Of a stretch of DNA of 64,000 nt, positions 1-64,000 are shown in pieces (the first letter of the stretch is position 1; each line of letters starts with the position of its first letter). The notes below the pieces were generated by a model. It was given only the letters and a program-made list of their open reading frames with translations. It was not told where the DNA came from and did not search any database. Source of the stretch: Lentisphaerota bacterium (GTDB lineage Bacteria > Verrucomicrobiota > Lentisphaeria > Victivallales > UBA1829); assembly GCA_015061915.1 (NCBI GenBank), contig SUVR01000002.1, forward strand, positions 124,670 through 188,669. The letters run 5' to 3'. The translations under genes were made by a program, and so were the position numbers.

Positions 1-397
1 AGATCTTCTGGTCCTCTTTTCCCAACCGGACCGCATGGACGTAATAAGCGGCGATCCCTTTGACGCCATAGGTCAGCAGTTCACGCAGGGACCGCATATC
101 ATCATCGGGACAGGCGAGAACACCGCAGGGTGCGAAGGCATCGCCGGACAGAGCTTTCGCCTCCTCCAGCTGAAGTTTGAGACGTGTATCGTCAAAATTG
201 GCGTTGGTCACGGTCATGAAAAGACTTTCCGCTACGAATCTGCCTAGCTTCAGATCCGGCTTCCGGGATTGGACAAGGATCTTCAACTGCCGGATCAACT
301 GGTCCATAAGTTCAGCGGTCAATATCTTTTTCCCGCACATTCCGCCGGTGGTGCAGCCGCAATTCTTCTTCGTTTCCTGGCACTGATAACAAAACAT
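1..397 (-). CDS. hcp: Hybrid cluster protein (hydroxylamine reductase), N-terminal part
   Basis: Only the first 132 codons lie in the window; the gene runs off the left edge. The protein begins MFCYQC and has Cys3, Cys6, Cys15 and Cys21, the spacing of the N-terminal Fe-S cluster of class I/II Hcp. Further on come ESLFMT-NANFD and LRELLTYGVKGIAAY, typical of the Hcp helical domain. Hcp is a cytoplasmic iron-sulfur-oxo enzyme linked to NO and hydroxylamine detoxification in anaerobes. The ATG at 397 is preceded by a strong AAAGGAG ribosome site on the minus strand. I saw no clear FNR- or HcpR-type dyad between this start and the tRNA. Confidence 0.93.
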   Translation of the reverse strand, partial: MFCYQCQETKKNCGCTTGGMCGKKILTAELMDQLIRQLKILVQSRKPDLKLGRFVAESLFMTVTNANFDDTRLKLQLEEAKALSGDAFAPCGVLACPDDDMRSLRELLTYGVKGIAAYYVHAVRLGKEDQKI

Positions 398-493
398 AGG
401 CTTTTTCTCCTTTCCTTTTTCCGGGTTAGACACAGTTTGCACGCCGTTTTTTCACTTTTCCGGTAAAAAATCGGATTTTTTTTAAAATCGGGC

Positions 494-521
494 TTGCATT
501 TTCAAAAACAAGGCGTATATT
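494..521 (+). promoter_or_regulatory. Promoter of tRNA-Asn
   Basis: TTGCAT (494-499), 16 bp spacer, TATATT (516-521). The tRNA begins 13 bp downstream, as expected for a stable RNA promoter. Confidence 0.75.
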
Positions 522-534
522 AATGGTCATACGC

Positions 535-609
535 TCCGGCATAGCTCAGCGGTAGAGTAGGTGGCTGTTAACCACTTGGTCGTAGGTTCGAATCCTACTG
601 CCGGAGCCA
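535..609 (+). tRNA. tRNA-Asn (GTT anticodon)
   Basis: The cloverleaf is complete. The acceptor stem TCCGGCA (535-541) pairs with TGCCGGA (599-605), followed by discriminator G and an encoded CCA (607-609). The anticodon loop CTGTTAA reads GTT, and the T-loop is GGTTCGAATCC. The 3' end from about 592 is the source of the tRNA-derived pieces in the repeat array that follows. Confidence 0.97.
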
Positions 610-652
610 TTTTCATTTTAAACGGAAATGAAAATGCGAAGGATGAGGATTA

Positions 653-684
653 AGCAGTGAGGCAACAGCCGAACTGCTTTTTTT
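653..684 (+). terminator. Terminator, array unit 1
   Basis: AGCAGT (653-658) pairs with ACTGCT (673-678). An inner GGC/GCC pair sits above a GA/GA mismatch, and a T-run follows at 678-684. This is the natural terminator of tRNA-Asn. Confidence 0.85.
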
Positions 685-776
685 GCGCCAGCAAAAACGA
701 ACCGTAAAAGGTTCGACACCGGAGGTGCGCCGGAGCAACGCGAAGGCTATCCTACTGCCGGACAAAGTAAGGATTA

Positions 777-808
777 AGCAGTGAGGCAACAGCCGAACTG
801 CTTTTTTT
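777..808 (+). terminator. Terminator, array unit 2
   Basis: Identical in design and sequence to unit 1: AGCAGT/ACTGCT stem with T-run 802-808. Confidence 0.8.
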
Positions 809-900
809 GCGCCAGCAAAAACGAACCGTAAAAGGTTCGACACCGGAGGTGCGCCGGAGCAACGCGAAGGCTATCCTACTGCCGGACAAAGTAAGGATTA

Positions 901-932
901 AGCAGTGAGGCAACAGCCAAACTGCTTTTTTT
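901..932 (+). terminator. Terminator, array unit 3
   Basis: Same AGCAGT/ACTGCT stem with one changed base in the inner mismatch region; T-run 926-932. Confidence 0.8.
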
Positions 933-1057
933 GCGTCAGCAAAAACGAACCGTAAAAGGTTCGACACCGGAGGTGCGCCGGAGCAACGCGAAGGCTATCC
1001 TACTGCCGGAGCCATTTTCATTTTAAACGGAAATGAAAATGCGAAGGATGAGGATTA

Positions 1058-1089
1058 AGCGGCAAAGCGAAAGCAATGCCGCTTTTTTT
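1058..1089 (+). terminator. Terminator, array unit 4 (second stem type)
   Basis: A different stem, AGCGGCA/TGCCGCT, capped by AGC-GAAA-GC with a GNRA-type tetraloop; T-run 1083-1089. The sequence differs from units 1-3 but the shape and position within the unit are kept. Confidence 0.82.
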
Positions 1090-1214
1090 GCGTCAGCAAA
1101 AACGAACCGTAAAAGGTTCGACACCGGAGGTGCGCCGGAGCAACGCGAAGGCTATCCTACTGCCGGAGCCATTTTCATCTTAAACGGAAATGAAAATGCG
1201 AAGGATGAGGATTA

Positions 1215-1246
1215 AGCGGCAAAGCGAAAGCAATGCCGCTTTTTTT
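1215..1246 (+). terminator. Terminator, array unit 5 (second stem type)
   Basis: Same stem and GAAA loop as unit 4; T-run 1240-1246. The unit is truncated soon after, near 1268. Confidence 0.82.
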
Positions 1247-1380
1247 GCGCCAGCAAAAACGAACCGTGTACGGATGGGTACGGATAATACTTGCTTTTCT
1301 CCGGTCCTGTAATCCCCTTCTGCATTTTCAAATTACTGCCGCATTTTCCCTTTTTTTCCAATGGTTTTTGCAGAAAGGAG

Positions 1381-1408
1381 TTGACAAGGTTAAAAAAGGT
1401 GCTACCGT
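1381..1408 (+). promoter_or_regulatory. Possible promoter of the sialidase-like gene
   Basis: A perfect TTGACA (1381-1386) is followed after 16 bp by a poor TACCGT. The -10 is weak, so this may be an activated promoter or only chance. Confidence 0.35.
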
Positions 1409-1460
1409 AGAGTAACACAAAATCTGACAACTGATGATGTAAACTGAGGAAAAATAACTT

Positions 1461-2549
1461 ATGGAATATACCGCTGTCCCCATTCGCAAACCGACCGAAA
1501 AACATGAACCGCAAAACCGTCTTTTTCAGGGGATCCCCAGCATCGCTGCCACCCTTAAAGGCAGACTTTTCGCCGCGTGGTACGGGGGCGGTTCCGGCGA
1601 GGGTGCGGAAAACTTTGTGATGATCGCACTCTCCGATGACGGCGGAAAAAACTGGAGCAAACCGGTGGCGGTCATCGATCCCCCGCAGGAAAAGATCCGT
1701 GCCTACGATTCCACGTTTTTCGTTGCGCCGGACGGTCGGTTGTATCTTTTCTGGGCGCAGACAGAATCGCAGAAACTCTGGGATATCTGGGACGGTCATG
1801 CAGGTGTGTGGTACAGTATCTGCGCAGATCCGGATGCCCCGGCGGAAGAACTTTCCTGGACTCACCCCGTCCGGATCGGCGACGGCATTATGATGAACAA
1901 ACCGATTGTCCTTGCCAACGGCGAATGGGCGCTGCCTCTCTCCATCTGGAACGTCAATCAGGAGCGCCGTCCATCGGCGGATACGGGGGCAAAGATGTTT
2001 GTCTCCACGGACAACGGCATCACCTTCACTGAACGGGGCTCGGTCCACATTCCCGATGAACTGGCGCGCTTCGACGAACACTCCATTTATCAGCTCAACG
2101 ATGGTTCGCTCGGTATGCTGATCCGTATGAAAAAAGGCTATTTTGAATCCTTCTCAAAGGACGGCGGCGGCACTTGGAGTGAAGTCGTTGTCAGCCCCAT
2201 CCCCGGTCCCGATTCCAGAGCATATCTCGGCAGACTCAAGTCCGGCAGACTGCTGCTGGTGCATAATGACAGCTCGTCCGCACGCCGGAATATGACCGCA
2301 CGCCTTTCCGATGACGACGGCAAAACGTGGTCCGGCAAGCTGGTGCTGGATCTCCGGGAACAAACATCTTATCCGGATGTGACCGAACTGCCGGACGGCA
2401 GGATCTGTGTGATCTATGACTACGCCCGGCAGAATGGCGGATTCATCCTCTGCTCCGTCTTCACGGAAGATGATATTCCTGCCGGAAAACTCGATTCTGC
2501 AGGAAGTTCCGCAGCCAACATCATCAGCGTGCTACCCCATTGTTTGTAA
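1461..2549 (+). CDS. Sialidase-like BNR-repeat protein (GH33-like fold)
   Basis: A 362-residue protein with at least four Asp-box (BNR) repeats: SDDGGKNWS (about 59), STDNGITF, SKDGGGTWS and SDDDGKTWS. These mark a six-bladed beta-propeller of the sialidase superfamily. The N-terminal signature has the order RLFQGIPSIA, then GRLFAAWYGGG and the acidic GEGAEN. No signal peptide is visible, so it may act on imported substrate. The arginine of the usual (F/Y)RIP motif appears to be replaced (FQGIP), so true sialidase activity is unsure; another exo-glycosidase or a lyase-like propeller is possible. It is followed 12 bp later by a lipoprotein gene, likely co-transcribed. A GAGG site stands 13 bp before the ATG. 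Confidence 0.8.
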   Translation: MEYTAVPIRKPTEKHEPQNRLFQGIPSIAATLKGRLFAAWYGGGSGEGAENFVMIALSDDGGKNWSKPVAVIDPPQEKIRAYDSTFFVAPDGRLYLFWAQTESQKLWDIWDGHAGVWYSICADPDAPAEELSWTHPVRIGDGIMMNKPIVLANGEWALPLSIWNVNQERRPSADTGAKMFVSTDNGITFTERGSVHIPDELARFDEHSIYQLNDGSLGMLIRMKKGYFESFSKDGGGTWSEVVVSPIPGPDSRAYLGRLKSGRLLLVHNDSSSARRNMTARLSDDDGKTWSGKLVLDLREQTSYPDVTELPDGRICVIYDYARQNGGFILCSVFTEDDIPAGKLDSAGSSAANIISVLPHCL

Positions 2550-2561
2550 GGAGGAAAAAAT

Positions 2562-3206
2562 ATGCTGAAAAAACTCATCCTTTCCGTTGTGACCCTTTTC
2601 GTTCTCTGCGGCTGCGATACGATCCGCAAGGAGATGGCACGGGATCCGGAATCCGGTCTGATCTGGTTTGAACCCAGGGTCGGCACAACACACGGCAGCA
2701 CCTATATCCCACCTGCCGGCGATGTGACAATCACTCTGCCCGAACACAGCAACAACGATGCCTCGTTCAGCACCTATGCGATCGAAGGCAGTTTCGGGCT
2801 GCGCTTTTTCGATGTCCGGAACGGCACCTGGCAGCTGGAATCCCGCACCATGCCGCACCTGAAACTGGAACGCTGTTTTACCGATGACAACTATATGCGC
2901 AAAATCGTTTCCGGAACAGAAATTCTTTACAAAAACCGTTACAACGCAAAACTTTGCAAGTATGTTATCGACACCAAAGATAAAGCGCTGTACTTTCTGT
3001 TCTTCCTGCCGGAAGGAAGTTCCGCCACAGCCGACGGCAAACGGGTGGATGTGTACCTCAGCACCGCTATTTTTGAGTTGAACGGAAAAATCTATTGGCT
3101 CACTTTCCAGCCCGCTCTGTCCGATCATCACGATCCCATCGAAATTCTGGAACTGGATGCGTTGCGGAAGTGCCGGAGCGGAATCAAGCTGCGGGAAACG
3201 AAATAA
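2562..3206 (+). CDS. Lipoprotein of unknown function
   Basis: 214 residues. The N-terminus is a classic lipoprotein signal: MLKK, a hydrophobic stretch, and lipobox LCGC with the lipidated Cys near residue 20. The rest is soluble, has no repeats and matches no family I recognise. It lies 12 bp behind the sialidase-like gene with a strong GGAGG site, so the two probably form an operon. A role in glycan binding at the envelope is only a guess from that context. Confidence 0.8.
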   Translation: MLKKLILSVVTLFVLCGCDTIRKEMARDPESGLIWFEPRVGTTHGSTYIPPAGDVTITLPEHSNNDASFSTYAIEGSFGLRFFDVRNGTWQLESRTMPHLKLERCFTDDNYMRKIVSGTEILYKNRYNAKLCKYVIDTKDKALYFLFFLPEGSSATADGKRVDVYLSTAIFELNGKIYWLTFQPALSDHHDPIEILELDALRKCRSGIKLRETK

Positions 3207-3210
3207 TCAC

Positions 3211-3239
3211 TTGCAAAAAGCCGTTCTGCGGTGTACATT
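3211..3239 (+). promoter_or_regulatory. Promoter of thrC
   Basis: TTGCAA (3211-3216), 17 bp, TACATT (3234-3239), about 50 bp before the thrC start. No T-box or leader peptide was seen in the short leader. Confidence 0.6.
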
Positions 3240-3290
3240 ATATACCGGTAGTAAAACTTGAACAGCTGTTAACAGAAAGATTTTCAGACG

Positions 3291-4784
3291 ATGAAATTTA
3301 CCAGTACCAGAAGCCCTATGGCTCTCGACTCTGCCAAGGTCATTGCGCAGGGCATATCCAAAGAAGGCGGCCTTTTCGTGCCGGAATCCTTCCCCGCGAT
3401 CTCCGATGAAATGTTTGAAAAACTCATCGGCATGACCTACAAGGAACGCGCCGCAGCGATCCTTTCCCTGTACCTGACCGACTTCACGGAAGCCGAGATT
3501 CTCCACTGTGTCAACGGCGCATACACCGGCACTTTTGAGAACGAAGATCCCGCCCCGCTGGTGGAAGTCAAAACGGGTATGCACCTGCTGGAACTGTGGC
3601 ACGGCCCCACCTGCGCATTCAAGGATATGGCGCTCCAGCTGCTGCCGTACCTGCTGACCACCTCCGCCGGGAAAACCGCTCCGGAAAAGACCATGGTCAT
3701 CCTCGTGGCGACCTCCGGCGATACCGGGAAAGCCGCCCTCGACGGCTTCGCAGACGTGGAAAAGACCAAGATCATTGTCTTCTTCCCCCAGGAAGGCGTA
3801 AGCCCCATGCAGAAACTGCAGATGACCACCCAGACCGGAAACAATGTGGCAGTCTGCGCCATCCACGGCAACTTTGACGACGCCCAGACGGGCGTGAAAA
3901 ATATCTTTGCCGATGAAAGCATGAAAGAATTTCTCGCAGGCGCAGACATGGAATTCTCCTCCGCCAACTCCATCAACTTCGGTCGTCTCGTGCCGCAGGT
4001 GGTCTACTACGTTTCCGCATACTGCGATCTGCTGAAAAACGGAACGCTGAAGAAGGGAGAAGGCTTCAATGTGACCGTCCCGACCGGAAACTTCGGCAAC
4101 ATCCTTGCCGCCGTCTATGCCAAGAAAATGGGCGTGCCCATCAAGAAATTCATCTGCGCGTCCAACAAGAACAACATTCTGACGGACTTCATCCGCACCG
4201 GCACTTACGACCGGAACCGGGCGTTCTACACCACCACCAGCCCGTCTATGGATATCCTGATCTCCTCCAACCTGGAACGGTTGCTCTATCACCTGTACGA
4301 CAACGATACCGCCGCCGTCAGCGGTCTGATGGATCAGCTCAAGAAGAATGGCAAGTACAGCATCAGCAGCGACGTTCTGGCAAAACTGCAGAGCGAATTT
4401 TACGGCGGGTTCTGCGATGACACCGCAACCAGAGAAACCATCCGCAAACACTTCAAAGAAAACAATTACCTGTGCGATACCCATACCGGGGTCGCCGTCA
4501 ATGTGTACGAACAGTATGTGGCAGAGACGGGGGACAATACGCCGTGTGTGATCGCATCTACTGCGTCGCCGTACAAGTTCGCCGCAGCCGTTCTGGATGC
4601 CGTGAAAGATGAAAACGAAGCCATGCCGGACAACGAATTCGATATGGTGGAACGCCTGTCCGCTATCACCGGCACAAAGATCCCCGCCCCGCTGGCAACA
4701 CTGAAGGATAAAACCGTGCTGCACAAGACCTGCGTCCATAAGGAGGAAATGTCCGGCTTCATCCGGGACTTCCTGAAAAAATAA
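3291..4784 (+). CDS. thrC: Threonine synthase
   Basis: 497 residues, the length of the long (E. coli/yeast-type) threonine synthases. It catalyses PLP-dependent conversion of O-phosphohomoserine to threonine in the cytoplasm. Lys111 in HGPTCAFKDMALQ is the expected PLP lysine, ATSGDTGKAALDGF binds phosphate, and FPQEGVSPMQKLQM and FDDAQTGVK are further family signatures. The N-terminus MKFTSTRS matches the family start, so the ATG at 3291 is kept although the ribosome site is weak. The gene has its own promoter and ends in a large palindromic element shared with the convergent operon. Confidence 0.96.
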   Translation: MKFTSTRSPMALDSAKVIAQGISKEGGLFVPESFPAISDEMFEKLIGMTYKERAAAILSLYLTDFTEAEILHCVNGAYTGTFENEDPAPLVEVKTGMHLLELWHGPTCAFKDMALQLLPYLLTTSAGKTAPEKTMVILVATSGDTGKAALDGFADVEKTKIIVFFPQEGVSPMQKLQMTTQTGNNVAVCAIHGNFDDAQTGVKNIFADESMKEFLAGADMEFSSANSINFGRLVPQVVYYVSAYCDLLKNGTLKKGEGFNVTVPTGNFGNILAAVYAKKMGVPIKKFICASNKNNILTDFIRTGTYDRNRAFYTTTSPSMDILISSNLERLLYHLYDNDTAAVSGLMDQLKKNGKYSISSDVLAKLQSEFYGGFCDDTATRETIRKHFKENNYLCDTHTGVAVNVYEQYVAETGDNTPCVIASTASPYKFAAAVLDAVKDENEAMPDNEFDMVERLSAITGTKIPAPLATLKDKTVLHKTCVHKEEMSGFIRDFLKK

Positions 4785-4829
4785 GACGGAACGGAAGACA
4801 GCACACAAGCACGCGCGGGAGCGCGGCTC

Positions 4830-4870
4830 AGCCCTGTGGAAAAAACATTTTCCACAGGGCTTGCTTTTTT
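4830..4870 (+). terminator. thrC terminator (left limb of element A)
   Basis: 14-bp perfect hairpin with loop AACA, then GC and six T (4865-4870). Confidence 0.88.
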
Positions 4871-4924
4871 GCGGCGGCGGCAGCCACCATGCTCTCATGA
4901 CCCAAAGCCCACCGCCGCCGCCGC

Positions 4925-4960
4925 AAAAAAGCGCACGGCGTGGCTTCTGCCACGCCGTGC
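4925..4960 (-). terminator. Terminator of the rhamnosidase operon (right limb of element A)
   Basis: On the minus strand, the 12-bp GCACGGCGTGGC hairpin (4933-4960) is followed by GC and six T (complement of 4925-4930). Confidence 0.85.
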
Positions 4961-4998
4961 AGCCGCGCTCCCGCGCTCTTTTCCGTACAGTCAGCCTG

Positions 4999-7374
4999 TC
5001 AGTTCAATTCTGCCTCGAAGAGGGCGACCGGACATTCCTCATACTGTTCCAGTACCGGCTCGGTTCCGGCGGGATGCTTCACCTTGACTATCAGACCGGA
5101 GGGCGTCTTTTTCCATTCCACGCGGATCCTGCCGAGTGGGGTTGGCACTTCGCCGGCGCAATGGGTCATATCGGCTGCGTACGGCTTGACAAGGAACTTC
5201 CGGAAGCCGGGTTCCAGCGGTGTCACGCCCAGCAGACCGCTACCGGTGAAGAAAGGCATCACGCCGCTCCAGCCGTGGCACAGACTGCCTGCATCGGAAA
5301 AGTCCCGGTTTCCGCCGACCGTTTCCCAAAGGGACGTAGCGCCGGAAAGAACAATGGGTTCCAGAATCTCCCGCAGCGTATCGGTCAGATATTTCCGGGC
5401 ATCTTTTCCGTTGCCAATCATGGCGCAGACAAAATACCGGAGTGCGCTCAAGTCGATCTGTCTCAACCGTTTCTGATAAAACGCATCCAGTACATCCTTC
5501 TTCTTTTCCTCCGGCACGAGGCCATTGGCAAGCATGATTGCCTGAATATGCTCATACGCAAGGACATCCGGTCCCGGCTTCAATGCGTCATAGATTTTCT
5601 TTTCCGCGTTCCAGAACACGGCTTCGACCGCTGTTCCCAACCTGGCGGCTGCGGCTTCCAGCTGGTCTGCCCGTTCTTCGTTTCCGCAAATCTCCCGGTG
5701 CATCCTTGCCGCATTCCGCAGAGACTCGTAAAGATAAATATTGAACGGCGCCTGGGGCTGTTCCGTCAGCCCGCTGATGGTTCCGTTCCATTCGCAGAAA
5801 TTCCAGATGTGGGACCCGTTTCCGGACTGATAAAGCCCGCCTTCCACGGTGTCCGCCAACGCCCGGTCCAGAATCGTATCGATCTGATCCGCCCACTTTT
5901 TGAACAGGTCCGTTTTGCCGCTGTAAAGCCAGTGTTCGCAGATCTCCGTGATCCAGACAAGGGTGAAGACCGGGATCGTGATACTGGTGATCCCCGGCGA
6001 GGTCAGGGAGAGATACCGGTCGCCGTCGAAAGATTTTCCCAGCAGATCCAGACACGCGCCGGCGTAATCGTAGTTCCCCCAGACATAGTATCCGTAAAGG
6101 ATCTGGTTCCGGGAGTCGTAAGGATAAAGACCCTGTTCCCGCCACGGGCAGTCCTCGTAATGCTCGTGCATACAGAGGTTCAGGGTCCGGGCGGAGACAT
6201 CCAGCACCCGTTTCAGAAGCCGGTCCTCGCTCTCGAAGGTGGCGGCATCCGGCAGAGGGACTTCCAGCGGGATCATTCCGGCGTAATAGAGAGAGATTTC
6301 TGCGGCGGCTGGCGGCAGGATATGCAGTTCCACGTATCTGCCGCCCAGACGGCGATGGGTGTAAAGAAACTCGTTCATCCCCTCTTTGCAGATGTAACGA
6401 TCCGCAAAACTTCTGCCGCCGACACTGGCACGGCAGCGTCCATCCGCCAGATGTTCCCCGTGTGCGATGTCAATGACCGTTCCTTCCGGTGCGTTCAGAC
6501 GGAAGCAGAGAAAACCCACGGTCTCCCGCTGCAGGTCCAGCGTAACATAATATCCGTTTCCGGTCTCATCTTCTGCGATCTGCCGGAAGGTGTACGCTGC
6601 GCGGTTTCCGGCGGGGATCACCATTTCCCGGCGCAGACCGCCATCCATCAGGATCCCGGTATCGTATGCGCAGAAACAATCAGCAAGGTACTTTGGGAAC
6701 AGGGAATCGTGCATACAGGTGAGCGCAAAGGTGGGATATTCCTTTGTGCGGTGCAGGATGCCTTTCTGAGCGATCAGTACATCCGGACGGGGCAGTTCCA
6801 GCAGCTGGGGAATTGCACGACAACTCATCTTCCAGCCGTCGGTACCGGAGAGAATGGAGGCGGTCTGCCATGAGGTGACGTCATAGTCTGCGCTGCTTTT
6901 CCAGTCATCTTCCAGACGGGAATCGTATGCAAAAACATAGCCCAGCTGCCCGCTGACTTTCGTGCAGAGTCCGGAGGTGTAACTGCGGCTCTGCCGGGTG
7001 CGCCAGGTATCGTCCGTCGCCACGATCCGGATGCCGTCTTCCGTGGAGATGGCGGCACGCAGGAAGGGCGTTCCGGGGCGGTAGGTCAGGAACGCTTCGC
7101 CAAGATAATGGACTTCCACGGCGATGAGATTTTTTCCGGGCCGGAGCAGTCCGGTCACATCGTACCCGGAGTAAGTCCAGTCACCGGGCATATCCGCCAC
7201 CTGTGCAATGGGACAGCGGACGCCGTTGATCCAGACGCAGTATGTAGAGTCAGCGGCGATCTGAAGTTTCGCCGAACCGACACCATTCCAGAGGAATGTT
7301 TTCCGGAAATTCCAATATGAATCTTTCCCGGTTTCCGGTACGGGGCTCCAGATATATGCAGCATTTTCGATCAT
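4999..7374 (-). CDS. Alpha-L-rhamnosidase-like glycosidase (GH78-type)
   Basis: 791 residues. The N-terminal half is a beta-sandwich with VWINGV and a jelly-roll (YDVTGLLRPGKN), as in rhamnosidase accessory domains. The C-terminal half is the six-hairpin (alpha/alpha)6 barrel, with EDCPWREQG-YPYDSRNQ in the place of the GH78 acidic active-site segment. Near the end, GATSLWET and SLCHGWSG-LLGVTPLEPGF are typical GH78 signatures. It would release terminal L-rhamnose from glycans or glycosides. No signal peptide, so probably cytoplasmic. It is the last gene of a five-gene minus-strand operon ending in element A. A related six-hairpin specificity cannot be excluded. Confidence 0.8.
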   Translation of the reverse strand: MIENAAYIWSPVPETGKDSYWNFRKTFLWNGVGSAKLQIAADSTYCVWINGVRCPIAQVADMPGDWTYSGYDVTGLLRPGKNLIAVEVHYLGEAFLTYRPGTPFLRAAISTEDGIRIVATDDTWRTRQSRSYTSGLCTKVSGQLGYVFAYDSRLEDDWKSSADYDVTSWQTASILSGTDGWKMSCRAIPQLLELPRPDVLIAQKGILHRTKEYPTFALTCMHDSLFPKYLADCFCAYDTGILMDGGLRREMVIPAGNRAAYTFRQIAEDETGNGYYVTLDLQRETVGFLCFRLNAPEGTVIDIAHGEHLADGRCRASVGGRSFADRYICKEGMNEFLYTHRRLGGRYVELHILPPAAAEISLYYAGMIPLEVPLPDAATFESEDRLLKRVLDVSARTLNLCMHEHYEDCPWREQGLYPYDSRNQILYGYYVWGNYDYAGACLDLLGKSFDGDRYLSLTSPGITSITIPVFTLVWITEICEHWLYSGKTDLFKKWADQIDTILDRALADTVEGGLYQSGNGSHIWNFCEWNGTISGLTEQPQAPFNIYLYESLRNAARMHREICGNEERADQLEAAAARLGTAVEAVFWNAEKKIYDALKPGPDVLAYEHIQAIMLANGLVPEEKKKDVLDAFYQKRLRQIDLSALRYFVCAMIGNGKDARKYLTDTLREILEPIVLSGATSLWETVGGNRDFSDAGSLCHGWSGVMPFFTGSGLLGVTPLEPGFRKFLVKPYAADMTHCAGEVPTPLGRIRVEWKKTPSGLIVKVKHPAGTEPVLEQYEECPVALFEAELN

Positions 7375-7395
7375 AACTTGTTCCTTTCTATCGTA

Positions 7396-8187
7396 TTACA
7401 CTGTAATTCCAAAAAGTTTTTCTGCATTGCGGTGGAAGATCTTTTCCTGATCCTCCGGCGTGAGATCCAACTGCATGAGGTCGGCAATCGCCTGTTTCTG
7501 GGTGGCGGCGGGGTAATCGCTTGCCCAGAGGATACGGTCAACGCCGTGCGCCGCAATGATCCGTTTGACTTCCTGCGGATCCAAAAACGAAAAGGTGCTG
7601 GAGGTATCGAAATAAACGTTTTTTCCGACCAGATATTTCCACGCATCTTCCCACTCGCTGTATCCCCCCATGTGGGCGGCGATTGCGGTCATCTCCGGCA
7701 CCAGTTCCAGCAGATGCGCCATACGGCAGGGTGAGGAAAAATCGAAGCGTTTATCGCCTACATGAAACAGGATCGGGAAATCGGGACCTGCCGCGCGGCA
7801 GATGTTCACGACTTCCTGCTGATCGATCCGGATCTGCTGAAAATCCGGGTGGAACTTCAAGCCCCGCAAACCGAGACTTCTGATCCGGGCAAGTTCCGCT
7901 TCGTATTCCCGGTAATCCGGGTGGATGGAGCCAAGCCCGATGAACCGGTCCGGATACTGTGCCACCACGCCTGCCACATAGTTATTGACCGCCTGTACCT
8001 GCTCGGCTTTTGTGGCGGCGGAAAAGATGACCGCACGCTGCACGCCCGCCTCATCCATCCGCGCCAGCAGATCAGAGACAATGCCCTTTCCCTGCCACTT
8101 GAATTGATAAAAATCCTGCAGTGTGTCAATGACTTTTTCTACGATATGATCCGGAAAAACGTGGGCGTGGGTATCAAAATATTGCAT
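7396..8187 (-). CDS. Amidohydrolase-family metal-dependent hydrolase (amidohydrolase 2 type)
   Basis: 263 residues forming a small TIM barrel. It starts DTHAHVFPD (HxH metal motif), has GLKFHPDFQ in the middle, IAAHMGGYSEWED, and ends LWASDYPAAT with the catalytic Asp. This is the pattern of amidohydrolase-2 proteins (ACMSD and 2-pyrone-4,6-dicarboxylate hydrolase relatives), which hydrolyse or decarboxylate small molecules and lactones. The substrate is unknown; position 21 bp before the rhamnosidase suggests a sugar lactone or aglycone step. It follows an NTF2-like gene by 18 bp. Confidence 0.8.
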   Translation of the reverse strand: MQYFDTHAHVFPDHIVEKVIDTLQDFYQFKWQGKGIVSDLLARMDEAGVQRAVIFSAATKAEQVQAVNNYVAGVVAQYPDRFIGLGSIHPDYREYEAELARIRSLGLRGLKFHPDFQQIRIDQQEVVNICRAAGPDFPILFHVGDKRFDFSSPCRMAHLLELVPEMTAIAAHMGGYSEWEDAWKYLVGKNVYFDTSSTFSFLDPQEVKRIIAAHGVDRILWASDYPAATQKQAIADLMQLDLTPEDQEKIFHRNAEKLFGITV

Positions 8188-8205
8188 GGGAAGGCTCAGG
8201 ATGTA

Positions 8206-8820
8206 TTACTTCTTCTGTACTGCGGGGAGCGGCTTTTCCTGTACGGAATAGATCTTCCAGGCGCCCTTGACTTTTTTGAAGGTGACGATTGCATCGCCGC
8301 CGCCTCCGAGGGGGCTGTCCACAAAGATCGCCGCCACAGCGGTATCACCATCGATCTTCAGGCTTTTATATTTGAGGCTGTTGACCATACCCAGCACAGC
8401 CATTTGTGCCATAGAACACTGCATCCGGACGGCTCTCTGCATTGCCTGATAGGTCTTTTTTTTCTGTTCATCGGGAAGTGCCACGATCCGTTTTTTCTGC
8501 TCCGGAGTCATATCACCGGACTTGACCATGATCTCCATCAGCTCATCCAGATTTTTTGCCTGTTTCATCTTGTTGAGGTCCAAAATCTTAAGATAACGGT
8601 TCGATTTCTGCATATCGGCGATCGTGTATTTTCCGTCATTCTTCTCAATAAAACCATCTTCGCACCAATATGACCAGACTTTTTGGAAATCCAGTTGTGC
8701 AAATGCCGTCAACGCATCCGGGATCACTTTTTTGACTGCGGCATCTTCCTGTGCAGAAAGAACGGCAGTAGCCAGCATCAGAGACATTACAGCCAGAAGA
8801 GACATCACTTTTTTCATCAT
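8206..8820 (-). CDS. Exported NTF2-like protein of unknown function
   Basis: 204 residues. The N-terminus MMKKVMSLLAVMSLMLATAVLSAQ is a signal peptide with an AxSA cleavage region. The body has the layout of a SnoaL/NTF2-like or DUF4878-like protein: helices with FAQLDFQKVWSYWCEDGF, then GDTAVAAIFV and a final KVKGAWKIYSVQE strand pair. Such proteins bind small ligands or act as structural periplasmic factors. It overlaps the upstream related gene by 4 bp (ATGA), so the two are translationally coupled. Two related exported proteins lie at 14093 and 15582. No enzymatic motif is seen. Confidence 0.75.
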   Translation of the reverse strand: MMKKVMSLLAVMSLMLATAVLSAQEDAAVKKVIPDALTAFAQLDFQKVWSYWCEDGFIEKNDGKYTIADMQKSNRYLKILDLNKMKQAKNLDELMEIMVKSGDMTPEQKKRIVALPDEQKKKTYQAMQRAVRMQCSMAQMAVLGMVNSLKYKSLKIDGDTAVAAIFVDSPLGGGGDAIVTFKKVKGAWKIYSVQEKPLPAVQKK

Positions 8821-9344
8821 TTTTCAAAATTCCTTTCTTTGACCGGGGTGGTCGTTTCAACAACTCCGGCAGGCACCGGAGGTACGGTATTTTCTGTATC
8901 GGCAGGGATGATTTCCGAGCCATCGTCGATCTTTGTGATCTTCCATTCCTTGCCAAACCGTTTCAGCGTAAACCGGTACGGAACCGGCTCGGAACGGCGC
9001 TGTGACGGCACGAATACCGCAGATACAGCGGCATCTTCCCCCACAACATCGATTGTGTCATAACGGATCTGCGTTGAAGTTCCGTGCTGCCGTTTCCCGA
9101 CTGCCCGGTAAACAGCAGAAGGGTCGGAAAACGGGATCATTTTTCCGTTCCGGATCAGGACACCTTCTTCCGCGCAACAGGCCAGTGCCTGATCAAGCCG
9201 GAACTCGCAGAGTGCTTTTTCCCAATCCTCAATGACCCGCTTGATCCGGGAGCGGGTCGTCATCTGAAGCAATCCCAGCGTAATGGAAAGGATCACCAGC
9301 AGAACGATCGCAGAGATCAGCAGTTTGGAAAAGTTTTTCAGCAT
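8817..9344 (-). CDS. Membrane-anchored NTF2-like protein
   Basis: 175 residues: a single N-terminal membrane segment (about residues 8-27) followed by an NTF2-like domain with VIEDWEKALCEFRLDQALACCAEEGV, GEDAAVSAVFV and FGKEWKITKIDDG. The tail (residues 150 on) is rich in Pro, Thr and Val and probably disordered. It overlaps the stop of the large glycosidase-like gene by one base (TGATG) and the next gene by 4 bp. The protein would face the periplasm. No function can be assigned; the pairing with a soluble exported relative suggests a two-part complex. Confidence 0.75.
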   Translation of the reverse strand: MLKNFSKLLISAIVLLVILSITLGLLQMTTRSRIKRVIEDWEKALCEFRLDQALACCAEEGVLIRNGKMIPFSDPSAVYRAVGKRQHGTSTQIRYDTIDVVGEDAAVSAVFVPSQRRSEPVPYRFTLKRFGKEWKITKIDDGSEIIPADTENTVPPVPAGVVETTTPVKERNFEK

Positions 9345-11737
9345 CAGTCAATGATCACTTTCCAACGGAGGAACTGGCGTTCCGGTTCCAGCTCGTTCAG
9401 GAAGTAGATATTGTAGGCACCCTCCCCGTCTTTACTGCGGGAGAGTTCCGCAGAAAGGAAGGAGTAGAACGGACCGCCGTAATGGACGCTTTCGATTCCG
9501 ATGAAGTGCTCACCTTTTCCAAGGATCTCATGGAGCGGGACCCGGGGCGAGACCACATCCGGCCAGATGTAATCTTCTGCGGGCGGTTCGTCAAGCACAA
9601 AACCTTTCTGCGAGATCCAGCCGAGCCGTTTTTTATTGCCATCCGCATCAAATTCCACCAGCGCCATGGCGTTATAATAGAGGTCATAGATCATGGAGAA
9701 TTCGTAGGAAAGATTGGTATTCGGCACGGTCAGGCTCAACCAGATTTCCTTCTGCGGTTCCGGTTCGTAACGCAGTTTTTTCTGTTCGGCAAGATAGTTC
9801 AGATAGCGCATATTCTCTGCGGTATATGCGGGATACGGTTTTTCAAAGTCGGCGATCGCAGCGGAGCAATCTTCCGTTTCAAAGAGGATCGCACCCACAT
9901 CCCATTTTCCAAGCTCAAATTCGTAGGTATTGCCGCTGACTTCCACCGCCTTGCCGGGAGCTGTTTCCGTCGGCATGAGCTGGTACATCTTTTTGCCCGC
10001 GAGATCGAACCCGCAAAGGTCTTTGTTCAGCGTGCAGGTGATACGCTGCGCGTTATCCGCAAAATTGGAGATGATGAGGATCGCCCGCTTCTGATCTTTG
10101 CTGACCATCAGGTAGTGACCGGTATCCGGACTTGCGGAGAACACACCGGAGCTGTTGTAATCGTTCAGCACGGTCACATTACGCTCGTTCCGGAAGAACC
10201 GCCAGAGTTTCCAGATGGGCTTGAATGCCTTATCGTTCACGCCCGGTTCACGGGGATGTGCAAGGGAACTGGTGCGGAACTGTTCCCCCAGTGAACTGTG
10301 GGGATACTGCCCGGTCGCCGCCACAAAAGGACGCATCTTTCCGGTAGAGTAGGCAGGGAATGCACCGATCCACATCGTGCCGCAGCCGGCGGCGGACATA
10401 CTGTAATATTCGTGAGCAGACCGGCTGCTGACCATGACACCGCCTTCACCTTCGCCGGAAACATAGCCGTCACTGCCTTCGCAGGCGTACCAGATGGCGG
10501 AGAACTGGGCGCCGGAGTGACCGTAGAAGATCCCGTCTTCGCCCACCCGTTCCCGCAGCCGTTCCATACGGCGCAGATAGTTCTGGAATGCCAGTCTGCC
10601 GCCGGGATACATTTCATCCGGTTCACCCGGATGGAACGGTCCGCCGTAGTCCATGTAAAGTCCGTCATAATCTTTCTTCAGCCAGCGATCGAACCACCCG
10701 CAGGCGTCGTCCACGGCGGAGACTTCGTTTCCGCGCATATAAAGAGCGATCCGGATGCCGAGGGAGTGGGCTTTTTCCACCACCCGCTGCAGTTCCTGCG
10801 GCTGGAAGGGGACGCCGTCGTTCTGAATGTTCAAGCGCCAGTTTTCGTGGATCACCAGCACATCCGTACCGGAGGCGGCGAGATTTTCCAGACATTCATC
10901 CGTGGGATAGCGCAGGTAGTTGTCAAAGTAATGGTGCATATGCAGCGGCGGTTTCTTGCGGGTACGGTCCGCCAGTTTGACGATCCAGCCGAAGGTATTG
11001 CTCCACTGGAAGAGCTGCATGGGTTTGTTGCGGCAGGGCTTGACACGCACAAATTCAAAGCTGTTCTGCATAATCCCGTCATCGGTCCAGCTCACATCTG
11101 TTGCACAATCGTCGTTATCCAGCGAGAGAGCGTTTTCTGCCTCAACAAAGGCTTCCATGTAGGCGCTTTCCCCGTGAAGATCCCGCAGATTCAGCGAGAT
11201 ATTGGTATGGATCGTACCTTCCGCGCGACGCCCTTCCCCCCGTGGCACGTAGCGCCCGGTCCGGAACTGCTGAATGTCCGATGCCTGAAAAACCTTAGCA
11301 CGGCGGACTGCCGCCCAGTGGGCTTCTCCGGCTTCGGAGGTATCAAAATCAAACTTGATGGAAAAATCGTCCACTTCCGGCGTGTGCATATTATTCGCCA
11401 CGAAAAACGCGTTCACATACGCCCGGCCGCGAGTCAGCAGGTGATAACTCATGGAAAGGCGGAAATCTTCCACCACCTTGCCGGTCTCATCCTTCCACAG
11501 GATTTCGGGATAATCCAGAATGATCTCTTTTTTCAGATCGGTACGGCGGGGAGCGCTTTTACTGAAGGGAATCAGCGTTCTGCCGTCGGTAAGACGCAGA
11601 TTGATCCGGCTGAAGTTTTTACCGGCGGCATTGATCAACCTTCCGTTGAAGCCTTCCAGCGTAACTTTCGCAGGGAAACCATCGGTTCCGAACTCATAAC
11701 GAATTCCATCAAAGGAGACAAAAGTTGGTTCAAACAT
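9344..11737 (-). CDS. Large glycosidase-like TIM-barrel protein, family not assigned
   Basis: 797 residues, first gene of the operon. The N-terminal third (to about 250) looks like a beta-sandwich. A central TIM-barrel-like part contains DVLVIHENWRL, SLGIRIALYMRGNEVS, DGLYMDYGGPFHPGEPDEMY, GIFYGHSG and SDGYVSGEGEGG. A C-terminal beta domain follows. YMDYGG and the acidic SGEGEGG look like candidate catalytic carboxylates, as in GH36/GH31-clan or DUF6259-like proteins. No signal peptide. The start at 11737 has an AAGGA site. Linkage to a rhamnosidase supports a glycan role, but the substrate is unknown. Confidence 0.6.
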   Translation of the reverse strand: MFEPTFVSFDGIRYEFGTDGFPAKVTLEGFNGRLINAAGKNFSRINLRLTDGRTLIPFSKSAPRRTDLKKEIILDYPEILWKDETGKVVEDFRLSMSYHLLTRGRAYVNAFFVANNMHTPEVDDFSIKFDFDTSEAGEAHWAAVRRAKVFQASDIQQFRTGRYVPRGEGRRAEGTIHTNISLNLRDLHGESAYMEAFVEAENALSLDNDDCATDVSWTDDGIMQNSFEFVRVKPCRNKPMQLFQWSNTFGWIVKLADRTRKKPPLHMHHYFDNYLRYPTDECLENLAASGTDVLVIHENWRLNIQNDGVPFQPQELQRVVEKAHSLGIRIALYMRGNEVSAVDDACGWFDRWLKKDYDGLYMDYGGPFHPGEPDEMYPGGRLAFQNYLRRMERLRERVGEDGIFYGHSGAQFSAIWYACEGSDGYVSGEGEGGVMVSSRSAHEYYSMSAAGCGTMWIGAFPAYSTGKMRPFVAATGQYPHSSLGEQFRTSSLAHPREPGVNDKAFKPIWKLWRFFRNERNVTVLNDYNSSGVFSASPDTGHYLMVSKDQKRAILIISNFADNAQRITCTLNKDLCGFDLAGKKMYQLMPTETAPGKAVEVSGNTYEFELGKWDVGAILFETEDCSAAIADFEKPYPAYTAENMRYLNYLAEQKKLRYEPEPQKEIWLSLTVPNTNLSYEFSMIYDLYYNAMALVEFDADGNKKRLGWISQKGFVLDEPPAEDYIWPDVVSPRVPLHEILGKGEHFIGIESVHYGGPFYSFLSAELSRSKDGEGAYNIYFLNELEPERQFLRWKVIID

Positions 11738-11783
11738 ATTTCGGGATCCTTGAGATTAAGATGTTTTTGATTGAAAACGTGCT

Positions 11784-11812
11784 AATATAGCGATAAAGTG
11801 TATGGAATTCAA
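11784..11812 (-). promoter_or_regulatory. Promoter of the glycosidase operon
   Basis: On the minus strand TTGAAT (11807-11812), 17 bp, TATATT (11784-11789), 47 bp before the ATG at 11737. Confidence 0.65.
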
Positions 11813-11868
11813 GTAAAAAATGGATGATTTTACTGAAAGTAAAAGAAAAACAGCCTTTTCCGGAAAAG

Positions 11869-11897
11869 AAAAAACCCCGTTCCGTTGAGGAACAGGG
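11869..11897 (-). terminator. Terminator of tRNA-Leu(CAG)
   Basis: Minus strand CCCTGTTCC / GGAACGGGG, 9 bp with one G-T pair, loop TCAAC, then six T (complement of 11869-11874). Confidence 0.85.
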
Positions 11898-11913
11898 TGA
11901 TCTGTCTGAAAAT

Positions 11914-11999
11914 TGGTGCCGGCGATAGGAGTCGAACCTACACGACCGTGAAGTCACTGCGACCTGAACGCAGCGCGTCTGCCATTCCGCCACGCCGGC
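11914..11999 (-). tRNA. tRNA-Leu (CAG anticodon)
   Basis: Minus strand. The acceptor GCCGGCG (complement of 11993-11999) pairs with CGCCGGC (complement of 11918-11924), discriminator A and encoded CCA. The anticodon loop is TTCAGGT, and a long variable arm TGACTTCACGGTCG marks a class II tRNA. Confidence 0.96.
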
Positions 12000-12033
12000 T
12001 TACCAAGTGGAACTTTTCGTTCCGTTGTGCATT

Positions 12034-12061
12034 ACTATATCACATTTTGGCGATTCGTCAA
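12034..12061 (-). promoter_or_regulatory. Promoter of tRNA-Leu(CAG)
   Basis: Minus strand TTGACG (12056-12061), 16 bp, TATAGT (12034-12039). Confidence 0.65.
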
Positions 12062-12101
12062 GTGAAAAAACAAAAAAAATCTGATTTTTTTCAAAAAAAG
12101 A

Positions 12102-12130
12102 TTTCACTTTTGCAAAAATGGTGTTATATT
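12102..12130 (+). promoter_or_regulatory. Probable promoter of recJ
   Basis: TATATT at 12125-12130 with a weak -35 TTTCAC (12102-12107), 17 bp apart; recJ starts 43 bp downstream. Confidence 0.5.
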
Positions 12131-12172
12131 GATAGCGTGTTTTAAGATGAATCATAAATAAAGAAAGACAGA

Positions 12173-13879
12173 ATGGACAGCAAACTATGGAAATGTGCGT
12201 CCGACGGTAAAGAACACATTGCAGAACAGCTGATCAGAACAAAGTCGCTTCCCAATGCTGTCGCCCTGTACCTGGCGGCAAAAGGAATCGAGCCGAAAGA
12301 CGTTGATATGTATTTCAACGCTACTTTCTCCGATTTGAGCGACCCGTTCCGGTTTCCTGGCATTGATCTCGCCGTCGAACGACTCTGGAAGGCCATCCGC
12401 GACAGAGAGCAGATCCTTATTCACGGTGACTACGACACCGACGGGATCACTGCTACTGCTCTGCTGGCATGGGTACTCGAAAAAAACGGCGGCATTGTCA
12501 GCTCGTTCCTCCCCCACCGGTTCGATGACGGCTACGGATTCACCCCCGATTCCCTCCAGAAAGCACTGGATGGCTGCGGCGGTTCCTGCGGCGTTCTCGT
12601 GACCGTGGACTGCGGGATCAACAGCGCTGAAGCAGTGGCTACCGCCCGGGCAAAAAATATCGATGTCATCATCACGGACCATCACGATCCTGCAGAGGAT
12701 CTGCCGGATGCCATCGCCATCATCAACCCCAAAGTCCATACGGAAGTTGCGGATCTGCGCAACCTTTCCGGCGTGGGCGTGGCGTTCAAGCTGGCGCACG
12801 CATTTGTCCTTTACGGATGTGCGCACAATGAAGGCGATTTGCACGATGTTCTGGACTATGTGGCGCTCGGCACCATTGCGGATATCGTTCCAATCCTCGG
12901 AGAAAACCGGATCCTGGTCAAGTATGGCATGGAGATCCTGAAGAAACAGATCCGCCCCGGCGTGCGGGCGCTCATCGAAGTGGCACGGGTCCCGGCAAAG
13001 TTGCAGCCCTCGGACATCACATTCAAGCTGGCTCCCCGCATCAACGCTGCCGGCAGACTGGGCAATGCGATCACGGCGCTCCAGCTCATGACCGCAAAAA
13101 ATATTGTGGACGCATACCGCTATGCCGATATGCTGGAAGGCTTCAACCAGAAGCGTCAGACGAAGGAACAGGAGATCTTCAACGAAGCCAAACGGCAGGT
13201 GGAAAGTGATCCCAACTTCTCCTCCTCTATGACCATCCTCGCCGCCGGCGATGCGTGGCATCAGGGGGTCATCGGGATCGTGGCATCCCGGTTCGCCCGT
13301 GACTACAACCGTCCGGCGATCGTCCTGACCATTCAGGGGGATGAAGCCCACGGTTCCGGCAGAAGCATCGGCGGTCTTAATATGATCCAGATCCTTTCCA
13401 AATGTTCTCACCTGCTGACCCGGTTCGGCGGTCACCCCATGGCGGTCGGTCTGGGATTGCATAAGGATAAGATCGCAGAATTCCAGAAGGAATTTGAAGC
13501 CCATGTACGGGAGGAACTGCAGCCCAAGGACCTGATTTCCAGCGTGTCCTATGACGGACTCGTGAATATCGGGGATCTGGACGATGAATTCTTCCAGTAT
13601 TATGAATATCTCGGCCCCTTCGGACACAGTAATGCTCATCCGGTGTTCCGCCTCAATCAGGTGGAAGTTGTCCGTACCTACCCCATCAAACCCGGTCATA
13701 CAAAAGGCTTGATGCGGGATATCTACGGAAACACCTGTGACTTTATTGCGTTCAATATGACGATCGAGCCGCGGGTCAAGTGGGATGTGGTCGCTACGCC
13801 CCAGATCAATGAGTATTACGGCGAAAAACGCCGTCAGCTCCAGATCGTGGACTTCCGCCCCTCCAATCCTTACGAGTAA
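12173..13879 (+). CDS. recJ: Single-stranded-DNA-specific exonuclease RecJ
   Basis: 568 residues, the usual RecJ length. The DHH phosphoesterase motifs are HGDYDTDG (84-91), VDCGIN (145-150) and TDHHDP (168-173). The DHHA1 domain has GRSIGGLNM and RFGGHPMAVGL, and the C-terminal OB-like domain follows. It degrades single-stranded DNA 5' to 3' in recombination and mismatch repair in the cytoplasm. The start has only a weak purine-rich site, but the sequence from MDSKLW is consistent with the family. tRNA-Leu(TAA) begins 13 bp after its stop, so it may be co-transcribed. Confidence 0.96.
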   Translation: MDSKLWKCASDGKEHIAEQLIRTKSLPNAVALYLAAKGIEPKDVDMYFNATFSDLSDPFRFPGIDLAVERLWKAIRDREQILIHGDYDTDGITATALLAWVLEKNGGIVSSFLPHRFDDGYGFTPDSLQKALDGCGGSCGVLVTVDCGINSAEAVATARAKNIDVIITDHHDPAEDLPDAIAIINPKVHTEVADLRNLSGVGVAFKLAHAFVLYGCAHNEGDLHDVLDYVALGTIADIVPILGENRILVKYGMEILKKQIRPGVRALIEVARVPAKLQPSDITFKLAPRINAAGRLGNAITALQLMTAKNIVDAYRYADMLEGFNQKRQTKEQEIFNEAKRQVESDPNFSSSMTILAAGDAWHQGVIGIVASRFARDYNRPAIVLTIQGDEAHGSGRSIGGLNMIQILSKCSHLLTRFGGHPMAVGLGLHKDKIAEFQKEFEAHVREELQPKDLISSVSYDGLVNIGDLDDEFFQYYEYLGPFGHSNAHPVFRLNQVEVVRTYPIKPGHTKGLMRDIYGNTCDFIAFNMTIEPRVKWDVVATPQINEYYGEKRRQLQIVDFRPSNPYE

Positions 13880-13892
13880 GAAGGATCCATAC

Positions 13893-13973
13893 GCCCGGGT
13901 GGTGGAATGGCAGACACATCGGACTTAAAATCCGAAGCCGAAAGGCGTGCGGGTTCGACCCCCGCTCCGGGCA
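13893..13973 (+). tRNA. tRNA-Leu (TAA anticodon), CCA not encoded
   Basis: The acceptor GCCCGGG (13893-13899) pairs with TCCGGGC (13966-13972) including one G-T pair; discriminator A is at 13973. The anticodon loop CTTAAAA reads TAA, and a class II variable arm is present. The next bases are TTC, so CCA must be added, unlike the other two tRNAs in the window. Its tail and terminator are duplicated at 15463-15507. Confidence 0.95.
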
Positions 13974-14012
13974 TTCTCTGATTCATACAGCGCACTGTAA
14001 AAGGTGCGCTTT
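13968..14012 (+). repeat. 45-bp tRNA-tail/terminator repeat, copy 1
   Basis: Last 6 bases of tRNA-Leu(TAA), its trailer and the terminator hairpin; identical over 45 bp to 15463-15507. Confidence 0.92.
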
Positions 14013-14018
14013 ATTTTT
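13989..14018 (+). terminator. Terminator of recJ and tRNA-Leu(TAA)
   Basis: AGCGCAC (13989-13995) and GTGCGCT (14004-14010), loop TGTAAAAG, then TTTATTTTT. Confidence 0.85.
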
Positions 14019-14028
14019 GCAAATAAAT

Positions 14029-14057
14029 TTGTATGAACGCAGTTTTTGAACTATATT
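14029..14057 (+). promoter_or_regulatory. Promoter of the exported NTF2-like gene at 14093
   Basis: TTGTAT (14029-14034), 17 bp, TATATT (14052-14057), 35 bp before the chosen ATG. Confidence 0.55.
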
Positions 14058-14092
14058 ATGCCGAGTGTACAACAAAAGGAAAGGGAAAGAAA

Positions 14093-15385
14093 ATGCTAAA
14101 AAAATTTTTTCTCGTGACCGTGATGATCTTCTGCACCTGCGGTGTTTCCATTGCAACAGAACAACCTTATCCGGAAACGCCTGCGGACGTAGTAAAAGCA
14201 GCCCGAAATATCAATAAACTTTCGGACCTGAAAACAACTTTGCTGTACTTTGACAAAAGTTACATTGCAGTCGATGCCAATGGCGATCTGCTAACGTATG
14301 CGGCCTGTGAGCAGGTTCCTCTCATTTGGCATCTGACAAATCAGGCATATAAAGAACACAGTCTGGAGCTGTTTATCCGGCTGCTGGAGCAGATCAACCG
14401 TGTACCGCAACTGCAAATAAGATATGCAAAACAAATGGGCAATCCAGTCACACTGCTGAATCATTTGCAGCGACTGACCCCGGAGGAAAAAACAGCCTTT
14501 GAGCAGTTCCTTGCAGAAACGGCTGTCAATTTCAATCTTGATCTGCTTTTCCGTGAAAGCACAAAATCTTTCCGGCTCCTCTCCTGTAAAACAAAGGGCG
14601 ACTCTGCCACTGTCATTACAGAAGCACACAAACTTTTGCCGGGTGACACTCCGGATACAGTCAAGGTCATCGGCAGAACCACCACCACATACGAACTGAA
14701 AAAGATCCGCGGACGCTGGAAGATCGTCTCCTCAAAAGAGGAACAGCTGCTGAACGATCCGGTTTCGATCTTGAAAAAAATTGATGCTGCAAACTCTTTT
14801 CAGGATCTTGCCCGACTGATCCAATATTATGCCGCAGACTATGTGGAATATGATGATGGCAAAGAGGTGATGAACTATGCCACGCTTGAATTTGCGTGTC
14901 AGCTCGCACAGGGAAACAAACACAAAAACAGTGAGGAATACATCCGGTTTATTGCAGATTCCTTTGCCGGAGATGATTTTCAGAAACTTGCTTTTCTATT
15001 CCGGTCTTCCGTTTTCATTCCTGGTCTTGCCGATTTTCTGAAAATTGATTCCGACAGCATCAGACATGATTCCTTTTTCACTCCGGAAAACCGCCGGAAA
15101 GTTGCACAACGCCTGAAAGAGGCGCCGGCTGAAACAAAGAAAGAGCTGCAGCGTACCATCATCATGGTTTTGAGCAGGCTGGAAGAAGATGTGTTTCAAT
15201 ATGATATGATCTATAAAATCCAGGAGGTAAAGAGCAATGGCGACAGCGATACTGCCGTATTCACCGTTCTCAAGATCATACCGCCGCAAATGAGTGATGA
15301 AAAATTCGATAAATATCAGATCCGTTACCGTTACACACTGAAAAAAGTCGATGGCCTCTGGAAGCTCAAAAAGACGGAACAATAA
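14093..15385 (+). CDS. Exported protein with two NTF2-like domains
   Basis: 430 residues from the ATG at 14093, chosen because it has the AAAGGAAAGGGAAAG site and begins a signal peptide MLKKFFLVTVMIFCTCGVS ending near ATEQ. An upstream in-frame ATG at 14033 lies inside the promoter. The mature part is internally duplicated: DLKTTLLYFDKSYIAVD / LLTYAACEQ (first half) corresponds to DLARLIQYYAADYVEYD / VMNYATLEF (second half). Each half ends in a GDSATV / GDSDTAVF strand and an R-GRWKIVSS / VDGLWKLKK strand, as in the NTF2-like proteins at 8206 and 15582. Periplasmic, function unknown. Confidence 0.75.
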   Translation: MLKKFFLVTVMIFCTCGVSIATEQPYPETPADVVKAARNINKLSDLKTTLLYFDKSYIAVDANGDLLTYAACEQVPLIWHLTNQAYKEHSLELFIRLLEQINRVPQLQIRYAKQMGNPVTLLNHLQRLTPEEKTAFEQFLAETAVNFNLDLLFRESTKSFRLLSCKTKGDSATVITEAHKLLPGDTPDTVKVIGRTTTTYELKKIRGRWKIVSSKEEQLLNDPVSILKKIDAANSFQDLARLIQYYAADYVEYDDGKEVMNYATLEFACQLAQGNKHKNSEEYIRFIADSFAGDDFQKLAFLFRSSVFIPGLADFLKIDSDSIRHDSFFTPENRRKVAQRLKEAPAETKKELQRTIIMVLSRLEEDVFQYDMIYKIQEVKSNGDSDTAVFTVLKIIPPQMSDEKFDKYQIRYRYTLKKVDGLWKLKKTEQ

Positions 15386-15462
15386 CACCGGGTTCACCGG
15401 AGCAGTTGCAAACGGCTTTGCAAAACAGACGAACCCGGGATGTACGCACGAATTTCCGCTCC

Positions 15463-15507
15463 CGGGCATTCTCTGATTCATACAGCGCACTGTAAAAGGT
15501 GCGCTTT
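15463..15507 (+). repeat. 45-bp tRNA-tail/terminator repeat, copy 2
   Basis: Exact copy of 13968-14012 placed after the NTF2-like gene. No tRNA body is present here. The preceding 75 bp contain GGGTTC/GAACCC and CCCGGG/CCCGGG inverted pairs, resembling a disrupted T-arm. Confidence 0.92.
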
Positions 15508-15509
15508 TT
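15484..15509 (+). terminator. Terminator copied from tRNA-Leu(TAA)
   Basis: AGCGCAC/GTGCGCT hairpin with loop TGTAAAAG and a T-run 15505-15509; now serves the NTF2-like gene. Confidence 0.85.
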
Positions 15510-15512
15510 CGT

Positions 15513-15540
15513 TTGCATTTTACAACTTGCAATATATATT
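15513..15540 (+). promoter_or_regulatory. Promoter with nested dyads before the lipoprotein at 15582
   Basis: TTGCAT (15513-15518), 16 bp, TATATT (15535-15540). The promoter is framed by GTTTGCA (15511-15517) and TGCAAAC (15548-15554), and inside by TGCAAT/ATTGCA, so a repressor site is possible. Confidence 0.6.
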
Positions 15541-15581
15541 ATTGCATTGCAAACAAACAAAAAAAACAAAAAGGAAAAAAT

Positions 15582-16310
15582 ATGTCCAGAAAAATTATCA
15601 TGCTTTTGGCTGCCGCCCTGATCGGCACTCTCGCCTTCACCACTGCCTGCAATAAAGAAGAAGAAACGAAAGCAGCTGAAAAAGCGGTACAGCAAGCAGA
15701 ACAAAACACGCCTGAAATTCTCGCGAAGAAATACTTTGCGGCTATAACATTTGAAAACCTGCTGGCTTTGGAGCAGGATTGCACACCGGACTATGCAGAG
15801 TACCTGAATGGTCAGAAAATCGGTGGCTTGGAAATGTTTCCGCTCCTCAAAAAATTCTCTGCTCTCGTCAAGGTCGAGGATCCGGATGCCTTTACAACGG
15901 AATTTATCAATATCTTCAACGATGATCAGTTGTGGAAACTCATGCTCACAGCAATGGGGGCAGCAGCTCCCGGTCAGGTAAGCGAAGAAGACCTGCAGGC
16001 CCTGCGCAATATGATGCTTATTGCATTCCGGCAAATGAATACCGACCAGAAGCGAATGATGATGACAGAAATGAAAAAGGGCATCAACGACATGATGGAA
16101 AACAGAACAAAATTCTTCAAAAATGTTAAGATCACCGGTACAAAGATCGAAGGCGATACCGCAGTAGTCACTGTAGAAGCCAATGTCACGGATGAAACTG
16201 ATCCTGAAGTTGCAGCACTTCTCAGAAATAAAGTCGGCTACGAACTCACACTGAAAATGATTGATGGCAAGTGGAAATATCAGACATTTAAAACAAACTT
16301 CAAGCAGTAA
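15582..16310 (+). CDS. NTF2-like lipoprotein of unknown function
   Basis: 242 residues from the ATG at 15582, which has an AAAAAGGAAAAAAT site and begins MSRKIIMLLAAALIG with a lipobox ending TTAC (Cys near residue 23), followed by a charged linker rich in Glu and Lys. The C-terminal part has ITGTKIEGDTAVVTVEANV and ELTLKMIDGKWKYQTF, the strand pattern shared with the proteins at 8206, 8817 and 14093. It is probably a paralogue from local duplication, since it follows the copied tRNA tail. Outer- or inner-membrane anchored; no enzymatic motif. Confidence 0.75.
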   Translation: MSRKIIMLLAAALIGTLAFTTACNKEEETKAAEKAVQQAEQNTPEILAKKYFAAITFENLLALEQDCTPDYAEYLNGQKIGGLEMFPLLKKFSALVKVEDPDAFTTEFINIFNDDQLWKLMLTAMGAAAPGQVSEEDLQALRNMMLIAFRQMNTDQKRMMMTEMKKGINDMMENRTKFFKNVKITGTKIEGDTAVVTVEANVTDETDPEVAALLRNKVGYELTLKMIDGKWKYQTFKTNFKQ

Positions 16311-16317
16311 AAGATCA

Positions 16318-16351
16318 AGCCCCGGCGATCACTGGATCCCGGGGCTTTTTT
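16318..16351. terminator. Bidirectional terminator between convergent lipoprotein genes
   Basis: AGCCCCGG (16318-16325) and CCGGGGCT (16339-16346) with inner GATC/GATC pairing and loop ACTG. T-run 16346-16351 on the plus strand; the minus-strand side is poor in T, so it mainly serves the plus-strand gene. Confidence 0.8.
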
Positions 16352-16378
16352 GTGCCATGATCAAATGACAAAAACAGC

Positions 16379-17116
16379 TCAGCGGCTGTAAAGCATTTCT
16401 CTACCGCCCTTGCCGTCGTAATAATAGATCCCGGTCATTTCACCCTCGGCAGAGAATGTGAACGCATAGCCGATGGGTGCGCCGATCTTGTAATACATTT
16501 CGGTCCGCATCATGCCGTTCTCGTAGTAGGTCCGGCTCAAGCCGTAGCGCGGATTCATCTTGCCGCCGATCCTGCCGGAGAAGACTTCCGTATATTCCTT
16601 GAGGAACTCGCTGTTTTCTTCATCGTAGTAACGGCGTACCACCTGGATCGTACCGTTGGGAACTGCTTTCTTCCGCAGTTCTTTCAGCAGCGCCATGGCT
16701 TCCACATTTTTAAAGTCTTTCAGCAGCGTGGCGATCTTGAACGCATATGCCTTCTGTTCCGCAGCAGAAAGCTCTCCATACAGCACGAACCACGCCGCAT
16801 GATTGCACAGGTCCGCGATCCGTTCCCCGCTGGCGACTGCCAGACCATCCTGTTTGAAGAAACAGCCTGCACGATAAGCATCGGCAGGGAATCCCTTGAT
16901 CACTTCCGGGTACTTGGCGAACAGCTGTTGAAGTTCTGTCTGGAACCCTTTTGCAGGCAGGGGGGAGCCTTTGTCAAATTCCCTGTTCGCATCCGTGCGG
17001 ACCCCGTGCAGGTTATAGACCTGCTGGTAGAACAGGTACTTTTCTTCATCCATACAACCGGTTAAGCACAAGGAAGATACAGCAGCTGCCGCGAGCAGCA
17101 TGATCGTTTTTTTCAT
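16379..17116 (-). CDS. Lipoprotein with MORN-like C-terminal repeats
   Basis: 245 residues. Signal MKKTIMLLAAAAVSSLCLTGC gives a lipidated Cys at 21. A helical middle part (residues 40-160) has no known match. The end has GLSRTYYENGMMRTEMYY and YAFTFSAEGEMTGIYYYDGKG, the YxNGxxx pattern of MORN_2/YwqK-type variant repeats, often found in envelope or interaction proteins. It has its own start region with the weak promoter TTGTAA-15-TATAGA. Function unknown. Confidence 0.75.
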   Translation of the reverse strand: MKKTIMLLAAAAVSSLCLTGCMDEEKYLFYQQVYNLHGVRTDANREFDKGSPLPAKGFQTELQQLFAKYPEVIKGFPADAYRAGCFFKQDGLAVASGERIADLCNHAAWFVLYGELSAAEQKAYAFKIATLLKDFKNVEAMALLKELRKKAVPNGTIQVVRRYYDEENSEFLKEYTEVFSGRIGGKMNPRYGLSRTYYENGMMRTEMYYKIGAPIGYAFTFSAEGEMTGIYYYDGKGGREMLYSR

Positions 17117-17206
17117 CTCAAAATCTCCGTTTCATTCAGGTTCAGGTTTCAGACTGGTACTCTATACGCTCTTCCGGCATTTTACAAGCGGGAAATACTG
17201 TTTTTT

Positions 17207-18613
17207 TCAATGTTTCCGCAAAAGGCGCATGGGACTGCGGATGATCAGTTCGTTCAGCACCCGGAACGTGGGGATCGAGCCATCCTCTTTGTACCGGGCG
17301 ATCAGGAACATACTGAGACAGTAGCACGCCGCCCCGAGCAGCGAAAGCAGGTTGAACGGCATCAACCCGATCCGTTCTGCCGTATTCCATGCAGAAAAGA
17401 GCGCACTCAACTCGCCGCTGACCGAACTGGAGATCGCACCGACCAAACCCAGAAACATAAAGAAAAGCGACATGGTAATGGATTTGTTCGCTTTGCTGCC
17501 GTCGCTGGTCAGCATGGCGATTTGACCCGCCGCCAGCCCCATATTCACAAAACCGGAAAGGCAGATCGCCGGAATGGTACTGACAAATCCCGGCGGGATC
17601 TGACCCGTGGGAATATGCAGAAATGCCAACACATTCAACCAGAAATCATCGAACCAGTGATTCCCCACCAGCAGCGTCCCCCACAGAATAAACTCCAGCA
17701 CTTTGCAGCCGGTGAAGATCATCACGACCGGCTTTCTTCCGTACCGGTCCGCAAACCGCCGGAAGAAGAATCCCGCAAGGATCCCGAAGACCGCACTCAT
17801 GAGCATCAAAAGCTGGATGCTGAACTGGGAGAAGCCCATTTCCGCCTGAAGATAGATGAACACAAAACCGCTCATCAGCCAGTTCCCGAACATCTGGATC
17901 GAGAAAAATCCGGTCAGACGCCGGAAGTTCCGGGAACCGATCACTTCTTTCAACTGGGGCAGCAGTTTGGGACCGTCCTTCTTCGGTGACGCCTCCGGGT
18001 CCGGAATGAACGCCTGAAACAGCATGGAAAGATAGGCGGCGACCGCACCGCAAAGAATCAGGATGAAATAGGTCCGGCTCTCATGGCGTCCCAATATGTC
18101 TGCACAGTAGCCCAGCGCGATCCCGAAAAGATTGATGCAGACAACGCCGAATCCGGTGTGAAGCGCCCAGTAATGGTTGCTTTTTCCCGGCGGCGGAATA
18201 TCGCTTTTCCACGCCATCACCACGGTGGTCGTCATCTGGACCGTCACATTGAACAGCCCGTAAAGGATCATGAATGCGACCACGCCGGTCACCGGTGGCA
18301 GATCCTGCCAGAACAGCGCCAAAAAACCGATCGCCCCGAAAAGCGTATATCCCAGCGTCCCGATGGTAAGCCAAAAAACCTTCCGGTTGCAATAACGGGC
18401 CTGAAGCACCGCGCCCGGCAGCTGCATCAGCAAACTGAGCTGACAAAGCGCCGTGGCGTACCCGATCTGCTGGTCCGTGAAGTTCAATGAAAGCAACAGC
18501 CCGGAAAGCAGCGATCCGGTGGATACCGAACCGAATACCGCCCAGCAGGTGACACCCAGCAGGGTCAGCGTCAGGCTGCGGTTGTATTGCTTATCAACAG
18601 CCGCCTGTGTCAT
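17207..18613 (-). CDS. MFS transporter next to sialate O-acetylesterase
   Basis: 468 residues of a major facilitator superfamily permease with about 12 membrane segments. The loop between helices 2 and 3 is degenerate, and RRFADRYGRKPVVM in the second half is a clear MFS signature loop. It starts 1 bp after the stop of the esterase gene, so they form an operon. Context suggests uptake of a deacetylated sugar such as a sialic acid derivative, but the substrate cannot be read from the sequence. Confidence 0.85.
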   Translation of the reverse strand: MTQAAVDKQYNRSLTLTLLGVTCWAVFGSVSTGSLLSGLLLSLNFTDQQIGYATALCQLSLLMQLPGAVLQARYCNRKVFWLTIGTLGYTLFGAIGFLALFWQDLPPVTGVVAFMILYGLFNVTVQMTTTVVMAWKSDIPPPGKSNHYWALHTGFGVVCINLFGIALGYCADILGRHESRTYFILILCGAVAAYLSMLFQAFIPDPEASPKKDGPKLLPQLKEVIGSRNFRRLTGFFSIQMFGNWLMSGFVFIYLQAEMGFSQFSIQLLMLMSAVFGILAGFFFRRFADRYGRKPVVMIFTGCKVLEFILWGTLLVGNHWFDDFWLNVLAFLHIPTGQIPPGFVSTIPAICLSGFVNMGLAAGQIAMLTSDGSKANKSITMSLFFMFLGLVGAISSSVSGELSALFSAWNTAERIGLMPFNLLSLLGAACYCLSMFLIARYKEDGSIPTFRVLNELIIRSPMRLLRKH

Positions 18614-18614
18614 A

Positions 18615-20654
18615 TCAGTTCAATCCGATCTCAAAAGGCGTTGCGGGCAGTCCGGCACTGTTATAAAGGGAGACAACCGCCATGGGATTTTCGCTCCACG
18701 CATATCGCACGGAACACGCTGTCGGGACGGCGCTGTTCTTCACAACCACCGTATTGCCTTCCAGAACGGCTTCCGCCAACTGATATTCCCCATCCGGACC
18801 CGCCATATAGAACCCCTTGAGGACGCCGTCTTTTGCAACCAGACCTTCCGCACAGTTATCGAAGGTCAGACGCAACACGCCCGGTGCCTCGCTGCTCACA
18901 CTGCGCACTTCCGGAGCTGTACCGAAGATCGGCAGACCATACGTATTTTCCAGCGCCCAGAGAGCAAGACGGGTACCAACTGTTTTCTTGTCAGCGGGAT
19001 GAATATCATTGGCATCCCCCACATCAAGCGCAGAGGCGATACCGCTGTTGGGAGTGGCACGCATCGCACGGCGCTGGGAATCACGCAGATAACACCAGTT
19101 GTTATCCGCAGCATAATCTTTTTCCTGCGTGTATCCGGCAAGGGAGACCTGAATGAACGGGAATGCGCCCTGCTGCCAGTGATAACGCCAGTCACGGATC
19201 ATGGTCTCCATCTGGTGCGCATAAAGTTTCGCCCGTTCCGCCGTGTGCGTGTTGGAGCAGCCCTGATACCAGATCGCACCGCGGATCCCGTAGGGAAGCA
19301 GCGGACGGATCATGCTGTCAAACAGAATCCCGAAGCTGTTGGGATTGTGGGGTCCCATATCCACATTGCAGGGGAACCCGACCACTTTCCAGTCTGCTTC
19401 CGCCTTCAGCACACAAGCGCCGTTGATGGCGATTTTTTCATCCGTTCCGGCAAGCGCCACATAGTAATTCTCACCGGACCCGGTAAATGCACCGTCATAA
19501 ATGAACGAATACGCCCGGACGGCAATCACGTTTGTCCCCGCCTTCACCAGTGCGCCCGGCACCGGATAGCAACGGTGTTTATCCCAGTGATCCAGCTCAA
19601 AACCTTTGCCGGTACTGCCGATCTTTTCCCCGTTGAAGAAGGTGGTATCGTGCTTATCCACGCCGCCCAGATGCACTTCCAGATCTTTCCCTGCCCAGTG
19701 AGCAGGCAGTTCCACTTTTTTCCGGATCCAGACCACGCCGTTGCCGGAAAGTTTCTCCACCATCCAGCTGCCGGGAATGGAAAACTTTTTCCAGTTGCTG
19801 TCGTCGTAATCGAGCTGTCCCCAGCCCTGAGGCGTACCCGCATCTTCCGGACACGGAGTACAGTATTTCTTGATCAGAACTTCCTGTTCCACATTGTTCG
19901 CATTGTACATGGGCATTTCCCGGTTCATCTGCCCCCAACGGTCGGGATCGGAAAGATTTTCCATGTACTGCTGCACCTGCGCCGCCTGTTCCGGATCGTT
20001 CCGCAAGCCTTCCATACTGGTCCAGGCTTCCACAATGGTACCGCCCCAGGAACTGGAAAGAATACCAACCGGGACTTTCAGATCGTCACGCAGTCTCTTG
20101 GCAAACCACAGCGCAACCGCACTCATGGTTCGGATATTTTCCGGCGTGATCGTGGACCATTCCGGCTCCCACGCACAAATCCACTGACCGGGCTTGATTT
20201 CCGGGTGTTCATAGTCTGCCGGAAGAGCCTGCGGCGCGACCTCCCGTTCCGGCACGGCAGACGCCCGGCGCGGCACGGTAAACATACGGATCGTATCCGT
20301 ATCGTGCGCCGTCTCTGCGATGAATTCCTGCATCTGCTGAACCGAGACATTGATGGGATATTCCATATTGGACTGACCGGATGCGACCCACACTTCACCG
20401 ATGAGGATATCATTCACCACCGCCGACGCTCCGGTACGGGTGTTGCGGACTTCCATGCTGTACGGTCCGCCAGCCTCCTGCGGGGCGATCCGGATCAGAA
20501 AATTGCCATCGTATCCGGCAAGCCCGGTGTAGATCTTACCATTGAAAGAGACTTCCACAATGGATTCCGGGTCCGTGGTACCGAAAACAGGAACAGCGAT
20601 CCGCCGCTGAAACACGGCGCCGTCAGAAAACAAGGCATTCAATTTCATAATCAT
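18615..20654 (-). CDS. Sialate O-acetylesterase (SGNH hydrolase with jelly-roll insert)
   Basis: 679 residues from ATG 20654, chosen for the AAGGA site 8 bp upstream; a longer frame upstream has no site. GEVWVASGQSNMEYP carries the nucleophile Ser95. GAIWYQGCSN is the oxyanion region, and DVGDANDIHPADK holds the catalytic Asp and His. An inserted jelly-roll domain (about 265-400, WGQLDYDDSNWKKFSIPGS and VWIRKKVELP) is normal for the family. It removes 9-O- or 4-O-acetyl groups from sialic acids or related glycans. No signal peptide is obvious. It has its own promoter and a dyad upstream, and is coupled to the MFS gene. Confidence 0.88.
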   Translation of the reverse strand: MIMKLNALFSDGAVFQRRIAVPVFGTTDPESIVEVSFNGKIYTGLAGYDGNFLIRIAPQEAGGPYSMEVRNTRTGASAVVNDILIGEVWVASGQSNMEYPINVSVQQMQEFIAETAHDTDTIRMFTVPRRASAVPEREVAPQALPADYEHPEIKPGQWICAWEPEWSTITPENIRTMSAVALWFAKRLRDDLKVPVGILSSSWGGTIVEAWTSMEGLRNDPEQAAQVQQYMENLSDPDRWGQMNREMPMYNANNVEQEVLIKKYCTPCPEDAGTPQGWGQLDYDDSNWKKFSIPGSWMVEKLSGNGVVWIRKKVELPAHWAGKDLEVHLGGVDKHDTTFFNGEKIGSTGKGFELDHWDKHRCYPVPGALVKAGTNVIAVRAYSFIYDGAFTGSGENYYVALAGTDEKIAINGACVLKAEADWKVVGFPCNVDMGPHNPNSFGILFDSMIRPLLPYGIRGAIWYQGCSNTHTAERAKLYAHQMETMIRDWRYHWQQGAFPFIQVSLAGYTQEKDYAADNNWCYLRDSQRRAMRATPNSGIASALDVGDANDIHPADKKTVGTRLALWALENTYGLPIFGTAPEVRSVSSEAPGVLRLTFDNCAEGLVAKDGVLKGFYMAGPDGEYQLAEAVLEGNTVVVKNSAVPTACSVRYAWSENPMAVVSLYNSAGLPATPFEIGLN

Positions 20655-20691
20655 AGGAGGATTCCTTACATTGGATTTTTTGCTGTGCGAT

Positions 20692-20719
20692 AAAATATCA
20701 CTCCGCAAACAAAAATCAA
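20692..20719 (-). promoter_or_regulatory. Promoter of the esterase-MFS operon
   Basis: Minus strand TTGATT (20714-20719), 16 bp, TATTTT (20692-20697). Confidence 0.5.
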
Positions 20720-20731
20720 GTAAACATTGCG

Positions 20732-20744
20732 CTGAACTGTTCAG
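20732..20744. promoter_or_regulatory. Perfect dyad CTGAAC-T-GTTCAG, possible operator
   Basis: 13-bp palindrome just upstream of the -35 of the esterase promoter and 14 bp beyond the rnhB stop. It could bind a sugar-responsive regulator, or be the rnhB terminator stem, but no T-run follows. Confidence 0.35.
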
Positions 20745-20757
20745 TTTCAGCACTTTT

Positions 20758-21444
20758 TTATCCAAAAAGGTCGTCCTGAATCAGGTCGGGGGGATTGAGG
20801 ATGCTTTTCACCGGCTCAAAGGTCATCCGGTGGATGGGACACGGACCGTGCAGTCTGATCCGTTCGGTATGCAGGGGTGTACAATAGCCTTTGTGGACCT
20901 CAAAGGCGTAGTCCGGGTACTGTTCGGCGGCGGCTTCGATCCAGAGGTCACGGGTCGTTTTCGCAAGGATACTCGCCGCCGCAATGGAGGCGGATTTGGC
21001 ATCGCCCTTGACAATGGACCGGGAAGGAAGATGCAGCCCCTTGACCGGATTGCCATCAATCAAGGCGAAGTCCGCTTCTCTGATCCCCTCCAGCGCAAGA
21101 CGCATAGCTTTCCAGGTCGCCTGCAGAATGTTGATGGAATCGATCTCCTCCGCATGGACCTGACCGATGGCGTACAGGATCGAGGGATCGTTCATCAGCA
21201 GTTTCCGCAGCTCCATACGCTTTTTGGGCGTGAGCTTCTTGGAATCATTGATTCCTTCCGGAATCCGTGTCCGGTCCGTAAAGACAACAGCCGCCGCGAC
21301 CACCGGTCCGGCACAGCAGCCGCGCCCGGCTTCATCCACCCCCGCTACGAAAGTATACCCCGCTGCGCTTGCTTCTTTCTCAAAGTCAAGCATAGGAGTA
21401 TCGGCGGGCAGGAAAGAGGGATCTGTTTTGGTGGTCTTCGTCAT
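20758..21444 (-). CDS. rnhB: Ribonuclease HII
   Basis: VAGVDEAGRGCCAGPVVAAAV near the N-terminus, INDSKKLTPKKR, ALIDGNPV and ASILAKTTRD are the RNase HII signatures, with Asp, Glu and Asp of the active site in place. It cleaves RNA in RNA/DNA hybrids and removes single ribonucleotides. The start is uncertain: ATG 21444 (228 residues) comes directly after a terminator hairpin with no clear ribosome site; ATG 21393 would give a length nearer E. coli RNase HII. It is the last gene of the rpsP-trmD-rplS cluster, reached by readthrough. Confidence 0.92.
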   Translation of the reverse strand: MTKTTKTDPSFLPADTPMLDFEKEASAAGYTFVAGVDEAGRGCCAGPVVAAAVVFTDRTRIPEGINDSKKLTPKKRMELRKLLMNDPSILYAIGQVHAEEIDSINILQATWKAMRLALEGIREADFALIDGNPVKGLHLPSRSIVKGDAKSASIAAASILAKTTRDLWIEAAAEQYPDYAFEVHKGYCTPLHTERIRLHGPCPIHRMTFEPVKSILNPPDLIQDDLFG

Positions 21445-21451
21445 AACAAAG

Positions 21452-21487
21452 AAAAACGCCGCCGCACGGTGAGGTGCCACGGCGTTT
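21452..21487 (-). terminator. Terminator/attenuator between rplS and rnhB
   Basis: Minus strand AACGCCG / CGGCGTT with inner GCAC/GTGC and a T-run, ending only 8 bp before the rnhB ATG at 21444. Confidence 0.75.
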
Positions 21488-21513
21488 CTGTAAGCTTTGA
21501 AACTCTGCAAAAA

Positions 21514-21879
21514 TTATTTCGCAGCGTCTTTGCCAAAGTACTTCTGTTCTTTGACGCGGGCAGCCTTACCGATTTTGTCGCGCAGGTAGTAGAGTTTCGC
21601 GCGGCGGACGCTGCCTTTGCGATCGACAGTGATGCTGTCGACGCGGGGGGAGTGCAGCGGGAAGATCTTTTCGACGCCGTAGCCGAAGGAAACACGGCGG
21701 ACGGTGAAGGTTTCGCGGATACCGCTGTTCTTGCGGGCGATGACCACGCCGGTGAATTTCTGGATACGTTCGGTGGAACCTTCCACGATCTTGGTGGAGA
21801 CGGTCACAGTGTCGCCGACCTTGAAGTCAGTGACAGATTCCTTGCACTGCTGCTTTTCGATTTTGTCAATCACGTTCAT
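21514..21879 (-). CDS. rplS: 50S ribosomal protein L19
   Basis: 121 residues with the L19 features [54 protein letters not shown] and [11 protein letters not shown]. It sits at the 30S-50S interface. It is in the conserved gene order behind trmD; the ATG at 21879 has an ACGGAGG site. The C-terminal tail [18 protein letters not shown] is slightly extended. Confidence 0.97.
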
Positions 21880-21918
21880 TGTATGAACCTCCGTTAAATA
21901 TGTTCTAATTTTTTTATT

Positions 21919-22593
21919 TTACTCGATCAGATCAGGCCGTTCTGCAAGCGTGATCCGCATTGCTTCAGCCCTCCGCCACTTCGCTATCTTTTCATGATCA
22001 CCGGAAAGCAGGACATCCGGCACTTTCAACCCGTTGAATTCGGGTGGTCGTGTGTACTGTGGATATTCCAGAAGCCCGCTTTCAAAGGATTCATCCTCCC
22101 CGGAAGCGTCGTCGCCGAGCGCACCCGGCAGCAGTCTTACCACTGCATCCGTCATCACCATCGCCGCAAGGTTTCCACTCGTCAGGATGTAATCCCCGAT
22201 GGAAACTTCCCGGTCGACCAGCAACTGGCGTACCCGTTCATCCACACCTTCATAATGTCCGCAGATGATCACCAGATGAGTCTTACCCGCCAGTTCACGC
22301 GCCATTTTCTGGTCGAACTTCTTTCCGCGGGGACCCGTCAGGATCACCATTGTATCCGGTCTTTTCAAAGAGAGCACCGCTTCCGAAAGCACACCTGCCT
22401 TCATCAGCATTCCCGGACCGCCTCCGTATGGCACATCGTCCACCGTCTGGTGCCGGTCATGGGTGAAATCCCTCAGGTTGATCGCATTGATCTCCACCAG
22501 ATTCTTTTCCCGCGCCCGTCCCACTATACTCGAATTCAGGGGGCCGAAAAAGATTTCGGGGAACAAAGTCACAATATCAATGCGAAGCGACAC
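21919..22593 (-). CDS. trmD: tRNA (guanine-37-N1) methyltransferase
   Basis: 224 residues of the SPOUT family. It begins RIDIVTLFPEIF, and has HDRHQTVDDVPYGGGPGM, the knot motifs GHYEGVDERV and SIGDYILTSGN, and LLEYPQYTRP. It methylates G37 next to the anticodon to prevent frameshifts. It begins one base beyond the khpA stop, so expression is coupled. rimM, often directly upstream, is absent here. Confidence 0.97.
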   Translation of the reverse strand: MSLRIDIVTLFPEIFFGPLNSSIVGRAREKNLVEINAINLRDFTHDRHQTVDDVPYGGGPGMLMKAGVLSEAVLSLKRPDTMVILTGPRGKKFDQKMARELAGKTHLVIICGHYEGVDERVRQLLVDREVSIGDYILTSGNLAAMVMTDAVVRLLPGALGDDASGEDESFESGLLEYPQYTRPPEFNGLKVPDVLLSGDHEKIAKWRRAEAMRITLAERPDLIE

Positions 22594-22594
22594 G

Positions 22595-23011
22595 TCAGGC
22601 TTTCACCTCTTCTTCGTCGTCCATCACTTCGACCATCACCCGATCCTGCAGTCTGCCGGCAGCACCGGCAACCAGAGAACGCAGAGCCATGATCGTTTTG
22701 CCTTTCTTACCGATGATCTTGCCACGGTCACCGGGACGGCAGACGATCTTGATCATCTTACCTTCCTTGACCGATTCACTGGAAACGGCAACATCTTCCG
22801 GATAATCGACAAGTGCTTTCACGACGTAGTTTACAAAACCTTCGAGATCCCGAAGTTTTGCACTCTGTTCTTCCGGGGAGGCTTTCGGCGCGCGCGCCTT
22901 TTTGCCGCCGTTATCCTTGCGATCAGAACAGCAACACGGCTTTTCAGCCTTCGCCGTTTCTTCCGCTGCGGACCCGCCGAACAGTTTGGAAAAAAACGCC
23001 TTGATACCCAC
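22595..23011 (-). CDS. khpA: KH-domain RNA-binding protein (KhpA/YlqC family) with Cys-rich N-terminus
   Basis: 138 residues, longer than the usual 75-80 of KhpA. Residues 55-138 form the KH domain, with GDRGKIIGKKGKTIMALRSLV as the GxxG loop region. The N-terminal 50 residues carry CCCSD and a Lys/Ala-rich linker, probably disordered; the triple Cys could bind metal. KhpA binds structured RNAs and, with KhpB, affects translation and the cell envelope. It lies between rpsP and trmD as in many bacteria. Confidence 0.88.
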   Translation of the reverse strand: MGIKAFFSKLFGGSAAEETAKAEKPCCCSDRKDNGGKKARAPKASPEEQSAKLRDLEGFVNYVVKALVDYPEDVAVSSESVKEGKMIKIVCRPGDRGKIIGKKGKTIMALRSLVAGAAGRLQDRVMVEVMDDEEEVKA

Positions 23012-23052
23012 TGTATTTCTCCAGGTATTACAAGTTCAAGAAACGCGAAAGA

Positions 23053-23370
23053 TTATTCAGCGTCTTTCTTGAAATTCTTTTTCTTGGTGTAGGGATCAGC
23101 CTGACCGGCGACTTTGGAAGTACCGGCTTTGGCGCGTGCGTAGATGTCCTGGACCGTTTCGCTCATCTGAGCGCCCTGGGAGACCCAGTATTCCAGTCTT
23201 TCGCTGTTCAGTTTTTCATCGCTGTGCTTGGGATCGTAGTAGCCGAGTTCTTCGACCATTTTGCCATCGCGCTGTTTACGGATATCGCAAACAACGATTC
23301 TGAAGCTGCCCCAGTTCTTACCGCCTGTTCTTTTCAATCTGATTCTGACCATTTTTTGGTGTTCCTTCAT
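23053..23370 (-). CDS. rpsP: 30S ribosomal protein S16
   Basis: 105 residues: MVRIRLKRTGGKNWGSFRIVVCDIRKQRDGK near the start, ELGYYDP, and ERLEYWVSQGAQMSETV. First gene of the ribosomal cluster, with a strong promoter upstream. The C-terminal 20 residues are a basic extension. Confidence 0.97.
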   Translation of the reverse strand: MKEHQKMVRIRLKRTGGKNWGSFRIVVCDIRKQRDGKMVEELGYYDPKHSDEKLNSERLEYWVSQGAQMSETVQDIYARAKAGTSKVAGQADPYTKKKNFKKDAE

Positions 23371-23465
23371 TCCCGGTTCTGCCGGTTTTCTACTGTATTT
23401 CAGCGCACATTGCGCCTTTGCTTACATACCAATCCCGCACACTCACATAAGTGCAAGGGAACAAT

Positions 23466-23493
23466 AATATACCACAAACATTTGATTTTTCAA
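23466..23493 (-). promoter_or_regulatory. Promoter of the rpsP operon
   Basis: Minus strand TTGAAA (23488-23493), 16 bp, TATATT (23466-23471). Confidence 0.72.
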
Positions 23494-23513
23494 ACCCTGA
23501 AACGGAATTTTTG

Positions 23514-23951
23514 CTATTTTTTTGCAAACATTCCCGGTGCTACGAACTTTACAGCCTTGCAAATCTCTGCCTGCGCCACTTCATTGATCTTCCGGATCAT
23601 AGCATCCCGGACTGCCGGAGTATCGAACGCCATCCGGTACGCCGGGTGCTTCAGTTCCAGCAGCAATGTTGTCCCATCGAACCGGATCGGCGTCAGCCGT
23701 TTGGCTCCCGCTTCCCCCACGATCATCTGCCAGTTGGCAGTGACAGATTCCATAGCACGGACCCACGGAGGGACCAGCTTCTTTGTCAGGCGGTCCAGTA
23801 CATCGCACAGATTTTCCGGTTTCGGCAGATGTTTTGCCACTGCGCCGGGTGCATCACTGCCATACCATTCTTCCAGAAGGGAGCTGTACTTTTTCCGTTT
23901 TTTTCTGTCAAAGCAGAGCGTCTGTGGTTCTTTTGCGTCTTCAGCCGCCAC
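23514..23951 (-). CDS. DciA-like protein (DUF721)
   Basis: 145 residues with a DUF721 core: WVRAMESVTANWQMIVGEAGAKRLTPIRFDGTTLLLELKHPAYRMAF followed by a helix ending INEVAQ. DUF721 proteins include DciA, the ancestral loader of the replicative helicase DnaB in bacteria lacking DnaC/DnaI. The start is GTG at 23951, supported by a GGGGAGGAA site 7 bp upstream. The N-terminal 60 residues are charged. It sits last in the cimA transcript, 1 bp behind an orphan membrane protein, and its own function fits replication rather than amino-acid synthesis. Confidence 0.75.
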   Translation of the reverse strand: MAAEDAKEPQTLCFDRKKRKKYSSLLEEWYGSDAPGAVAKHLPKPENLCDVLDRLTKKLVPPWVRAMESVTANWQMIVGEAGAKRLTPIRFDGTTLLLELKHPAYRMAFDTPAVRDAMIRKINEVAQAEICKAVKFVAPGMFAKK

Positions 23952-23952
23952 G

Positions 23953-24342
23953 CTATCTTCCTCCCCCTATATTGATCCCCAATGGCGATATGGGCAGCAG
24001 GATCATGTACCCGCAGAACTTGAGGATCCCCAATCCACCCATACCAAGATGCTTCAAGCCGGGTCTCCACAATCCCCACGGGGCAAGAAGCGTACATTCA
24101 AGCACGCCGACCGGGATCAGGAATACATACAGGAGTTCCTTCCCGGCGACAAGCATATGTTTTCCCATATTCGCCAGCCCCCGGATCACATAAGGAGCCG
24201 CAATTTTTGCCGCCTGGATCGCCACCGGTGCCAACAGAACTGCCGCCGTCACAGAGCCTTCCGCCTCGTATTGAGGCGCCATATAGAATGTCACTGACAA
24301 CAAAAGTGTCAGGATCAGCAGATTCTTTTTCGTAAAGATCAT
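23953..24342 (-). CDS. Small membrane protein of unknown function
   Basis: 129 residues. An N-terminal hydrophobic segment (7-21) could be a signal or membrane anchor, followed by hydrophobic stretches around 30-55, 70-85 and 105-120 rich in Gly, Leu and Pro. No motif was recognised. It starts 18 bp after cimA with GGAGG only 2 bp from the ATG, an unusually short spacing, and ends 1 bp before the DciA-like gene. Confidence 0.6.
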   Translation of the reverse strand: MIFTKKNLLILTLLLSVTFYMAPQYEAEGSVTAAVLLAPVAIQAAKIAAPYVIRGLANMGKHMLVAGKELLYVFLIPVGVLECTLLAPWGLWRPGLKHLGMGGLGILKFCGYMILLPISPLGINIGGGR

Positions 24343-24360
24343 ATCCTCCAGAGTCCTTTC

Positions 24361-25977
24361 TCAATCATCCAGTTTTTCATCCGTGATGACCGGTTCAATA
24401 TTTTTCCGATAAAGCGCATATTCCACAGAATCCACCAGAGCCTCCCAGGACGCCTGAATAATGTTATCATCCAGTCCAACCGTTCCCCAGGTATTGCGTC
24501 CGTCCGTGCTGTCGATCAATACACGGGTACGGGCGGCGGTGCCATTGACGCCATCCAGGATCCGCACTTTGAAGTCTGCCAGCGCGATTTCCTTGATCTC
24601 CGGATAAAACCGTTCCAGCGATTTCCGGAGCGCCAGGTCCAGCGCATTGACCGGACCATCCCCTTCGGCAGCGGTCAGTTCACTGATGCCGTTCACACTG
24701 ACTTTGACCGTTGCTTCCGAGATCGTCCGCCCGTCATGATGGCGTTTTTCAATGATGACCCGGAAGCCCTCCAGTTTGAAGTAATGTCCCCATTTTCCAA
24801 AGAGTTTATGAAGCAGCACCGCAAACGAGGCATCCGCTGCTTCGTATTCGTAACCGGCATTCTCCCGTTCTTTCAGGACTGCCAGTAATTTGCCGAGATC
24901 GTCCGATTTTTTCAGATCGAATCCCAACTCCGCCGCCTTCATCACCAGATTGCTCTTGCCGGAAAGATCCGAAACAAGGATCCGGCGTCCGTTCCCCACA
25001 GCTTCCGGCGGCACGTGTTCAAAAGTGCGCGGATCCTTCTGAACCGCATTGACGTGCATCCCGCCCTTGTGAGCAAAAGCGCTGTCACCCACAAACGGGG
25101 CGCGACGGTTGTGCCGTACATTGGCAAGGTCATCCACAAAACTGCTGACGCTTTTCAGTTCCGCCAGTTTACCTTCCGGCAGACAGCTGAAGTCCGTTTT
25201 CAGTTCCAGATTGGCAATGATGGAGGAAAGGTTTGCGTTGCCGCACCGTTCCCCGTAGCCATTGATCGTACCCTGTACCTGTCCGCATCCGGCACGCACA
25301 CCCATAATGGAATTGGCGACCGCCAGATCGCCGTCGTTGTGAGTATGGATACCAAGCCGGATCTCCGGCGGAAATGCAGCCCGGACCGATTCACAGATCC
25401 GGAACACATCCACCGGCATGGTCCCGCCATTGGTATCGCACAAAGTCAGAGTCACAGCTCCGCCGTCAGCGGCGGCACGGAGAACAGCCAGAGCATAATC
25501 CGGATCATCTTTATAGCCGTCAAAAAAATGTTCTGCATCAAAGATGACTTCCCTGCCCTGCTGCGCAAGAAACGCACAGGATTCCCGGATCATGGCAAGA
25601 TTTTCTTCCGGAGTGGTCTTCAGCACATGATCCACGTGCAGGAGCCACGTTTTTCCGAAGATCGCCACGGCGGGCGTTCCGGCGGCAATCAGCTTCTGCA
25701 GGTTTTCGTCCTGCTCTGCCGCCAGTCCGGCGCGGCGTGTACTGCCGAATGCGGTCAGTTTTGCGAACTGCCAGTCCATACGGCTTGCCGCGGCAAAAAA
25801 TTCTGCATCACGGGGATTGGATCCGGGCCAGCCGCCTTCGATGTAGGCAACGCCCAGTTTATCCAGTTTCTGTGCGATCCGCAGTTTATCCTGCACAGAG
25901 AAACTGATCCCCTCCCCCTGCGCGCCGTCGCGGAGGGTGGTATCGTAGATCTGAATCTTTGTGCAGGTCCGGTTCAT
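24361..25977 (-). CDS. cimA: (R)-citramalate synthase
   Basis: 538 residues of the DRE-TIM family, CimA subgroup. The catalytic motif is YDTTLRDGAQGEGISF near the start, followed by GGWPGSNPRDAEFF, HFFDGYKDDPDYAL, LCDTNGG and the metal site GIHTHNDGDLAVANS. After about residue 400 comes the LeuA-type regulatory/dimer domain. It condenses pyruvate and acetyl-CoA to citramalate, the first step of the threonine-independent route to isoleucine. It lies 8 bp behind an ACT-domain gene in a long minus-strand transcript. Confidence 0.93.
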   Translation of the reverse strand: MNRTCTKIQIYDTTLRDGAQGEGISFSVQDKLRIAQKLDKLGVAYIEGGWPGSNPRDAEFFAAASRMDWQFAKLTAFGSTRRAGLAAEQDENLQKLIAAGTPAVAIFGKTWLLHVDHVLKTTPEENLAMIRESCAFLAQQGREVIFDAEHFFDGYKDDPDYALAVLRAAADGGAVTLTLCDTNGGTMPVDVFRICESVRAAFPPEIRLGIHTHNDGDLAVANSIMGVRAGCGQVQGTINGYGERCGNANLSSIIANLELKTDFSCLPEGKLAELKSVSSFVDDLANVRHNRRAPFVGDSAFAHKGGMHVNAVQKDPRTFEHVPPEAVGNGRRILVSDLSGKSNLVMKAAELGFDLKKSDDLGKLLAVLKERENAGYEYEAADASFAVLLHKLFGKWGHYFKLEGFRVIIEKRHHDGRTISEATVKVSVNGISELTAAEGDGPVNALDLALRKSLERFYPEIKEIALADFKVRILDGVNGTAARTRVLIDSTDGRNTWGTVGLDDNIIQASWEALVDSVEYALYRKNIEPVITDEKLDD

Positions 25978-25985
25978 ATGATTCC

Positions 25986-26414
25986 TTATGCAAAGAGGGC
26001 ATCGTGGTTCAACAGACGCATACCTTCTGCATTGGCAAGTTTGCTCACTGCAGTATCCGGATCATCGAAACGGAAAATCAGGATCGCTTTGCTGTTGGGA
26101 CCGGCAAAAGCGTACATATATTCCACATTCAGATCCGTGCCGTCCAGCATGGCAAGAATATTGGAAAGGCTGCCAGCTTCGTGAGTGACTTCGATCGCCA
26201 CCACATCGGTCACGCGGACTGCAAAGTTGTTCTTTTCCAGCAGTTCTTTTGCCTGTTCCCAATCCTTGATGATCAGGCGCAGAACGCCGAAGAACTTGGT
26301 ATCCGCCAGCGTGAGAGATGCGATATTGATCCCGGCATCCGCCAGCAGTTTGCAGGGGGCGGTCATGGCGCCGGGCTTGTTTTCGATAAAGAGGGAAAGC
26401 TGTTTGATCTTCAT
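25986..26414 (-). CDS. Tandem ACT-domain amino-acid-binding protein
   Basis: 142 residues made of two ACT domains: IKQLSLFIENKPGAM-LADAGINIASLTLAD and a second VTDVVAIEVTHEAGSLSNILAMLDGTDLNVEYMYAF. Such free ACT proteins are typically encoded next to phenylacetate-CoA ligase and IorAB and are thought to sense aromatic or branched amino acids. The gene lies 20 bp after paaK and 8 bp before cimA, linking both pathways. Confidence 0.88.
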   Translation of the reverse strand: MKIKQLSLFIENKPGAMTAPCKLLADAGINIASLTLADTKFFGVLRLIIKDWEQAKELLEKNNFAVRVTDVVAIEVTHEAGSLSNILAMLDGTDLNVEYMYAFAGPNSKAILIFRFDDPDTAVSKLANAEGMRLLNHDALFA

Positions 26415-26434
26415 AGTCGTATATCCTTTCCGGT

Positions 26435-27769
26435 TCAGAGTCCTTCGTTCAGATCGCGTTTATCGATCACACGTTTTGCCTTGCCTTCGCTGCGGGGGAT
26501 GGAGTTGGGAGCCATCATACGCACAAAGACGCGGATCCCCAGCGTGTGTTCGATCGCCTGGGAGATGCGGTTCTTCACTTCTTCCATACCACTGACCGTA
26601 TCCTTGAACAGGGAGTCGTTCACTTCAATGTCAACTTCCACGTTGTCCAGACCGTGGCTGCGGGTCAGCACGATCTGATAGACCGGCAGCACTTCTTCCA
26701 CCTTCATAATGGCAGCTTCGATCTGGGACGGGAACACGTTGACGCCGCGGATGATGAACATATCGTCACTTCTTCTGGCGATCTTGGCGATCCGGCGGAT
26801 CGTTCTGCCGCAGGCGCAGGGTTCGGTAATGATCTTGGAAATATCGCGCGTTCTGTAACGCAGCATGGGCATGGCGTCCTTGCTCAATGTGGAGAGGACA
26901 AGTTCCCCTTCTTCGCCGTCCGGCAGCACTTCGCCGGTCTGCGGGTCGATGATTTCCGGGTAGAACAGGTCTTCAAAGATGTGCAGACCTTCCCCGCAGC
27001 CGCAGCTGCAGCCCACACCGGGACCGGTGATTTCGGAAAGTCCGTAAATATCGTACGCCTTGATGCCCGCTTTCTTTTCGATGTGAGCGCGCATTTCTTC
27101 GGTCCAGGGTTCCGCGCCGAACACACCAACCCGGATGGGCAGTTCACGCATATCGATCCCCATACGGTCCGCCACTTCCAGCAGATGCGTGAAATAGCTG
27201 GGCGTACAGGCAATACAGGTCACGCCGAAGTCCTTGATCAGCATAACCTGCCGTTCCGTGTTCCCGCCGGAGGCAGGCACAACGGTGGCACCCAGTTTTT
27301 CCAGACCGTAGTGAGCACCGAGACCGCCGGTGAAGAGACCGTAGCCGTAGGAGACCTGTGCAATATCGCCTTCCCGGACACCGCAGGCGGCAAAGCAGCG
27401 TGCCACCGCATAGGACCAGTCTTCGATGTCTTCTTTCGTGTAGCCGACAACGATAGGCTTACCGGTCGTACCGCTGGAAGCGTGCAGACGGACCACATCT
27501 TTCATAGGGCTGGCAAAAAGTCCGTAGGGATAGGTATCGCGCAGGTCAGACTTCATGGTAAAGGGCAGTTTGCAGATGTCATCAATGCTCTTGATGTCCT
27601 CCGGCTTCACGCCGCGTTCATCCATTCTCTGACGGAACAGAGGGACGTTTTTATAGGAGATGTCCACCATGTGCTGGAGGTTTTCGGTCTGGATCATACG
27701 CAGCCGTTCACGGGGCATGAAGTCCATAGCACTGACAGGGTGGGAGAACTGACCGCAGGTCGTACTCAT
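26435..27769 (-). CDS. paaK: Phenylacetate-CoA ligase
   Basis: 444 residues from ATG 27769, chosen for the AAAGGAAAAGGAAA site. It is an ANL-superfamily AMP-forming ligase: LHASSGTTGKPIVVGYTKEDI is the P-loop, YGYGLFTGGLGAHYG and DIYGLSEITGPGVG are PaaK signatures, and RSDDMFIIRGVNVFPSQIE is the hinge and C-terminal motif. It interconverts arylacetates and their CoA esters. Next to IorAB it could work in reverse, giving ATP from aryl-acetyl-CoA (inference). Confidence 0.93.
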   Translation of the reverse strand: MSTTCGQFSHPVSAMDFMPRERLRMIQTENLQHMVDISYKNVPLFRQRMDERGVKPEDIKSIDDICKLPFTMKSDLRDTYPYGLFASPMKDVVRLHASSGTTGKPIVVGYTKEDIEDWSYAVARCFAACGVREGDIAQVSYGYGLFTGGLGAHYGLEKLGATVVPASGGNTERQVMLIKDFGVTCIACTPSYFTHLLEVADRMGIDMRELPIRVGVFGAEPWTEEMRAHIEKKAGIKAYDIYGLSEITGPGVGCSCGCGEGLHIFEDLFYPEIIDPQTGEVLPDGEEGELVLSTLSKDAMPMLRYRTRDISKIITEPCACGRTIRRIAKIARRSDDMFIIRGVNVFPSQIEAAIMKVEEVLPVYQIVLTRSHGLDNVEVDIEVNDSLFKDTVSGMEEVKNRISQAIEHTLGIRVFVRMMAPNSIPRSEGKAKRVIDKRDLNEGL

Positions 27770-27821
27770 TTTCGTGTTTCCTTTTCCTTTGATTGTTCTA
27801 TTTTTCTTGCGGTTTCCCGTC

Positions 27822-28298
27822 TCACTTTGCTTCAAAGGCGCGGCGGAAAGCTGTAATATTTTCTTCTGCGACCGTTCCGGAGAAGTTCTCGCGGATCAGG
27901 TCGATCCAAAGCTCTTCCGGAAATGCCAGATAACGGTTCAGCACACCCAGCATGGCAATATTCATCATGCGGGAGGCGCGGTACTCTTCCGGGATGTCTT
28001 CATCACGGATGATCACAGTGTTTTCGTTCAGGAACGCGGCACAGACTTCGATCTGGTCGGCGGAAACGGCGATCATATAATCCGCTTCGCCCGCCGGGAT
28101 CATGGGGCTTGCCACTTTTTCACCGAACCGGACATCACTGGAAACAGAACCGCCGCGCTGACTCATGCCGTGCAGTTCGCTTTTCTTCACATCGCAGCCC
28201 ATCCGGAATGCGGCTTCCGTCAACATATCCGAGGCACGGATGATCCCCTGACCACCGATCCCCGCAAACATCACATTGGTAACTTTTCCGTTTTTCAT
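27822..28298 (-). CDS. iorB: Indolepyruvate oxidoreductase, beta subunit
   Basis: 158 residues of the gamma-type pyruvate/ketoisovalerate oxidoreductase domain: VMFAGIGGQGIIRASDML, KKSELHGMSQRGGSVSSDVRFG and PAGEADYMIAVS. It is somewhat short against the ~190-200 residues of many IorB proteins. It forms the complex with IorA and overlaps it by 4 bp. Confidence 0.9.
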   Translation of the reverse strand: MKNGKVTNVMFAGIGGQGIIRASDMLTEAAFRMGCDVKKSELHGMSQRGGSVSSDVRFGEKVASPMIPAGEADYMIAVSADQIEVCAAFLNENTVIIRDEDIPEEYRASRMMNIAMLGVLNRYLAFPEELWIDLIRENFSGTVAEENITAFRRAFEAK

Positions 28299-29884
28299 TT
28301 TGCACCGCCTTTCTTGGCAAGTTTCTTCATTTCAAGGATGCACGGACGGCGCACAATGATCACGCTCACATCGTTGGATGCCAGACGTGTCTTCACCAGT
28401 TCGGCGTACTTTTCATTTTCCGTCACCGGATCGATCACATCCACGTTATCCACACCCAGAGACCTGCAGAGGTCTTCCAGCACGATCCGGGGTGCGTCTT
28501 CCAGCTTCATATTTCTGCCGGTGGCGGCGTGTTCCTGGAACCCGGTCATCGCCGTGGTGGAGTTATCCAGAATGAAGACAAGATGTCCGGTGGCGGGGCG
28601 GTTGTAAACCATTTCCACGATCCCGGTGATGCCGCTGTGCATGAACGTGCTGTCGCCGATCACACTCACGACCCGGCGGGAGGTTTCTTCGTCGAACGCG
28701 CGGCGCATCCCCAGCGCCATACCGATGCTGGCGCCCATACAGAGGGAGAAGTGCATGGCATTGAACGGGGGCAGTACACCCAGCGTGTAGCAGCCGATGT
28801 CACCGGCAACAATGCAGTTCAGATCCCGGAGCAGTTCAAACGTCTTCCGGTGGGGGCAGCCCGGACAGAGTGCAGGCGGGCGGCCGGGAGCGGCTGCGGC
28901 TTCCGGTTCGGAATCGTTGGCGAGGAGCTTTTTCACGCGGGAAACGCTCAGTTCGCCGAATTCAAAGATCTCCGCTTTCGGCATCACATCCACACCGAGA
29001 AGACGGATATTTTCTTCCAGGAAGCGGGTCCCTTCTTCCACAACCACAACTTTTTTCACGGTCGCAGCAAAATCTTTGATCAATTTTGCCGGCAGAGGCC
29101 AGGTCATACCCAGTTTCAACACCTTCGCTTCCGGAGCAGCTTCCAGCGAGTGGTAATATGCCACGCCGGAAGTGATGATCCCCAGTTCGCCTTCCGCCGC
29201 ACCACCGATCCGGTTCAGACCTTCGCTGACATCGTTCCAGGCAGCAAGATCGTTCATTTTCTGCACCAGACGGACGTGTGCCGGTTTTGCATTGGCGGGA
29301 ACCATGACCCGTTCTTTCACGTTGGGCGTGAAAGCGGGAACTGCAGGCTGTTCCGCTGCTTTCCAGCGGTTCACGATCCCGCGGGAGTGGCAGACACGGG
29401 TGGTCATACGCAGCAGCACGGGCTGATGGAATTTTTCAGAGATCTCGTAAGCACGGATCGTAAAGTCATAAGCTTCCTGACTGTCGGAAGGTTCCAGCAT
29501 AGGCATCTGGGCAAACTTCGCATAGTTGCGGTTGTCCTGTTCGTTCTGGCTGGATGCCATACCGGGGTCATCAGCGGAGACAAGGATCATACCGCCGGTC
29601 ACGCCGGTGTAAGTGAGGGTAAAGAGGGGGTCCGCCGCCACATTCACACCCACGTGTTTCATCGTCACAATACTTCTTGCGCCGGCAAGAGCAGTTCCTG
29701 CGCCCACTTCCAGAGCGACTTTTTCGTTGGGAGCCCATTCTGCATTGCCGCCGATGGCGGACAGCGTTTCAAGGATCTCGGTAGAGGGGGTGCCGGGATA
29801 CCCCACACCCGTACGGACGGCGCAATCAAACGCCGCATGAGCCACGGCTTCGTCGCCGCTGAGGATCAATTTGTTTTCTGCCAT
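28295..29884 (-). CDS. iorA: Indolepyruvate oxidoreductase, alpha subunit, no ferredoxin tail
   Basis: 529 residues from ATG 29884 (AGGTAAG site); a longer frame upstream has a non-ATG start inside the promoter region. The N-terminal Pyr domain has GVGYPGTPSTEILETL and ASSQNEQDNRNYAKFA. The TPP domain has LCPGCPHRKTFELL and GDSTFMHSGI. It oxidatively decarboxylates aryl pyruvates to aryl-acetyl-CoA. The protein stops at VIIVRRPCILEMKKLAKK, so the Cys-rich 8Fe-8S ferredoxin module known at the end of archaeal IorA is missing; this needs another electron carrier. Confidence 0.92.
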   Translation of the reverse strand: MAENKLILSGDEAVAHAAFDCAVRTGVGYPGTPSTEILETLSAIGGNAEWAPNEKVALEVGAGTALAGARSIVTMKHVGVNVAADPLFTLTYTGVTGGMILVSADDPGMASSQNEQDNRNYAKFAQMPMLEPSDSQEAYDFTIRAYEISEKFHQPVLLRMTTRVCHSRGIVNRWKAAEQPAVPAFTPNVKERVMVPANAKPAHVRLVQKMNDLAAWNDVSEGLNRIGGAAEGELGIITSGVAYYHSLEAAPEAKVLKLGMTWPLPAKLIKDFAATVKKVVVVEEGTRFLEENIRLLGVDVMPKAEIFEFGELSVSRVKKLLANDSEPEAAAAPGRPPALCPGCPHRKTFELLRDLNCIVAGDIGCYTLGVLPPFNAMHFSLCMGASIGMALGMRRAFDEETSRRVVSVIGDSTFMHSGITGIVEMVYNRPATGHLVFILDNSTTAMTGFQEHAATGRNMKLEDAPRIVLEDLCRSLGVDNVDVIDPVTENEKYAELVKTRLASNDVSVIIVRRPCILEMKKLAKKGGAK

Positions 29885-29928
29885 ATTCTTACCTGTTTTC
29901 CGGTTATGATTTATGTTTATAAAAACAT

Positions 29929-29956
29929 AATGTAACATAACCGTGGCAATTTTCAA
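29929..29956 (-). promoter_or_regulatory. Promoter of the iorAB-paaK-ACT-cimA operon
   Basis: Minus strand TTGAAA (29951-29956), 16 bp, TACATT (29929-29934). Confidence 0.65.
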
Positions 29957-30017
29957 TCAGAAAACACAGGGAATATCAGAAAAAATAACGACATTTTTGC
30001 GAAAAAACTGCTGTTTT

Positions 30018-30650
30018 TCAGCGTTCGATCACAAAAACACAGTTGGAACAGAAAAGATTAGGCCAGATTTTTCCCAAAAACGGCAGGAAGTCGCCCTTGT
30101 TGGAAAGGGGGATTTCTTTGATGACACGGATCTTCAATTCCTTGAAAAGATTGCGCAGGTCCGCAATCGTGCCGGGGTGGATGGTCTGGTTGTTATACCA
30201 CGGACGGGGCAGATTCCGGTTCACCGGCATATTTCCGAAGATCAGAGGGATCCGGTTATTGATATGACCGAAGTTCATAAACGAAATAATGCCGCATTTA
30301 CCGATCCGCAGCATCTCCTGCAGAAGCAGGTCCGGACGCCGCACGGACTGCAGCGTACGGGAGAGCAGCACAAAATCGTAGGTATTGTCAGCGAACTCAC
30401 CCAAATCCGCATCCAGGTCGCCCTGAATGACTGGCACACCACGCTCAATGCACTGCATCAGTTTCTGCTGATCCAGTTCCACGCCGGCTACTTTTGCCTG
30501 TTTCTGCTCCTTGAGAACTTTGAGCAGTCTGCCGGAACCGCAGCCCAGGTCAAGAATACGGGATCCGGCAGGGATCATATCCCGGATCGTCTGAAGGTCG
30601 TGGCGTTCCAGCAGCAGTTCATCGGTATTGTTGTAATGTCGGATACTCAT
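30018..30650 (-). CDS. metW: Methionine biosynthesis protein MetW
   Basis: 210 residues of a class I SAM methyltransferase fold: ILDLGCGSGRLLKVL is motif I, GVELDQQ, VIQGDLDADLGEF, and FDFVLLSRTLQSV-like YDFVLLSRTLQ. The C-terminus has PRPWYNNQTIHPGTIADLRNLF, typical of MetW. It works with MetX in homoserine acetylation or its regulation. It overlaps metX by 4 bp, so they are coupled. Confidence 0.93.
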   Translation of the reverse strand: MSIRHYNNTDELLLERHDLQTIRDMIPAGSRILDLGCGSGRLLKVLKEQKQAKVAGVELDQQKLMQCIERGVPVIQGDLDADLGEFADNTYDFVLLSRTLQSVRRPDLLLQEMLRIGKCGIISFMNFGHINNRIPLIFGNMPVNRNLPRPWYNNQTIHPGTIADLRNLFKELKIRVIKEIPLSNKGDFLPFLGKIWPNLFCSNCVFVIER

Positions 30651-31810
30651 TGTTCTGTCAGCTCCTTGTAGCGGTTGATCAGGAAGTTGCGGATCATATC
30701 GCCCAGCGTTTCCGTTTCCAGCAGAAACGCATCGTGTCCGTAACTGGAGATGATGTTGCTGTATGTGACATCCGTTCCGTTCTGCAGCAGGGAGCGCACC
30801 AGCTTCCAGCTCTGATACGGCGGAAACAGCCAGTCACTGGAGAAGGAAACCACCAGGAAGGGGAACTTCGACACGGAAAGAGCTTTTGTCAGGTCCCCGT
30901 CAGCGGCATCGGCAATATCAAAATAGTCGATTGCCCGTGTGATGTACAGATAGGAATTGGCATCGAACCGCTCCACGAACCGTGATCCCTGATAGTTGAG
31001 GTAACTCTCCACCTGAAAATCCTTGGAGAAGTCAAAGGAATATTCATCCGAATTCTGAAGCATACGCCCGAACTTACGCTGCATGGATTCATCGCTGAGA
31101 TAGGTGATGTGGGCGATCATACGGGCAATGGCAAGTCCGCGCTGCGGCTGCGTCACATAGTCCCCGTTGTAGAACGTGGGGTCTGTCATAATCGCTTCAC
31201 GGGCGACCCAGTTGAAGGAAATAGACTGAGTCGAGATCTGGGGAGAAGTGGCGATCGCCAGGATCGCATTGGTGCAGTCGGGATAATCCACTGCCCATTT
31301 GAGTGCCAGCATCCCCCCCATGGAACCGCCGGCTACCGCCATCCATTTATCAATACCGAGGTGATCCATAAGCCGCTTCTGGGCGCGAACCATATCCCCG
31401 ATCGTAATTACGGGAAAATCAAGATGATACGGTTTTCCGGTATCGGGATTGACGCTGCCCGGTCCGGTAGAGCCGGAACAGCCGCCGATAATATTGCTGC
31501 AAACGATGAAATAGCGGTCTGTATCGAAAGGTTTTCCGGGACCCACCATATCATCCCACCAACCGGACTTCTTATCTTCGGGCGTATGTCTTCCGGCAAG
31601 ATGTGCATCCCCGGTCAGGGCGTGTTCCACCAGAATGGCGTTATCTTTTGCGGGAGAAAGAGTACCGTAAGTCTCGTAGCGGATCACCACATTTTTCAGG
31701 CGTTTCCCGCAATCCAGCCGCAGAGCTGTCTCCTCGGTCTCCCCGAAGGTAAAATCATGCCAGGCAACGATCCCTACGGATCCTTCATTCTGTTTCTGCG
31801 TTGTCGTCAT
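30647..31810 (-). CDS. metX: Homoserine O-acetyltransferase
   Basis: 387 residues from ATG 31810, supported by GAGGTG 8 bp upstream. Alpha/beta hydrolase: GGSMGGMLALKWA carries the nucleophile Ser, with LVVSFSSDWLFPPYQS and SSYGHDAFLLE giving the Asp and His. HALTGDAHLAG is the MetX oxyanion region. It forms O-acetyl- or O-succinylhomoserine for methionine synthesis. A stable hairpin with a T-run stands in the short leader. Confidence 0.95.
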   Translation of the reverse strand: MTTTQKQNEGSVGIVAWHDFTFGETEETALRLDCGKRLKNVVIRYETYGTLSPAKDNAILVEHALTGDAHLAGRHTPEDKKSGWWDDMVGPGKPFDTDRYFIVCSNIIGGCSGSTGPGSVNPDTGKPYHLDFPVITIGDMVRAQKRLMDHLGIDKWMAVAGGSMGGMLALKWAVDYPDCTNAILAIATSPQISTQSISFNWVAREAIMTDPTFYNGDYVTQPQRGLAIARMIAHITYLSDESMQRKFGRMLQNSDEYSFDFSKDFQVESYLNYQGSRFVERFDANSYLYITRAIDYFDIADAADGDLTKALSVSKFPFLVVSFSSDWLFPPYQSWKLVRSLLQNGTDVTYSNIISSYGHDAFLLETETLGDMIRNFLINRYKELTEQ

Positions 31811-31834
31811 ATTTTTCACCTCGAATTCTGATAG

Positions 31835-31869
31835 AAAAGCGGCAGTACCCTGAGTGCAGGCACTGCCGC
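31835..31869 (-). terminator. Hairpin terminator before metX
   Basis: Minus strand GCGGCAGT/ACTGCCGC with inner CCTG/CAGG and TTTT. It follows a TATAAT (31880-31885) that could drive metX, so it either terminates purC or acts as an attenuator of metX. Confidence 0.7.
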
Positions 31870-31917
31870 GGAAATCAACATTATAAACTGAAAATGAAAA
31901 AGATCAGTTCATAGGCT

Positions 31918-32817
31918 TCAATCCAAAGTCCTGCCGCTGAGTGCTTTGAGCGCACCCAGATATTTTTCTCTGGTCTTGGCAACAATGTCGCACGGCAGTG
32001 CCGGAGCCGGGGGAGTCTTATCCCAATCCAGGCTTTCCAGATAGTCGCGGACAAACTGTTTATCCAGGCTCGGCGGGTTGGTACCGACCACATACTCATC
32101 CTTGGGCCAGAAGCGGCTGGAGTCCGGAGTCAGGACTTCGTCAATGAGCGTGATTTCGCCATCGACTTCGCCGAACTCGAACTTGGTATCAGCCAGCAGG
32201 ATCCCGCATTTTTCTGCGTGATTTGCTGCATCTTTGTAGATCCGCAGGGAGAAATCCGCCAGATTCTGGGCTTTTTCTTCCCCGACGATCTTCTGAGCTT
32301 CTTCAAAGGTCACGTTCTCATCGTGTCCTTCTTCCGCCTTGGTGGAGGGAGTGAACAGGGGTTTATCCAGCTTGGATGCCAGTTCGTAATCGCCGTGCAG
32401 TTTATAGCCGCCCACCGTTCCACTCTTCTGGTATTCCTTCCAACCGCTGCCAACGATATAACCGCGGACAATACATTCCAGCGGAATCGTTTTCGCCTTC
32501 TTCACGATCATGGATCTGCCGCCCAGATCTTTTTTATACGGTGCGAGGAACTTGGGGAAGTCTTCCACATCCGTATAAAGAAGGTGATTGGGCGCCCATG
32601 AAAGGTAGTCGAACCAGAAAAGGCTCATTGCGGTAAGCACTTTGCCCTTATCGGGAATCCCGTTGGGCATCACGCAGTCAAATGCACTGATGCGGTCGGT
32701 TGCGACAAAAAGAAGCGTATCACCCAGATCGTAAACGTCACGGACTTTCCCTCTGTGAGGGGCGGGTAAGCCGGGAAGTTCTGTCTCAAGAAGAGCCCCG
32801 TTCGAGTCGTATTTCAT
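31918..32817 (-). CDS. purC: Phosphoribosylaminoimidazole-succinocarboxamide synthase
   Basis: 299 residues from ATG 32817; a TTG 12 bp upstream is closer to the AAAGGAC site and is the alternative start. Motifs: HRGKVRDVYDLGDTLLFVATDRISAFD at the N-terminus, ECIVRGYIVGSGWKEY in the middle, and EFGEVDGEITLIDEVLTPDSSRFWP. It joins aspartate to CAIR in purine synthesis. The gene lies directly behind rplU, where rpmA is normally found. Confidence 0.95.
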   Translation of the reverse strand: MKYDSNGALLETELPGLPAPHRGKVRDVYDLGDTLLFVATDRISAFDCVMPNGIPDKGKVLTAMSLFWFDYLSWAPNHLLYTDVEDFPKFLAPYKKDLGGRSMIVKKAKTIPLECIVRGYIVGSGWKEYQKSGTVGGYKLHGDYELASKLDKPLFTPSTKAEEGHDENVTFEEAQKIVGEEKAQNLADFSLRIYKDAANHAEKCGILLADTKFEFGEVDGEITLIDEVLTPDSSRFWPKDEYVVGTNPPSLDKQFVRDYLESLDWDKTPPAPALPCDIVAKTREKYLGALKALSGRTLD

Positions 32818-32839
32818 GGTCAGACGCAATGTCCTTTTG

Positions 32840-33148
32840 TTATGCGATCGAGAGGATTCTGACTTTGGTCAGTTCCTGGCGATGGCCTTTGCGTTTACGG
32901 TAACCTTTGCGGCGTTTCATCTTGAACGCGATCAGCTTGGGACCGCGGAACTGATCGATGATTTCAGCTTCGACCTTGGCACCTTCGATGACCGGGGTAC
33001 CGACTTTGATCTCTGCGCCTTCGCCCATTGCGAGGACCTGAGAGAATGTAACTTTCGTGCCGATTTCGCCGGCGAGTCTTTCCACTGCGACGACGTCTTT
33101 TTCCTGCACTTTGAACTGTTTGCCGCCTGTTGCGATGACTGCGTACAT
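32840..33148 (-). CDS. rplU: 50S ribosomal protein L21
   Basis: 102 residues: MYAVIATGGKQFKVQEKDVV, VLAMGEGAEIKVGTPVIEGAKVEAEII and FKMKRRKGYRKRKGHRQ. It binds 23S rRNA early in 50S assembly. The start has AAGGAGC. rpmA (L27), nearly always the next gene, is not here. Confidence 0.97.
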   Translation of the reverse strand: MYAVIATGGKQFKVQEKDVVAVERLAGEIGTKVTFSQVLAMGEGAEIKVGTPVIEGAKVEAEIIDQFRGPKLIAFKMKRRKGYRKRKGHRQELTKVRILSIA

Positions 33149-33214
33149 GTTTGTGCTCCTTATGCTTTATGTTTCAACTTGTTTTGTTCTTTTCCAAAAG
33201 AAGGATTCTGTTAA

Positions 33215-33242
33215 TATATCATCATTTTTCAAAACTGCAAAC
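33215..33242 (-). promoter_or_regulatory. Promoter of rplU-purC
   Basis: Minus strand TTGCAG (33237-33242), 16 bp, TATATT (33215-33220). Confidence 0.68.
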
Positions 33243-33285
33243 TTTTTTCAGAAAAAAATCTGCAGTTTCTTGCATTTTTCTGCAA

Positions 33286-33717
33286 TTACCGGATCTTTTC
33301 CACATTCTGACGCATCTCTTTCGGGACCGGATGGGTGCCGTCCGTGGCACTGAGACGAAGCCGCCAGGGGAAGTCTTCCCCGGTCATTCTGCCGGTTCCG
33401 AACAATTCCAACTGTGCATTGGTCGCAACCCGCCAGGTCATCCGGATCTGACCGTATTTTTTACCGAAATATTTAATCTTCACATCCGGCTGGGTGGTAC
33501 GGATCAATTTTTTCTGCTCCGGCTTCAAGGGCAGTTTTTTGGATTTTGAAACAAAATTGCGGGCATGAGCGGTAAGGACTCTCAGTTCGGCAGGGGAAAG
33601 CATATCGCTCTGCTGCGGCTGAAAATTATAGTCCGGTATAAAGTTCTTATCGGAACTGCAGCCGCCCGCGGACAGCAGCAGAAACACTGCAAAGAAAGCG
33701 ATCACGATTTTTTCCAT
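33286..33717 (-). CDS. Small lipoprotein of unknown function
   Basis: 143 residues. The signal MEKIVIAFFAVFLLLSAGGC gives a lipidated Cys20. The mature part is basic and has a beta-rich section (IKYFGKKYGQIRMTWRVATNAQLELFG) ending in a short tail. No family recognised. It lies 29 bp behind the second nucleotidase-like gene with a TTGAGGAG site, so probably belongs to that operon. Confidence 0.72.
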   Translation of the reverse strand: MEKIVIAFFAVFLLLSAGGCSSDKNFIPDYNFQPQQSDMLSPAELRVLTAHARNFVSKSKKLPLKPEQKKLIRTTQPDVKIKYFGKKYGQIRMTWRVATNAQLELFGTGRMTGEDFPWRLRLSATDGTHPVPKEMRQNVEKIR

Positions 33718-33746
33718 AGCAAAAAACTCCTCAAGTTATAACATTA

Positions 33747-35168
33747 TCATTTTACTTTAGCACCGGAAAGGATCTTTGTCAAATCCGGATCTTTCAGAAT
33801 TTTCCGGAAAGCATCACGGACCGTCAGGGGCAGATCCCGGCGTTTTACCGTTCCGGATTCTGCAATCGATTTGAGAACGGGAAATCTTCCGCCTGCCCCA
33901 CTGACAGCATAGGAACCGAACGCAACTGTATATATATCCTTTTTCTCCGAACAGTTGCGATACAGGGCGAGCCGGGCTTTTGCAGCATGACCGGTGAGAT
34001 CCTCCTGTTCACGCACAATAGCTGCCAGTTCATCCGGCGTCACAGTCAGCACCGTGATGAAATTTTCAAAGGGGATCATACGGTAAAGGTCATACTCCCG
34101 TACAATTCCGCTCCGGGAATAGGAAGAATAGGAGGAACTGAAGGCAAGATCCGTCTTTGCATATTCAGCGATCGCCCTTGCACAAAGGGGCGCCAGCGTT
34201 CCGCAATTCTTGAGATTTTTCACCGGAGTCAGCTCAAAACCTTCCGGAAGCACCGTCAGGATATTTTCTCTGCCCGCATTGGCACGGGCAATATTTTTCT
34301 GCCATTCCGCCGGCATTGCGGCAGGTTGAAAATCCCTGATCGACACCAGTTCGGATGCGACAGAAATGGTCTTCCGTTTCCCGGTATCGACCGTAATACG
34401 GATCAAAGCGGCATCTTTTGCGTGTGCTGCGGGCTGGACTAGCCACACGCCGGGATAAATGTATTTCCCCGGAACGGTCTGGTGTGTATGACCAGCCAGC
34501 ACAAGAGAGATCTCCGGAAATTTTTTCAGCAGGGACGCCAGCGCATAGACTTTACCGCGCTCGTTCAATCTGCCGGAAGAAAATTCGCCCAGATGAATTG
34601 CCAGGATCACCAGATCCGCTTTCGCCCGGCGGATCTCCGGCATAACTCTGGCAACGCCCTGCTCCACGGAAACGACTTCAACTCCACTCAACTGCGCGGC
34701 TGCGATCCACTGAAAAAGATAAGGTGGAACGATCCCGATCACGGCGATCCGCACGCCATTCCGCTCAAAGAGAGCCCAGCCGTCCAACGGGGTATTATGC
34801 AGTGTCAGGTTGGCGCCGAGCGTTTTTACGCCGGAAAGACGGGCGAGATTGTTCTGCAGTACTGCCGTTCCGTAGTCAAAATCATGATTCCCCGGTACAA
34901 AGACATCATACTTCGCCACATTCAGGGCGTGGATCATAGAAGCGCCATGATCGAATGTTGCTTCATAGGTCCCCTGTGTCAGATCGCCGCAGTCGATGAC
35001 CAGCAGACCGGGATCAATGGATCGCTGCTGACGGATCAGGGACAGGACTTTCGGCATCTCCGGCGATCCGTGCAGATCGGTCGTCTGCAATACAGTAACA
35101 GTGCGGATCTCTGCGAAACAACAGAAAACCGCACTGAAAAAGAAGAGAATGGAGGAAATCTTCCTCAC
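33747..35168 (-). CDS. Exported 5'-nucleotidase-family phosphatase, paralogue 2
   Basis: 473 residues with a signal peptide (about 1-19). Calcineurin-like phosphoesterase domain: TTDLHGS, VIDCGDLTQG, VPGNHDFDYG, and LAGHTHQTVPG hold the two-metal site. The C-terminal 5'-nucleotidase domain carries YDLYRMIPFENFITVLTVT. It would hydrolyse nucleotides or cyclic nucleotides in the periplasm. Same length as, and clearly homologous to, the gene 10 bp upstream, so a tandem duplication. Confidence 0.88.
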   Translation of the reverse strand: MRKISSILFFFSAVFCCFAEIRTVTVLQTTDLHGSPEMPKVLSLIRQQRSIDPGLLVIDCGDLTQGTYEATFDHGASMIHALNVAKYDVFVPGNHDFDYGTAVLQNNLARLSGVKTLGANLTLHNTPLDGWALFERNGVRIAVIGIVPPYLFQWIAAAQLSGVEVVSVEQGVARVMPEIRRAKADLVILAIHLGEFSSGRLNERGKVYALASLLKKFPEISLVLAGHTHQTVPGKYIYPGVWLVQPAAHAKDAALIRITVDTGKRKTISVASELVSIRDFQPAAMPAEWQKNIARANAGRENILTVLPEGFELTPVKNLKNCGTLAPLCARAIAEYAKTDLAFSSSYSSYSRSGIVREYDLYRMIPFENFITVLTVTPDELAAIVREQEDLTGHAAKARLALYRNCSEKKDIYTVAFGSYAVSGAGGRFPVLKSIAESGTVKRRDLPLTVRDAFRKILKDPDLTKILSGAKVK

Positions 35169-35178
35169 AGGCCGGTGA

Positions 35179-36600
35179 TCACTTCACGGGATAAAGTTTC
35201 ATCAGGAACGCCCGGAGCAAACCACGCACATGGTGGTCTGTATCAACCCGGTCTTTCACGCCGTTAGCAATGATCCGGAGCTGATTGAGTGCGCCGTCAC
35301 AGCCGGTCACGTCGTAGGCATCGAACGCGATCTTCAGTGTCTGCTGTTTTCCGGGATCGGTGAATTTCTGGAACCAGAAGAATTTGGTACCGGGCGTCCT
35401 CTTTTCGATCTCCGCTTTGATCGTCTGGAACTGTTCCTGCGTAAGGGTCAGGACCGTGATATACTGATTGTTGTTGTGAAGGCGGAAGAAATCGTTTTCC
35501 GTCAAAGTGCCTTTTTTATCCCGCCAGGAGGCATAGTTGTGACAGAACACGCCGTCGCACGGAATCTGATCGGCAATCGCTTTGGCAAAGAGTTCGATCA
35601 TGCGGTCGTTGGATGCGGGATCTTTCTTCACTCTGCCCAGCACGACGCCCTCCGGCAGCTGCGCCACGGGCTTTGCCAGAAAATCTTTCGTTGCCGCCTG
35701 ATTCTTCACCCATACTTCGGGCATATCCGCTTTCGGAGCAACGCCCTTGGTGGAGAGGATCTCCGAGGTCACAGCGGTGACTTTCTTTGCTTTCGGGTCG
35801 TAGGTCAGTTTGATCTTGGCAATGCCTTTTCCGTGGGTGGGCGGCTGCACTTCCCAACAGCCGGGATGGACTTCCAGAAGCGGCACCACCCGATGCGTAT
35901 GACCCGCAAGGATAAGAGAGGCTTCCGGACAGAGTTCCTGCAAAGCGCTGCTCAGTGTGTAGGACCAATTATCGTTTCCGGTGACCGATTCCATAATGGA
36001 TTTGGCATCCAGGTGCGCAGCAACAATGACCACATCCGGCTTGGCGGTGCGGACTTCCGGCATGATCTTTTTCAGCGTATCCACCGGAGAGATGAGGCGG
36101 ATCCCGCTGTAAAGGCTGAACCCGATCCAGTTATCGTACCGGTGGCAGAGCAGTCCGATCACTGCGATCTTCAGTCCTTTGCGCTCCAGTATAGTCCAGG
36201 AACCCAAACCTTTGGAAGGTGCTTTGGCGGGATCGGCAAACTCAATATTGGCGCCCAGCACCTTACCGGAAGTAAAGAGATCGCAGTTGCGGCGGAAAGC
36301 CTTGTTGCCGATCCGGAATTCGTGATTGCCCGGCACAAAAATATCGTACTTGAACGCATTGAGACATTCGATCATGGAAGCTCCGGCATCCGTATATGCG
36401 GAGGGAGAACCGTTGGAAATATCGCCGCAATCCACGGCGATCAAATCTTTATCTGCCGTCCGCTCCTGATCGATGATCGTACCGATCTGAGCGATGGTCG
36501 CCTGTCCGTGAATATCGGTTGTGTGAAGGATCGTCAGTTCCTGTGCGGAGAGTGCAACTGCGCCCAGACACAACAGCATCGTGCAAAGTTTTTTCATCAT
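35179..36600 (-). CDS. Exported 5'-nucleotidase-family phosphatase, paralogue 1
   Basis: 473 residues with a signal peptide MMKKLCTMLLCLGAVALSAQ. Motifs TTDIHGQ, AVDCGDISNG, VPGNHEFRIG (Glu instead of Asp after NH) and LAGHTHRVVP; the C-terminal domain has ENDFFRLHNNNQYITVLTLT. Presumed periplasmic nucleotide scavenging. The 10-bp spacing to its paralogue suggests a single transcript; a TATAAT-like box lies in the 3' end of the DUF89 gene upstream. Confidence 0.88.
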   Translation of the reverse strand: MMKKLCTMLLCLGAVALSAQELTILHTTDIHGQATIAQIGTIIDQERTADKDLIAVDCGDISNGSPSAYTDAGASMIECLNAFKYDIFVPGNHEFRIGNKAFRRNCDLFTSGKVLGANIEFADPAKAPSKGLGSWTILERKGLKIAVIGLLCHRYDNWIGFSLYSGIRLISPVDTLKKIMPEVRTAKPDVVIVAAHLDAKSIMESVTGNDNWSYTLSSALQELCPEASLILAGHTHRVVPLLEVHPGCWEVQPPTHGKGIAKIKLTYDPKAKKVTAVTSEILSTKGVAPKADMPEVWVKNQAATKDFLAKPVAQLPEGVVLGRVKKDPASNDRMIELFAKAIADQIPCDGVFCHNYASWRDKKGTLTENDFFRLHNNNQYITVLTLTQEQFQTIKAEIEKRTPGTKFFWFQKFTDPGKQQTLKIAFDAYDVTGCDGALNQLRIIANGVKDRVDTDHHVRGLLRAFLMKLYPVK

Positions 36601-36645
36601 CGTTTATGTTCCCTTCTGTTATCGGTTACTTTTCTTGTAATGCTA

Positions 36646-37536
36646 TTATACACCGGGAATGGCGTTTTTCTTACAGGGATCTGCATCCTGATGGATCAAC
36701 TGAAGGGAAAGATGTTCCACGCCGAGCAATTTTTCCACCACCGGACACTTGGCACGGAAAAGAAATGCAGTATCCCGAAACCCCATACCCTCCAGCGATT
36801 CAAAATTGCCCATCCCTTTTGCGACCACGAGATCCGCTGTCCGGTATGCGTCAAGGAACTCCCTGCTGCAACATTCCAGACACACTCCTGCCGCATAATC
36901 GCCGGTATCAACGATCCTGTAAGCCTCCAATCCGGAGGCTGCGATTTCCCGGCGGGTCACATCGTTCAATACAGGATAACCGCGTACAGCCACCGTGATT
37001 TTTTCCGCATAATGTTCAAGCAGAAACCGGTCAAACACGGATTCGCCGCAATTATCCATAATGTAAAGAATATTCTCTGCACGATCCAGACGCTGTTTCA
37101 GTTTACGGACCGCCTCCGGATCCAGTTTTTCATCAAAGGAGGCAAGGACCAGCCGTTCGGCTTCCTCCAGCGTAAGATACGGATTTGTGCCGTAATCAAT
37201 GGCATTTGCTCCGATCACCAGATGAACGATCGCAGAAAACGGATCCGGCAGTGCTGCCAGTTTCGGCTGGATCCGCTCATAAAGCTGCCAGGCAAGCGCA
37301 AGCGATTTATCCTTGACTTCCTGATAAAGATCCGCCGATCCCAGTTCTTCAGAAAGGGTGTGCAGGATCTTCCGGGATTGACTGGATGGAGTCCGGGCAA
37401 AATCTGTCTGCACATATAACCGGTTCAATTTCTGCTGTATTTCCTGTCTGCGGCTTTCAGACGGCACGCAACGCTCAAGCATCACATTCACCAAACGTCC
37501 GATACAACCTTCCAGACATATCTTTTCTGTTTTCAT
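36646..37536 (-). CDS. DUF89 (ARMT1-like) damage-control phosphatase
   Basis: 296 residues from ATG 37536, chosen for a GGAG site 5 bp upstream. The N-terminus has a Cys pair (KICLEGC) as in bacterial/archaeal DUF89 subfamily I. NAIDYGTNP, ILYIMDNCGESVFDRFLLE (the metal-binding DN and E) and DLVVAKGMGNFESLEGM are family signatures. These metal-dependent phosphatases remove harmful sugar-phosphate by-products. It lies upstream of the nucleotidase pair and is divergent from greA. Confidence 0.85.
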   Translation of the reverse strand: MKTEKICLEGCIGRLVNVMLERCVPSESRRQEIQQKLNRLYVQTDFARTPSSQSRKILHTLSEELGSADLYQEVKDKSLALAWQLYERIQPKLAALPDPFSAIVHLVIGANAIDYGTNPYLTLEEAERLVLASFDEKLDPEAVRKLKQRLDRAENILYIMDNCGESVFDRFLLEHYAEKITVAVRGYPVLNDVTRREIAASGLEAYRIVDTGDYAAGVCLECCSREFLDAYRTADLVVAKGMGNFESLEGMGFRDTAFLFRAKCPVVEKLLGVEHLSLQLIHQDADPCKKNAIPGV

Positions 37537-37571
37537 TTTTTCTCCGTTTCCGCACCGCATCCGGGCACAGT

Positions 37572-37600
37572 AATATCTGTCATCTTTCCGGAAATGTCAA
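37572..37600 (-). promoter_or_regulatory. Promoter of the DUF89 gene
   Basis: Minus strand TTGACA (37595-37600), 17 bp, GATATT (37572-37577), 36 bp before the ATG. Confidence 0.55.
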
Positions 37601-37673
37601 GTTATGAGGGCGGTTTTCCGTAAAAAAATCATAAAAAAATAAAAAAACAGCAAAAAAAATCCCTGTTCTTCAT

Positions 37674-37702
37674 TTGATATTTTGAATTTTGAGCATTATA
37701 TT
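37674..37702 (+). promoter_or_regulatory. Promoter of greA
   Basis: TTGATA (37674-37679), 17 bp, TATATT (37697-37702). Confidence 0.7.
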
Positions 37703-37754
37703 ATTCAGTTGCATAGATTGCTACTTTTGACAAATTTTAAGGAGATGACAGACG

Positions 37755-39860
37755 ATGGGCATGAAAGAAACGCTGGACAAACTCATTGAAAACGCGATGA
37801 TGCCGAACAATGAGATCGCTGTGAGAGATCTTCTTGAAACGATGGACAAGATCGAAATCGGGGTCCTGAAAGAGGCTGCTCCCGCATTTGATCAACTCTG
37901 CGTTTCCTGGGAAGAAGAAATCACAAAATCGGATGACAAAGCCAATATCTGCGTCCACCTTGCTGAACTTTCCATTGTCGATACTCCCTCTTTCCGCGGT
38001 CCCCTCAATGCAGCGATCCGCAAACTTCTCCCTCCGTACCTGGCAAGCGGTACCGTGATCAAAGCCATCGGTGCCAGAGATGAAAATACTTCTGCACACG
38101 ATGCCGCACTGCGCCTGCGCAAACTGCAGCATCTCCGCTCCACGGCGCTGGTTTATCAGTGGGGCAACCGCCAGTGGAGCAAGATCCACGGGATCGACAA
38201 TGTGACCGGAACCATTGCGGTTTCCACGCTTGACAGCGGCAGCGTCTCATCCGTTCCCATTGCAAATGCGATTTTCTCCCTGCATTTCTTCAATATGACT
38301 CCGGAAATCATGAATCTGCTTTATCCCGGCAAGACCAACTACAAGTCTTCCGCCGAATACCGCAAGGTCTTTACGGACTGCACCCTCTCTGAACTTTCCG
38401 ATCAGAAACTCAAAGATGTGATCCACAGCATTATGGTCCCCACGATTATGGGCGAAGATACCTTTGAAGGCTGGTGGAAACTGGAAACGGCAAAGACCGC
38501 CGCTGCAGCCACCCGCCCCTTCTGGGAAGCACGCAGCGTGCTGGAACTTTACACGCTGATCACTGAAACGATCAAGGCAAACGGAAAAGTGGAGATCTGC
38601 GAAGAAGCCTCCCTGGTCCTGAAAAAACTCTTTGAACGCCTCCGCAAGGATATGCAGCCCAAAGATGTTGCCATGCTGACCGAATGTATTTCCGAACTTG
38701 CCGAAGCCGGCACGCCGGAAGTCATTGCAAATATGCTTGCCCCGCTCCGGGGAAAAGTCTGCTTCTGGCCGGCTGAAATTTCTGCTGAAATGCCGTTGGC
38801 TCCGCTGGAACCCTGGGGCAAACTCTCCGTTAAACTGCTTGGCGGTTTTGTAAAAGCCTCCTCCCTCCTCTATACGCAGGAGGAAATGGCACTCCTCGGT
38901 ACTCTTCTCCCCCAGAAGTGCATCAGCGTTGTGTTCGCCACCCTGCCGGAACAGATCGTGCAGGAAACGATCCTCGCGCAGAAAGCTTATTCCTGCGACC
39001 TGATCCTCTGGATCTTCAAAAACCGCAATACGCTGCCCAAAAAGATCGCAACCGAAATCGATATGGCGCGCTGTATCTCTGCGCTCTCCGCAGAAGGACT
39101 CCCGAAGGAATGGGGCGCCGCTCTCCGCGACCTCAAAAAAGCTGTTTTCAGCAAGGCCGATTTCCAGAAGTACCTGATCGAAAATGCGGATGGTGACATC
39201 CCCGGTCTCTTCGGCAGCCTTCAGCGTTACCGCAACTTCCAGCCCGGTGAACGCCAGAGTGTTATGGCGATCCTTTCCCGTCAGTCCCAGGATGTCAAAG
39301 ACTATCTGGAAAGTGGTGCCGGCAGCAAGCTGATGGGTGCAACTGCGAAGAATGTCGCAGAAGAAGCTCCGCTCACCTCCATTGCTTCCCACAAGAAACT
39401 GGCTGACGAACTGCACGATCTGATCTCGGTGCAGATTCCCGAAAACTCTGCGGCTGTTGCTCTGGCAAGAAGCTATGGCGACTTGCGCGAAAATGCCGAA
39501 TACGACGCCGCAAAAGAACGCCGCCGGTATCTCCACCGCCGCCGTGCAGAACTGGAACGGACCCTCGGTTTCATCCAGCCCACCGACTTCAAAAACGTGG
39601 AGATCAAAGATCATGCTGTCATCGGCTCTGTGGTCACGCTGACTGCTGCGGAGGGTACAGATCAGGTCTATACCCTCCTCGGTGCGTGGGACGGTGATCC
39701 GGACAAGCGCTATATCTCCTACAAGACCAAGATCGGTGAAGCTCTGCTGGATAAGAAGATCGGCGATTCTGTGGAGATCCCCGGTGCCGGTAAGTTTACC
39801 ATCAAGGCGGTCGATGCTCTGCCGGAAGATCTGCGCAAGGCTCTCGCCTGTGAAGACTGA
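37755..39860 (+). CDS. greA: Transcript cleavage factor GreA with giant N-terminal extension
   Basis: 701 residues against about 158 for typical GreA. The GreA part is the C-terminal ~155 residues. The coiled coil carries ARSYGDLRENAEYDAAKERRRY (570-591), with the acidic tip residues that reach the polymerase active site; the C-terminal domain has ISYKTKIGEALLDKKIGDSVEIPG. The first ~540 residues are mostly helical with no known domain. Long GreA forms of this size are known from Chlamydiae and relatives. It rescues backtracked RNA polymerase. An AAGGAG site is 10 bp upstream. Confidence 0.92.
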   Translation: MGMKETLDKLIENAMMPNNEIAVRDLLETMDKIEIGVLKEAAPAFDQLCVSWEEEITKSDDKANICVHLAELSIVDTPSFRGPLNAAIRKLLPPYLASGTVIKAIGARDENTSAHDAALRLRKLQHLRSTALVYQWGNRQWSKIHGIDNVTGTIAVSTLDSGSVSSVPIANAIFSLHFFNMTPEIMNLLYPGKTNYKSSAEYRKVFTDCTLSELSDQKLKDVIHSIMVPTIMGEDTFEGWWKLETAKTAAAATRPFWEARSVLELYTLITETIKANGKVEICEEASLVLKKLFERLRKDMQPKDVAMLTECISELAEAGTPEVIANMLAPLRGKVCFWPAEISAEMPLAPLEPWGKLSVKLLGGFVKASSLLYTQEEMALLGTLLPQKCISVVFATLPEQIVQETILAQKAYSCDLILWIFKNRNTLPKKIATEIDMARCISALSAEGLPKEWGAALRDLKKAVFSKADFQKYLIENADGDIPGLFGSLQRYRNFQPGERQSVMAILSRQSQDVKDYLESGAGSKLMGATAKNVAEEAPLTSIASHKKLADELHDLISVQIPENSAAVALARSYGDLRENAEYDAAKERRRYLHRRRAELERTLGFIQPTDFKNVEIKDHAVIGSVVTLTAAEGTDQVYTLLGAWDGDPDKRYISYKTKIGEALLDKKIGDSVEIPGAGKFTIKAVDALPEDLRKALACED

Positions 39861-39893
39861 GTAATACACGGAATATCCCAGTTCGATCGACTA

Positions 39894-39921
39894 CCGCTCC
39901 GGCTTTCCGGAGCGGTTTTTT
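39894..39921 (+). terminator. greA terminator
   Basis: CCGCTCCGG/CCGGAGCGG 9-bp stem, loop CTTT, then six T (39916-39921). Confidence 0.9.
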
Positions 39922-39943
39922 CTTGTAAAGGATCCCCCTGAAT

Positions 39944-42535
39944 ATGATGACTGATATTCAAGTACTGCCGGAAGGACTGCTGATTCTGACCGGCGCAGAA
40001 AACAGAACGGTCTCGCTCCGGGATCTGCTCTGCAACCGGGAACCGGTTATCAACGGGGGCAGCGGATACCTTTACTTCAGCCGTCTGGCACGGGACTTTG
40101 CCATGATCCTGATCCGGGGAGAAGAAGAACCGGATCTTTCGGCATACTCCGGCTCGCTCCCGCCGGAAATGCGCGGTGCGGTATTTGTAACGCAGGAGCT
40201 GCTGAAAACGCTGTTTCAAAAATTCTGTCAGGAGAGTGGTGGAGCGGAAGGAATCCGTGCGCTCAATCCGGCGTGGAAGGATCTGGGGAGAGTCATGTTT
40301 CATCTGGCAGAAAACAAACAGGATTCGGATGGCACAAAGCCGTTCGTCTTTCTGGCGACCTGCCAGCATAAAATCGGCGAAAACGGGCAGATCCGGCATA
40401 TCCCGCTGGGATCGGCTCTGAAGACTTGGGCAGATGCTCCGAAAACGCTTCTTTCCTATCTGGAACCGGTCAAAGCTGCATCTGCTGACTCGCCCTTGCT
40501 GAAACGGCTGCTGGATGATAAAAAAATCTTCAAGCCGACCTTTTTTTCTGCGATGGATGCCTGGGAGTTTCTGCGTGACATCGAAAAATATAAAGCTGCG
40601 GGGATCGGAGTCCGTCTTGCCGGACTTTGGAACAACGGCCGCCCCAAACGTCTGAAGGTGGATATCGGACTGGATGTCACAAAAAAGCGGGGATTGCTTA
40701 CATCGGAAAGTCTGGTCCGTTTCTCTGTTGGCGCCTCGCTGGGCGATCTGCAGCTGACCGAAGCGGAGCTGGCAGAGATCCTGCAAACGAAGGGCGGTCT
40801 GATCCGGATCAAAGGCGAATGGGTCGAAGCGGAAACCGAACGGGTCAAAGCGCTGCTGGAGCGTTGGGAAACAGCACGGCTGTTTGCAGGAAAATCAGAA
40901 CTCTCCTTCCTGCGGGCGCTGAAACTTCTTTCCGGCGCCCGGGGGCTGGACCCGGATGAACCGCCTGCTATGGCAGACGATATTTGTGCGGTCAATGCCT
41001 CACCCGCTTTCGCCGAAGCATTGTGCGAGTTGACCGATCCCGGAAAAATGCAGATTCCGTATCTGCCGGATGATCTGAACAACATTCTGCGTCCCTATCA
41101 GAAAACCGGCGTTGCGTTCCTCTGGAATATGCTCCGCGCCGGTTTCGGTGTCTGTATGGCAGACGATATGGGGCTTGGCAAGACGCTGCAAGTCATCACG
41201 GTGCTGGAACTTTTCCGGTTGAACGGAAAACTCAAAGACCTGCCGGCACTTGCGGTGGTTCCAGCTTCTCTGCTCCAGAACTGGATGGATGAATGTCAGA
41301 AATTTACGCCCGGTCTGCGGGTAGGCAATCTTCACCCCGGCGCCCTGAGCGAAGATGAAAAACTTGCTTTGGATCAGGATCCGGAAGCATATCTGCGCCA
41401 ATTCGATCTGGTCCTCATCACATACGCTCTGGTCGCCCGTCGTCCTTATCTGACAGATCTGAAATTCCCTCTGATCCTGCTGGATGAAGCGCAACAGATC
41501 AAAAATCCATCTTCCGGAGTCAGCCGTGCCGTCCGCTCTCTCCGGGGCGAGCGCCGGATCGCAATGACCGGCACGCCGGTGGAAAACTCTCTTTCCGACC
41601 TTTGGAGTATTTTCGACTTCATCTGCCCTGCCCTGCTGGGAACTCCTGCCGCCTTCCGGGCATTTGTCAAACGCATGGATGAAGTCAAACCGGTACCGGA
41701 TTACACGCCTCTGCGAAAACTGGTCCGCCCCTTCATTCTCCACCGGTTGAAGACGGATAAAACGATCATTGCCGATCTGCCGGACAAGATCGAACGGAAT
41801 GAACGGACCGCCCTGACACCATTCCAGGCGAAGTTCTATACCCGGACCGTAGACCGGATGAAGCATGATCTGGCAGCTGCGGACGAATCCCGCCGGAACG
41901 GTGTGGTCTTAAGCTATCTGCTCCAGTTCAAACAGATTTGCAATCACCCCTCCCAATTCTCCGGTAACGGGGAATTTGCCACGGAAAAAAGCGGAAAGAT
42001 GATGCGGCTGAAAGCGCTGGCTGAAACCATTGCGCAGAACGGCGAAAAAATGCTGATATTTACACAGTTCCGGGAAATGACTGATATTCTTCACGACCAA
42101 CTGACTGAAATCTTCCACCGTCCGGGGCTGATCCTGCACGGCGGAGTGCCGGTGGAACAGCGCGCCCGTCTGGTCCGGGAGTTCCAGACACCCGGCGGAC
42201 CGCCGTTCTTCGTGATCTCTCTGAAAGCCGGAGGCACCGGTTTGAACCTGACAGCCGCCACATACGTGGTTCATTTTGACCGCTGGTGGAATCCGGCAGT
42301 GGAAAATCAGGCAACGGACCGTGCGTACCGGATCGGTCAGAAGAAGGCTGTGATCGTGCATAAATTTGTCACGCCCGGCACCATTGAGGAAAAGATCGAA
42401 AAACTGATCGCCGGCAAGACTTTTCTGGCAAAATCCCTGTTGGATCAGGGGGCAGTACGGCTTCTGACAGAGATGAACAACGAAGAACTGATGAATTTTG
42501 TCAAACTGGATCTCAATGCTGTGGAGGAGGAATAA
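39944..42535 (+). CDS. SNF2-family helicase
   Basis: 863 residues. An N-terminal region of about 370 residues resembles the bacterial SNF2_assoc type. The helicase core has MADDMGLGKTLQVITVL (Walker A, about 405-420), LILLDEAQQIKNP (DEAQ at 514), AMTGTPVENSLSDLWSI, ISLKAGGTGLNLTAATYVVHFDRWWNPAVENQATDRAYRIGQ and TIEEKIEKLIAGK. It is an ATP-dependent DNA translocase that may remodel transcription or repair complexes. It begins 23 bp after the greA terminator with no obvious promoter. Its usual partner, a SWIM protein, lies convergently 3 bp beyond its stop. Confidence 0.93.
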   Translation: MMTDIQVLPEGLLILTGAENRTVSLRDLLCNREPVINGGSGYLYFSRLARDFAMILIRGEEEPDLSAYSGSLPPEMRGAVFVTQELLKTLFQKFCQESGGAEGIRALNPAWKDLGRVMFHLAENKQDSDGTKPFVFLATCQHKIGENGQIRHIPLGSALKTWADAPKTLLSYLEPVKAASADSPLLKRLLDDKKIFKPTFFSAMDAWEFLRDIEKYKAAGIGVRLAGLWNNGRPKRLKVDIGLDVTKKRGLLTSESLVRFSVGASLGDLQLTEAELAEILQTKGGLIRIKGEWVEAETERVKALLERWETARLFAGKSELSFLRALKLLSGARGLDPDEPPAMADDICAVNASPAFAEALCELTDPGKMQIPYLPDDLNNILRPYQKTGVAFLWNMLRAGFGVCMADDMGLGKTLQVITVLELFRLNGKLKDLPALAVVPASLLQNWMDECQKFTPGLRVGNLHPGALSEDEKLALDQDPEAYLRQFDLVLITYALVARRPYLTDLKFPLILLDEAQQIKNPSSGVSRAVRSLRGERRIAMTGTPVENSLSDLWSIFDFICPALLGTPAAFRAFVKRMDEVKPVPDYTPLRKLVRPFILHRLKTDKTIIADLPDKIERNERTALTPFQAKFYTRTVDRMKHDLAAADESRRNGVVLSYLLQFKQICNHPSQFSGNGEFATEKSGKMMRLKALAETIAQNGEKMLIFTQFREMTDILHDQLTEIFHRPGLILHGGVPVEQRARLVREFQTPGGPPFFVISLKAGGTGLNLTAATYVVHFDRWWNPAVENQATDRAYRIGQKKAVIVHKFVTPGTIEEKIEKLIAGKTFLAKSLLDQGAVRLLTEMNNEELMNFVKLDLNAVEEE

Positions 42536-42538
42536 AAT

Positions 42539-43237
42539 TCAGAGATCGATCTCGATCCCGAATGTGGCAGAAAGATCTTCGGCAGAAAGATCGCTTTCCA
42601 TTTCTGTTCCGGCAACGGTCTCCAGTGCAAAAAAACTTTCGGGATCGATCCCGCGCAGCGTAAAAAACAATTCCGGCTGTTCGTCCAGACGGGGCGCAAT
42701 GGCATAAAGAGCGGCAGCGGCATGACGGCATAAAACAGCATCATCCAGACAATCGCAGCTTGGTTTCAGTTCACTGTACCGGGGAAAAAGCCCGAATGAC
42801 GGATCGCAAATCAGCTGCATCACATCATCAGAAAGATCGCCCCGGATCAGATCGATCAGGCTGGTCAATTTTCCGGCGCAGGCATTACGCAAGGCGTTGA
42901 GCTGTTCTTCCTCCACGCCTCCGAACCGGATCTGCACCTGATACAGCCGATCCGCCACCACTTGCGCCTGCGCCCGGTTTTCGCTCAACTTCAGGTCGAT
43001 CACACCCCCGTTTTTCAGCAGACTGCGTCCTGCCGGCAACCGGCTTTCGTAGTCCTGCCAATCTTCAATGGCACGACACCAGGCGCGTCCCCAGAAACTG
43101 GAGGCTATGGCTTTTCCGTGGGCCTTGACAGGCTGAAGTTCCTCCCCTTCCGCCGTCAGACGGGCTGCAATACTTTCTGCGGTCTCCCGCCGTTTTTTCA
43201 CCCGCACATAAGAATCGCCGAACGGATCGTCAAACAT
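42539..43237 (-). CDS. SWIM zinc-finger protein
   Basis: 232 residues from ATG 43237; a longer frame upstream overlaps the neighbouring gene. The SWIM motif is CDC-x6-CRH with Cys161, Cys163, Cys170 and His172. FWGRAWCRAIEDWQDYESRLPAGRSLL is the conserved N-terminal block of bacterial SWIM proteins that partner SNF2 helicases. It presumably binds DNA or protein with the SNF2 enzyme. The two genes are convergent, stops 3 bp apart, rather than in one operon. Confidence 0.88.
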   Translation of the reverse strand: MFDDPFGDSYVRVKKRRETAESIAARLTAEGEELQPVKAHGKAIASSFWGRAWCRAIEDWQDYESRLPAGRSLLKNGGVIDLKLSENRAQAQVVADRLYQVQIRFGGVEEEQLNALRNACAGKLTSLIDLIRGDLSDDVMQLICDPSFGLFPRYSELKPSCDCLDDAVLCRHAAAALYAIAPRLDEQPELFFTLRGIDPESFFALETVAGTEMESDLSAEDLSATFGIEIDL

Positions 43238-43241
43238 CGTT

Positions 43242-43814
43242 TTATTCTTCCCGTTCCGAGCAGAAATAGACTCTGCCGTTATCCCGATCGAACACGATCT
43301 CCTTGCTGTAAACGCCGGAAATATATTCTTCTTTCCCAAAACAGCACAGACCATTTTTCACGGTTACCGTACGCATTTCCTCCGGCGCCCGGTCCATACG
43401 GGCGGCATAACGCCTGATCGTGACCGGTTCTTTGATCTCCTCCAGCTTTTCCTGGGCATACATTGCTTTGAAATGGGATTCAGAAATATCATACTCATAG
43501 ATCTCACAATGGAAGGGATAGCGGTAGTAACTGACGTTTTTTGCAAGATCCGGAAGCCAGGCGACCTGCTGCACATTTTCCCCGTCTTTCGGCATAAAAC
43601 GCCAGATCAGGAACCCGAACAGCCCCAGCGTCAGCACCATGCCGTAGATCAGTACATACTTCAGAAAACGGTGATTCGGATCCTCCTCCGGAATACTGCG
43701 CAGCCGCCGGTATCCGAGCAGCAGCAGCAACGGTGCAAAAAGAAACCCCACGAGACACAGCAGCAGCATTTTCACCCATCTGCCCCATATTGTCTTTGCT
43801 TCGATAATGTCCAT
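43242..43814 (-). CDS. Membrane protein of unknown function, two TM segments
   Basis: 190 residues with hydrophobic helices about 15-35 and 52-71, then a ~120-residue soluble domain that is beta-rich (VTIRRYAARMDR, VTVKNGLCCFGKEEYISGVYSKEIVF). No family recognised. It precedes the SWIM gene by 4 bp and follows aroE by 19 bp, so the three are probably one transcript. Confidence 0.65.
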   Translation of the reverse strand: MDIIEAKTIWGRWVKMLLLCLVGFLFAPLLLLLGYRRLRSIPEEDPNHRFLKYVLIYGMVLTLGLFGFLIWRFMPKDGENVQQVAWLPDLAKNVSYYRYPFHCEIYEYDISESHFKAMYAQEKLEEIKEPVTIRRYAARMDRAPEEMRTVTVKNGLCCFGKEEYISGVYSKEIVFDRDNGRVYFCSEREE

Positions 43815-43833
43815 AAGTGCCTGTGTCCCTGTT

Positions 43834-44685
43834 TTACCGGTTACGGATCGCCTGGATCAAGGCATTGCGCATCACATCCACCGGCGCAGCCTCATTGAAC
43901 CAGATCTCATAAGACTTTGCGCCCTGATGCAGCAGCATGGCAAGCCCGTCCTGCGTGGGGATCCCCCGTTGATCCAAGGCTGCCAACAATGCTGTACGGC
44001 GATAGATCGTATCAAAATAAAACAATCCTTCCGCCGGAAAAAGATCCGGATCCACCGGTGCCGGATCTTCAGCGTGCAGACCCACACTGGTACACTGGAC
44101 CGCCAGACGGGTCTGTGCCAGAAATTCAGCGGTCTTCTCCCGGTCACTGATGGCGGCGCAATCGGTCACGATCTGCGGGAAACGGCTCCGGATGGAATCG
44201 GTCAGCAGCTGTGCTTTATCCAGCGAACGGTTCAGGATCCGGATGGACCGGACACCTGCCAGCGCGCAGTGCCAGACAAGAGCCTGCACCACGCCGCCGC
44301 AACCGATAAAGCACAGATCCGTACCGGCAAGGGGCAAATCAAAGGCTTCGGCAACAGCACGTTCAAATCCGGCGCCATCGGTGGTATCCCCATCGGTCGT
44401 ACCATCTGGATTGATCCGGACGGTGTTCACGCTGCCGCTTAGGGCTGCTGCATCGGAAAGACGGTCGGAAAGGCGCATTGCTGCGCCCTTATGGGGAACA
44501 GTCACATTAAACCCGGCGAGGGATTTTTTTGCAGACGTAAAAAAAGTTTCCATATCTTCCGGTGCCACCCGGATCGCAGTATATTCAGCGTCCTTTCCGG
44601 CAGCGGCAAAGGCAGCATTGTGCATTGCCGGGGAAAGGGAGTGAGCAATCGGGTCGCCGATCACAGCAAAATGTTTTCGTTCCAT
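43834..44685 (-). CDS. aroE: Shikimate dehydrogenase
   Basis: 283 residues: IGDPIAHSLSPAMHNAAFA (substrate site), FNVTVPHKGAAMRLSDRLSDAA with the catalytic Lys, TDGAGFERA, CFIGCGGVVQALVWHCALAG as the NADP loop, and a C-terminal IPTQDGLAMLLHQGAKSYEIW. It reduces 3-dehydroshikimate in aromatic amino-acid synthesis. Own promoter upstream. Confidence 0.95.
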   Translation of the reverse strand: MERKHFAVIGDPIAHSLSPAMHNAAFAAAGKDAEYTAIRVAPEDMETFFTSAKKSLAGFNVTVPHKGAAMRLSDRLSDAAALSGSVNTVRINPDGTTDGDTTDGAGFERAVAEAFDLPLAGTDLCFIGCGGVVQALVWHCALAGVRSIRILNRSLDKAQLLTDSIRSRFPQIVTDCAAISDREKTAEFLAQTRLAVQCTSVGLHAEDPAPVDPDLFPAEGLFYFDTIYRRTALLAALDQRGIPTQDGLAMLLHQGAKSYEIWFNEAAPVDVMRNALIQAIRNR

Positions 44686-44723
44686 TACAGTTCCTCGTTC
44701 CAGAGTTCAGATTTTACGGCTAT

Positions 44724-44751
44724 AAAGTAGCACCGGAAGTATTTTTTTCAA
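44724..44751 (-). promoter_or_regulatory. Promoter of aroE
   Basis: Minus strand TTGAAA (44746-44751), 16 bp, TACTTT (44724-44729). Confidence 0.6.
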
Positions 44752-44835
44752 GCAGCAAGTGAAAATTTCCGCTTCAGAGAAACAAACAATTTACCGCAAA
44801 CGAATGTCTCTGCTCTGTTTTTTTCGCAAAACTGC

Positions 44836-44864
44836 TTGAAAAACAATTGAACTGCATTTATATT
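44836..44864 (+). promoter_or_regulatory. Strong promoter of the Lys-rich protein gene
   Basis: TTGAAA (44836-44841), 17 bp, TATATT (44859-44864). Confidence 0.72.
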
Positions 44865-44912
44865 ACTGAAACAAAACCGGTTTAACCTTCAACAATGGAA
44901 AGAGGTAACGCT

Positions 44913-45200
44913 ATGGCAGAAGTGAAGAAAACAAAAAAGGCAGCAGCAAAGACAAAAACAGTCAAACCGCTGAAAGCAGTTAAAGCCAAAGCAATACTGA
45001 GTGCTGAAGATAATCTGAAAAAACTTTCCCGTTCCAAACTGCCCATGCTCTTTGTGAAAAAACACGAAGGCAGCTGGAACCATCAGGACTGGCTGGATTT
45101 TCTGGCAGATATCAAGGCACGCGGCTATGATCCGATCAATACGGACTATGTGGGACTGATCCTGGAAGAAAAGAAAGCCCAGTATCTCGCATCCCGTTGA
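44913..45200 (+). CDS. Small Lys/Ala-rich protein, possible nucleoid-associated factor
   Basis: 95 residues from ATG 44913, supported by GAGG 7 bp upstream. The first ~28 residues are almost all Lys, Ala, Val and Thr, like the tail of histone H1-like proteins. The remaining part (LPMLFVKKHEGSWNHQDWLDFLADIKARGYD) is a compact predicted helical domain with no match I know. A strong promoter and terminator frame it as a single gene. DNA binding is inferred only from the basic tail. Confidence 0.7.
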   Translation: MAEVKKTKKAAAKTKTVKPLKAVKAKAILSAEDNLKKLSRSKLPMLFVKKHEGSWNHQDWLDFLADIKARGYDPINTDYVGLILEEKKAQYLASR

Positions 45201-45231
45201 AGATCCTCACAAAAAGCCTGACGGCTCACCA

Positions 45232-45264
45232 AACGCTGCTGTTCCAACGGTTGGCGGCGTTTTT
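45232..45264 (+). terminator. Terminator after the Lys-rich protein gene
   Basis: AACGCTG (45232-45238) / CGGCGTT (45255-45261) with one G-T pair, then a T-run to 45264. Confidence 0.6.
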
Positions 45265-45294
45265 CATCATCAAAACAAAAGTAAAGATCAAAAT

Positions 45295-45663
45295 ATGTTT
45301 GAACTTGACATCACACGGGAATTTTCCGGCGCGCACTCCCTCCGGGGCTATAATGGAGACTGCAAATGCCTGCACGGGCATAACTGGATCATTCAGGTCT
45401 TTGTGCAGTCTGAAGAACTGGACGAAGTGGGAATCGCCGTCGATTTCAAAGTCCTGAAGAAGGAACTGAATTCCATTCTGGAAGAACTGGATCACAAGTA
45501 CCTGAACGATCTGGAGATCTTCAAAGATTGCAATCCCACCAGCGAAAATCTTGCTCGTTATATCTACAAACGGCTCTCCGCCGCTGTAAACGACGGCAAA
45601 GCAAAAGTCTCCAAGGTGCGCGTCTGCGAATCGCTGACTTCCGGTGCATCCTACTATGAATAA
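45295..45663 (+). CDS. queD: 6-carboxy-5,6,7,8-tetrahydropterin synthase
   Basis: 122 residues: EFSGAHSLRGYNGDCKCLHGHNW holds the zinc histidines and catalytic Cys, VDFKVLKKELNSILEELDHKYLND is the family middle, and NPTSENLARYIY and VRVCESLTSGASYYE close it. It makes the queuosine/7-deazapurine precursor from dihydroneopterin triphosphate. No preQ1 riboswitch was seen upstream. It overlaps the Sel1 gene by 8 bp. Confidence 0.94.
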   Translation: MFELDITREFSGAHSLRGYNGDCKCLHGHNWIIQVFVQSEELDEVGIAVDFKVLKKELNSILEELDHKYLNDLEIFKDCNPTSENLARYIYKRLSAAVNDGKAKVSKVRVCESLTSGASYYE

Positions 45664-46711
45664 GGTCCTGCCGGTCATCCTGCTGCTGATTCTGTTCTGC
45701 TGTCACAACCGAGCGGCAGAGGCGGAACAGCCCGGCGCAGATGCCTACGCAAAAGCAATGGCTCTGCTGGAAAAAGAGGATCTTGCCGGTGCACTCCCGC
45801 TCCTGACCGAAGCCGTGAAAGCGGGTCATCCGGATGCCATGGTGCAGATGGTCTATGTACTGCCGGATCTGGATAAGAAAACAAAAGTTGATCTGCTTCA
45901 CAAGGCGGCAGAAAAAGGTAACGCCTTCGCACAGTTCAATCTCGGCAACTTTTACTTTCTGGACAAAAAAGACCCGGTGAAAGCAGCAGAATTTTACCGG
46001 CTTGCCTCACTTGCCGGTCACCCGAATGCCGGACTGATGTACGGACTGTGCTGTTTGCAGGGAATCGGAACAAAAAAGGATCTTGCCGCCGCACAGAAAG
46101 CATTTGAAATCGACATTGCAAAAGGCAATGCGGATGCCATGAACTATTGTGCGGTTATGCTCTGCCGTCAGGGAAAATTTGAGGAGGGGATCGCTTTGCT
46201 GGAAAAAGCAGCGAAACTCAACCACGCCCCTGCCCTCAACAATCTGGGGATCCTCGCCCGGAACGGCAACACGCAGCAAGAACGGGAAAAAGCGTTCCGG
46301 TATTTCAACCGGGCTGCCAATTTGGGCTATGTGCCGGGAAAACGGAATCTGATCATGGCATACATCACCGGCTGCGGAACGGAGATCAACTATAAAACCG
46401 CACGCCGTTTTGCCAGGATACTGGCAACCGGTAACGATGCACGCGCCATGTTCATTCTGGGCATGATGGATCTTTACGGATACGGCAAAGATGCCGATCC
46501 GGCGTCTGCATTTCAGTGGTATCTCAAATCAGCAAGTCTGGCATATGTACCTGCCATGCTTCAGGTGGCAGAAATGTTGCGTACCGGAAACGGCGTCCAG
46601 GCGGATCCCGCGGCAGCAGATCAATGGCTGCAGAAAGCAAAGGTTATGGCTCCTCCGGAAGACGACACGGAAATCCTGTCTGAAAAGGACGAGAAAGAAG
46701 CCGTAAAATGA
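45656..46711 (+). CDS. Exported Sel1-repeat protein
   Basis: 351 residues from ATG 45656, which gives the signal peptide MNKVLPVILLLILFCC. About eight Sel1-type repeats follow, e.g. GNAFAQFNLGNFYF, GHPNAGLMYGLCCLQGIGTKKD, ARAMFILGMMDLYGYGKDAD and YVPAMLQVAEMLRTGNGVQAD. Such alpha-solenoids bind partner proteins, usually in the periplasm. It is coupled to queD (overlap) and to the next gene (4-bp overlap). Confidence 0.85.
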   Translation: MNKVLPVILLLILFCCHNRAAEAEQPGADAYAKAMALLEKEDLAGALPLLTEAVKAGHPDAMVQMVYVLPDLDKKTKVDLLHKAAEKGNAFAQFNLGNFYFLDKKDPVKAAEFYRLASLAGHPNAGLMYGLCCLQGIGTKKDLAAAQKAFEIDIAKGNADAMNYCAVMLCRQGKFEEGIALLEKAAKLNHAPALNNLGILARNGNTQQEREKAFRYFNRAANLGYVPGKRNLIMAYITGCGTEINYKTARRFARILATGNDARAMFILGMMDLYGYGKDADPASAFQWYLKSASLAYVPAMLQVAEMLRTGNGVQADPAAADQWLQKAKVMAPPEDDTEILSEKDEKEAVK

Positions 46712-48387
46712 AAAAGCAGTCCTTCTCTTACTGGTCTTTTACCGGCACGATCCTGCTTTTTCTGCTGCTCAATCTGATCCTTTCCCTGCTGCACAGCAAC
46801 AACAACTTTTTTCCGGCACTGGCTGACCTGATTCCCCCGCTCATCTTCATTCTGCCGGCAGTCTTTTTCCGATCCCGGACGGCTGCCTGCATATCGGTCT
46901 TTGCAATGGCGCTCACCCTGACGATCCGGGGACTGAACTACGGGAGTTTTGTCGCCCTGAAAGAACCGCTGACTTATCCGGTATTCCGTCTCCTGAGTGA
47001 GCATACGGAACACGCCTCTCTGGCGGCGGTATTCGGGGGATTTTACTATGCAGGCGTGATTCTGCTGGCTCTGCTGACCGCTGCTCTTCTGACCGGATGG
47101 TGCATTCTTTCCTGCCGGTCGATCAAGATCCAGCCGATCACTCCCGAACGGGGCAGGATCCGTGCAGTGATCCTGTTTGTTCTCTGCGGAATCGCTGCAT
47201 TTTCCGGGATCGTCAACACATCCGGAACGGGGAAAACGGCATTTTCTTATGCAGCAGACATCGCCCGCGAAAGTTACCGGGAGCACCTGCGCAGGAATCG
47301 TCCGTTCCGTTATGGATACTTCCCAGACGAAACCAATCTGAAACTTATCCGTGCCGAAATACCGGAGTTGTTGGAGCAGAACGCCCAACCGCCCGGCGAC
47401 CGCTTGAAGAAATATAACCGGATCATCGTGATCGCAGTGGAATCGCTGGACCTGGACTTCATCCACGCCTTCAACTCCGCCATGCCCGCTGATGCCACGC
47501 CGTATCTGGATGAGCTGGCAGAAAAATACCCGGTCTTCCGCAACTATTTTTCCGGTGCGCAGCCCACATCCTACGCCTTCTCCTCCATGGTCCTCTCCCG
47601 GATGAATTTTGATGACGATCTGCGGCTGGGCAATATCTCGCTCAATGACGAACTGCGAAAACTGGGCTGGAAGTCGATCTATATCTCCCCGACAAACGGA
47701 AAACTTTTCGATAACAAGCGGGACTACGCCGCCACATTCTGGTTTGATGAAATGTATTTTCTGGAAGATCTGGGACAGAAAGCCGAAACAAAATGGGGGC
47801 TGACTGACGCCACGCTTCTGGACTGTGCCGCAAAGATTCTGGAGGCGGAGACAGCTGAAAAATCCATTACCTTCATCAGTACCATGGACCTGCACAATCC
47901 GTATATGCGATCCGGTCCGGCGAAAGATCAGGTGGAATCGGTGCCATTCCTTGCATCACTGCGCTGCACGGATGCAAACCTGCGGCAGTTCATTACCCGT
48001 CTCCAGCAGAATGAAAAACTCTGGAACGACCACACCCTGATCCTGCTGACAGCGGACCACTCTGCCACTCACGGAGCGAACTATACAAAACGGAGCAATT
48101 TTACGCCCGCACGAATCCCACTTTATGTGATCACAAAAGAACCGGTCAGAGATCTGCCGCGGGAAAAATATTGTTCCTCCCTCGACCTGCCGGCAACGAT
48201 CCTGCATCAGTTGGGTGTGGAGATCCCGCAGACATTTATGGGGCAGGACATCTTCACAAAAAAGTCTTTTGCCCTCGCATGGTCATCGCTGGACCGGAAG
48301 CTGTATATGCACAAGCCGGGGCAGACGGTCTCCGTCAACACCCCGGCTCTCAAAGCGTTTTATACGCTGTTTTACGGTCAGGACTGA
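46708..48387 (+). CDS. LtaS-like membrane phosphoglycerol/phosphoethanolamine transferase
   Basis: 559 residues. Four or five membrane helices (about 10-150) are followed by an alkaline-phosphatase-fold domain: IIVIAVESLDLDFI (metal site), SGAQPTSYAFSSM with nucleophile Thr287, MDLHNPYM, and LLTADHSATHGANY. This is the design of LtaS and related enzymes (OpgB/EptA clan) that move phosphoglycerol or phosphoethanolamine onto envelope glycans. A second paralogue is at 52894. It overlaps the convergent SemiSWEET-like gene by 10 bp. Confidence 0.82.
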   Translation: MKKQSFSYWSFTGTILLFLLLNLILSLLHSNNNFFPALADLIPPLIFILPAVFFRSRTAACISVFAMALTLTIRGLNYGSFVALKEPLTYPVFRLLSEHTEHASLAAVFGGFYYAGVILLALLTAALLTGWCILSCRSIKIQPITPERGRIRAVILFVLCGIAAFSGIVNTSGTGKTAFSYAADIARESYREHLRRNRPFRYGYFPDETNLKLIRAEIPELLEQNAQPPGDRLKKYNRIIVIAVESLDLDFIHAFNSAMPADATPYLDELAEKYPVFRNYFSGAQPTSYAFSSMVLSRMNFDDDLRLGNISLNDELRKLGWKSIYISPTNGKLFDNKRDYAATFWFDEMYFLEDLGQKAETKWGLTDATLLDCAAKILEAETAEKSITFISTMDLHNPYMRSGPAKDQVESVPFLASLRCTDANLRQFITRLQQNEKLWNDHTLILLTADHSATHGANYTKRSNFTPARIPLYVITKEPVRDLPREKYCSSLDLPATILHQLGVEIPQTFMGQDIFTKKSFALAWSSLDRKLYMHKPGQTVSVNTPALKAFYTLFYGQD

Positions 48388-48674
48388 GCCTGTTTCGCCG
48401 CCTTCTTCACCCGTGCAAGGTAGTAATGGGACAGGATCAGGTCCGTGCTGACCAGTGCCAGGTCCAGCAGGTAGACCCAGATCAGCCACTGTTTGTCTGC
48501 CGGTCCGTAGATCTTGCTGATGATCCCGCAGATATACCCGAACACGATCAGGTACTGGAAGATGAAACTCTTACCCATGGGGTTTTTCACGCGGATCGTT
48601 TTGGCGATCTGCATCGGCCAGCTGGCACCGAACGAAATGAGCATGACCATTTCAAGAATGGGAGCGATTTCCAT
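48378..48674 (-). CDS. SemiSWEET/PQ-loop-like small membrane protein
   Basis: 98 residues from ATG 48674 (AAAGGAA site). Three predicted membrane segments with FGASWPMQIAKTIRVKNPMGKS, the PQ-loop/MtN3-like first repeat, then a second and third helix. SemiSWEETs are small sugar facilitators that dimerise. Assignment rests on length and topology. Divergent from alr with the two promoters only 8 bp apart. Confidence 0.65.
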   Translation of the reverse strand: MEIAPILEMVMLISFGASWPMQIAKTIRVKNPMGKSFIFQYLIVFGYICGIISKIYGPADKQWLIWVYLLDLALVSTDLILSHYYLARVKKAAKQAQS

Positions 48675-48711
48675 ATTTTTTATTCCTTTCATTTGAACTT
48701 TTGGTACATAT

Positions 48712-48739
48712 AAAATAGCATATTTTTTCTTTTTTTCAA
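48712..48739 (-). promoter_or_regulatory. Promoter of the SemiSWEET-like gene
   Basis: Minus strand TTGAAA (48734-48739), 16 bp, TATTTT (48712-48717). Confidence 0.6.
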
Positions 48740-48747
48740 GTACGCTG

Positions 48748-48775
48748 TTGCATTTTGCAAACACGGCATTATATT
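48748..48775 (+). promoter_or_regulatory. Promoter of alr
   Basis: TTGCAT (48748-48753), 16 bp, TATATT (48770-48775). Confidence 0.7.
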
Positions 48776-48813
48776 GATTGGCACAGACAGAACTTTTGAA
48801 GGGAATACAATTC

Positions 48814-49887
48814 ATGACACAGGACAACTGCAGGATGAGCGCGCTGGCGGATCTGACTCAACTGCGGAATAATTTTGAAACGATCCGGAGAAGAATCGCC
48901 CCGCTTGACCTGATGGCGGTCGTCAAGGCGAATGCATACGGGATCGGCGTTCACCCTGTGGCAGAAACACTGAAGGCTGCCGGTTGTGCCGGATTCGGTG
49001 TTTCCTGCTGGCATGAAGCACAAGATCTGCTCCGGTATGATCTGCCGGTTCAAATCCTCGGCGGGATCTTTCCCGATGAACTTCCCTATGTGGTTCAGAA
49101 CAATGTCATTGCCGGAATCACGGACCTGGAGACTGCACTGGAGTTCAGCGCAGAAGCTGTCCGGCAGAACCGCACACTTCAATGTCACTTCAAGCTGGAT
49201 ACCGGCATGGGCAGACTGGGCATCCGCTGGAATGAAGCGCCGGAACTGATCCGGCAGGTCGTTTCCCTGCCCAATCTGGACTGCTCCGGGATCTACGCTC
49301 ATTTTCCGAAAGTCAGTGACGAACCGTTCAGTCTGGAGCAGGTACGCCGTTTCAAACAGGTTCTGAGTGATTGCTCTGCCGCCGGGATCTCATTCCAAAA
49401 GATCCATATGGCAAACACGGACGCCCAGGAAGCACTGGATCCGGTCCGGTCTGCCCCCTTCAATATGGTGCGGGCGGGACTGGGATTGTATCAAAATGTG
49501 ATCTCTCTGAAAACAAAACTGGTCACTGCACGCCGGATGCCGGCAGGTCATTCCATCGGTTACGAACGGACTTGTATTCTGGAAAAAGATACCCTCGTCG
49601 GCACCATCGCCGCCGGGTATGCAGATGGGCTGCCGCTGGCACTTTCCAACCGGGGACGGGTCCTCTATCAGGGAAAATCCTGCCCCATCCTCGGCAGGAT
49701 CTCTATGGACTACACCACGATCGCGCTGGATCTGGATACAAAATGGCAGAAAGGTGATCCCGTTACACTGATCGGTGAAGATGGCAATGACCGGATCTCC
49801 ATGGAAGAATGGGCAGATCTGAAGCAGACCCATGTTTACGACATTCTCTGCTCCATCAGCCCACGGGTCAAACGGGAATACCGCTGA
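48814..49887 (+). CDS. alr: Alanine racemase
   Basis: 357 residues from ATG 48814 (GAAGGG site 10 bp upstream). Fold III PLP enzyme: LMAVVKANAYGIG holds the PLP Lys38; HFKLDTGMGRLGIR and IYAHFPKVSD are barrel motifs; HSIGYERTCI has the catalytic Tyr; GYADGLPLALSNRG and GRISMDYTTIALD bind the cofactor. It supplies D-alanine for peptidoglycan. The stop abuts that of glgB. Confidence 0.95.
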   Translation: MTQDNCRMSALADLTQLRNNFETIRRRIAPLDLMAVVKANAYGIGVHPVAETLKAAGCAGFGVSCWHEAQDLLRYDLPVQILGGIFPDELPYVVQNNVIAGITDLETALEFSAEAVRQNRTLQCHFKLDTGMGRLGIRWNEAPELIRQVVSLPNLDCSGIYAHFPKVSDEPFSLEQVRRFKQVLSDCSAAGISFQKIHMANTDAQEALDPVRSAPFNMVRAGLGLYQNVISLKTKLVTARRMPAGHSIGYERTCILEKDTLVGTIAAGYADGLPLALSNRGRVLYQGKSCPILGRISMDYTTIALDLDTKWQKGDPVTLIGEDGNDRISMEEWADLKQTHVYDILCSISPRVKREYR

Positions 49888-52110
49888 TCACTTTCCGCAA
49901 TATTTCAACACGATCCCGCTCAACCAGGGCAGTTTGCCGATCCGGATACTCTGTGCCTGCCCATGTGCTGCAATATCTTCCGTTTCAACAGGATCCCAGT
50001 TCAGGATACCGGTCCCGCCATACTCGTGCCGATCGCTGTTGAACACTTCCTGCCACTTGCCGGGAAGCGGCACACCGATCCGGAAATCTTCCGGCACGGC
50101 AGGCGTCAGGTTCAGGATCACCAGATAAGGCACCTTCTTTTCCTTGTCCCAACGGACATAGGAAACAATGCTCTGCTGAACGTTGCCGCCATCGATCCAC
50201 TGGAATCCGGCAGGTGAAAAATCATTGTTCCAGAGGCTGGGCGTTTCCTTGTAAAACCGGTTCAGGTCCGCCAGCATGGACTGCATACCCTTGTGCTTCG
50301 GATAGTCCAGCAGCAGCCAGTCCAGACTCTGATTGCAGTTCCATTCGATCATCTGGGCAAACTCGCCACCCATAAAGAGCAGTTTCTTGCCGGGATGCGT
50401 CATCATCCACACATACAGCGCCCGGAGATTGGCAAACTGCGATTCATAATCCCCCGGCATCCTGCCGATGATGGAGCGTTTGCCGTGGACCACTTCATCG
50501 TGACTCAAAGGCAGCACGAAATTTTCCGAATAGGCATAATGAAGGGAGAAAGTCAACATACCGTGATGGTAGATCCGGTAAATGGGATCTTTCTCAAAGT
50601 AGTCCAGCGTATCGTGCATCCATCCCATATTCCACTTGAAGGTAAAGCCAAGCCCGCCGCAGTAAAGGGGCTTGGAAACGCCGGGCCAGGAGGTGGATTC
50701 CTCCGCCACCATCATGATCCCCGGATAAAGTTTATGGGTCAATTCGTTCAGATGCTTCAGAAAGTCGATCGCTTCCAGATTTTCATTGCCGCCATATTTG
50801 TTCGGGATCCACTCACCCTGCTTGCGGGAGTAATCCAGATAGAGCATGGAAGCGACTGCATCCACGCGCAGTCCGTCCACATGGAATTTATCCAGCCAGT
50901 AGAATGCGCTGCCCAGCAGGAAACAGCGTACCTCTGCCCGCCCGTAATTGAAAACGTATGTTCCCCAGTCCAGCTGTTCGCCCTGCCGGGGATCCGCGTG
51001 TTCGTAAAGGGCAGTGCCATCAAATCTGCCGAAACAGAAAGCATCTTTCGGGAAGTGCGCCGGGACCCAGTCCAGGATCACGCCGATCCCGTTTTTGTGC
51101 ATATGATCGACAAAGTATGCAAAATCCTCCGGTGTCCCGAAACGGGATGTCGGGGCATAGAAGCCCGTGACCTGATACCCCCAGGACTGATCCAGCGGAT
51201 GCTCGCAAATCGGCAGCAATTCGACATGAGTATAGCCCATTTTCAGCACATAATCTGCCAATGCGTGAGCGATCTCACGGTAGTTCGGGAACGGATCGTC
51301 CGGACTTTTCCGTTCCGGCAGACCGGGGCCGCCCCAGGAACCAAGGTGGACTTCATAGATATTCAGCGGCTGTTCCTGAACATTGCTGCAGGAACGTTTT
51401 TCCAGCCACTTCCGGTCATGCCAGATAAATTCAGAATCCTGCGGCACGATCCCCGCATTGCCGGGGCGCAGTTCAGTCTGTTGTGCGTAAGGGTCCAGTT
51501 TCGTCAGCAAATCGCCGTTTTTTGTACGGATCTCATACTTGTAAAGATCGCCCGGTCTCAAACCGGGGATGAAAAGTTCCCAGATCCCGGAATTGCCCAT
51601 CAGCCGCATCGGGTGGCGTCTGCCGTCCCAGCAGTTGAAAGAACCAACGACCGACACCCGTTCCGCATTGGGCGCCCAGACGGTAAAGCCAACGCCCTCC
51701 ACGCCGCCGGGTCTGCGGACGTGCGCCCCCATCACATCAAAAACTCTGCGGTGTTCGCCCTGATTGAACAGATAAAGATCCATTTCTCCGATCTGGGGCA
51801 TAAAGTGATAAGGATCTTCGCTCACAAATATATCGGGACCGTGATGGTATTCCAGTGTGTAGTTGAAATGGTTTTTCCGACGGGGAAAACGAACGCAGAA
51901 CATCCCTGCCGGATGGATCTTTTCCATCTCAAATGTTTTTCCGTTGGCAGTCAGTACGATCCGGTCTGCGGTGGGATCGTAAACGCGGACCTCCACGCCA
52001 ACGCCCTCCACATTGTGCATTCCCAGGTACGCATGGGGATCCCGGCAGGTTCCGGCAATCACCTGCTGCATCAACTCTGCTCCGGCAGGATCGTTTTTCT
52101 TTTTCCGCAT
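49888..52110 (-). CDS. glgB: 1,4-alpha-glucan branching enzyme
   Basis: 740 residues from ATG 52110 (AAAGG site). N-terminal CBM48-type domains (YLGMHNVEG, FTVWAPNAERVSVVGSFN), then the GH13 barrel: DWVPAHFPKD, GLRVDAVASMLYLDYSR with the nucleophile Asp, MVAEESTSWP with the acid Glu, and LPLSHDEVVHGK with the third Asp. It makes alpha-1,6 branches in glycogen. It is alone; no other glg gene is in the window. Confidence 0.96.
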   Translation of the reverse strand: MRKKKNDPAGAELMQQVIAGTCRDPHAYLGMHNVEGVGVEVRVYDPTADRIVLTANGKTFEMEKIHPAGMFCVRFPRRKNHFNYTLEYHHGPDIFVSEDPYHFMPQIGEMDLYLFNQGEHRRVFDVMGAHVRRPGGVEGVGFTVWAPNAERVSVVGSFNCWDGRRHPMRLMGNSGIWELFIPGLRPGDLYKYEIRTKNGDLLTKLDPYAQQTELRPGNAGIVPQDSEFIWHDRKWLEKRSCSNVQEQPLNIYEVHLGSWGGPGLPERKSPDDPFPNYREIAHALADYVLKMGYTHVELLPICEHPLDQSWGYQVTGFYAPTSRFGTPEDFAYFVDHMHKNGIGVILDWVPAHFPKDAFCFGRFDGTALYEHADPRQGEQLDWGTYVFNYGRAEVRCFLLGSAFYWLDKFHVDGLRVDAVASMLYLDYSRKQGEWIPNKYGGNENLEAIDFLKHLNELTHKLYPGIMMVAEESTSWPGVSKPLYCGGLGFTFKWNMGWMHDTLDYFEKDPIYRIYHHGMLTFSLHYAYSENFVLPLSHDEVVHGKRSIIGRMPGDYESQFANLRALYVWMMTHPGKKLLFMGGEFAQMIEWNCNQSLDWLLLDYPKHKGMQSMLADLNRFYKETPSLWNNDFSPAGFQWIDGGNVQQSIVSYVRWDKEKKVPYLVILNLTPAVPEDFRIGVPLPGKWQEVFNSDRHEYGGTGILNWDPVETEDIAAHGQAQSIRIGKLPWLSGIVLKYCGK

Positions 52111-52141
52111 CGTTACTGACCTTTCTTTGAATATTTCTGTA

Positions 52142-52170
52142 AATGTAACACATACAGACCGCGATTTCAA
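52142..52170 (-). promoter_or_regulatory. Promoter of glgB
   Basis: Minus strand TTGAAA (52165-52170), 17 bp, TACATT (52142-52147). Confidence 0.62.
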
Positions 52171-52190
52171 GCAAAAAATCCATGCTCCCG

Positions 52191-52219
52191 TTGAAAAATA
52201 CCGGACTTTGCACTATATT
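52191..52219 (+). promoter_or_regulatory. Promoter of the site-2 protease-like gene
   Basis: TTGAAA (52191-52196), 17 bp, TATATT (52214-52219). Confidence 0.7.
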
Positions 52220-52250
52220 ACCCCGTAATTTCGGAAAGGAGATGCAACTT

Positions 52251-52886
52251 ATGATGTTAGCCGATATTTTTATTCAACGACTCTTTGACGATCCGCGATC
52301 GTTTTTTATGCTTACATTTATTGTAGTGTTTTCCGTCTGCCTGCACGAATACAGCCACGCACAGGTAGCTCTGTGGATGGGGGACAGCACTGCAGCAGAC
52401 CGGGGGCATCTGACCCTGAATCCGCTGAAGCAGATGGGCTTTTTCTCGATTCTGATGCTGCTGATCCTGGGGTTCGCCTGGGGTGCGGTCCCGGTAAATC
52501 CTGCCCGGATGAAAAATAAATACGGCAGACTTCTGACCAGTTTCGCCGGTCCTGCGGTCAATCTCATTCTCTTCGCTCTTGCCTGGATCTTCTTCGGGAT
52601 CACCTGCAATTTACAGAACGCACCTCATTCCGCAATGATCTTTCTCGGCTTGTTCGGGCTGATGAATTTTGTGCTTTTTGTGTTCAATATGCTGCCGGTT
52701 CCGGGACTTGACGGATGGAATATCTACACCTGGTTCTTCCCGAAACTTGCTATGCCGAACTCGGAAGTGGTCAAGGGGGCAATGGTGATCCTGATCTTTG
52801 CGGCGTTTATGTTCGTCAGTTATCTTTTCCGGTTTGCCCGGAGTGTAATGCAAACGGCACCAGATTTTTTCCAGCAGATCATGTAA
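52251..52886 (+). CDS. Site-2 protease-like M50 metallopeptidase
   Basis: 211 residues from ATG 52251, which has GGAG 9 bp upstream. Membrane zinc protease: LHEYSHAQVA gives His32, Glu33 and His36; NMLPVPGLDGWN is the second metal motif; five or so membrane segments. No PDZ domain, so a minimal S2P of the type found in many bacteria. Substrate unknown; no anti-sigma factor is adjacent. It is convergent with the LtaS-like gene (7 bp). Confidence 0.88.
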   Translation: MMLADIFIQRLFDDPRSFFMLTFIVVFSVCLHEYSHAQVALWMGDSTAADRGHLTLNPLKQMGFFSILMLLILGFAWGAVPVNPARMKNKYGRLLTSFAGPAVNLILFALAWIFFGITCNLQNAPHSAMIFLGLFGLMNFVLFVFNMLPVPGLDGWNIYTWFFPKLAMPNSEVVKGAMVILIFAAFMFVSYLFRFARSVMQTAPDFFQQIM

Positions 52887-52893
52887 TGCCGGA

Positions 52894-54702
52894 TCACAGT
52901 TCATAGAACTGCAGATAGAATTTCAGCAATGCTTTTTCCGCCGTGTTCCGCGGACGCGGATCCTGTTTCTCAAACTTCACGGGAGCGGCATCGTTGAAAA
53001 ACACATAAATCGTTTCCGAAATATCCCGGCAAAGGGCAAAGGGCTTTTTCGTGGTGAAGTCCCTGCCGCAGAAAGTCTCCGGCAAATCTTTTCCCAGCAT
53101 CCGGGCAAAGGCTGCCGGCAAATCAATAGTGGAAAACAGCTGATCGGGATCAAGTCCATCCAATTTCCGTTTTGTAATAAAGATCAGAGGGATCTTTGCC
53201 GGTGATGCCAACACCTTTCTGCGGGTGAAATTTTTGCCGTGACTGGCACTGTGGTCCGCTGTCACGATCAAAAGCGTGCGTTCATTGAACAGCTCCGGAT
53301 CTGCCGTGAAGTCGCGGACAAACCGCCCGATATTGTCATCAACGCCATGGATGGAATCGTAAAACGGCACACCGAACTTATGCGCTCCGGCAGTCGGTCC
53401 GGAGGCATGGTAGGGATTATGGGAATCCATCGTCGTGACCAGCATAAAATAGCGTTCCGGTTTTTCTTTGCGGAGCAGATCCATCGTCACACGGAGCATG
53501 GATTCATCGGAAAGGCCCCAGCCGCCGGCACCGGTGGCGTAGTCATAATTCCGGCGGATCTCCTCCTCAAACAGCATCCGGTCAAAGCGCAGCATCCGGT
53601 GAAAACGTTTGCGGTTGTCCCCGAATTCGCCTCCTACCGGACAAAGAAAATAGCTGGTATACCCCGCTTCACGGAACAGATCACAGATCGACACGTTGCG
53701 GATCTTCTGATCGGGTTTGTAGTCCGGTCTGGAAAGGATCAGGGAATTGATCCCCCAGGAGGTGGGGTGAGATGCAGAATAATAGTTGTGGAACGAAAGA
53801 TATTCCTTTTTCAGACGATCCAGATTCGGGGTCAGACCCGCAGGCATTTCCGGGTTGTTGGAGTTGAGAAAATCACCATCCAGCGATTCGATCGCAAGAA
53901 TCAGGATCCGGTCAAACCGGGGCAGCTTCCCCGGTTGAGTGCTTTCTGATGCGGTCTGCAGCAAACCTTTTTCCAGCAGCCATTGTTTTTCTTCCGGAGC
54001 AAAAGCAATTTCCCGGAAACCATATTTTTCCTCTCCCATACCAAACAGTTCTTTGGCGCCATCCCGGACGATCTCTGCAAAGGAGATCGAAAGCGGCATA
54101 ATCACGTGTCCCGTATAATTTTCTTCAACCACCGTATTCACTTCCCGGTACCAGGTATAACGGGCATTGGCAATAAGCGAAAGCACCAGAAAGAGCATGA
54201 CGCAGACAAGTGCCCGGTCCTGCCGTTTTTCCTGCCGGACATACCGGACCGCCTGAACACAGCAATACACGATCCCACAAATCACCAGCAACGCCGCCAA
54301 TGTTCCCCAGAGATAGTAATATTCCCCGATCATCGCCTTGACCCCTTCATGGTCCGTATGCTCATGCAGCATCACAAGCGAGTCAAAAGTCAGCGGCATA
54401 AAAGATTCTGCATACAGGAAGATCGTTCCGATCTTAACAAGCAGATAAAACGCCGTCACAACCGTACCGGTCACAGCGAGTACCCGGCTGCGGAATGCCA
54501 GCGCCAATGCCATCAGTACTGCGGCAGGAAGCAGATCCGTAAACAGCATATCTACGATCAGATTGGTGTAACCGGGATCCGCCACGATCCAGAACACAAC
54601 CGGCAGAATCATACCAAGAGCTGCGCCTCCGGTCAAAATATGTTCAAACGGATGCCACGCCGCAAAACGCTGCCATCTTTCTTTCCAGGTCGTCCGGCTC
54701 AT
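52894..54702 (-). CDS. LtaS-like transferase, second paralogue
   Basis: 602 residues. N-terminal membrane helices (about 20-165), then DRILILAIESLDGDFL, SASHPTSWGINSL with nucleophile Thr314, MDSHNPYH, and LIVTADHSASHGKN. Same domain order as the enzyme at 46708. It overlaps the upstream membrane glycosyltransferase-like gene by 4 bp, so they act in one pathway, probably attaching phosphoglycerol-like groups to an envelope glycan. Confidence 0.82.
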   Translation of the reverse strand: MSRTTWKERWQRFAAWHPFEHILTGGAALGMILPVVFWIVADPGYTNLIVDMLFTDLLPAAVLMALALAFRSRVLAVTGTVVTAFYLLVKIGTIFLYAESFMPLTFDSLVMLHEHTDHEGVKAMIGEYYYLWGTLAALLVICGIVYCCVQAVRYVRQEKRQDRALVCVMLFLVLSLIANARYTWYREVNTVVEENYTGHVIMPLSISFAEIVRDGAKELFGMGEEKYGFREIAFAPEEKQWLLEKGLLQTASESTQPGKLPRFDRILILAIESLDGDFLNSNNPEMPAGLTPNLDRLKKEYLSFHNYYSASHPTSWGINSLILSRPDYKPDQKIRNVSICDLFREAGYTSYFLCPVGGEFGDNRKRFHRMLRFDRMLFEEEIRRNYDYATGAGGWGLSDESMLRVTMDLLRKEKPERYFMLVTTMDSHNPYHASGPTAGAHKFGVPFYDSIHGVDDNIGRFVRDFTADPELFNERTLLIVTADHSASHGKNFTRRKVLASPAKIPLIFITKRKLDGLDPDQLFSTIDLPAAFARMLGKDLPETFCGRDFTTKKPFALCRDISETIYVFFNDAAPVKFEKQDPRPRNTAEKALLKFYLQFYEL

Positions 54703-56618
54703 TCTGCTTGATCCTTTTCCAGCGGGACAGGTGTCAGGTATCCGTTTTCAAGAACACGGAACAGACGCCGGTTCACCGTTTTTTCCGTTGCGGTAAAACC
54801 ATCCGCAAACAAGCTTTGAAAATCCTGATAAAACTCCGGTCTTGCCGACTCAATAAACACATAAGTCAACCCCTTATCCAGAAATTCCTGCCGGACCGCC
54901 TCCGGCGTTGTGACGGTAACATAGGTCCATTCATACGCATTGGACTTCTTGACAAGGACCGGATCCCAATTTTTCAGTTCCCGGAAGTTTTCAGGATAAA
55001 GGTAGCTGCCGTAGTAGTTTTTGAACCCGATCCCCGTTGATGTGATCAAGCCGAACCTGACGCCATCCCGGGCAAGGATCTTGTGATAAACTTTCACAGA
55101 ATCAAATTCCGTGCGGTGCTTTTTCCAGCGGAACATGGAAGGCGGAATAAAGTTGTACACCGTGGCGATCACACTCCAACCGCAAAGGAGCAGGAAGAAC
55201 ATCCGCCGCCGGGGAACCGTCCGGATTCCCCAACCCTGATCCGGCGGATCGTTTTTACGGCGTTCCGCAAATTCATCGTGCCACAGAAACAGCAGCAGAA
55301 ATGCCACCGCAAGCAGAAATGCACTCACATAACGGTCAAAGGACGGCAGGGAACGATGTTCCTGAAATTCAAAAATATAGTAGATCAAAGTCGTCAGCAG
55401 AAACAGCACAAAGGAAATGCTGAAAAACCACATCCCCATTGTTGCGGACCGGGCGCGGACAGGCGAAACACTCCGTTTCCGGAGCAGACAGAACAGGAAG
55501 ATCAGTAATGCAAAGACCAAAGCATAACCGCACAGCAGCCGGATCACAAAATCACAGATCACATCATAACTTTTTTCCGGAATATTATGCACAAATGCGT
55601 GATAAATGGCTGTCGGCGTTATCTTTGTCCCACCGAATTTCAAAGGTGTTTCGTGGTACACCAAAAGATATTTCCACGAATATTTCAGAATAAACGGCAA
55701 CACAAACGTAAAAAGAAGTACCGGCAGAGAACAGAAAAAACTGCGTCGACCGGAAAAAAGTTCCCGCCGTTCCAGAATCAGTTTCAAGACCAGCAATACC
55801 AGTACGCCGATCGCATAACCGAATCCGGCATTCCGGATCATAAACAGGAAAGAGATCATAACACCCAGAGCAAAAAGATCGTACCGGGAGTCTTTCCGCA
55901 ATGTCAGAACCGCATAAACACACAAACCGAACAGACACGCCAGCGGAGCGTCCGTATAACAGGTGTGAAAGTCCTCCCGCAGAAAGACCGGCACAAAACC
56001 GAGATAGGCAAGGCACATGACCAACGCCTGCCATTTGCGTTCCTTTGTCAGTGTCGCCAGCGGATAAAGCCAGATTCCCAACAGCAGCAGTTCATGGCCG
56101 TACATCGCAATGAATTCCGTAAACGGTACGCCAAAGAAACAGTAATGCGCCAGCATGATGATCAGGCAGGTCCCCGGCGGATAGGACGCATGACTCAGGA
56201 TCCCCCCGTATTCACAACCAAGATTCCCGTCACGAAGAAAAAGCTGTGCTGCCGCCCCCCAGTGGGAAATCTCGTCCCAACTGTAGAATTTACGCCATAA
56301 AGTCAGCACAAAAAAAGTGACCAGAAAGATCAGTGCAAAAAGAATACCCGGTGTCAGAAAACGGTCCAGAACAGGCTTGATCCCTTCCCGGCACATCCGG
56401 AAAAGAATCGGCACATAAAGGATCAGATTCAGAAAAAAGATCACCAGAAATCCGGGATAAGCCACATGAAACGCCGCCGCGGCATACAACAGCAACGCAT
56501 TACCGATCAGAGAGATCAGAAAAACCCGCTCCGCCCGGATCCGGAAAAAGGTCGAGGCAAACAGACTGCCGGCAAAAAGAAACAGCAGAAGGTTGCAGAA
56601 TCCGGCAGCGATCAGCAT
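54699..56618 (-). CDS. Polytopic membrane protein, glycosyltransferase-like
   Basis: 639 residues from ATG 56618, whose CCGGAG site lies in the end of the preceding gene. About 12 membrane segments are followed by a ~130-residue soluble C-terminal part (KLLARDGVRFGLITSTG-like ARDGVRFGLITS). WDEISHWGAAAQLF in the first large loop resembles the acidic loop of GT-C enzymes. Likely an enzyme using a lipid-linked sugar made by the upstream GT2. Family not assigned. Confidence 0.65.
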   Translation of the reverse strand: MLIAAGFCNLLLFLFAGSLFASTFFRIRAERVFLISLIGNALLLYAAAAFHVAYPGFLVIFFLNLILYVPILFRMCREGIKPVLDRFLTPGILFALIFLVTFFVLTLWRKFYSWDEISHWGAAAQLFLRDGNLGCEYGGILSHASYPPGTCLIIMLAHYCFFGVPFTEFIAMYGHELLLLGIWLYPLATLTKERKWQALVMCLAYLGFVPVFLREDFHTCYTDAPLACLFGLCVYAVLTLRKDSRYDLFALGVMISFLFMIRNAGFGYAIGVLVLLVLKLILERRELFSGRRSFFCSLPVLLFTFVLPFILKYSWKYLLVYHETPLKFGGTKITPTAIYHAFVHNIPEKSYDVICDFVIRLLCGYALVFALLIFLFCLLRKRSVSPVRARSATMGMWFFSISFVLFLLTTLIYYIFEFQEHRSLPSFDRYVSAFLLAVAFLLLFLWHDEFAERRKNDPPDQGWGIRTVPRRRMFFLLLCGWSVIATVYNFIPPSMFRWKKHRTEFDSVKVYHKILARDGVRFGLITSTGIGFKNYYGSYLYPENFRELKNWDPVLVKKSNAYEWTYVTVTTPEAVRQEFLDKGLTYVFIESARPEFYQDFQSLFADGFTATEKTVNRRLFRVLENGYLTPVPLEKDQAE

Positions 56619-57745
56619 TGTTTTCTCCGGAAAACAACAAATTTCTGCACGGCAAAACAAAGCAGAAAGAGAACCGTATCAACCACCGGCTTGCCATAGG
56701 CAACCGGCACAAAATGCGAACTCCAGGCGGTCAGAAGCCAGGACGCAACAAAGATCAGCACGCAAAGCAGATAATATCCGGCAAGACTTTTTCCAAGCGG
56801 TTGACGCTCCTGCTTCGCTTTCCGGAAGACCACATAGCGGTTCACCGAAAAATTCCAGAACGAAGAACACACTCGCGCACTCAACACGGAAAGAAACAGA
56901 CGGGGATTGCACTCCCCGAAATAAGGCAGAGTCCAGGTGATCGTGCTGCCGGCAAGGCAGACATAATAAACCAGGCAGAACAGCAGATAATCCAGCAGGG
57001 CAGCAGAAAGTGACGAAAGCACAAATGTAAAAAATTCGCCCAGCAGATAGTGAAAGATCACACCATAGATCCGGCAGGCATCCTTGACCGGATGGAAGTG
57101 TGTGCCGGAATTTTCGTCAAAATATACGGTCCGGATCGGAAATTCCAGTATCCCGTAACCCGCTTTCTTCGTCGCAAGCAGCATTTCGGTTTCAAACTCA
57201 AAGCGGTCGCCGGGCAGCGAAAGGCAGACCTTCATAAATCCCGGCGGGATCCCCCGCAGCCCGGTCTGAGTGTCCGTCACATTCAAACGGAGAACTTTCC
57301 GGAACATAAAGCTGGTAAGATGATTCCCGAAACGACTCTTCCACGGCACGTCATCGCCGGTAAAAACACGACTGCCGAGAATAAGATCCTGCGGGTGGGT
57401 CTGAAGTTCTGCTCCAATATGCAAAATATCTTCCGGCAAATGCTGACCGTCTCCATCCGCAGTCACGCAACCGGCAAAGCCGTTTTCCCCGTAACGGGCA
57501 AGCAGATAACGGAATGCCGTTTTCAGCGCAGCGCCTTTGCCTTTGTTTTTCTCATGGTGAATGACGGTACAGCCGTTCTTCAGAGCCAGTTCATCAAAAA
57601 GATATTGTTTCTCCGCACGGCTGCCATCATCGATCACAAGAATTTCAAGCGGTCCGGAAAGCCGTTCCAATGTACCGACCAACTCCAGGATCCGTTCATC
57701 GGGATCCAGTGACGGCAATACATAGATGACTGGCTTTTCCGGCAT
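56612..57745 (-). CDS. GT2 glycosyltransferase fused to a GtrA-like membrane domain
   Basis: 377 residues from ATG 57745 (GGAG site 9 bp upstream). Residues 1-230 are a DPM1-like GT2: VIDDGSR, KGKGAALKTAF, VTADGDGQH (DxD-like), DTQTGLRGIP. From about 240 four hydrophobic helices form a GtrA-like domain. It would make a polyprenyl-phosphate sugar and move it across the inner membrane. It begins an operon with the next two genes and lies 15 bp behind the acyl-CoA synthetase gene. Confidence 0.85.
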   Translation of the reverse strand: MPEKPVIYVLPSLDPDERILELVGTLERLSGPLEILVIDDGSRAEKQYLFDELALKNGCTVIHHEKNKGKGAALKTAFRYLLARYGENGFAGCVTADGDGQHLPEDILHIGAELQTHPQDLILGSRVFTGDDVPWKSRFGNHLTSFMFRKVLRLNVTDTQTGLRGIPPGFMKVCLSLPGDRFEFETEMLLATKKAGYGILEFPIRTVYFDENSGTHFHPVKDACRIYGVIFHYLLGEFFTFVLSSLSAALLDYLLFCLVYYVCLAGSTITWTLPYFGECNPRLFLSVLSARVCSSFWNFSVNRYVVFRKAKQERQPLGKSLAGYYLLCVLIFVASWLLTAWSSHFVPVAYGKPVVDTVLFLLCFAVQKFVVFRRKQC

Positions 57746-57760
57746 TTCACCCGTCTCCAA

Positions 57761-59440
57761 TTATTTCAGGTTGGCGAAAACATCTTCCCCAAGTTCGGAG
57801 TGACGGCGGAGCAGATCCCGTTTCACTTTGCCGGAAACGGTCTTCGGCAGTGCCCGCACAAATTCAATTTCACGGGGATACTTGTAAGGTGCGGTATGGT
57901 TCTTCGCAAAATCCTGAATATCCCGAATCAACGCCTCATCGCCGGTAACGCCTTCTTTCAGAATAATATAGGCTTTCACACGGGTTCCGCGCATCGGGTC
58001 GGAAACACCGATCACTGCAACTTCCACCACTGCAGGGTGCTTCATGATCACTTCTTCCACTTCCAGCGGACCGATCCGGTAGCCGGAACTCTTGATGATA
58101 TCATCGCTGCGCCCGACAAACCAGTAATTGCCGTTTTCATCCAGACGCGCCTTGTCTCCGGTATAGTAGAAATCGCCCACAAAAGCGTCCTTGTTAGCTG
58201 CCTCATCGTCCAGATATTCCCGGATCAGCCCCACAGGACGACATTCCGGCGTGATCTTGATCGCAATTCTGCCGTCTTCACCAACTGGGACCGGGTCACC
58301 GTTTTCATCATGCAGCTCCACGTGCCAGCCGGGGGAAGGTTTACCCATAGATCCGAGGACCGGTTCCACACCCGGGAAGTTACCGATAATACAGCAGGTT
58401 TCCGTCTGCCCGTATGCTTCGCGGATCGTGATCCCGGTACCGGCTTTCCACATCCTTACCGTTTCCGTATGGAGCGGTTCACCGGCAGCGGTACAACTCA
58501 CCAACTGGGAAAGATTGAACTTGGAAAGATCGGAAAGGACCAGCATACGATAAATCGTCGGCGGCGCACAGAAACGGGTCACTTCATATTTTTCCATCAG
58601 CGGCAGAAGTTCTTCCGGATGGAATTTCCCGCGAATATCGTAAATCAACAGACACGCACCCGCGCACCATTGACCGAAATAGTTGCCCCAGAGATTCTTT
58701 GCCCAACCGGTATCCGAAATGGTCAGCTGAACATCATTGGATGTAGATCCGTGCCAGAGAGCGGTCACCCGGTGTCCCAGCGCCAGATCGTGGCTGTGCA
58801 GCACCATTTTCGGGTGTGAACTGGTACCGGAAGTAAACATAATGATCATAGGATCAGTGGCTTTCGTCTTCGCCCGGAACATGGGGTGCAGTTCTTCACG
58901 GGAAAGCGTACCGCTCTGGACTTCTTCCCGGTAGGAGATCCAGTTCGTCTTTTCGCCATCGACCAGAATTCGTGCCTGAAGCGTGGGGCAATCATCGTAA
59001 ATTTCATCAAATTTGCCCGTGTTGCTCATATCGGAAAGCACGGCTTTGAAGTTACCTGCAGTGATGCGGTATTTGCAGTCCTCCGGCGTCAGAAGGCTGG
59101 GAGAAGGACACTGCACTGCACCGATCCGGATCATCGCAAGGGAGAAGATCCACCATTCCGGCAAACGCGGCACCATCACAAACACACGGTCCCCGCGACG
59201 GATCCCCTGTTTGATCAACAGGTTGGCTGCCTGATTGGCAAGACGGGACATCTCAAAAAATGTAAAACGCCGTTCGTCACCAAACTGGTTCGTCCAGATC
59301 ATGCACTGTTTATTACGGTCTTTTTTCGCCCAGTAGTCGATCACATCATAAGCAAAATTGAAGTATTCTGGCGCTTTGACCGGAAATCCGGTCAGGTCCA
59401 GTTCTGGATGATCCGGTCTCGCTGTATTATCTGCTTGCAT
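57761..59440 (-). CDS. Acyl-CoA synthetase, medium-chain/ACSM-like
   Basis: 559 residues of the ANL superfamily: MIIMFTSGTSSHPKMVLHSH is the P-loop, TISDTGWAKNLWGNYFGQW and REAYGQTETCC fit the acetate/medium-chain (ACSM-like) group, FYYTGDKARLDENGNYWFVGRSDDIIKSSGYRIGPLEVEE is the hinge, and LPKTVSGKVKRDLLR carries the catalytic Lys. It activates a short or medium carboxylic acid. The 15-bp gap to the glycosyltransferase suggests co-transcription; an envelope acyl group donor is possible but unproven. Confidence 0.85.
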   Translation of the reverse strand: MQADNTARPDHPELDLTGFPVKAPEYFNFAYDVIDYWAKKDRNKQCMIWTNQFGDERRFTFFEMSRLANQAANLLIKQGIRRGDRVFVMVPRLPEWWIFSLAMIRIGAVQCPSPSLLTPEDCKYRITAGNFKAVLSDMSNTGKFDEIYDDCPTLQARILVDGEKTNWISYREEVQSGTLSREELHPMFRAKTKATDPMIIMFTSGTSSHPKMVLHSHDLALGHRVTALWHGSTSNDVQLTISDTGWAKNLWGNYFGQWCAGACLLIYDIRGKFHPEELLPLMEKYEVTRFCAPPTIYRMLVLSDLSKFNLSQLVSCTAAGEPLHTETVRMWKAGTGITIREAYGQTETCCIIGNFPGVEPVLGSMGKPSPGWHVELHDENGDPVPVGEDGRIAIKITPECRPVGLIREYLDDEAANKDAFVGDFYYTGDKARLDENGNYWFVGRSDDIIKSSGYRIGPLEVEEVIMKHPAVVEVAVIGVSDPMRGTRVKAYIILKEGVTGDEALIRDIQDFAKNHTAPYKYPREIEFVRALPKTVSGKVKRDLLRRHSELGEDVFANLK

Positions 59441-59489
59441 ATTTCAACGCCTAACCTTTCAGTTCGTTATTTTCAAATATAGCCTTACT

Positions 59490-59517
59490 AACATATCATA
59501 ATTTCCGGATTATTCAA
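59490..59517 (-). promoter_or_regulatory. Promoter of the acyl-CoA synthetase operon
   Basis: Minus strand TTGAAT (59512-59517), 16 bp, TATGTT (59490-59495). Confidence 0.6.
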
Positions 59518-59556
59518 ATTTTTTTTCCAACTTTTTTAAAATTTTAAACACTTTAG

Positions 59557-59584
59557 TTGAACATTTCCAATTCTGTGCTATCTT
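59557..59584 (+). promoter_or_regulatory. Promoter of gatB
   Basis: TTGAAC (59557-59562), 16 bp, TATCTT (59579-59584). Confidence 0.6.
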
Positions 59585-59633
59585 ATGCCATGAAAATTTT
59601 AATCATATAATAACAACAGCGTGAGGTGTCAAT

Positions 59634-61088
59634 ATGGCTGTCGCTTATGAAGCCGTCATCGGCTTGGAAGTTCATGTCCAGATCCGTACAAAAAGAAAAA
59701 TGTTCTGCAACTGCCCCAATACCTTCGGCGGTGAACCCAATACCGTAACCTGTCCGGTATGTATGGGCTACCCCGGGACCCTGCCCGTTCCCAATATGGA
59801 AGCAGTCCGCAAAGCTGTCGTTGCAGGGCTGATGTGTTCCTGCACCATTGCCAACCGGTGCAAATTCGACCGGAAAAGCTACTTTTATCCGGACCTGGTC
59901 AAAAACTACCAGATCTCCCAGTATGACCAGCCCCTTTGCGAACATGGCAAACTCCATATCTTCGGCAAAGGATTCTCCGGCGAACAGCTGCCCGATAGAT
60001 ATATCGGTATTACACGTATCCATTTGGAAGAAGACCCCGGAAAGTCCACACACTTTGCCAACTGCACCGGGCTGGACTACAACCGGTCTGGCGTGCCTCT
60101 TATGGAAATCGTTTCCGAACCGGATATGCGCTCCGCTGATGAAGCGTACGCATACCTCACATCCCTCAAACAGATCATGGAATATGCCGATGTCAGCGAC
60201 TGCGATATGGAAAAAGGGCAGATGCGTTGCGATGTGAACGTATCCATCCGTCCCCGCGGACAGGTTGAGTTCGGAACCAAAGTCGAAGTCAAAAACCTCA
60301 ACAGCTTCCGCTCCGCGCACCGGGCGATCAATTACGAGATCAAACGCCAGATCGTTGCCCTCGAATCCGGTGAAAAAATCACACAGGATACCCGCGGCTG
60401 GGATGACGAAGCCGGCGAGACCATCGTGCAGCGTACCAAAGAAAACGCCAACGACTACCGCTACTTCCCCGAACCGGACCTGCTGCCCATCGAATTCAGC
60501 AACGAAGATATCGAAAAGATCCGCACCGAACTGCCCGAACTCCCCGAAGCAATGCGCAAACGCTATGTGGAAGCATACGGGCTGACAGAATATGATGCTC
60601 ATGTGATGACGCTTGACCGCGCCCTGGCAAAATATTTTGAAGCCGCAGCCGGTAAGTCCGAATATCCCAAAGCAGTCGCAAACTGGATCCTCTCCGAACT
60701 GCTCCGCATCCTCGGCGAAAAAGAAATCAACATCGCAGACTGTCCCATCAGCACCGATCATCTGGCAGAACTGGTGGGGCTGATCCAGAAAGGTGCCATC
60801 ACCGGCAAAGTCGGAAAAGCCGTCTTTGAAAGTATGTTCGCAGAAGATGCCGGCAAAAGCCCTGCCGACATCGTCAAAGAAAAAGGTCTCAGTCAGGTCT
60901 CCGATGAAGGCGCTATCCTCCAGATGGTCGAAGCCGTCATCCAGGCGAACCCCGCTCAGGTCGAACAGTACAAAGCAGGTAAAACTGCCGTTCTGCAGTT
61001 CTTCGTGGGACAACTCATGAAGCAGAGCCGCGGTAAGGCAAATCCCCAGACCGCAATCAAGCTCTTCCAGGAAAAACTCAGTCAGTAA
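59634..61088 (+). CDS. gatB: Asp-tRNA(Asn)/Glu-tRNA(Gln) amidotransferase subunit B
   Basis: 484 residues: EAVIGLEVHVQIRTKRKMFCNCPN, CPVCMGYPGTLPV (zinc Cys), FDRKSYFYPDLVKNYQISQYD, RIHLEEDPGKSTH, and the YqeY-like tail with ILSELLRIL and FFVGQLMKQSRGKANPQ. With GatA and GatC it amidates misacylated tRNAs. gatA/gatC are not in the window. A GAGGT site precedes the ATG. Confidence 0.97.
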   Translation: MAVAYEAVIGLEVHVQIRTKRKMFCNCPNTFGGEPNTVTCPVCMGYPGTLPVPNMEAVRKAVVAGLMCSCTIANRCKFDRKSYFYPDLVKNYQISQYDQPLCEHGKLHIFGKGFSGEQLPDRYIGITRIHLEEDPGKSTHFANCTGLDYNRSGVPLMEIVSEPDMRSADEAYAYLTSLKQIMEYADVSDCDMEKGQMRCDVNVSIRPRGQVEFGTKVEVKNLNSFRSAHRAINYEIKRQIVALESGEKITQDTRGWDDEAGETIVQRTKENANDYRYFPEPDLLPIEFSNEDIEKIRTELPELPEAMRKRYVEAYGLTEYDAHVMTLDRALAKYFEAAAGKSEYPKAVANWILSELLRILGEKEINIADCPISTDHLAELVGLIQKGAITGKVGKAVFESMFAEDAGKSPADIVKEKGLSQVSDEGAILQMVEAVIQANPAQVEQYKAGKTAVLQFFVGQLMKQSRGKANPQTAIKLFQEKLSQ

Positions 61089-61131
61089 AGCAAAAGCCTG
61101 ATGGCTGAATGCCCGCCCGGAGCGGCGGCAT

Positions 61132-61179
61132 GACCCGGCAAAAGGTGTCGCAGACACCGCCTGCCGGGTCGCTTTTTTT
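61132..61179 (+). terminator. gatB terminator (left limb of element B)
   Basis: 9-bp GACCCGGCA stem with an upper 6-bp stem, then GC and seven T (61173-61179). Confidence 0.85.
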
Positions 61180-61232
61180 CTGCGGCGGAGTAAAAATATA
61201 ACGACAACACGCAAAGTCTGTGCCGCCGCAGC

Positions 61233-61255
61233 AAAAAAGCCTCCGCGCTGCGGAG
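61233..61255 (-). terminator. Terminator of the phosphatase operon (right limb of element B)
   Basis: Minus strand CTCCGC/GCGGAG hairpin, then GC and six T (complement of 61233-61238). Confidence 0.78.
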
Positions 61256-61275
61256 ATGCCGCCGCTCCGGGCGCA

Positions 61276-62247
61276 TCAATCTTCCAGCAGGTTCTGTCGG
61301 ATTTTTTCCTGATCGCCGGCAGTAACGCCGATCTTTTCCAGATAGACTGCCACGCATTTCCGGAGATCCGTTTCTCCTCCGGTATGTGCTGCGATCTTTT
61401 CCAGCCAATCCACCAGGTACGGTATGGTCCGCGGACGCGGTGCCCATAACGATGTCAATTCATACTCGGTAAAGAGGTCCTCATCGCTCATACCGCAAAC
61501 TGCCTGAAGCAGAAACACGATCTCCCCGGTACGGTCGCAGCCGCCGGCGCAATGGATAAAGACCGGATACAGTTCCGGATCGGCAAACAAACGGATCGTT
61601 TCCGCAAACAGCCGGTTCTGTTCTTCCGTAAAACTGTTGTATGCGTTTACCGGCTTATGGATCCAGCGAACGCCATCCCCCAAATCACTGCGGTGCCGAC
61701 CTTCCACCTGGGAATCATATCGCAGATCCAAATCGGTACGGATCTTCAGCTCATCTCTCAAATACTGCAGATTTTTCGCTGTCGACGGCACAAACAGATC
61801 CGGTGCGGCTCCCCGATATCCCCTGCCCTGACGCAACCGCCGTCCATAAACGGTCTTCCAGCCGCCCCAGTCCCGGAAATTGACCGGACCCCGGTCATAA
61901 TCCGGCATGGCGATCAATCGCGGGCTGTATGCGGTTTTCAACCTGCCGGAGACGCTTTCGCCTCGGCTGTCGGTGACGGACCATTCGTACTCCCGGTCCG
62001 TTTCCAGATTGTACAACAGGTGTTGCGTTGCTCCGGTCACGATCCGTTGTTGTCCGATCTGCACCGTATACGGTGCCATTCCTCCGCTCCATGCCAGACA
62101 TACCGGTTCCGGTCGGGCAAGGTTCACCCGATCCAATGTATATTCTTCCTGTTCGCTCCAACACGCAGCCCGTTCAGCAACGACTTCTCGCCAGTCTTGC
62201 CGCAATGTCCAAACAGTACCATTTTGCTGAGGTTGTTCAATTTTCAT
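61276..62247 (-). CDS. Tyrosine/dual-specificity-type protein phosphatase
   Basis: 323 residues. IHCAGGCDRTGEIVFLLQ is the Cys-x5-Arg P-loop of the Y_phosphatase3 family, with LDLRYDSQVEGRHRSDLG and IPYLVDWLEKI around it. The first ~110 residues look like a beta-sandwich (YTVQIGQQRIV, DREYEWSVTDSRG), a fibronectin-like add-on not usual in bacterial PTPs. No signal peptide. It overlaps the MFS gene by 11 bp, so all three genes here are co-expressed. Substrate may be a phosphosugar or inositol phosphate rather than protein. Confidence 0.82.
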   Translation of the reverse strand: MKIEQPQQNGTVWTLRQDWREVVAERAACWSEQEEYTLDRVNLARPEPVCLAWSGGMAPYTVQIGQQRIVTGATQHLLYNLETDREYEWSVTDSRGESVSGRLKTAYSPRLIAMPDYDRGPVNFRDWGGWKTVYGRRLRQGRGYRGAAPDLFVPSTAKNLQYLRDELKIRTDLDLRYDSQVEGRHRSDLGDGVRWIHKPVNAYNSFTEEQNRLFAETIRLFADPELYPVFIHCAGGCDRTGEIVFLLQAVCGMSDEDLFTEYELTSLWAPRPRTIPYLVDWLEKIAAHTGGETDLRKCVAVYLEKIGVTAGDQEKIRQNLLED

Positions 62248-63529
62248 TTTGATTCTGCGGTCTCATAAAACGGTAGATCAGACTGGCGCCCAGGAGCAGT
62301 CCGGATAGCGGCAGGATCCCCCAGAAATAGTATGTAAAAAGTTCTCTGCCATGAAAATGATGTTCCAGCAGACTGTAAACCAACGATCCGATCAGGGACC
62401 CGATAAAGATCCCGCCGTTCCGGCAAAGACTGAACGCTGAAATGTAACACGTCGTCAGCTCGCTTTTTGCCAACTTGCTGCCCGCCGCATAAAGTCCGTA
62501 ACCGAGACAGCCGCTGAAAAGGGAAACATTCCCATCCCAAAGCAGAATGGCAAAGGGGATCAGCATCCACAAATTGCCCGGAAAACAACAGAACAGTACC
62601 CCACCGGCAAAACTCCCGAAAGAAAGGATCAGAAACATCCGGCGATAACCGATCCGGTCTGTCAACTGCCCGCTGAACGGCAGACTGCCGGTCAGCAGCA
62701 AAGAAAGAATCAGACCGGCAAGAACAAGCGCTGACATATCAAATCGGCAGACCGTCAGAAAGTAAACACCAAGATAGGCGATCCATGCACCGCCGACAAA
62801 ACCGTGAAGCAGCACCAGAAGCAGAATCGGCACATAAGCACGATCGCACCACGGTTTCCACAAACTGCCTTTGAGACTGCGTGAATGTTTCAAGATGGTA
62901 TCCGGCAGTTCCAGGCGTTTCATCAAAAACATCGCAGGAACTTCAAAAAAAACACAGATCAGATGCATGATCGTAAAAATGATCAGAAAGGTACGGGTGT
63001 CCGCACTGTCATATTGATCCAGAATCCACGCCATCAGAACTCCAAGAAGGCTGGCTGGCAGCGAAATCAGAAGATTCATCATCCCCACCCGACGGTTGAA
63101 ATGTTCTTCCGGAAGAACAAGACGATACAGACTCATCAGGCTGTTGTTGGCAAAAGCAGCAAGGGTCATCCCAAGTGAAAGCAGAACAACCGCTGACCAG
63201 GTCAGTAATTCCTGATTGTCCGTAAACAGAGCAATCACAGGCAGCAGTGCAGGAAGCGTCGCCCGGAACAGATACGCCCAGATACAAATCAACTTGTCCG
63301 AAGTCCCGGGATTTCTCTGAAGCAACGGCGTGAATATCATATAAAGAACTGCCGATGCAACATACATACTGCCCTTGATCATCCCGAAACGGGAAAGATC
63401 GATCTCAAGCCGGAGAAGCAGTTTGTCCAGAAAAACAAAATTGCAGACAACCGTGATCGCAAGCGCTGTGAAAAGATTATAGCCGTAAAGACGCAGAATG
63501 TTGCGCCCCGTAGAACCTTCGGATACCAT
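62237..63529 (-). CDS. MFS transporter between GntR regulator and phosphatase
   Basis: 430 residues with about 12 membrane segments. GQLTDRIGYRRMFLI is the MFS loop signature in the second half. It begins 4 bp after the GntR-family gene stop and overlaps the phosphatase by 11 bp. Substrate unknown; the context suggests a small carbon compound sensed by the regulator. Confidence 0.82.
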   Translation of the reverse strand: MVSEGSTGRNILRLYGYNLFTALAITVVCNFVFLDKLLLRLEIDLSRFGMIKGSMYVASAVLYMIFTPLLQRNPGTSDKLICIWAYLFRATLPALLPVIALFTDNQELLTWSAVVLLSLGMTLAAFANNSLMSLYRLVLPEEHFNRRVGMMNLLISLPASLLGVLMAWILDQYDSADTRTFLIIFTIMHLICVFFEVPAMFLMKRLELPDTILKHSRSLKGSLWKPWCDRAYVPILLLVLLHGFVGGAWIAYLGVYFLTVCRFDMSALVLAGLILSLLLTGSLPFSGQLTDRIGYRRMFLILSFGSFAGGVLFCCFPGNLWMLIPFAILLWDGNVSLFSGCLGYGLYAAGSKLAKSELTTCYISAFSLCRNGGIFIGSLIGSLVYSLLEHHFHGRELFTYYFWGILPLSGLLLGASLIYRFMRPQNQNEN

Positions 63530-63533
63530 AAGC

Positions 63534-64000
63534 TCATTCTCCGGAATAAGATTTGTAATGCTGACGAAGCAGAGTCGTCAAACGCTCCGCATCGCGGCTT
63601 GACAGCGCATCGCAAATCGCAAGATGACGCTGGTATTCACACATGGGATCCGGATTTGAAGTCGGTCCGGATTCCGTTGCAAAAAAATGTACCACCAGAG
63701 GAATCAGACCGGTCAAAAGCTGATTATGCGCAATCTCAAGCAGGGCAATGTGAAACTCCATGTCCGTAAAAACGATTTGTTCTGTGCTGTACGGATGCTT
63801 GAAACGTTCGCAGACATTCTGCAAATGCTGAAGATCATTTTCTGTTACACGCTGAACCAGATAGGGCGCAAAACCGGCTTCCAGACATTCTCGCATCTCA
63901 GCAAGCTTCGGCCGTAATTCCGTCTGCGATGCAAGAATTGGAAAATAACCTGCATAAGGATTGTCCGGAATCAACGTGCGGATCACTGTCCCGACTTTGG
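63534..64000 (-). CDS. GntR/FadR-family regulator, C-terminal part
   Basis: The gene runs off the right edge; about 155 residues remain. The first visible residues KVGTVI match the wing of the GntR helix-turn-helix (RxGxGTxV). The rest is an FCD ligand domain: ELRPKLAEMRECLEAGFAPYLVQRV, DMEFHIALLEIAHNQLLTGLI and YQRHLAICDALSSRDAERLTTLLRQHY, with the metal/ligand His pattern of FadR C-terminal domains. It probably controls the MFS and phosphatase genes with which it shares a transcript. Confidence 0.85.
   Translation of the reverse strand, partial: KVGTVIRTLIPDNPYAGYFPILASQTELRPKLAEMRECLEAGFAPYLVQRVTENDLQHLQNVCERFKHPYSTEQIVFTDMEFHIALLEIAHNQLLTGLIPLVVHFFATESGPTSNPDPMCEYQRHLAICDALSSRDAERLTTLLRQHYKSYSGE

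Follow-up and report, generated by a model that had tools for sequence, protein, structure and literature searches.

Element B, at positions 61114-61273 of the window (the whole 64,000-nucleotide stretch of DNA analysed here), is a near-perfect four-way cloverleaf with gatB on one side and a convergent phosphatase gene on the other. Cloverleaves of this kind probably serve as bidirectional intrinsic terminator modules for the two convergent genes, in a genus-restricted form whose stems would be kept by homogenisation of the arms together with selection.

Anatomy of elements B and A

Element B and its flanking genes are made up of the following features.

59634-61088, plus strand: putative gatB (named from an earlier reading of the sequence), left of element B
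61114-61131: left outer arm (CGCCCGGAGCGGCGGCAT), a perfect 18 bp inverted repeat with 61256-61273
61132-61170, plus strand: hairpin 1, followed by GCTTTTTTT; proposed terminator of the gatB transcript (83% complementary, predicted fold)
61171-61188: left arm of the T/A stem (GCTTTTTTTCTGCGGCGG; inverted-repeat comparison)
61189-61222: central loop, 34 nt
61223-61240: right arm of the T/A stem (CCGCCGCAGCAAAAAAGC; inverted-repeat comparison)
61241-61255 (approximate), minus strand: hairpin 2, followed by CTTTTTTG on the minus strand; proposed terminator of the phosphatase transcript (terminator scan)
61256-61273: right outer arm, 2 nt short of the minus-strand gene's stop codon
61276-62247, minus strand: putative phosphatase gene (named from the same earlier reading), convergent on element B

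The outer arms of element B are 100% complementary over their 18 bp, while the T/A stem (61171-61188/61223-61240), which begins with GCTTTTTTT and ends with AAAAAAGC, is 94% complementary over 18 nt and the arms of hairpin 1 (61132-61149/61153-61170) contain internal mismatches. All folds are minimum-energy predictions, and the cloverleaf was predicted for both strands of the element, with z = -11.1 for ssDNA and z = -10.9 for minus-strand RNA in comparison with shuffled sequence. A plain terminator scan detected the terminator of element B on the minus strand only, as a terminator-like site at 61256-61240, because hairpin 1 is mismatched internally; the same scan gave no terminator on the plus strand, where the hairpin and T-tract are recognised by sequence alone. 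The putative phosphatase contains HCAGGCDRTG, a phosphatase-type loop, and has an ortholog in the sister genome G001 with which it is 83% identical. A 543-aa open frame on the minus strand (window 59583-61214) lies antisense to gatB and exceeds it in length; it was not called as a gene by our codon-usage script.

The initial annotation had claimed that the plan of element B recurs 56 kb away, in element A (4813-4976), and that the outer arms of the two are related in sequence. The recurrence was borne out, in that element A has the identical order of parts in different letters.

3318-4784, plus strand: gene left of element A, its stop 28 nt ahead of the arm (codon-usage gene calls)
4813-4828: left outer arm (GCGCGGGAGCGCGGCT; inverted-repeat comparison)
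4830-4861, plus strand: hairpin 1, terminator-like (inverted repeat and terminator scan)
4863-4932: T/A stem, with 19-bp arms and a 32-nt loop (inverted-repeat comparison)
4933-4960, minus strand: hairpin 2, terminator-like (inverted repeat and terminator scan)
4961-4976: right outer arm (inverted-repeat comparison)
4999-7374, minus strand: convergent gene right of element A, its stop 22 nt past the arm (codon-usage gene calls)

All stems of element A are perfect (outer arms 16 bp, hairpin 1 14 bp, T/A stem 19 bp, hairpin 2 12 bp), and terminator-like sites were found by the terminator scan on both of its strands. The relation between the outer arms did not hold up: these are merely alike in G-richness, and sequence similarity between A and B at E<0.01 is confined to the T/A stem. 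Both elements lie between convergent stop codons, and in both a G+C-rich hairpin directly precedes a T-tract on each strand.

Recurrence, position and spread

In the window's genome (2.49 Mb in 31 contigs), GCTTTTTT was followed by AAAAAAGC with 40-70 nt between them at five places, all showing the plan, and a looser T/A pattern search gave further places beyond these five. A sample of 825 kb, comprising the window and other stretches of the same genome and amounting to one third of it, was searched with a detector seeded on paired T/A tracts, which returned 17 structures, 16 of them convincing and one, at window position 44690, doubtful; this detector found no cloverleaf in a dinucleotide-shuffled copy of the sample. 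A detector disregarding T/A tracts returned 27 four-way structures, of which about 22 lie between genes, and folding of each convergent gap revealed a few cloverleaves that the detectors had missed. By extrapolation from the sample the whole genome would hold some 50-80 cloverleaf loci, the density per Mb being somewhat inflated because two of the sampled contigs were picked for holding hits. The outer stem measures 9-39 bp across copies, and the junctions have few unpaired bases, mostly 0-3. Loop lengths in the sample ran from 1 to 38 nt; they are thus not shared among copies, as had been supposed, and a loop of 32-34 nt was rejected as a mark of the family.

Cloverleaves were found in 18 of the 28 convergent gaps of 100-450 bp in the sample, compared with 6/93 tandem gaps (Fisher P = 8e-10) and 1/73 divergent gaps (P = 6e-12), the genes that define these classes being called by a home-made, simple codon-usage script. 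The plan is therefore present at many convergent junctions besides those of A and B, and while the proposed concentration at convergent ends stands, its exclusivity does not, since a minority of copies occupy tandem gaps. As a rule, only tens of nt separate a copy from the stop codon on either side. The convergent gaps of the genome that measure 40-140 bp showed nothing beyond an ordinary hairpin, in many cases accompanied by a T-tract. In about 790 kb of sequence from relatives in five groups, a cloverleaf was present in 0/23 convergent gaps (P = 6e-7 against the 18 of 28), and the four-way structures seen in relatives have no paired T/A tracts at their centre and an imperfect look.

Pattern scans of the order (137 genomes) and the phylum (250 genomes) covered one T-tract flank pattern; among the matches listed, both scans gave paired-stem matches in this genus only, and those outside the genus were without the paired extension. 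A pattern scan of GTDB contigs gave at least 113 loci, and among the matches listed only L205, a Lentisphaeria MAG from water deer cecum, was a cloverleaf. So far, the cloverleaf form has been found in one genus only, which by the evidence of L205 probably belongs to gut Lentisphaeria. A 10-copy signal in genome G114 was rejected as cloverleaf, being largely a repeated identical 39-mer; this 39-bp unit (GCTTTTTTTTGCCAAGCTTTTTTTTCGCGAAAAAAAAGC) occurs in identical form in L250 and many other contigs and is distinct from the cloverleaves.

The commonest form of the cloverleaf consists of two opposed terminators linked by the T/A stem. In L035:9145 and L023:12714, however, one hairpin, preceded by A's and followed by T's, makes up the central arm and the side arms are plain, and in L047:11321 the terminator is located in a side arm. 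Terminator placement thus varies among copies, and the four-way plan is kept wherever the terminator sits.

Most copies have little sequence in common and no conserved ends, and neither a sequence consensus nor common terminal repeats of the REP/BIME or MITE-like kind were present among the copies compared. An all-against-all comparison found a few pairs that share half-elements, at 66 and 57 bits against a maximum of 31 in a reversed-sequence control; within L033:17174/L034:17034 and L037:17207/L080 a half-element comprising a hairpin, an outer arm and the T-stem is about 80% identical, a degree of sharing that suggests copying or recombination between loci. The modular assembly proposed in the initial annotation finds some sign in these few half-elements, although it does not extend to most copies. 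The term repeat family, likewise, fits the recurring fold and position and misleads as to sequence: it is fold and place, more than shared letters, that unite the cloverleaves. REP/BIME elements are, like the cloverleaves, palindromic, extragenic and common at gene 3' ends; REPs, unlike the cloverleaves, have a consensus sequence.

Mirrored change in sister genomes

Seven cloverleaf copies were compared with ortholog partners in G001, a genome of the same genus, or in L205. Covariation was found, the stems being kept across the seven pairs via mirrored changes in both arms. The outer arm GCGCGGGAGCGCGGCT of element A reads GCGCAGGAGCGCGGCT in the sister, where the partner arm is altered to match, and GCGCAGGGCGCGGCG of L083 reads GCGCAGGGCACAGCG, with two matched changes. 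A count by eye over the seven pairs gave about 11 double substitutions that are mirrored, a single mirrored indel of 2 nt, and one-sided changes in roughly the same number as the mirrored ones; by our own rough independence estimate, the chance expectation of mirrored cases is well under one. In one of the seven pairs, L085/L095, the core aligns in the orientation opposite to that of the flanking genes and has therefore been inverted between the outer arms.

Mirrored arm changes together with spacer inversion are the footprint of template switching at inverted repeats (PMC8794818, PMC8604942), and both are present here, the inversion once in seven pairs; we infer that template switching caused them. 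The papers cited deal with RNA genes and with coding repeats of yeast, whereas the cloverleaves form a positional class in bacteria. Template switching is reported to make arms alike and to turn spacers around (PMC8604942); it is also reported to generate perfect stems and to preserve them with compensatory change (PMC8794818). The earlier proposal of compensatory change under structural selection was thus right as to the mirrored change, but the change need not imply selection, because template switching can make it in one step.

The G001 contig that carries the ortholog of the phosphatase beside element B stops a few nt short of where the arm of the element is expected, and a search of G001, a 72% complete genome, gave no GatB. 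Several G001 contigs (L062, L093, L095, L099) break off no more than about 200 nt from a cloverleaf; the cloverleaf hairpins may impede sequencing or assembly in that genome.

Function and origin of the fold

As a bidirectional terminator the cloverleaf would work as follows. RNA polymerase coming from either side would make the outer arm, the G+C-rich hairpin and the U-tract, and would stop there, both hairpins presumably terminating in vivo. Two opposed terminators face each other, and the T-tract of one therefore complements the same-strand A-tract of the other; the two tracts would pair as the central stem, which continues into a G+C-rich part, and pairing of the flanks would give the outer stem and close the four-way junction. 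The outer and central stems would not be needed for first-pass termination, but they may keep any read-through RNA in an intramolecular fold and away from the opposing mRNA; a duplex of the two would be digested by RNase III (PMC7154746). The long perfect arms would both originate and be kept through template switching, or through recombination, between the inverted arms, a homogenisation that would sometimes flip the core, while selection for termination would keep the arms at gene ends. Two opposed terminators explain the four-way plan incompletely, because some copies have T/A tracts in a side arm or have plain arms.

It is rather unlikely that the cloverleaf is a by-product, in which opposed ordinary terminators seed inverted repeats, template switching perfects them and the outer and central stems are functionless. 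Such a process would leave the mirrored changes, mirrored indel and single core inversion as its expected footprint (PMC8604942, PMC8794818), and would fit the partial or imperfect forms at other convergent gaps. However, the convergent gaps of relatives lack the cloverleaf, the copies with plain side arms are unexplained by two terminators, and the other terminators of the window's genome show no added stem length. These ordinary terminators are no longer than those of relatives; a genome-wide lengthening of terminator hairpins was rejected as a candidate, and a genome-wide template-switch bias alone is therefore insufficient. The retention of SbcD also speaks against a by-product. SbcD belongs to a nuclease that cleaves palindromes in DNA, and since it is present in both species, SbcCD loss was rejected as the reason for the persistence of long palindromes.

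We think it unlikely that selection acts on the fold itself because it does something besides terminating transcription, whether as structured RNA or as a DNA cruciform. Such a function might be to shield the mRNAs of convergent genes against antisense pairing and against RNase III, or to be bound by a junction-recognising protein. The survival of the four-way plan when the terminator lies in a different arm (L035:9145, L047:11321, L023:12714), junctions with mostly 0-3 unpaired bases, and compensating change in both outer and inner stems are what such selection would produce. Yet template switching alone yields identical mirrored changes, the fold has no known protein or RNA partner and is found in one genus only, and 10/28 convergent gaps of similar length are without a cloverleaf, which is therefore not essential at every junction. 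The fuller version of this reading, a genus-specific class in which a four-way RNA or DNA cruciform fold with an invertible core acts beyond termination and is maintained by structure and not by sequence, appears to us equally improbable. That the cloverleaves are a family of mobile or dispersing elements, inserted at gene ends and then changing fast by paired substitutions, is very unlikely indeed: the few pairs with shared half-elements (against the much lower control maximum) and the restriction to a genus would agree with it, but most copies share little sequence and have no conserved ends, and species have orthologous sites in common.

Considered as bidirectional terminator modules, the cloverleaves resemble known bidirectional intrinsic (Rho-independent) terminators in having a hairpin and T-tract for each strand between convergent stop codons (PMC5381666, PMC1852404), and compensatory evolution of stems has been reported for Bacillus cereus terminators (PMC5381666). 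In contrast, known bidirectional terminators use one stem for both strands or separate, non-overlapping terminators (PMC5381666, PMC1852404), whereas the cloverleaf has two hairpins joined by a T/A stem inside an outer stem. Cruciform-forming inverted repeats of E. coli are also enriched just downstream of stop codons and are mostly parts of intrinsic terminators (PMC6060812), but that study was of simple repeats with spacers of <=8 nt, and nested four-arm structures fall outside its definition (PMC6060812). Full-text searches of the open-access literature found no description of cloverleaf terminators. With the same complex fold in different letters at the many loci extrapolated for one small genome, the cloverleaves offer a natural test of two questions: whether compensating changes in stems are due to selection on pairing or to template switching in one step, and what a convergent gene pair requires at its shared end.

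At the gathering score, the only Rfam matches in the window were three tRNAs, with no known RNA family at the elements. The 3' end of the tRNA gene at 535-606, together with downstream sequence (ATCCTACTGCCGGAGCCATTTTCATTTTAAACGGAAATGAAAA; window 590-634), recurs about 405 bp further on, at 995-1039, and this repeat could represent either the remnant of a tRNA or a duplicated attachment site.
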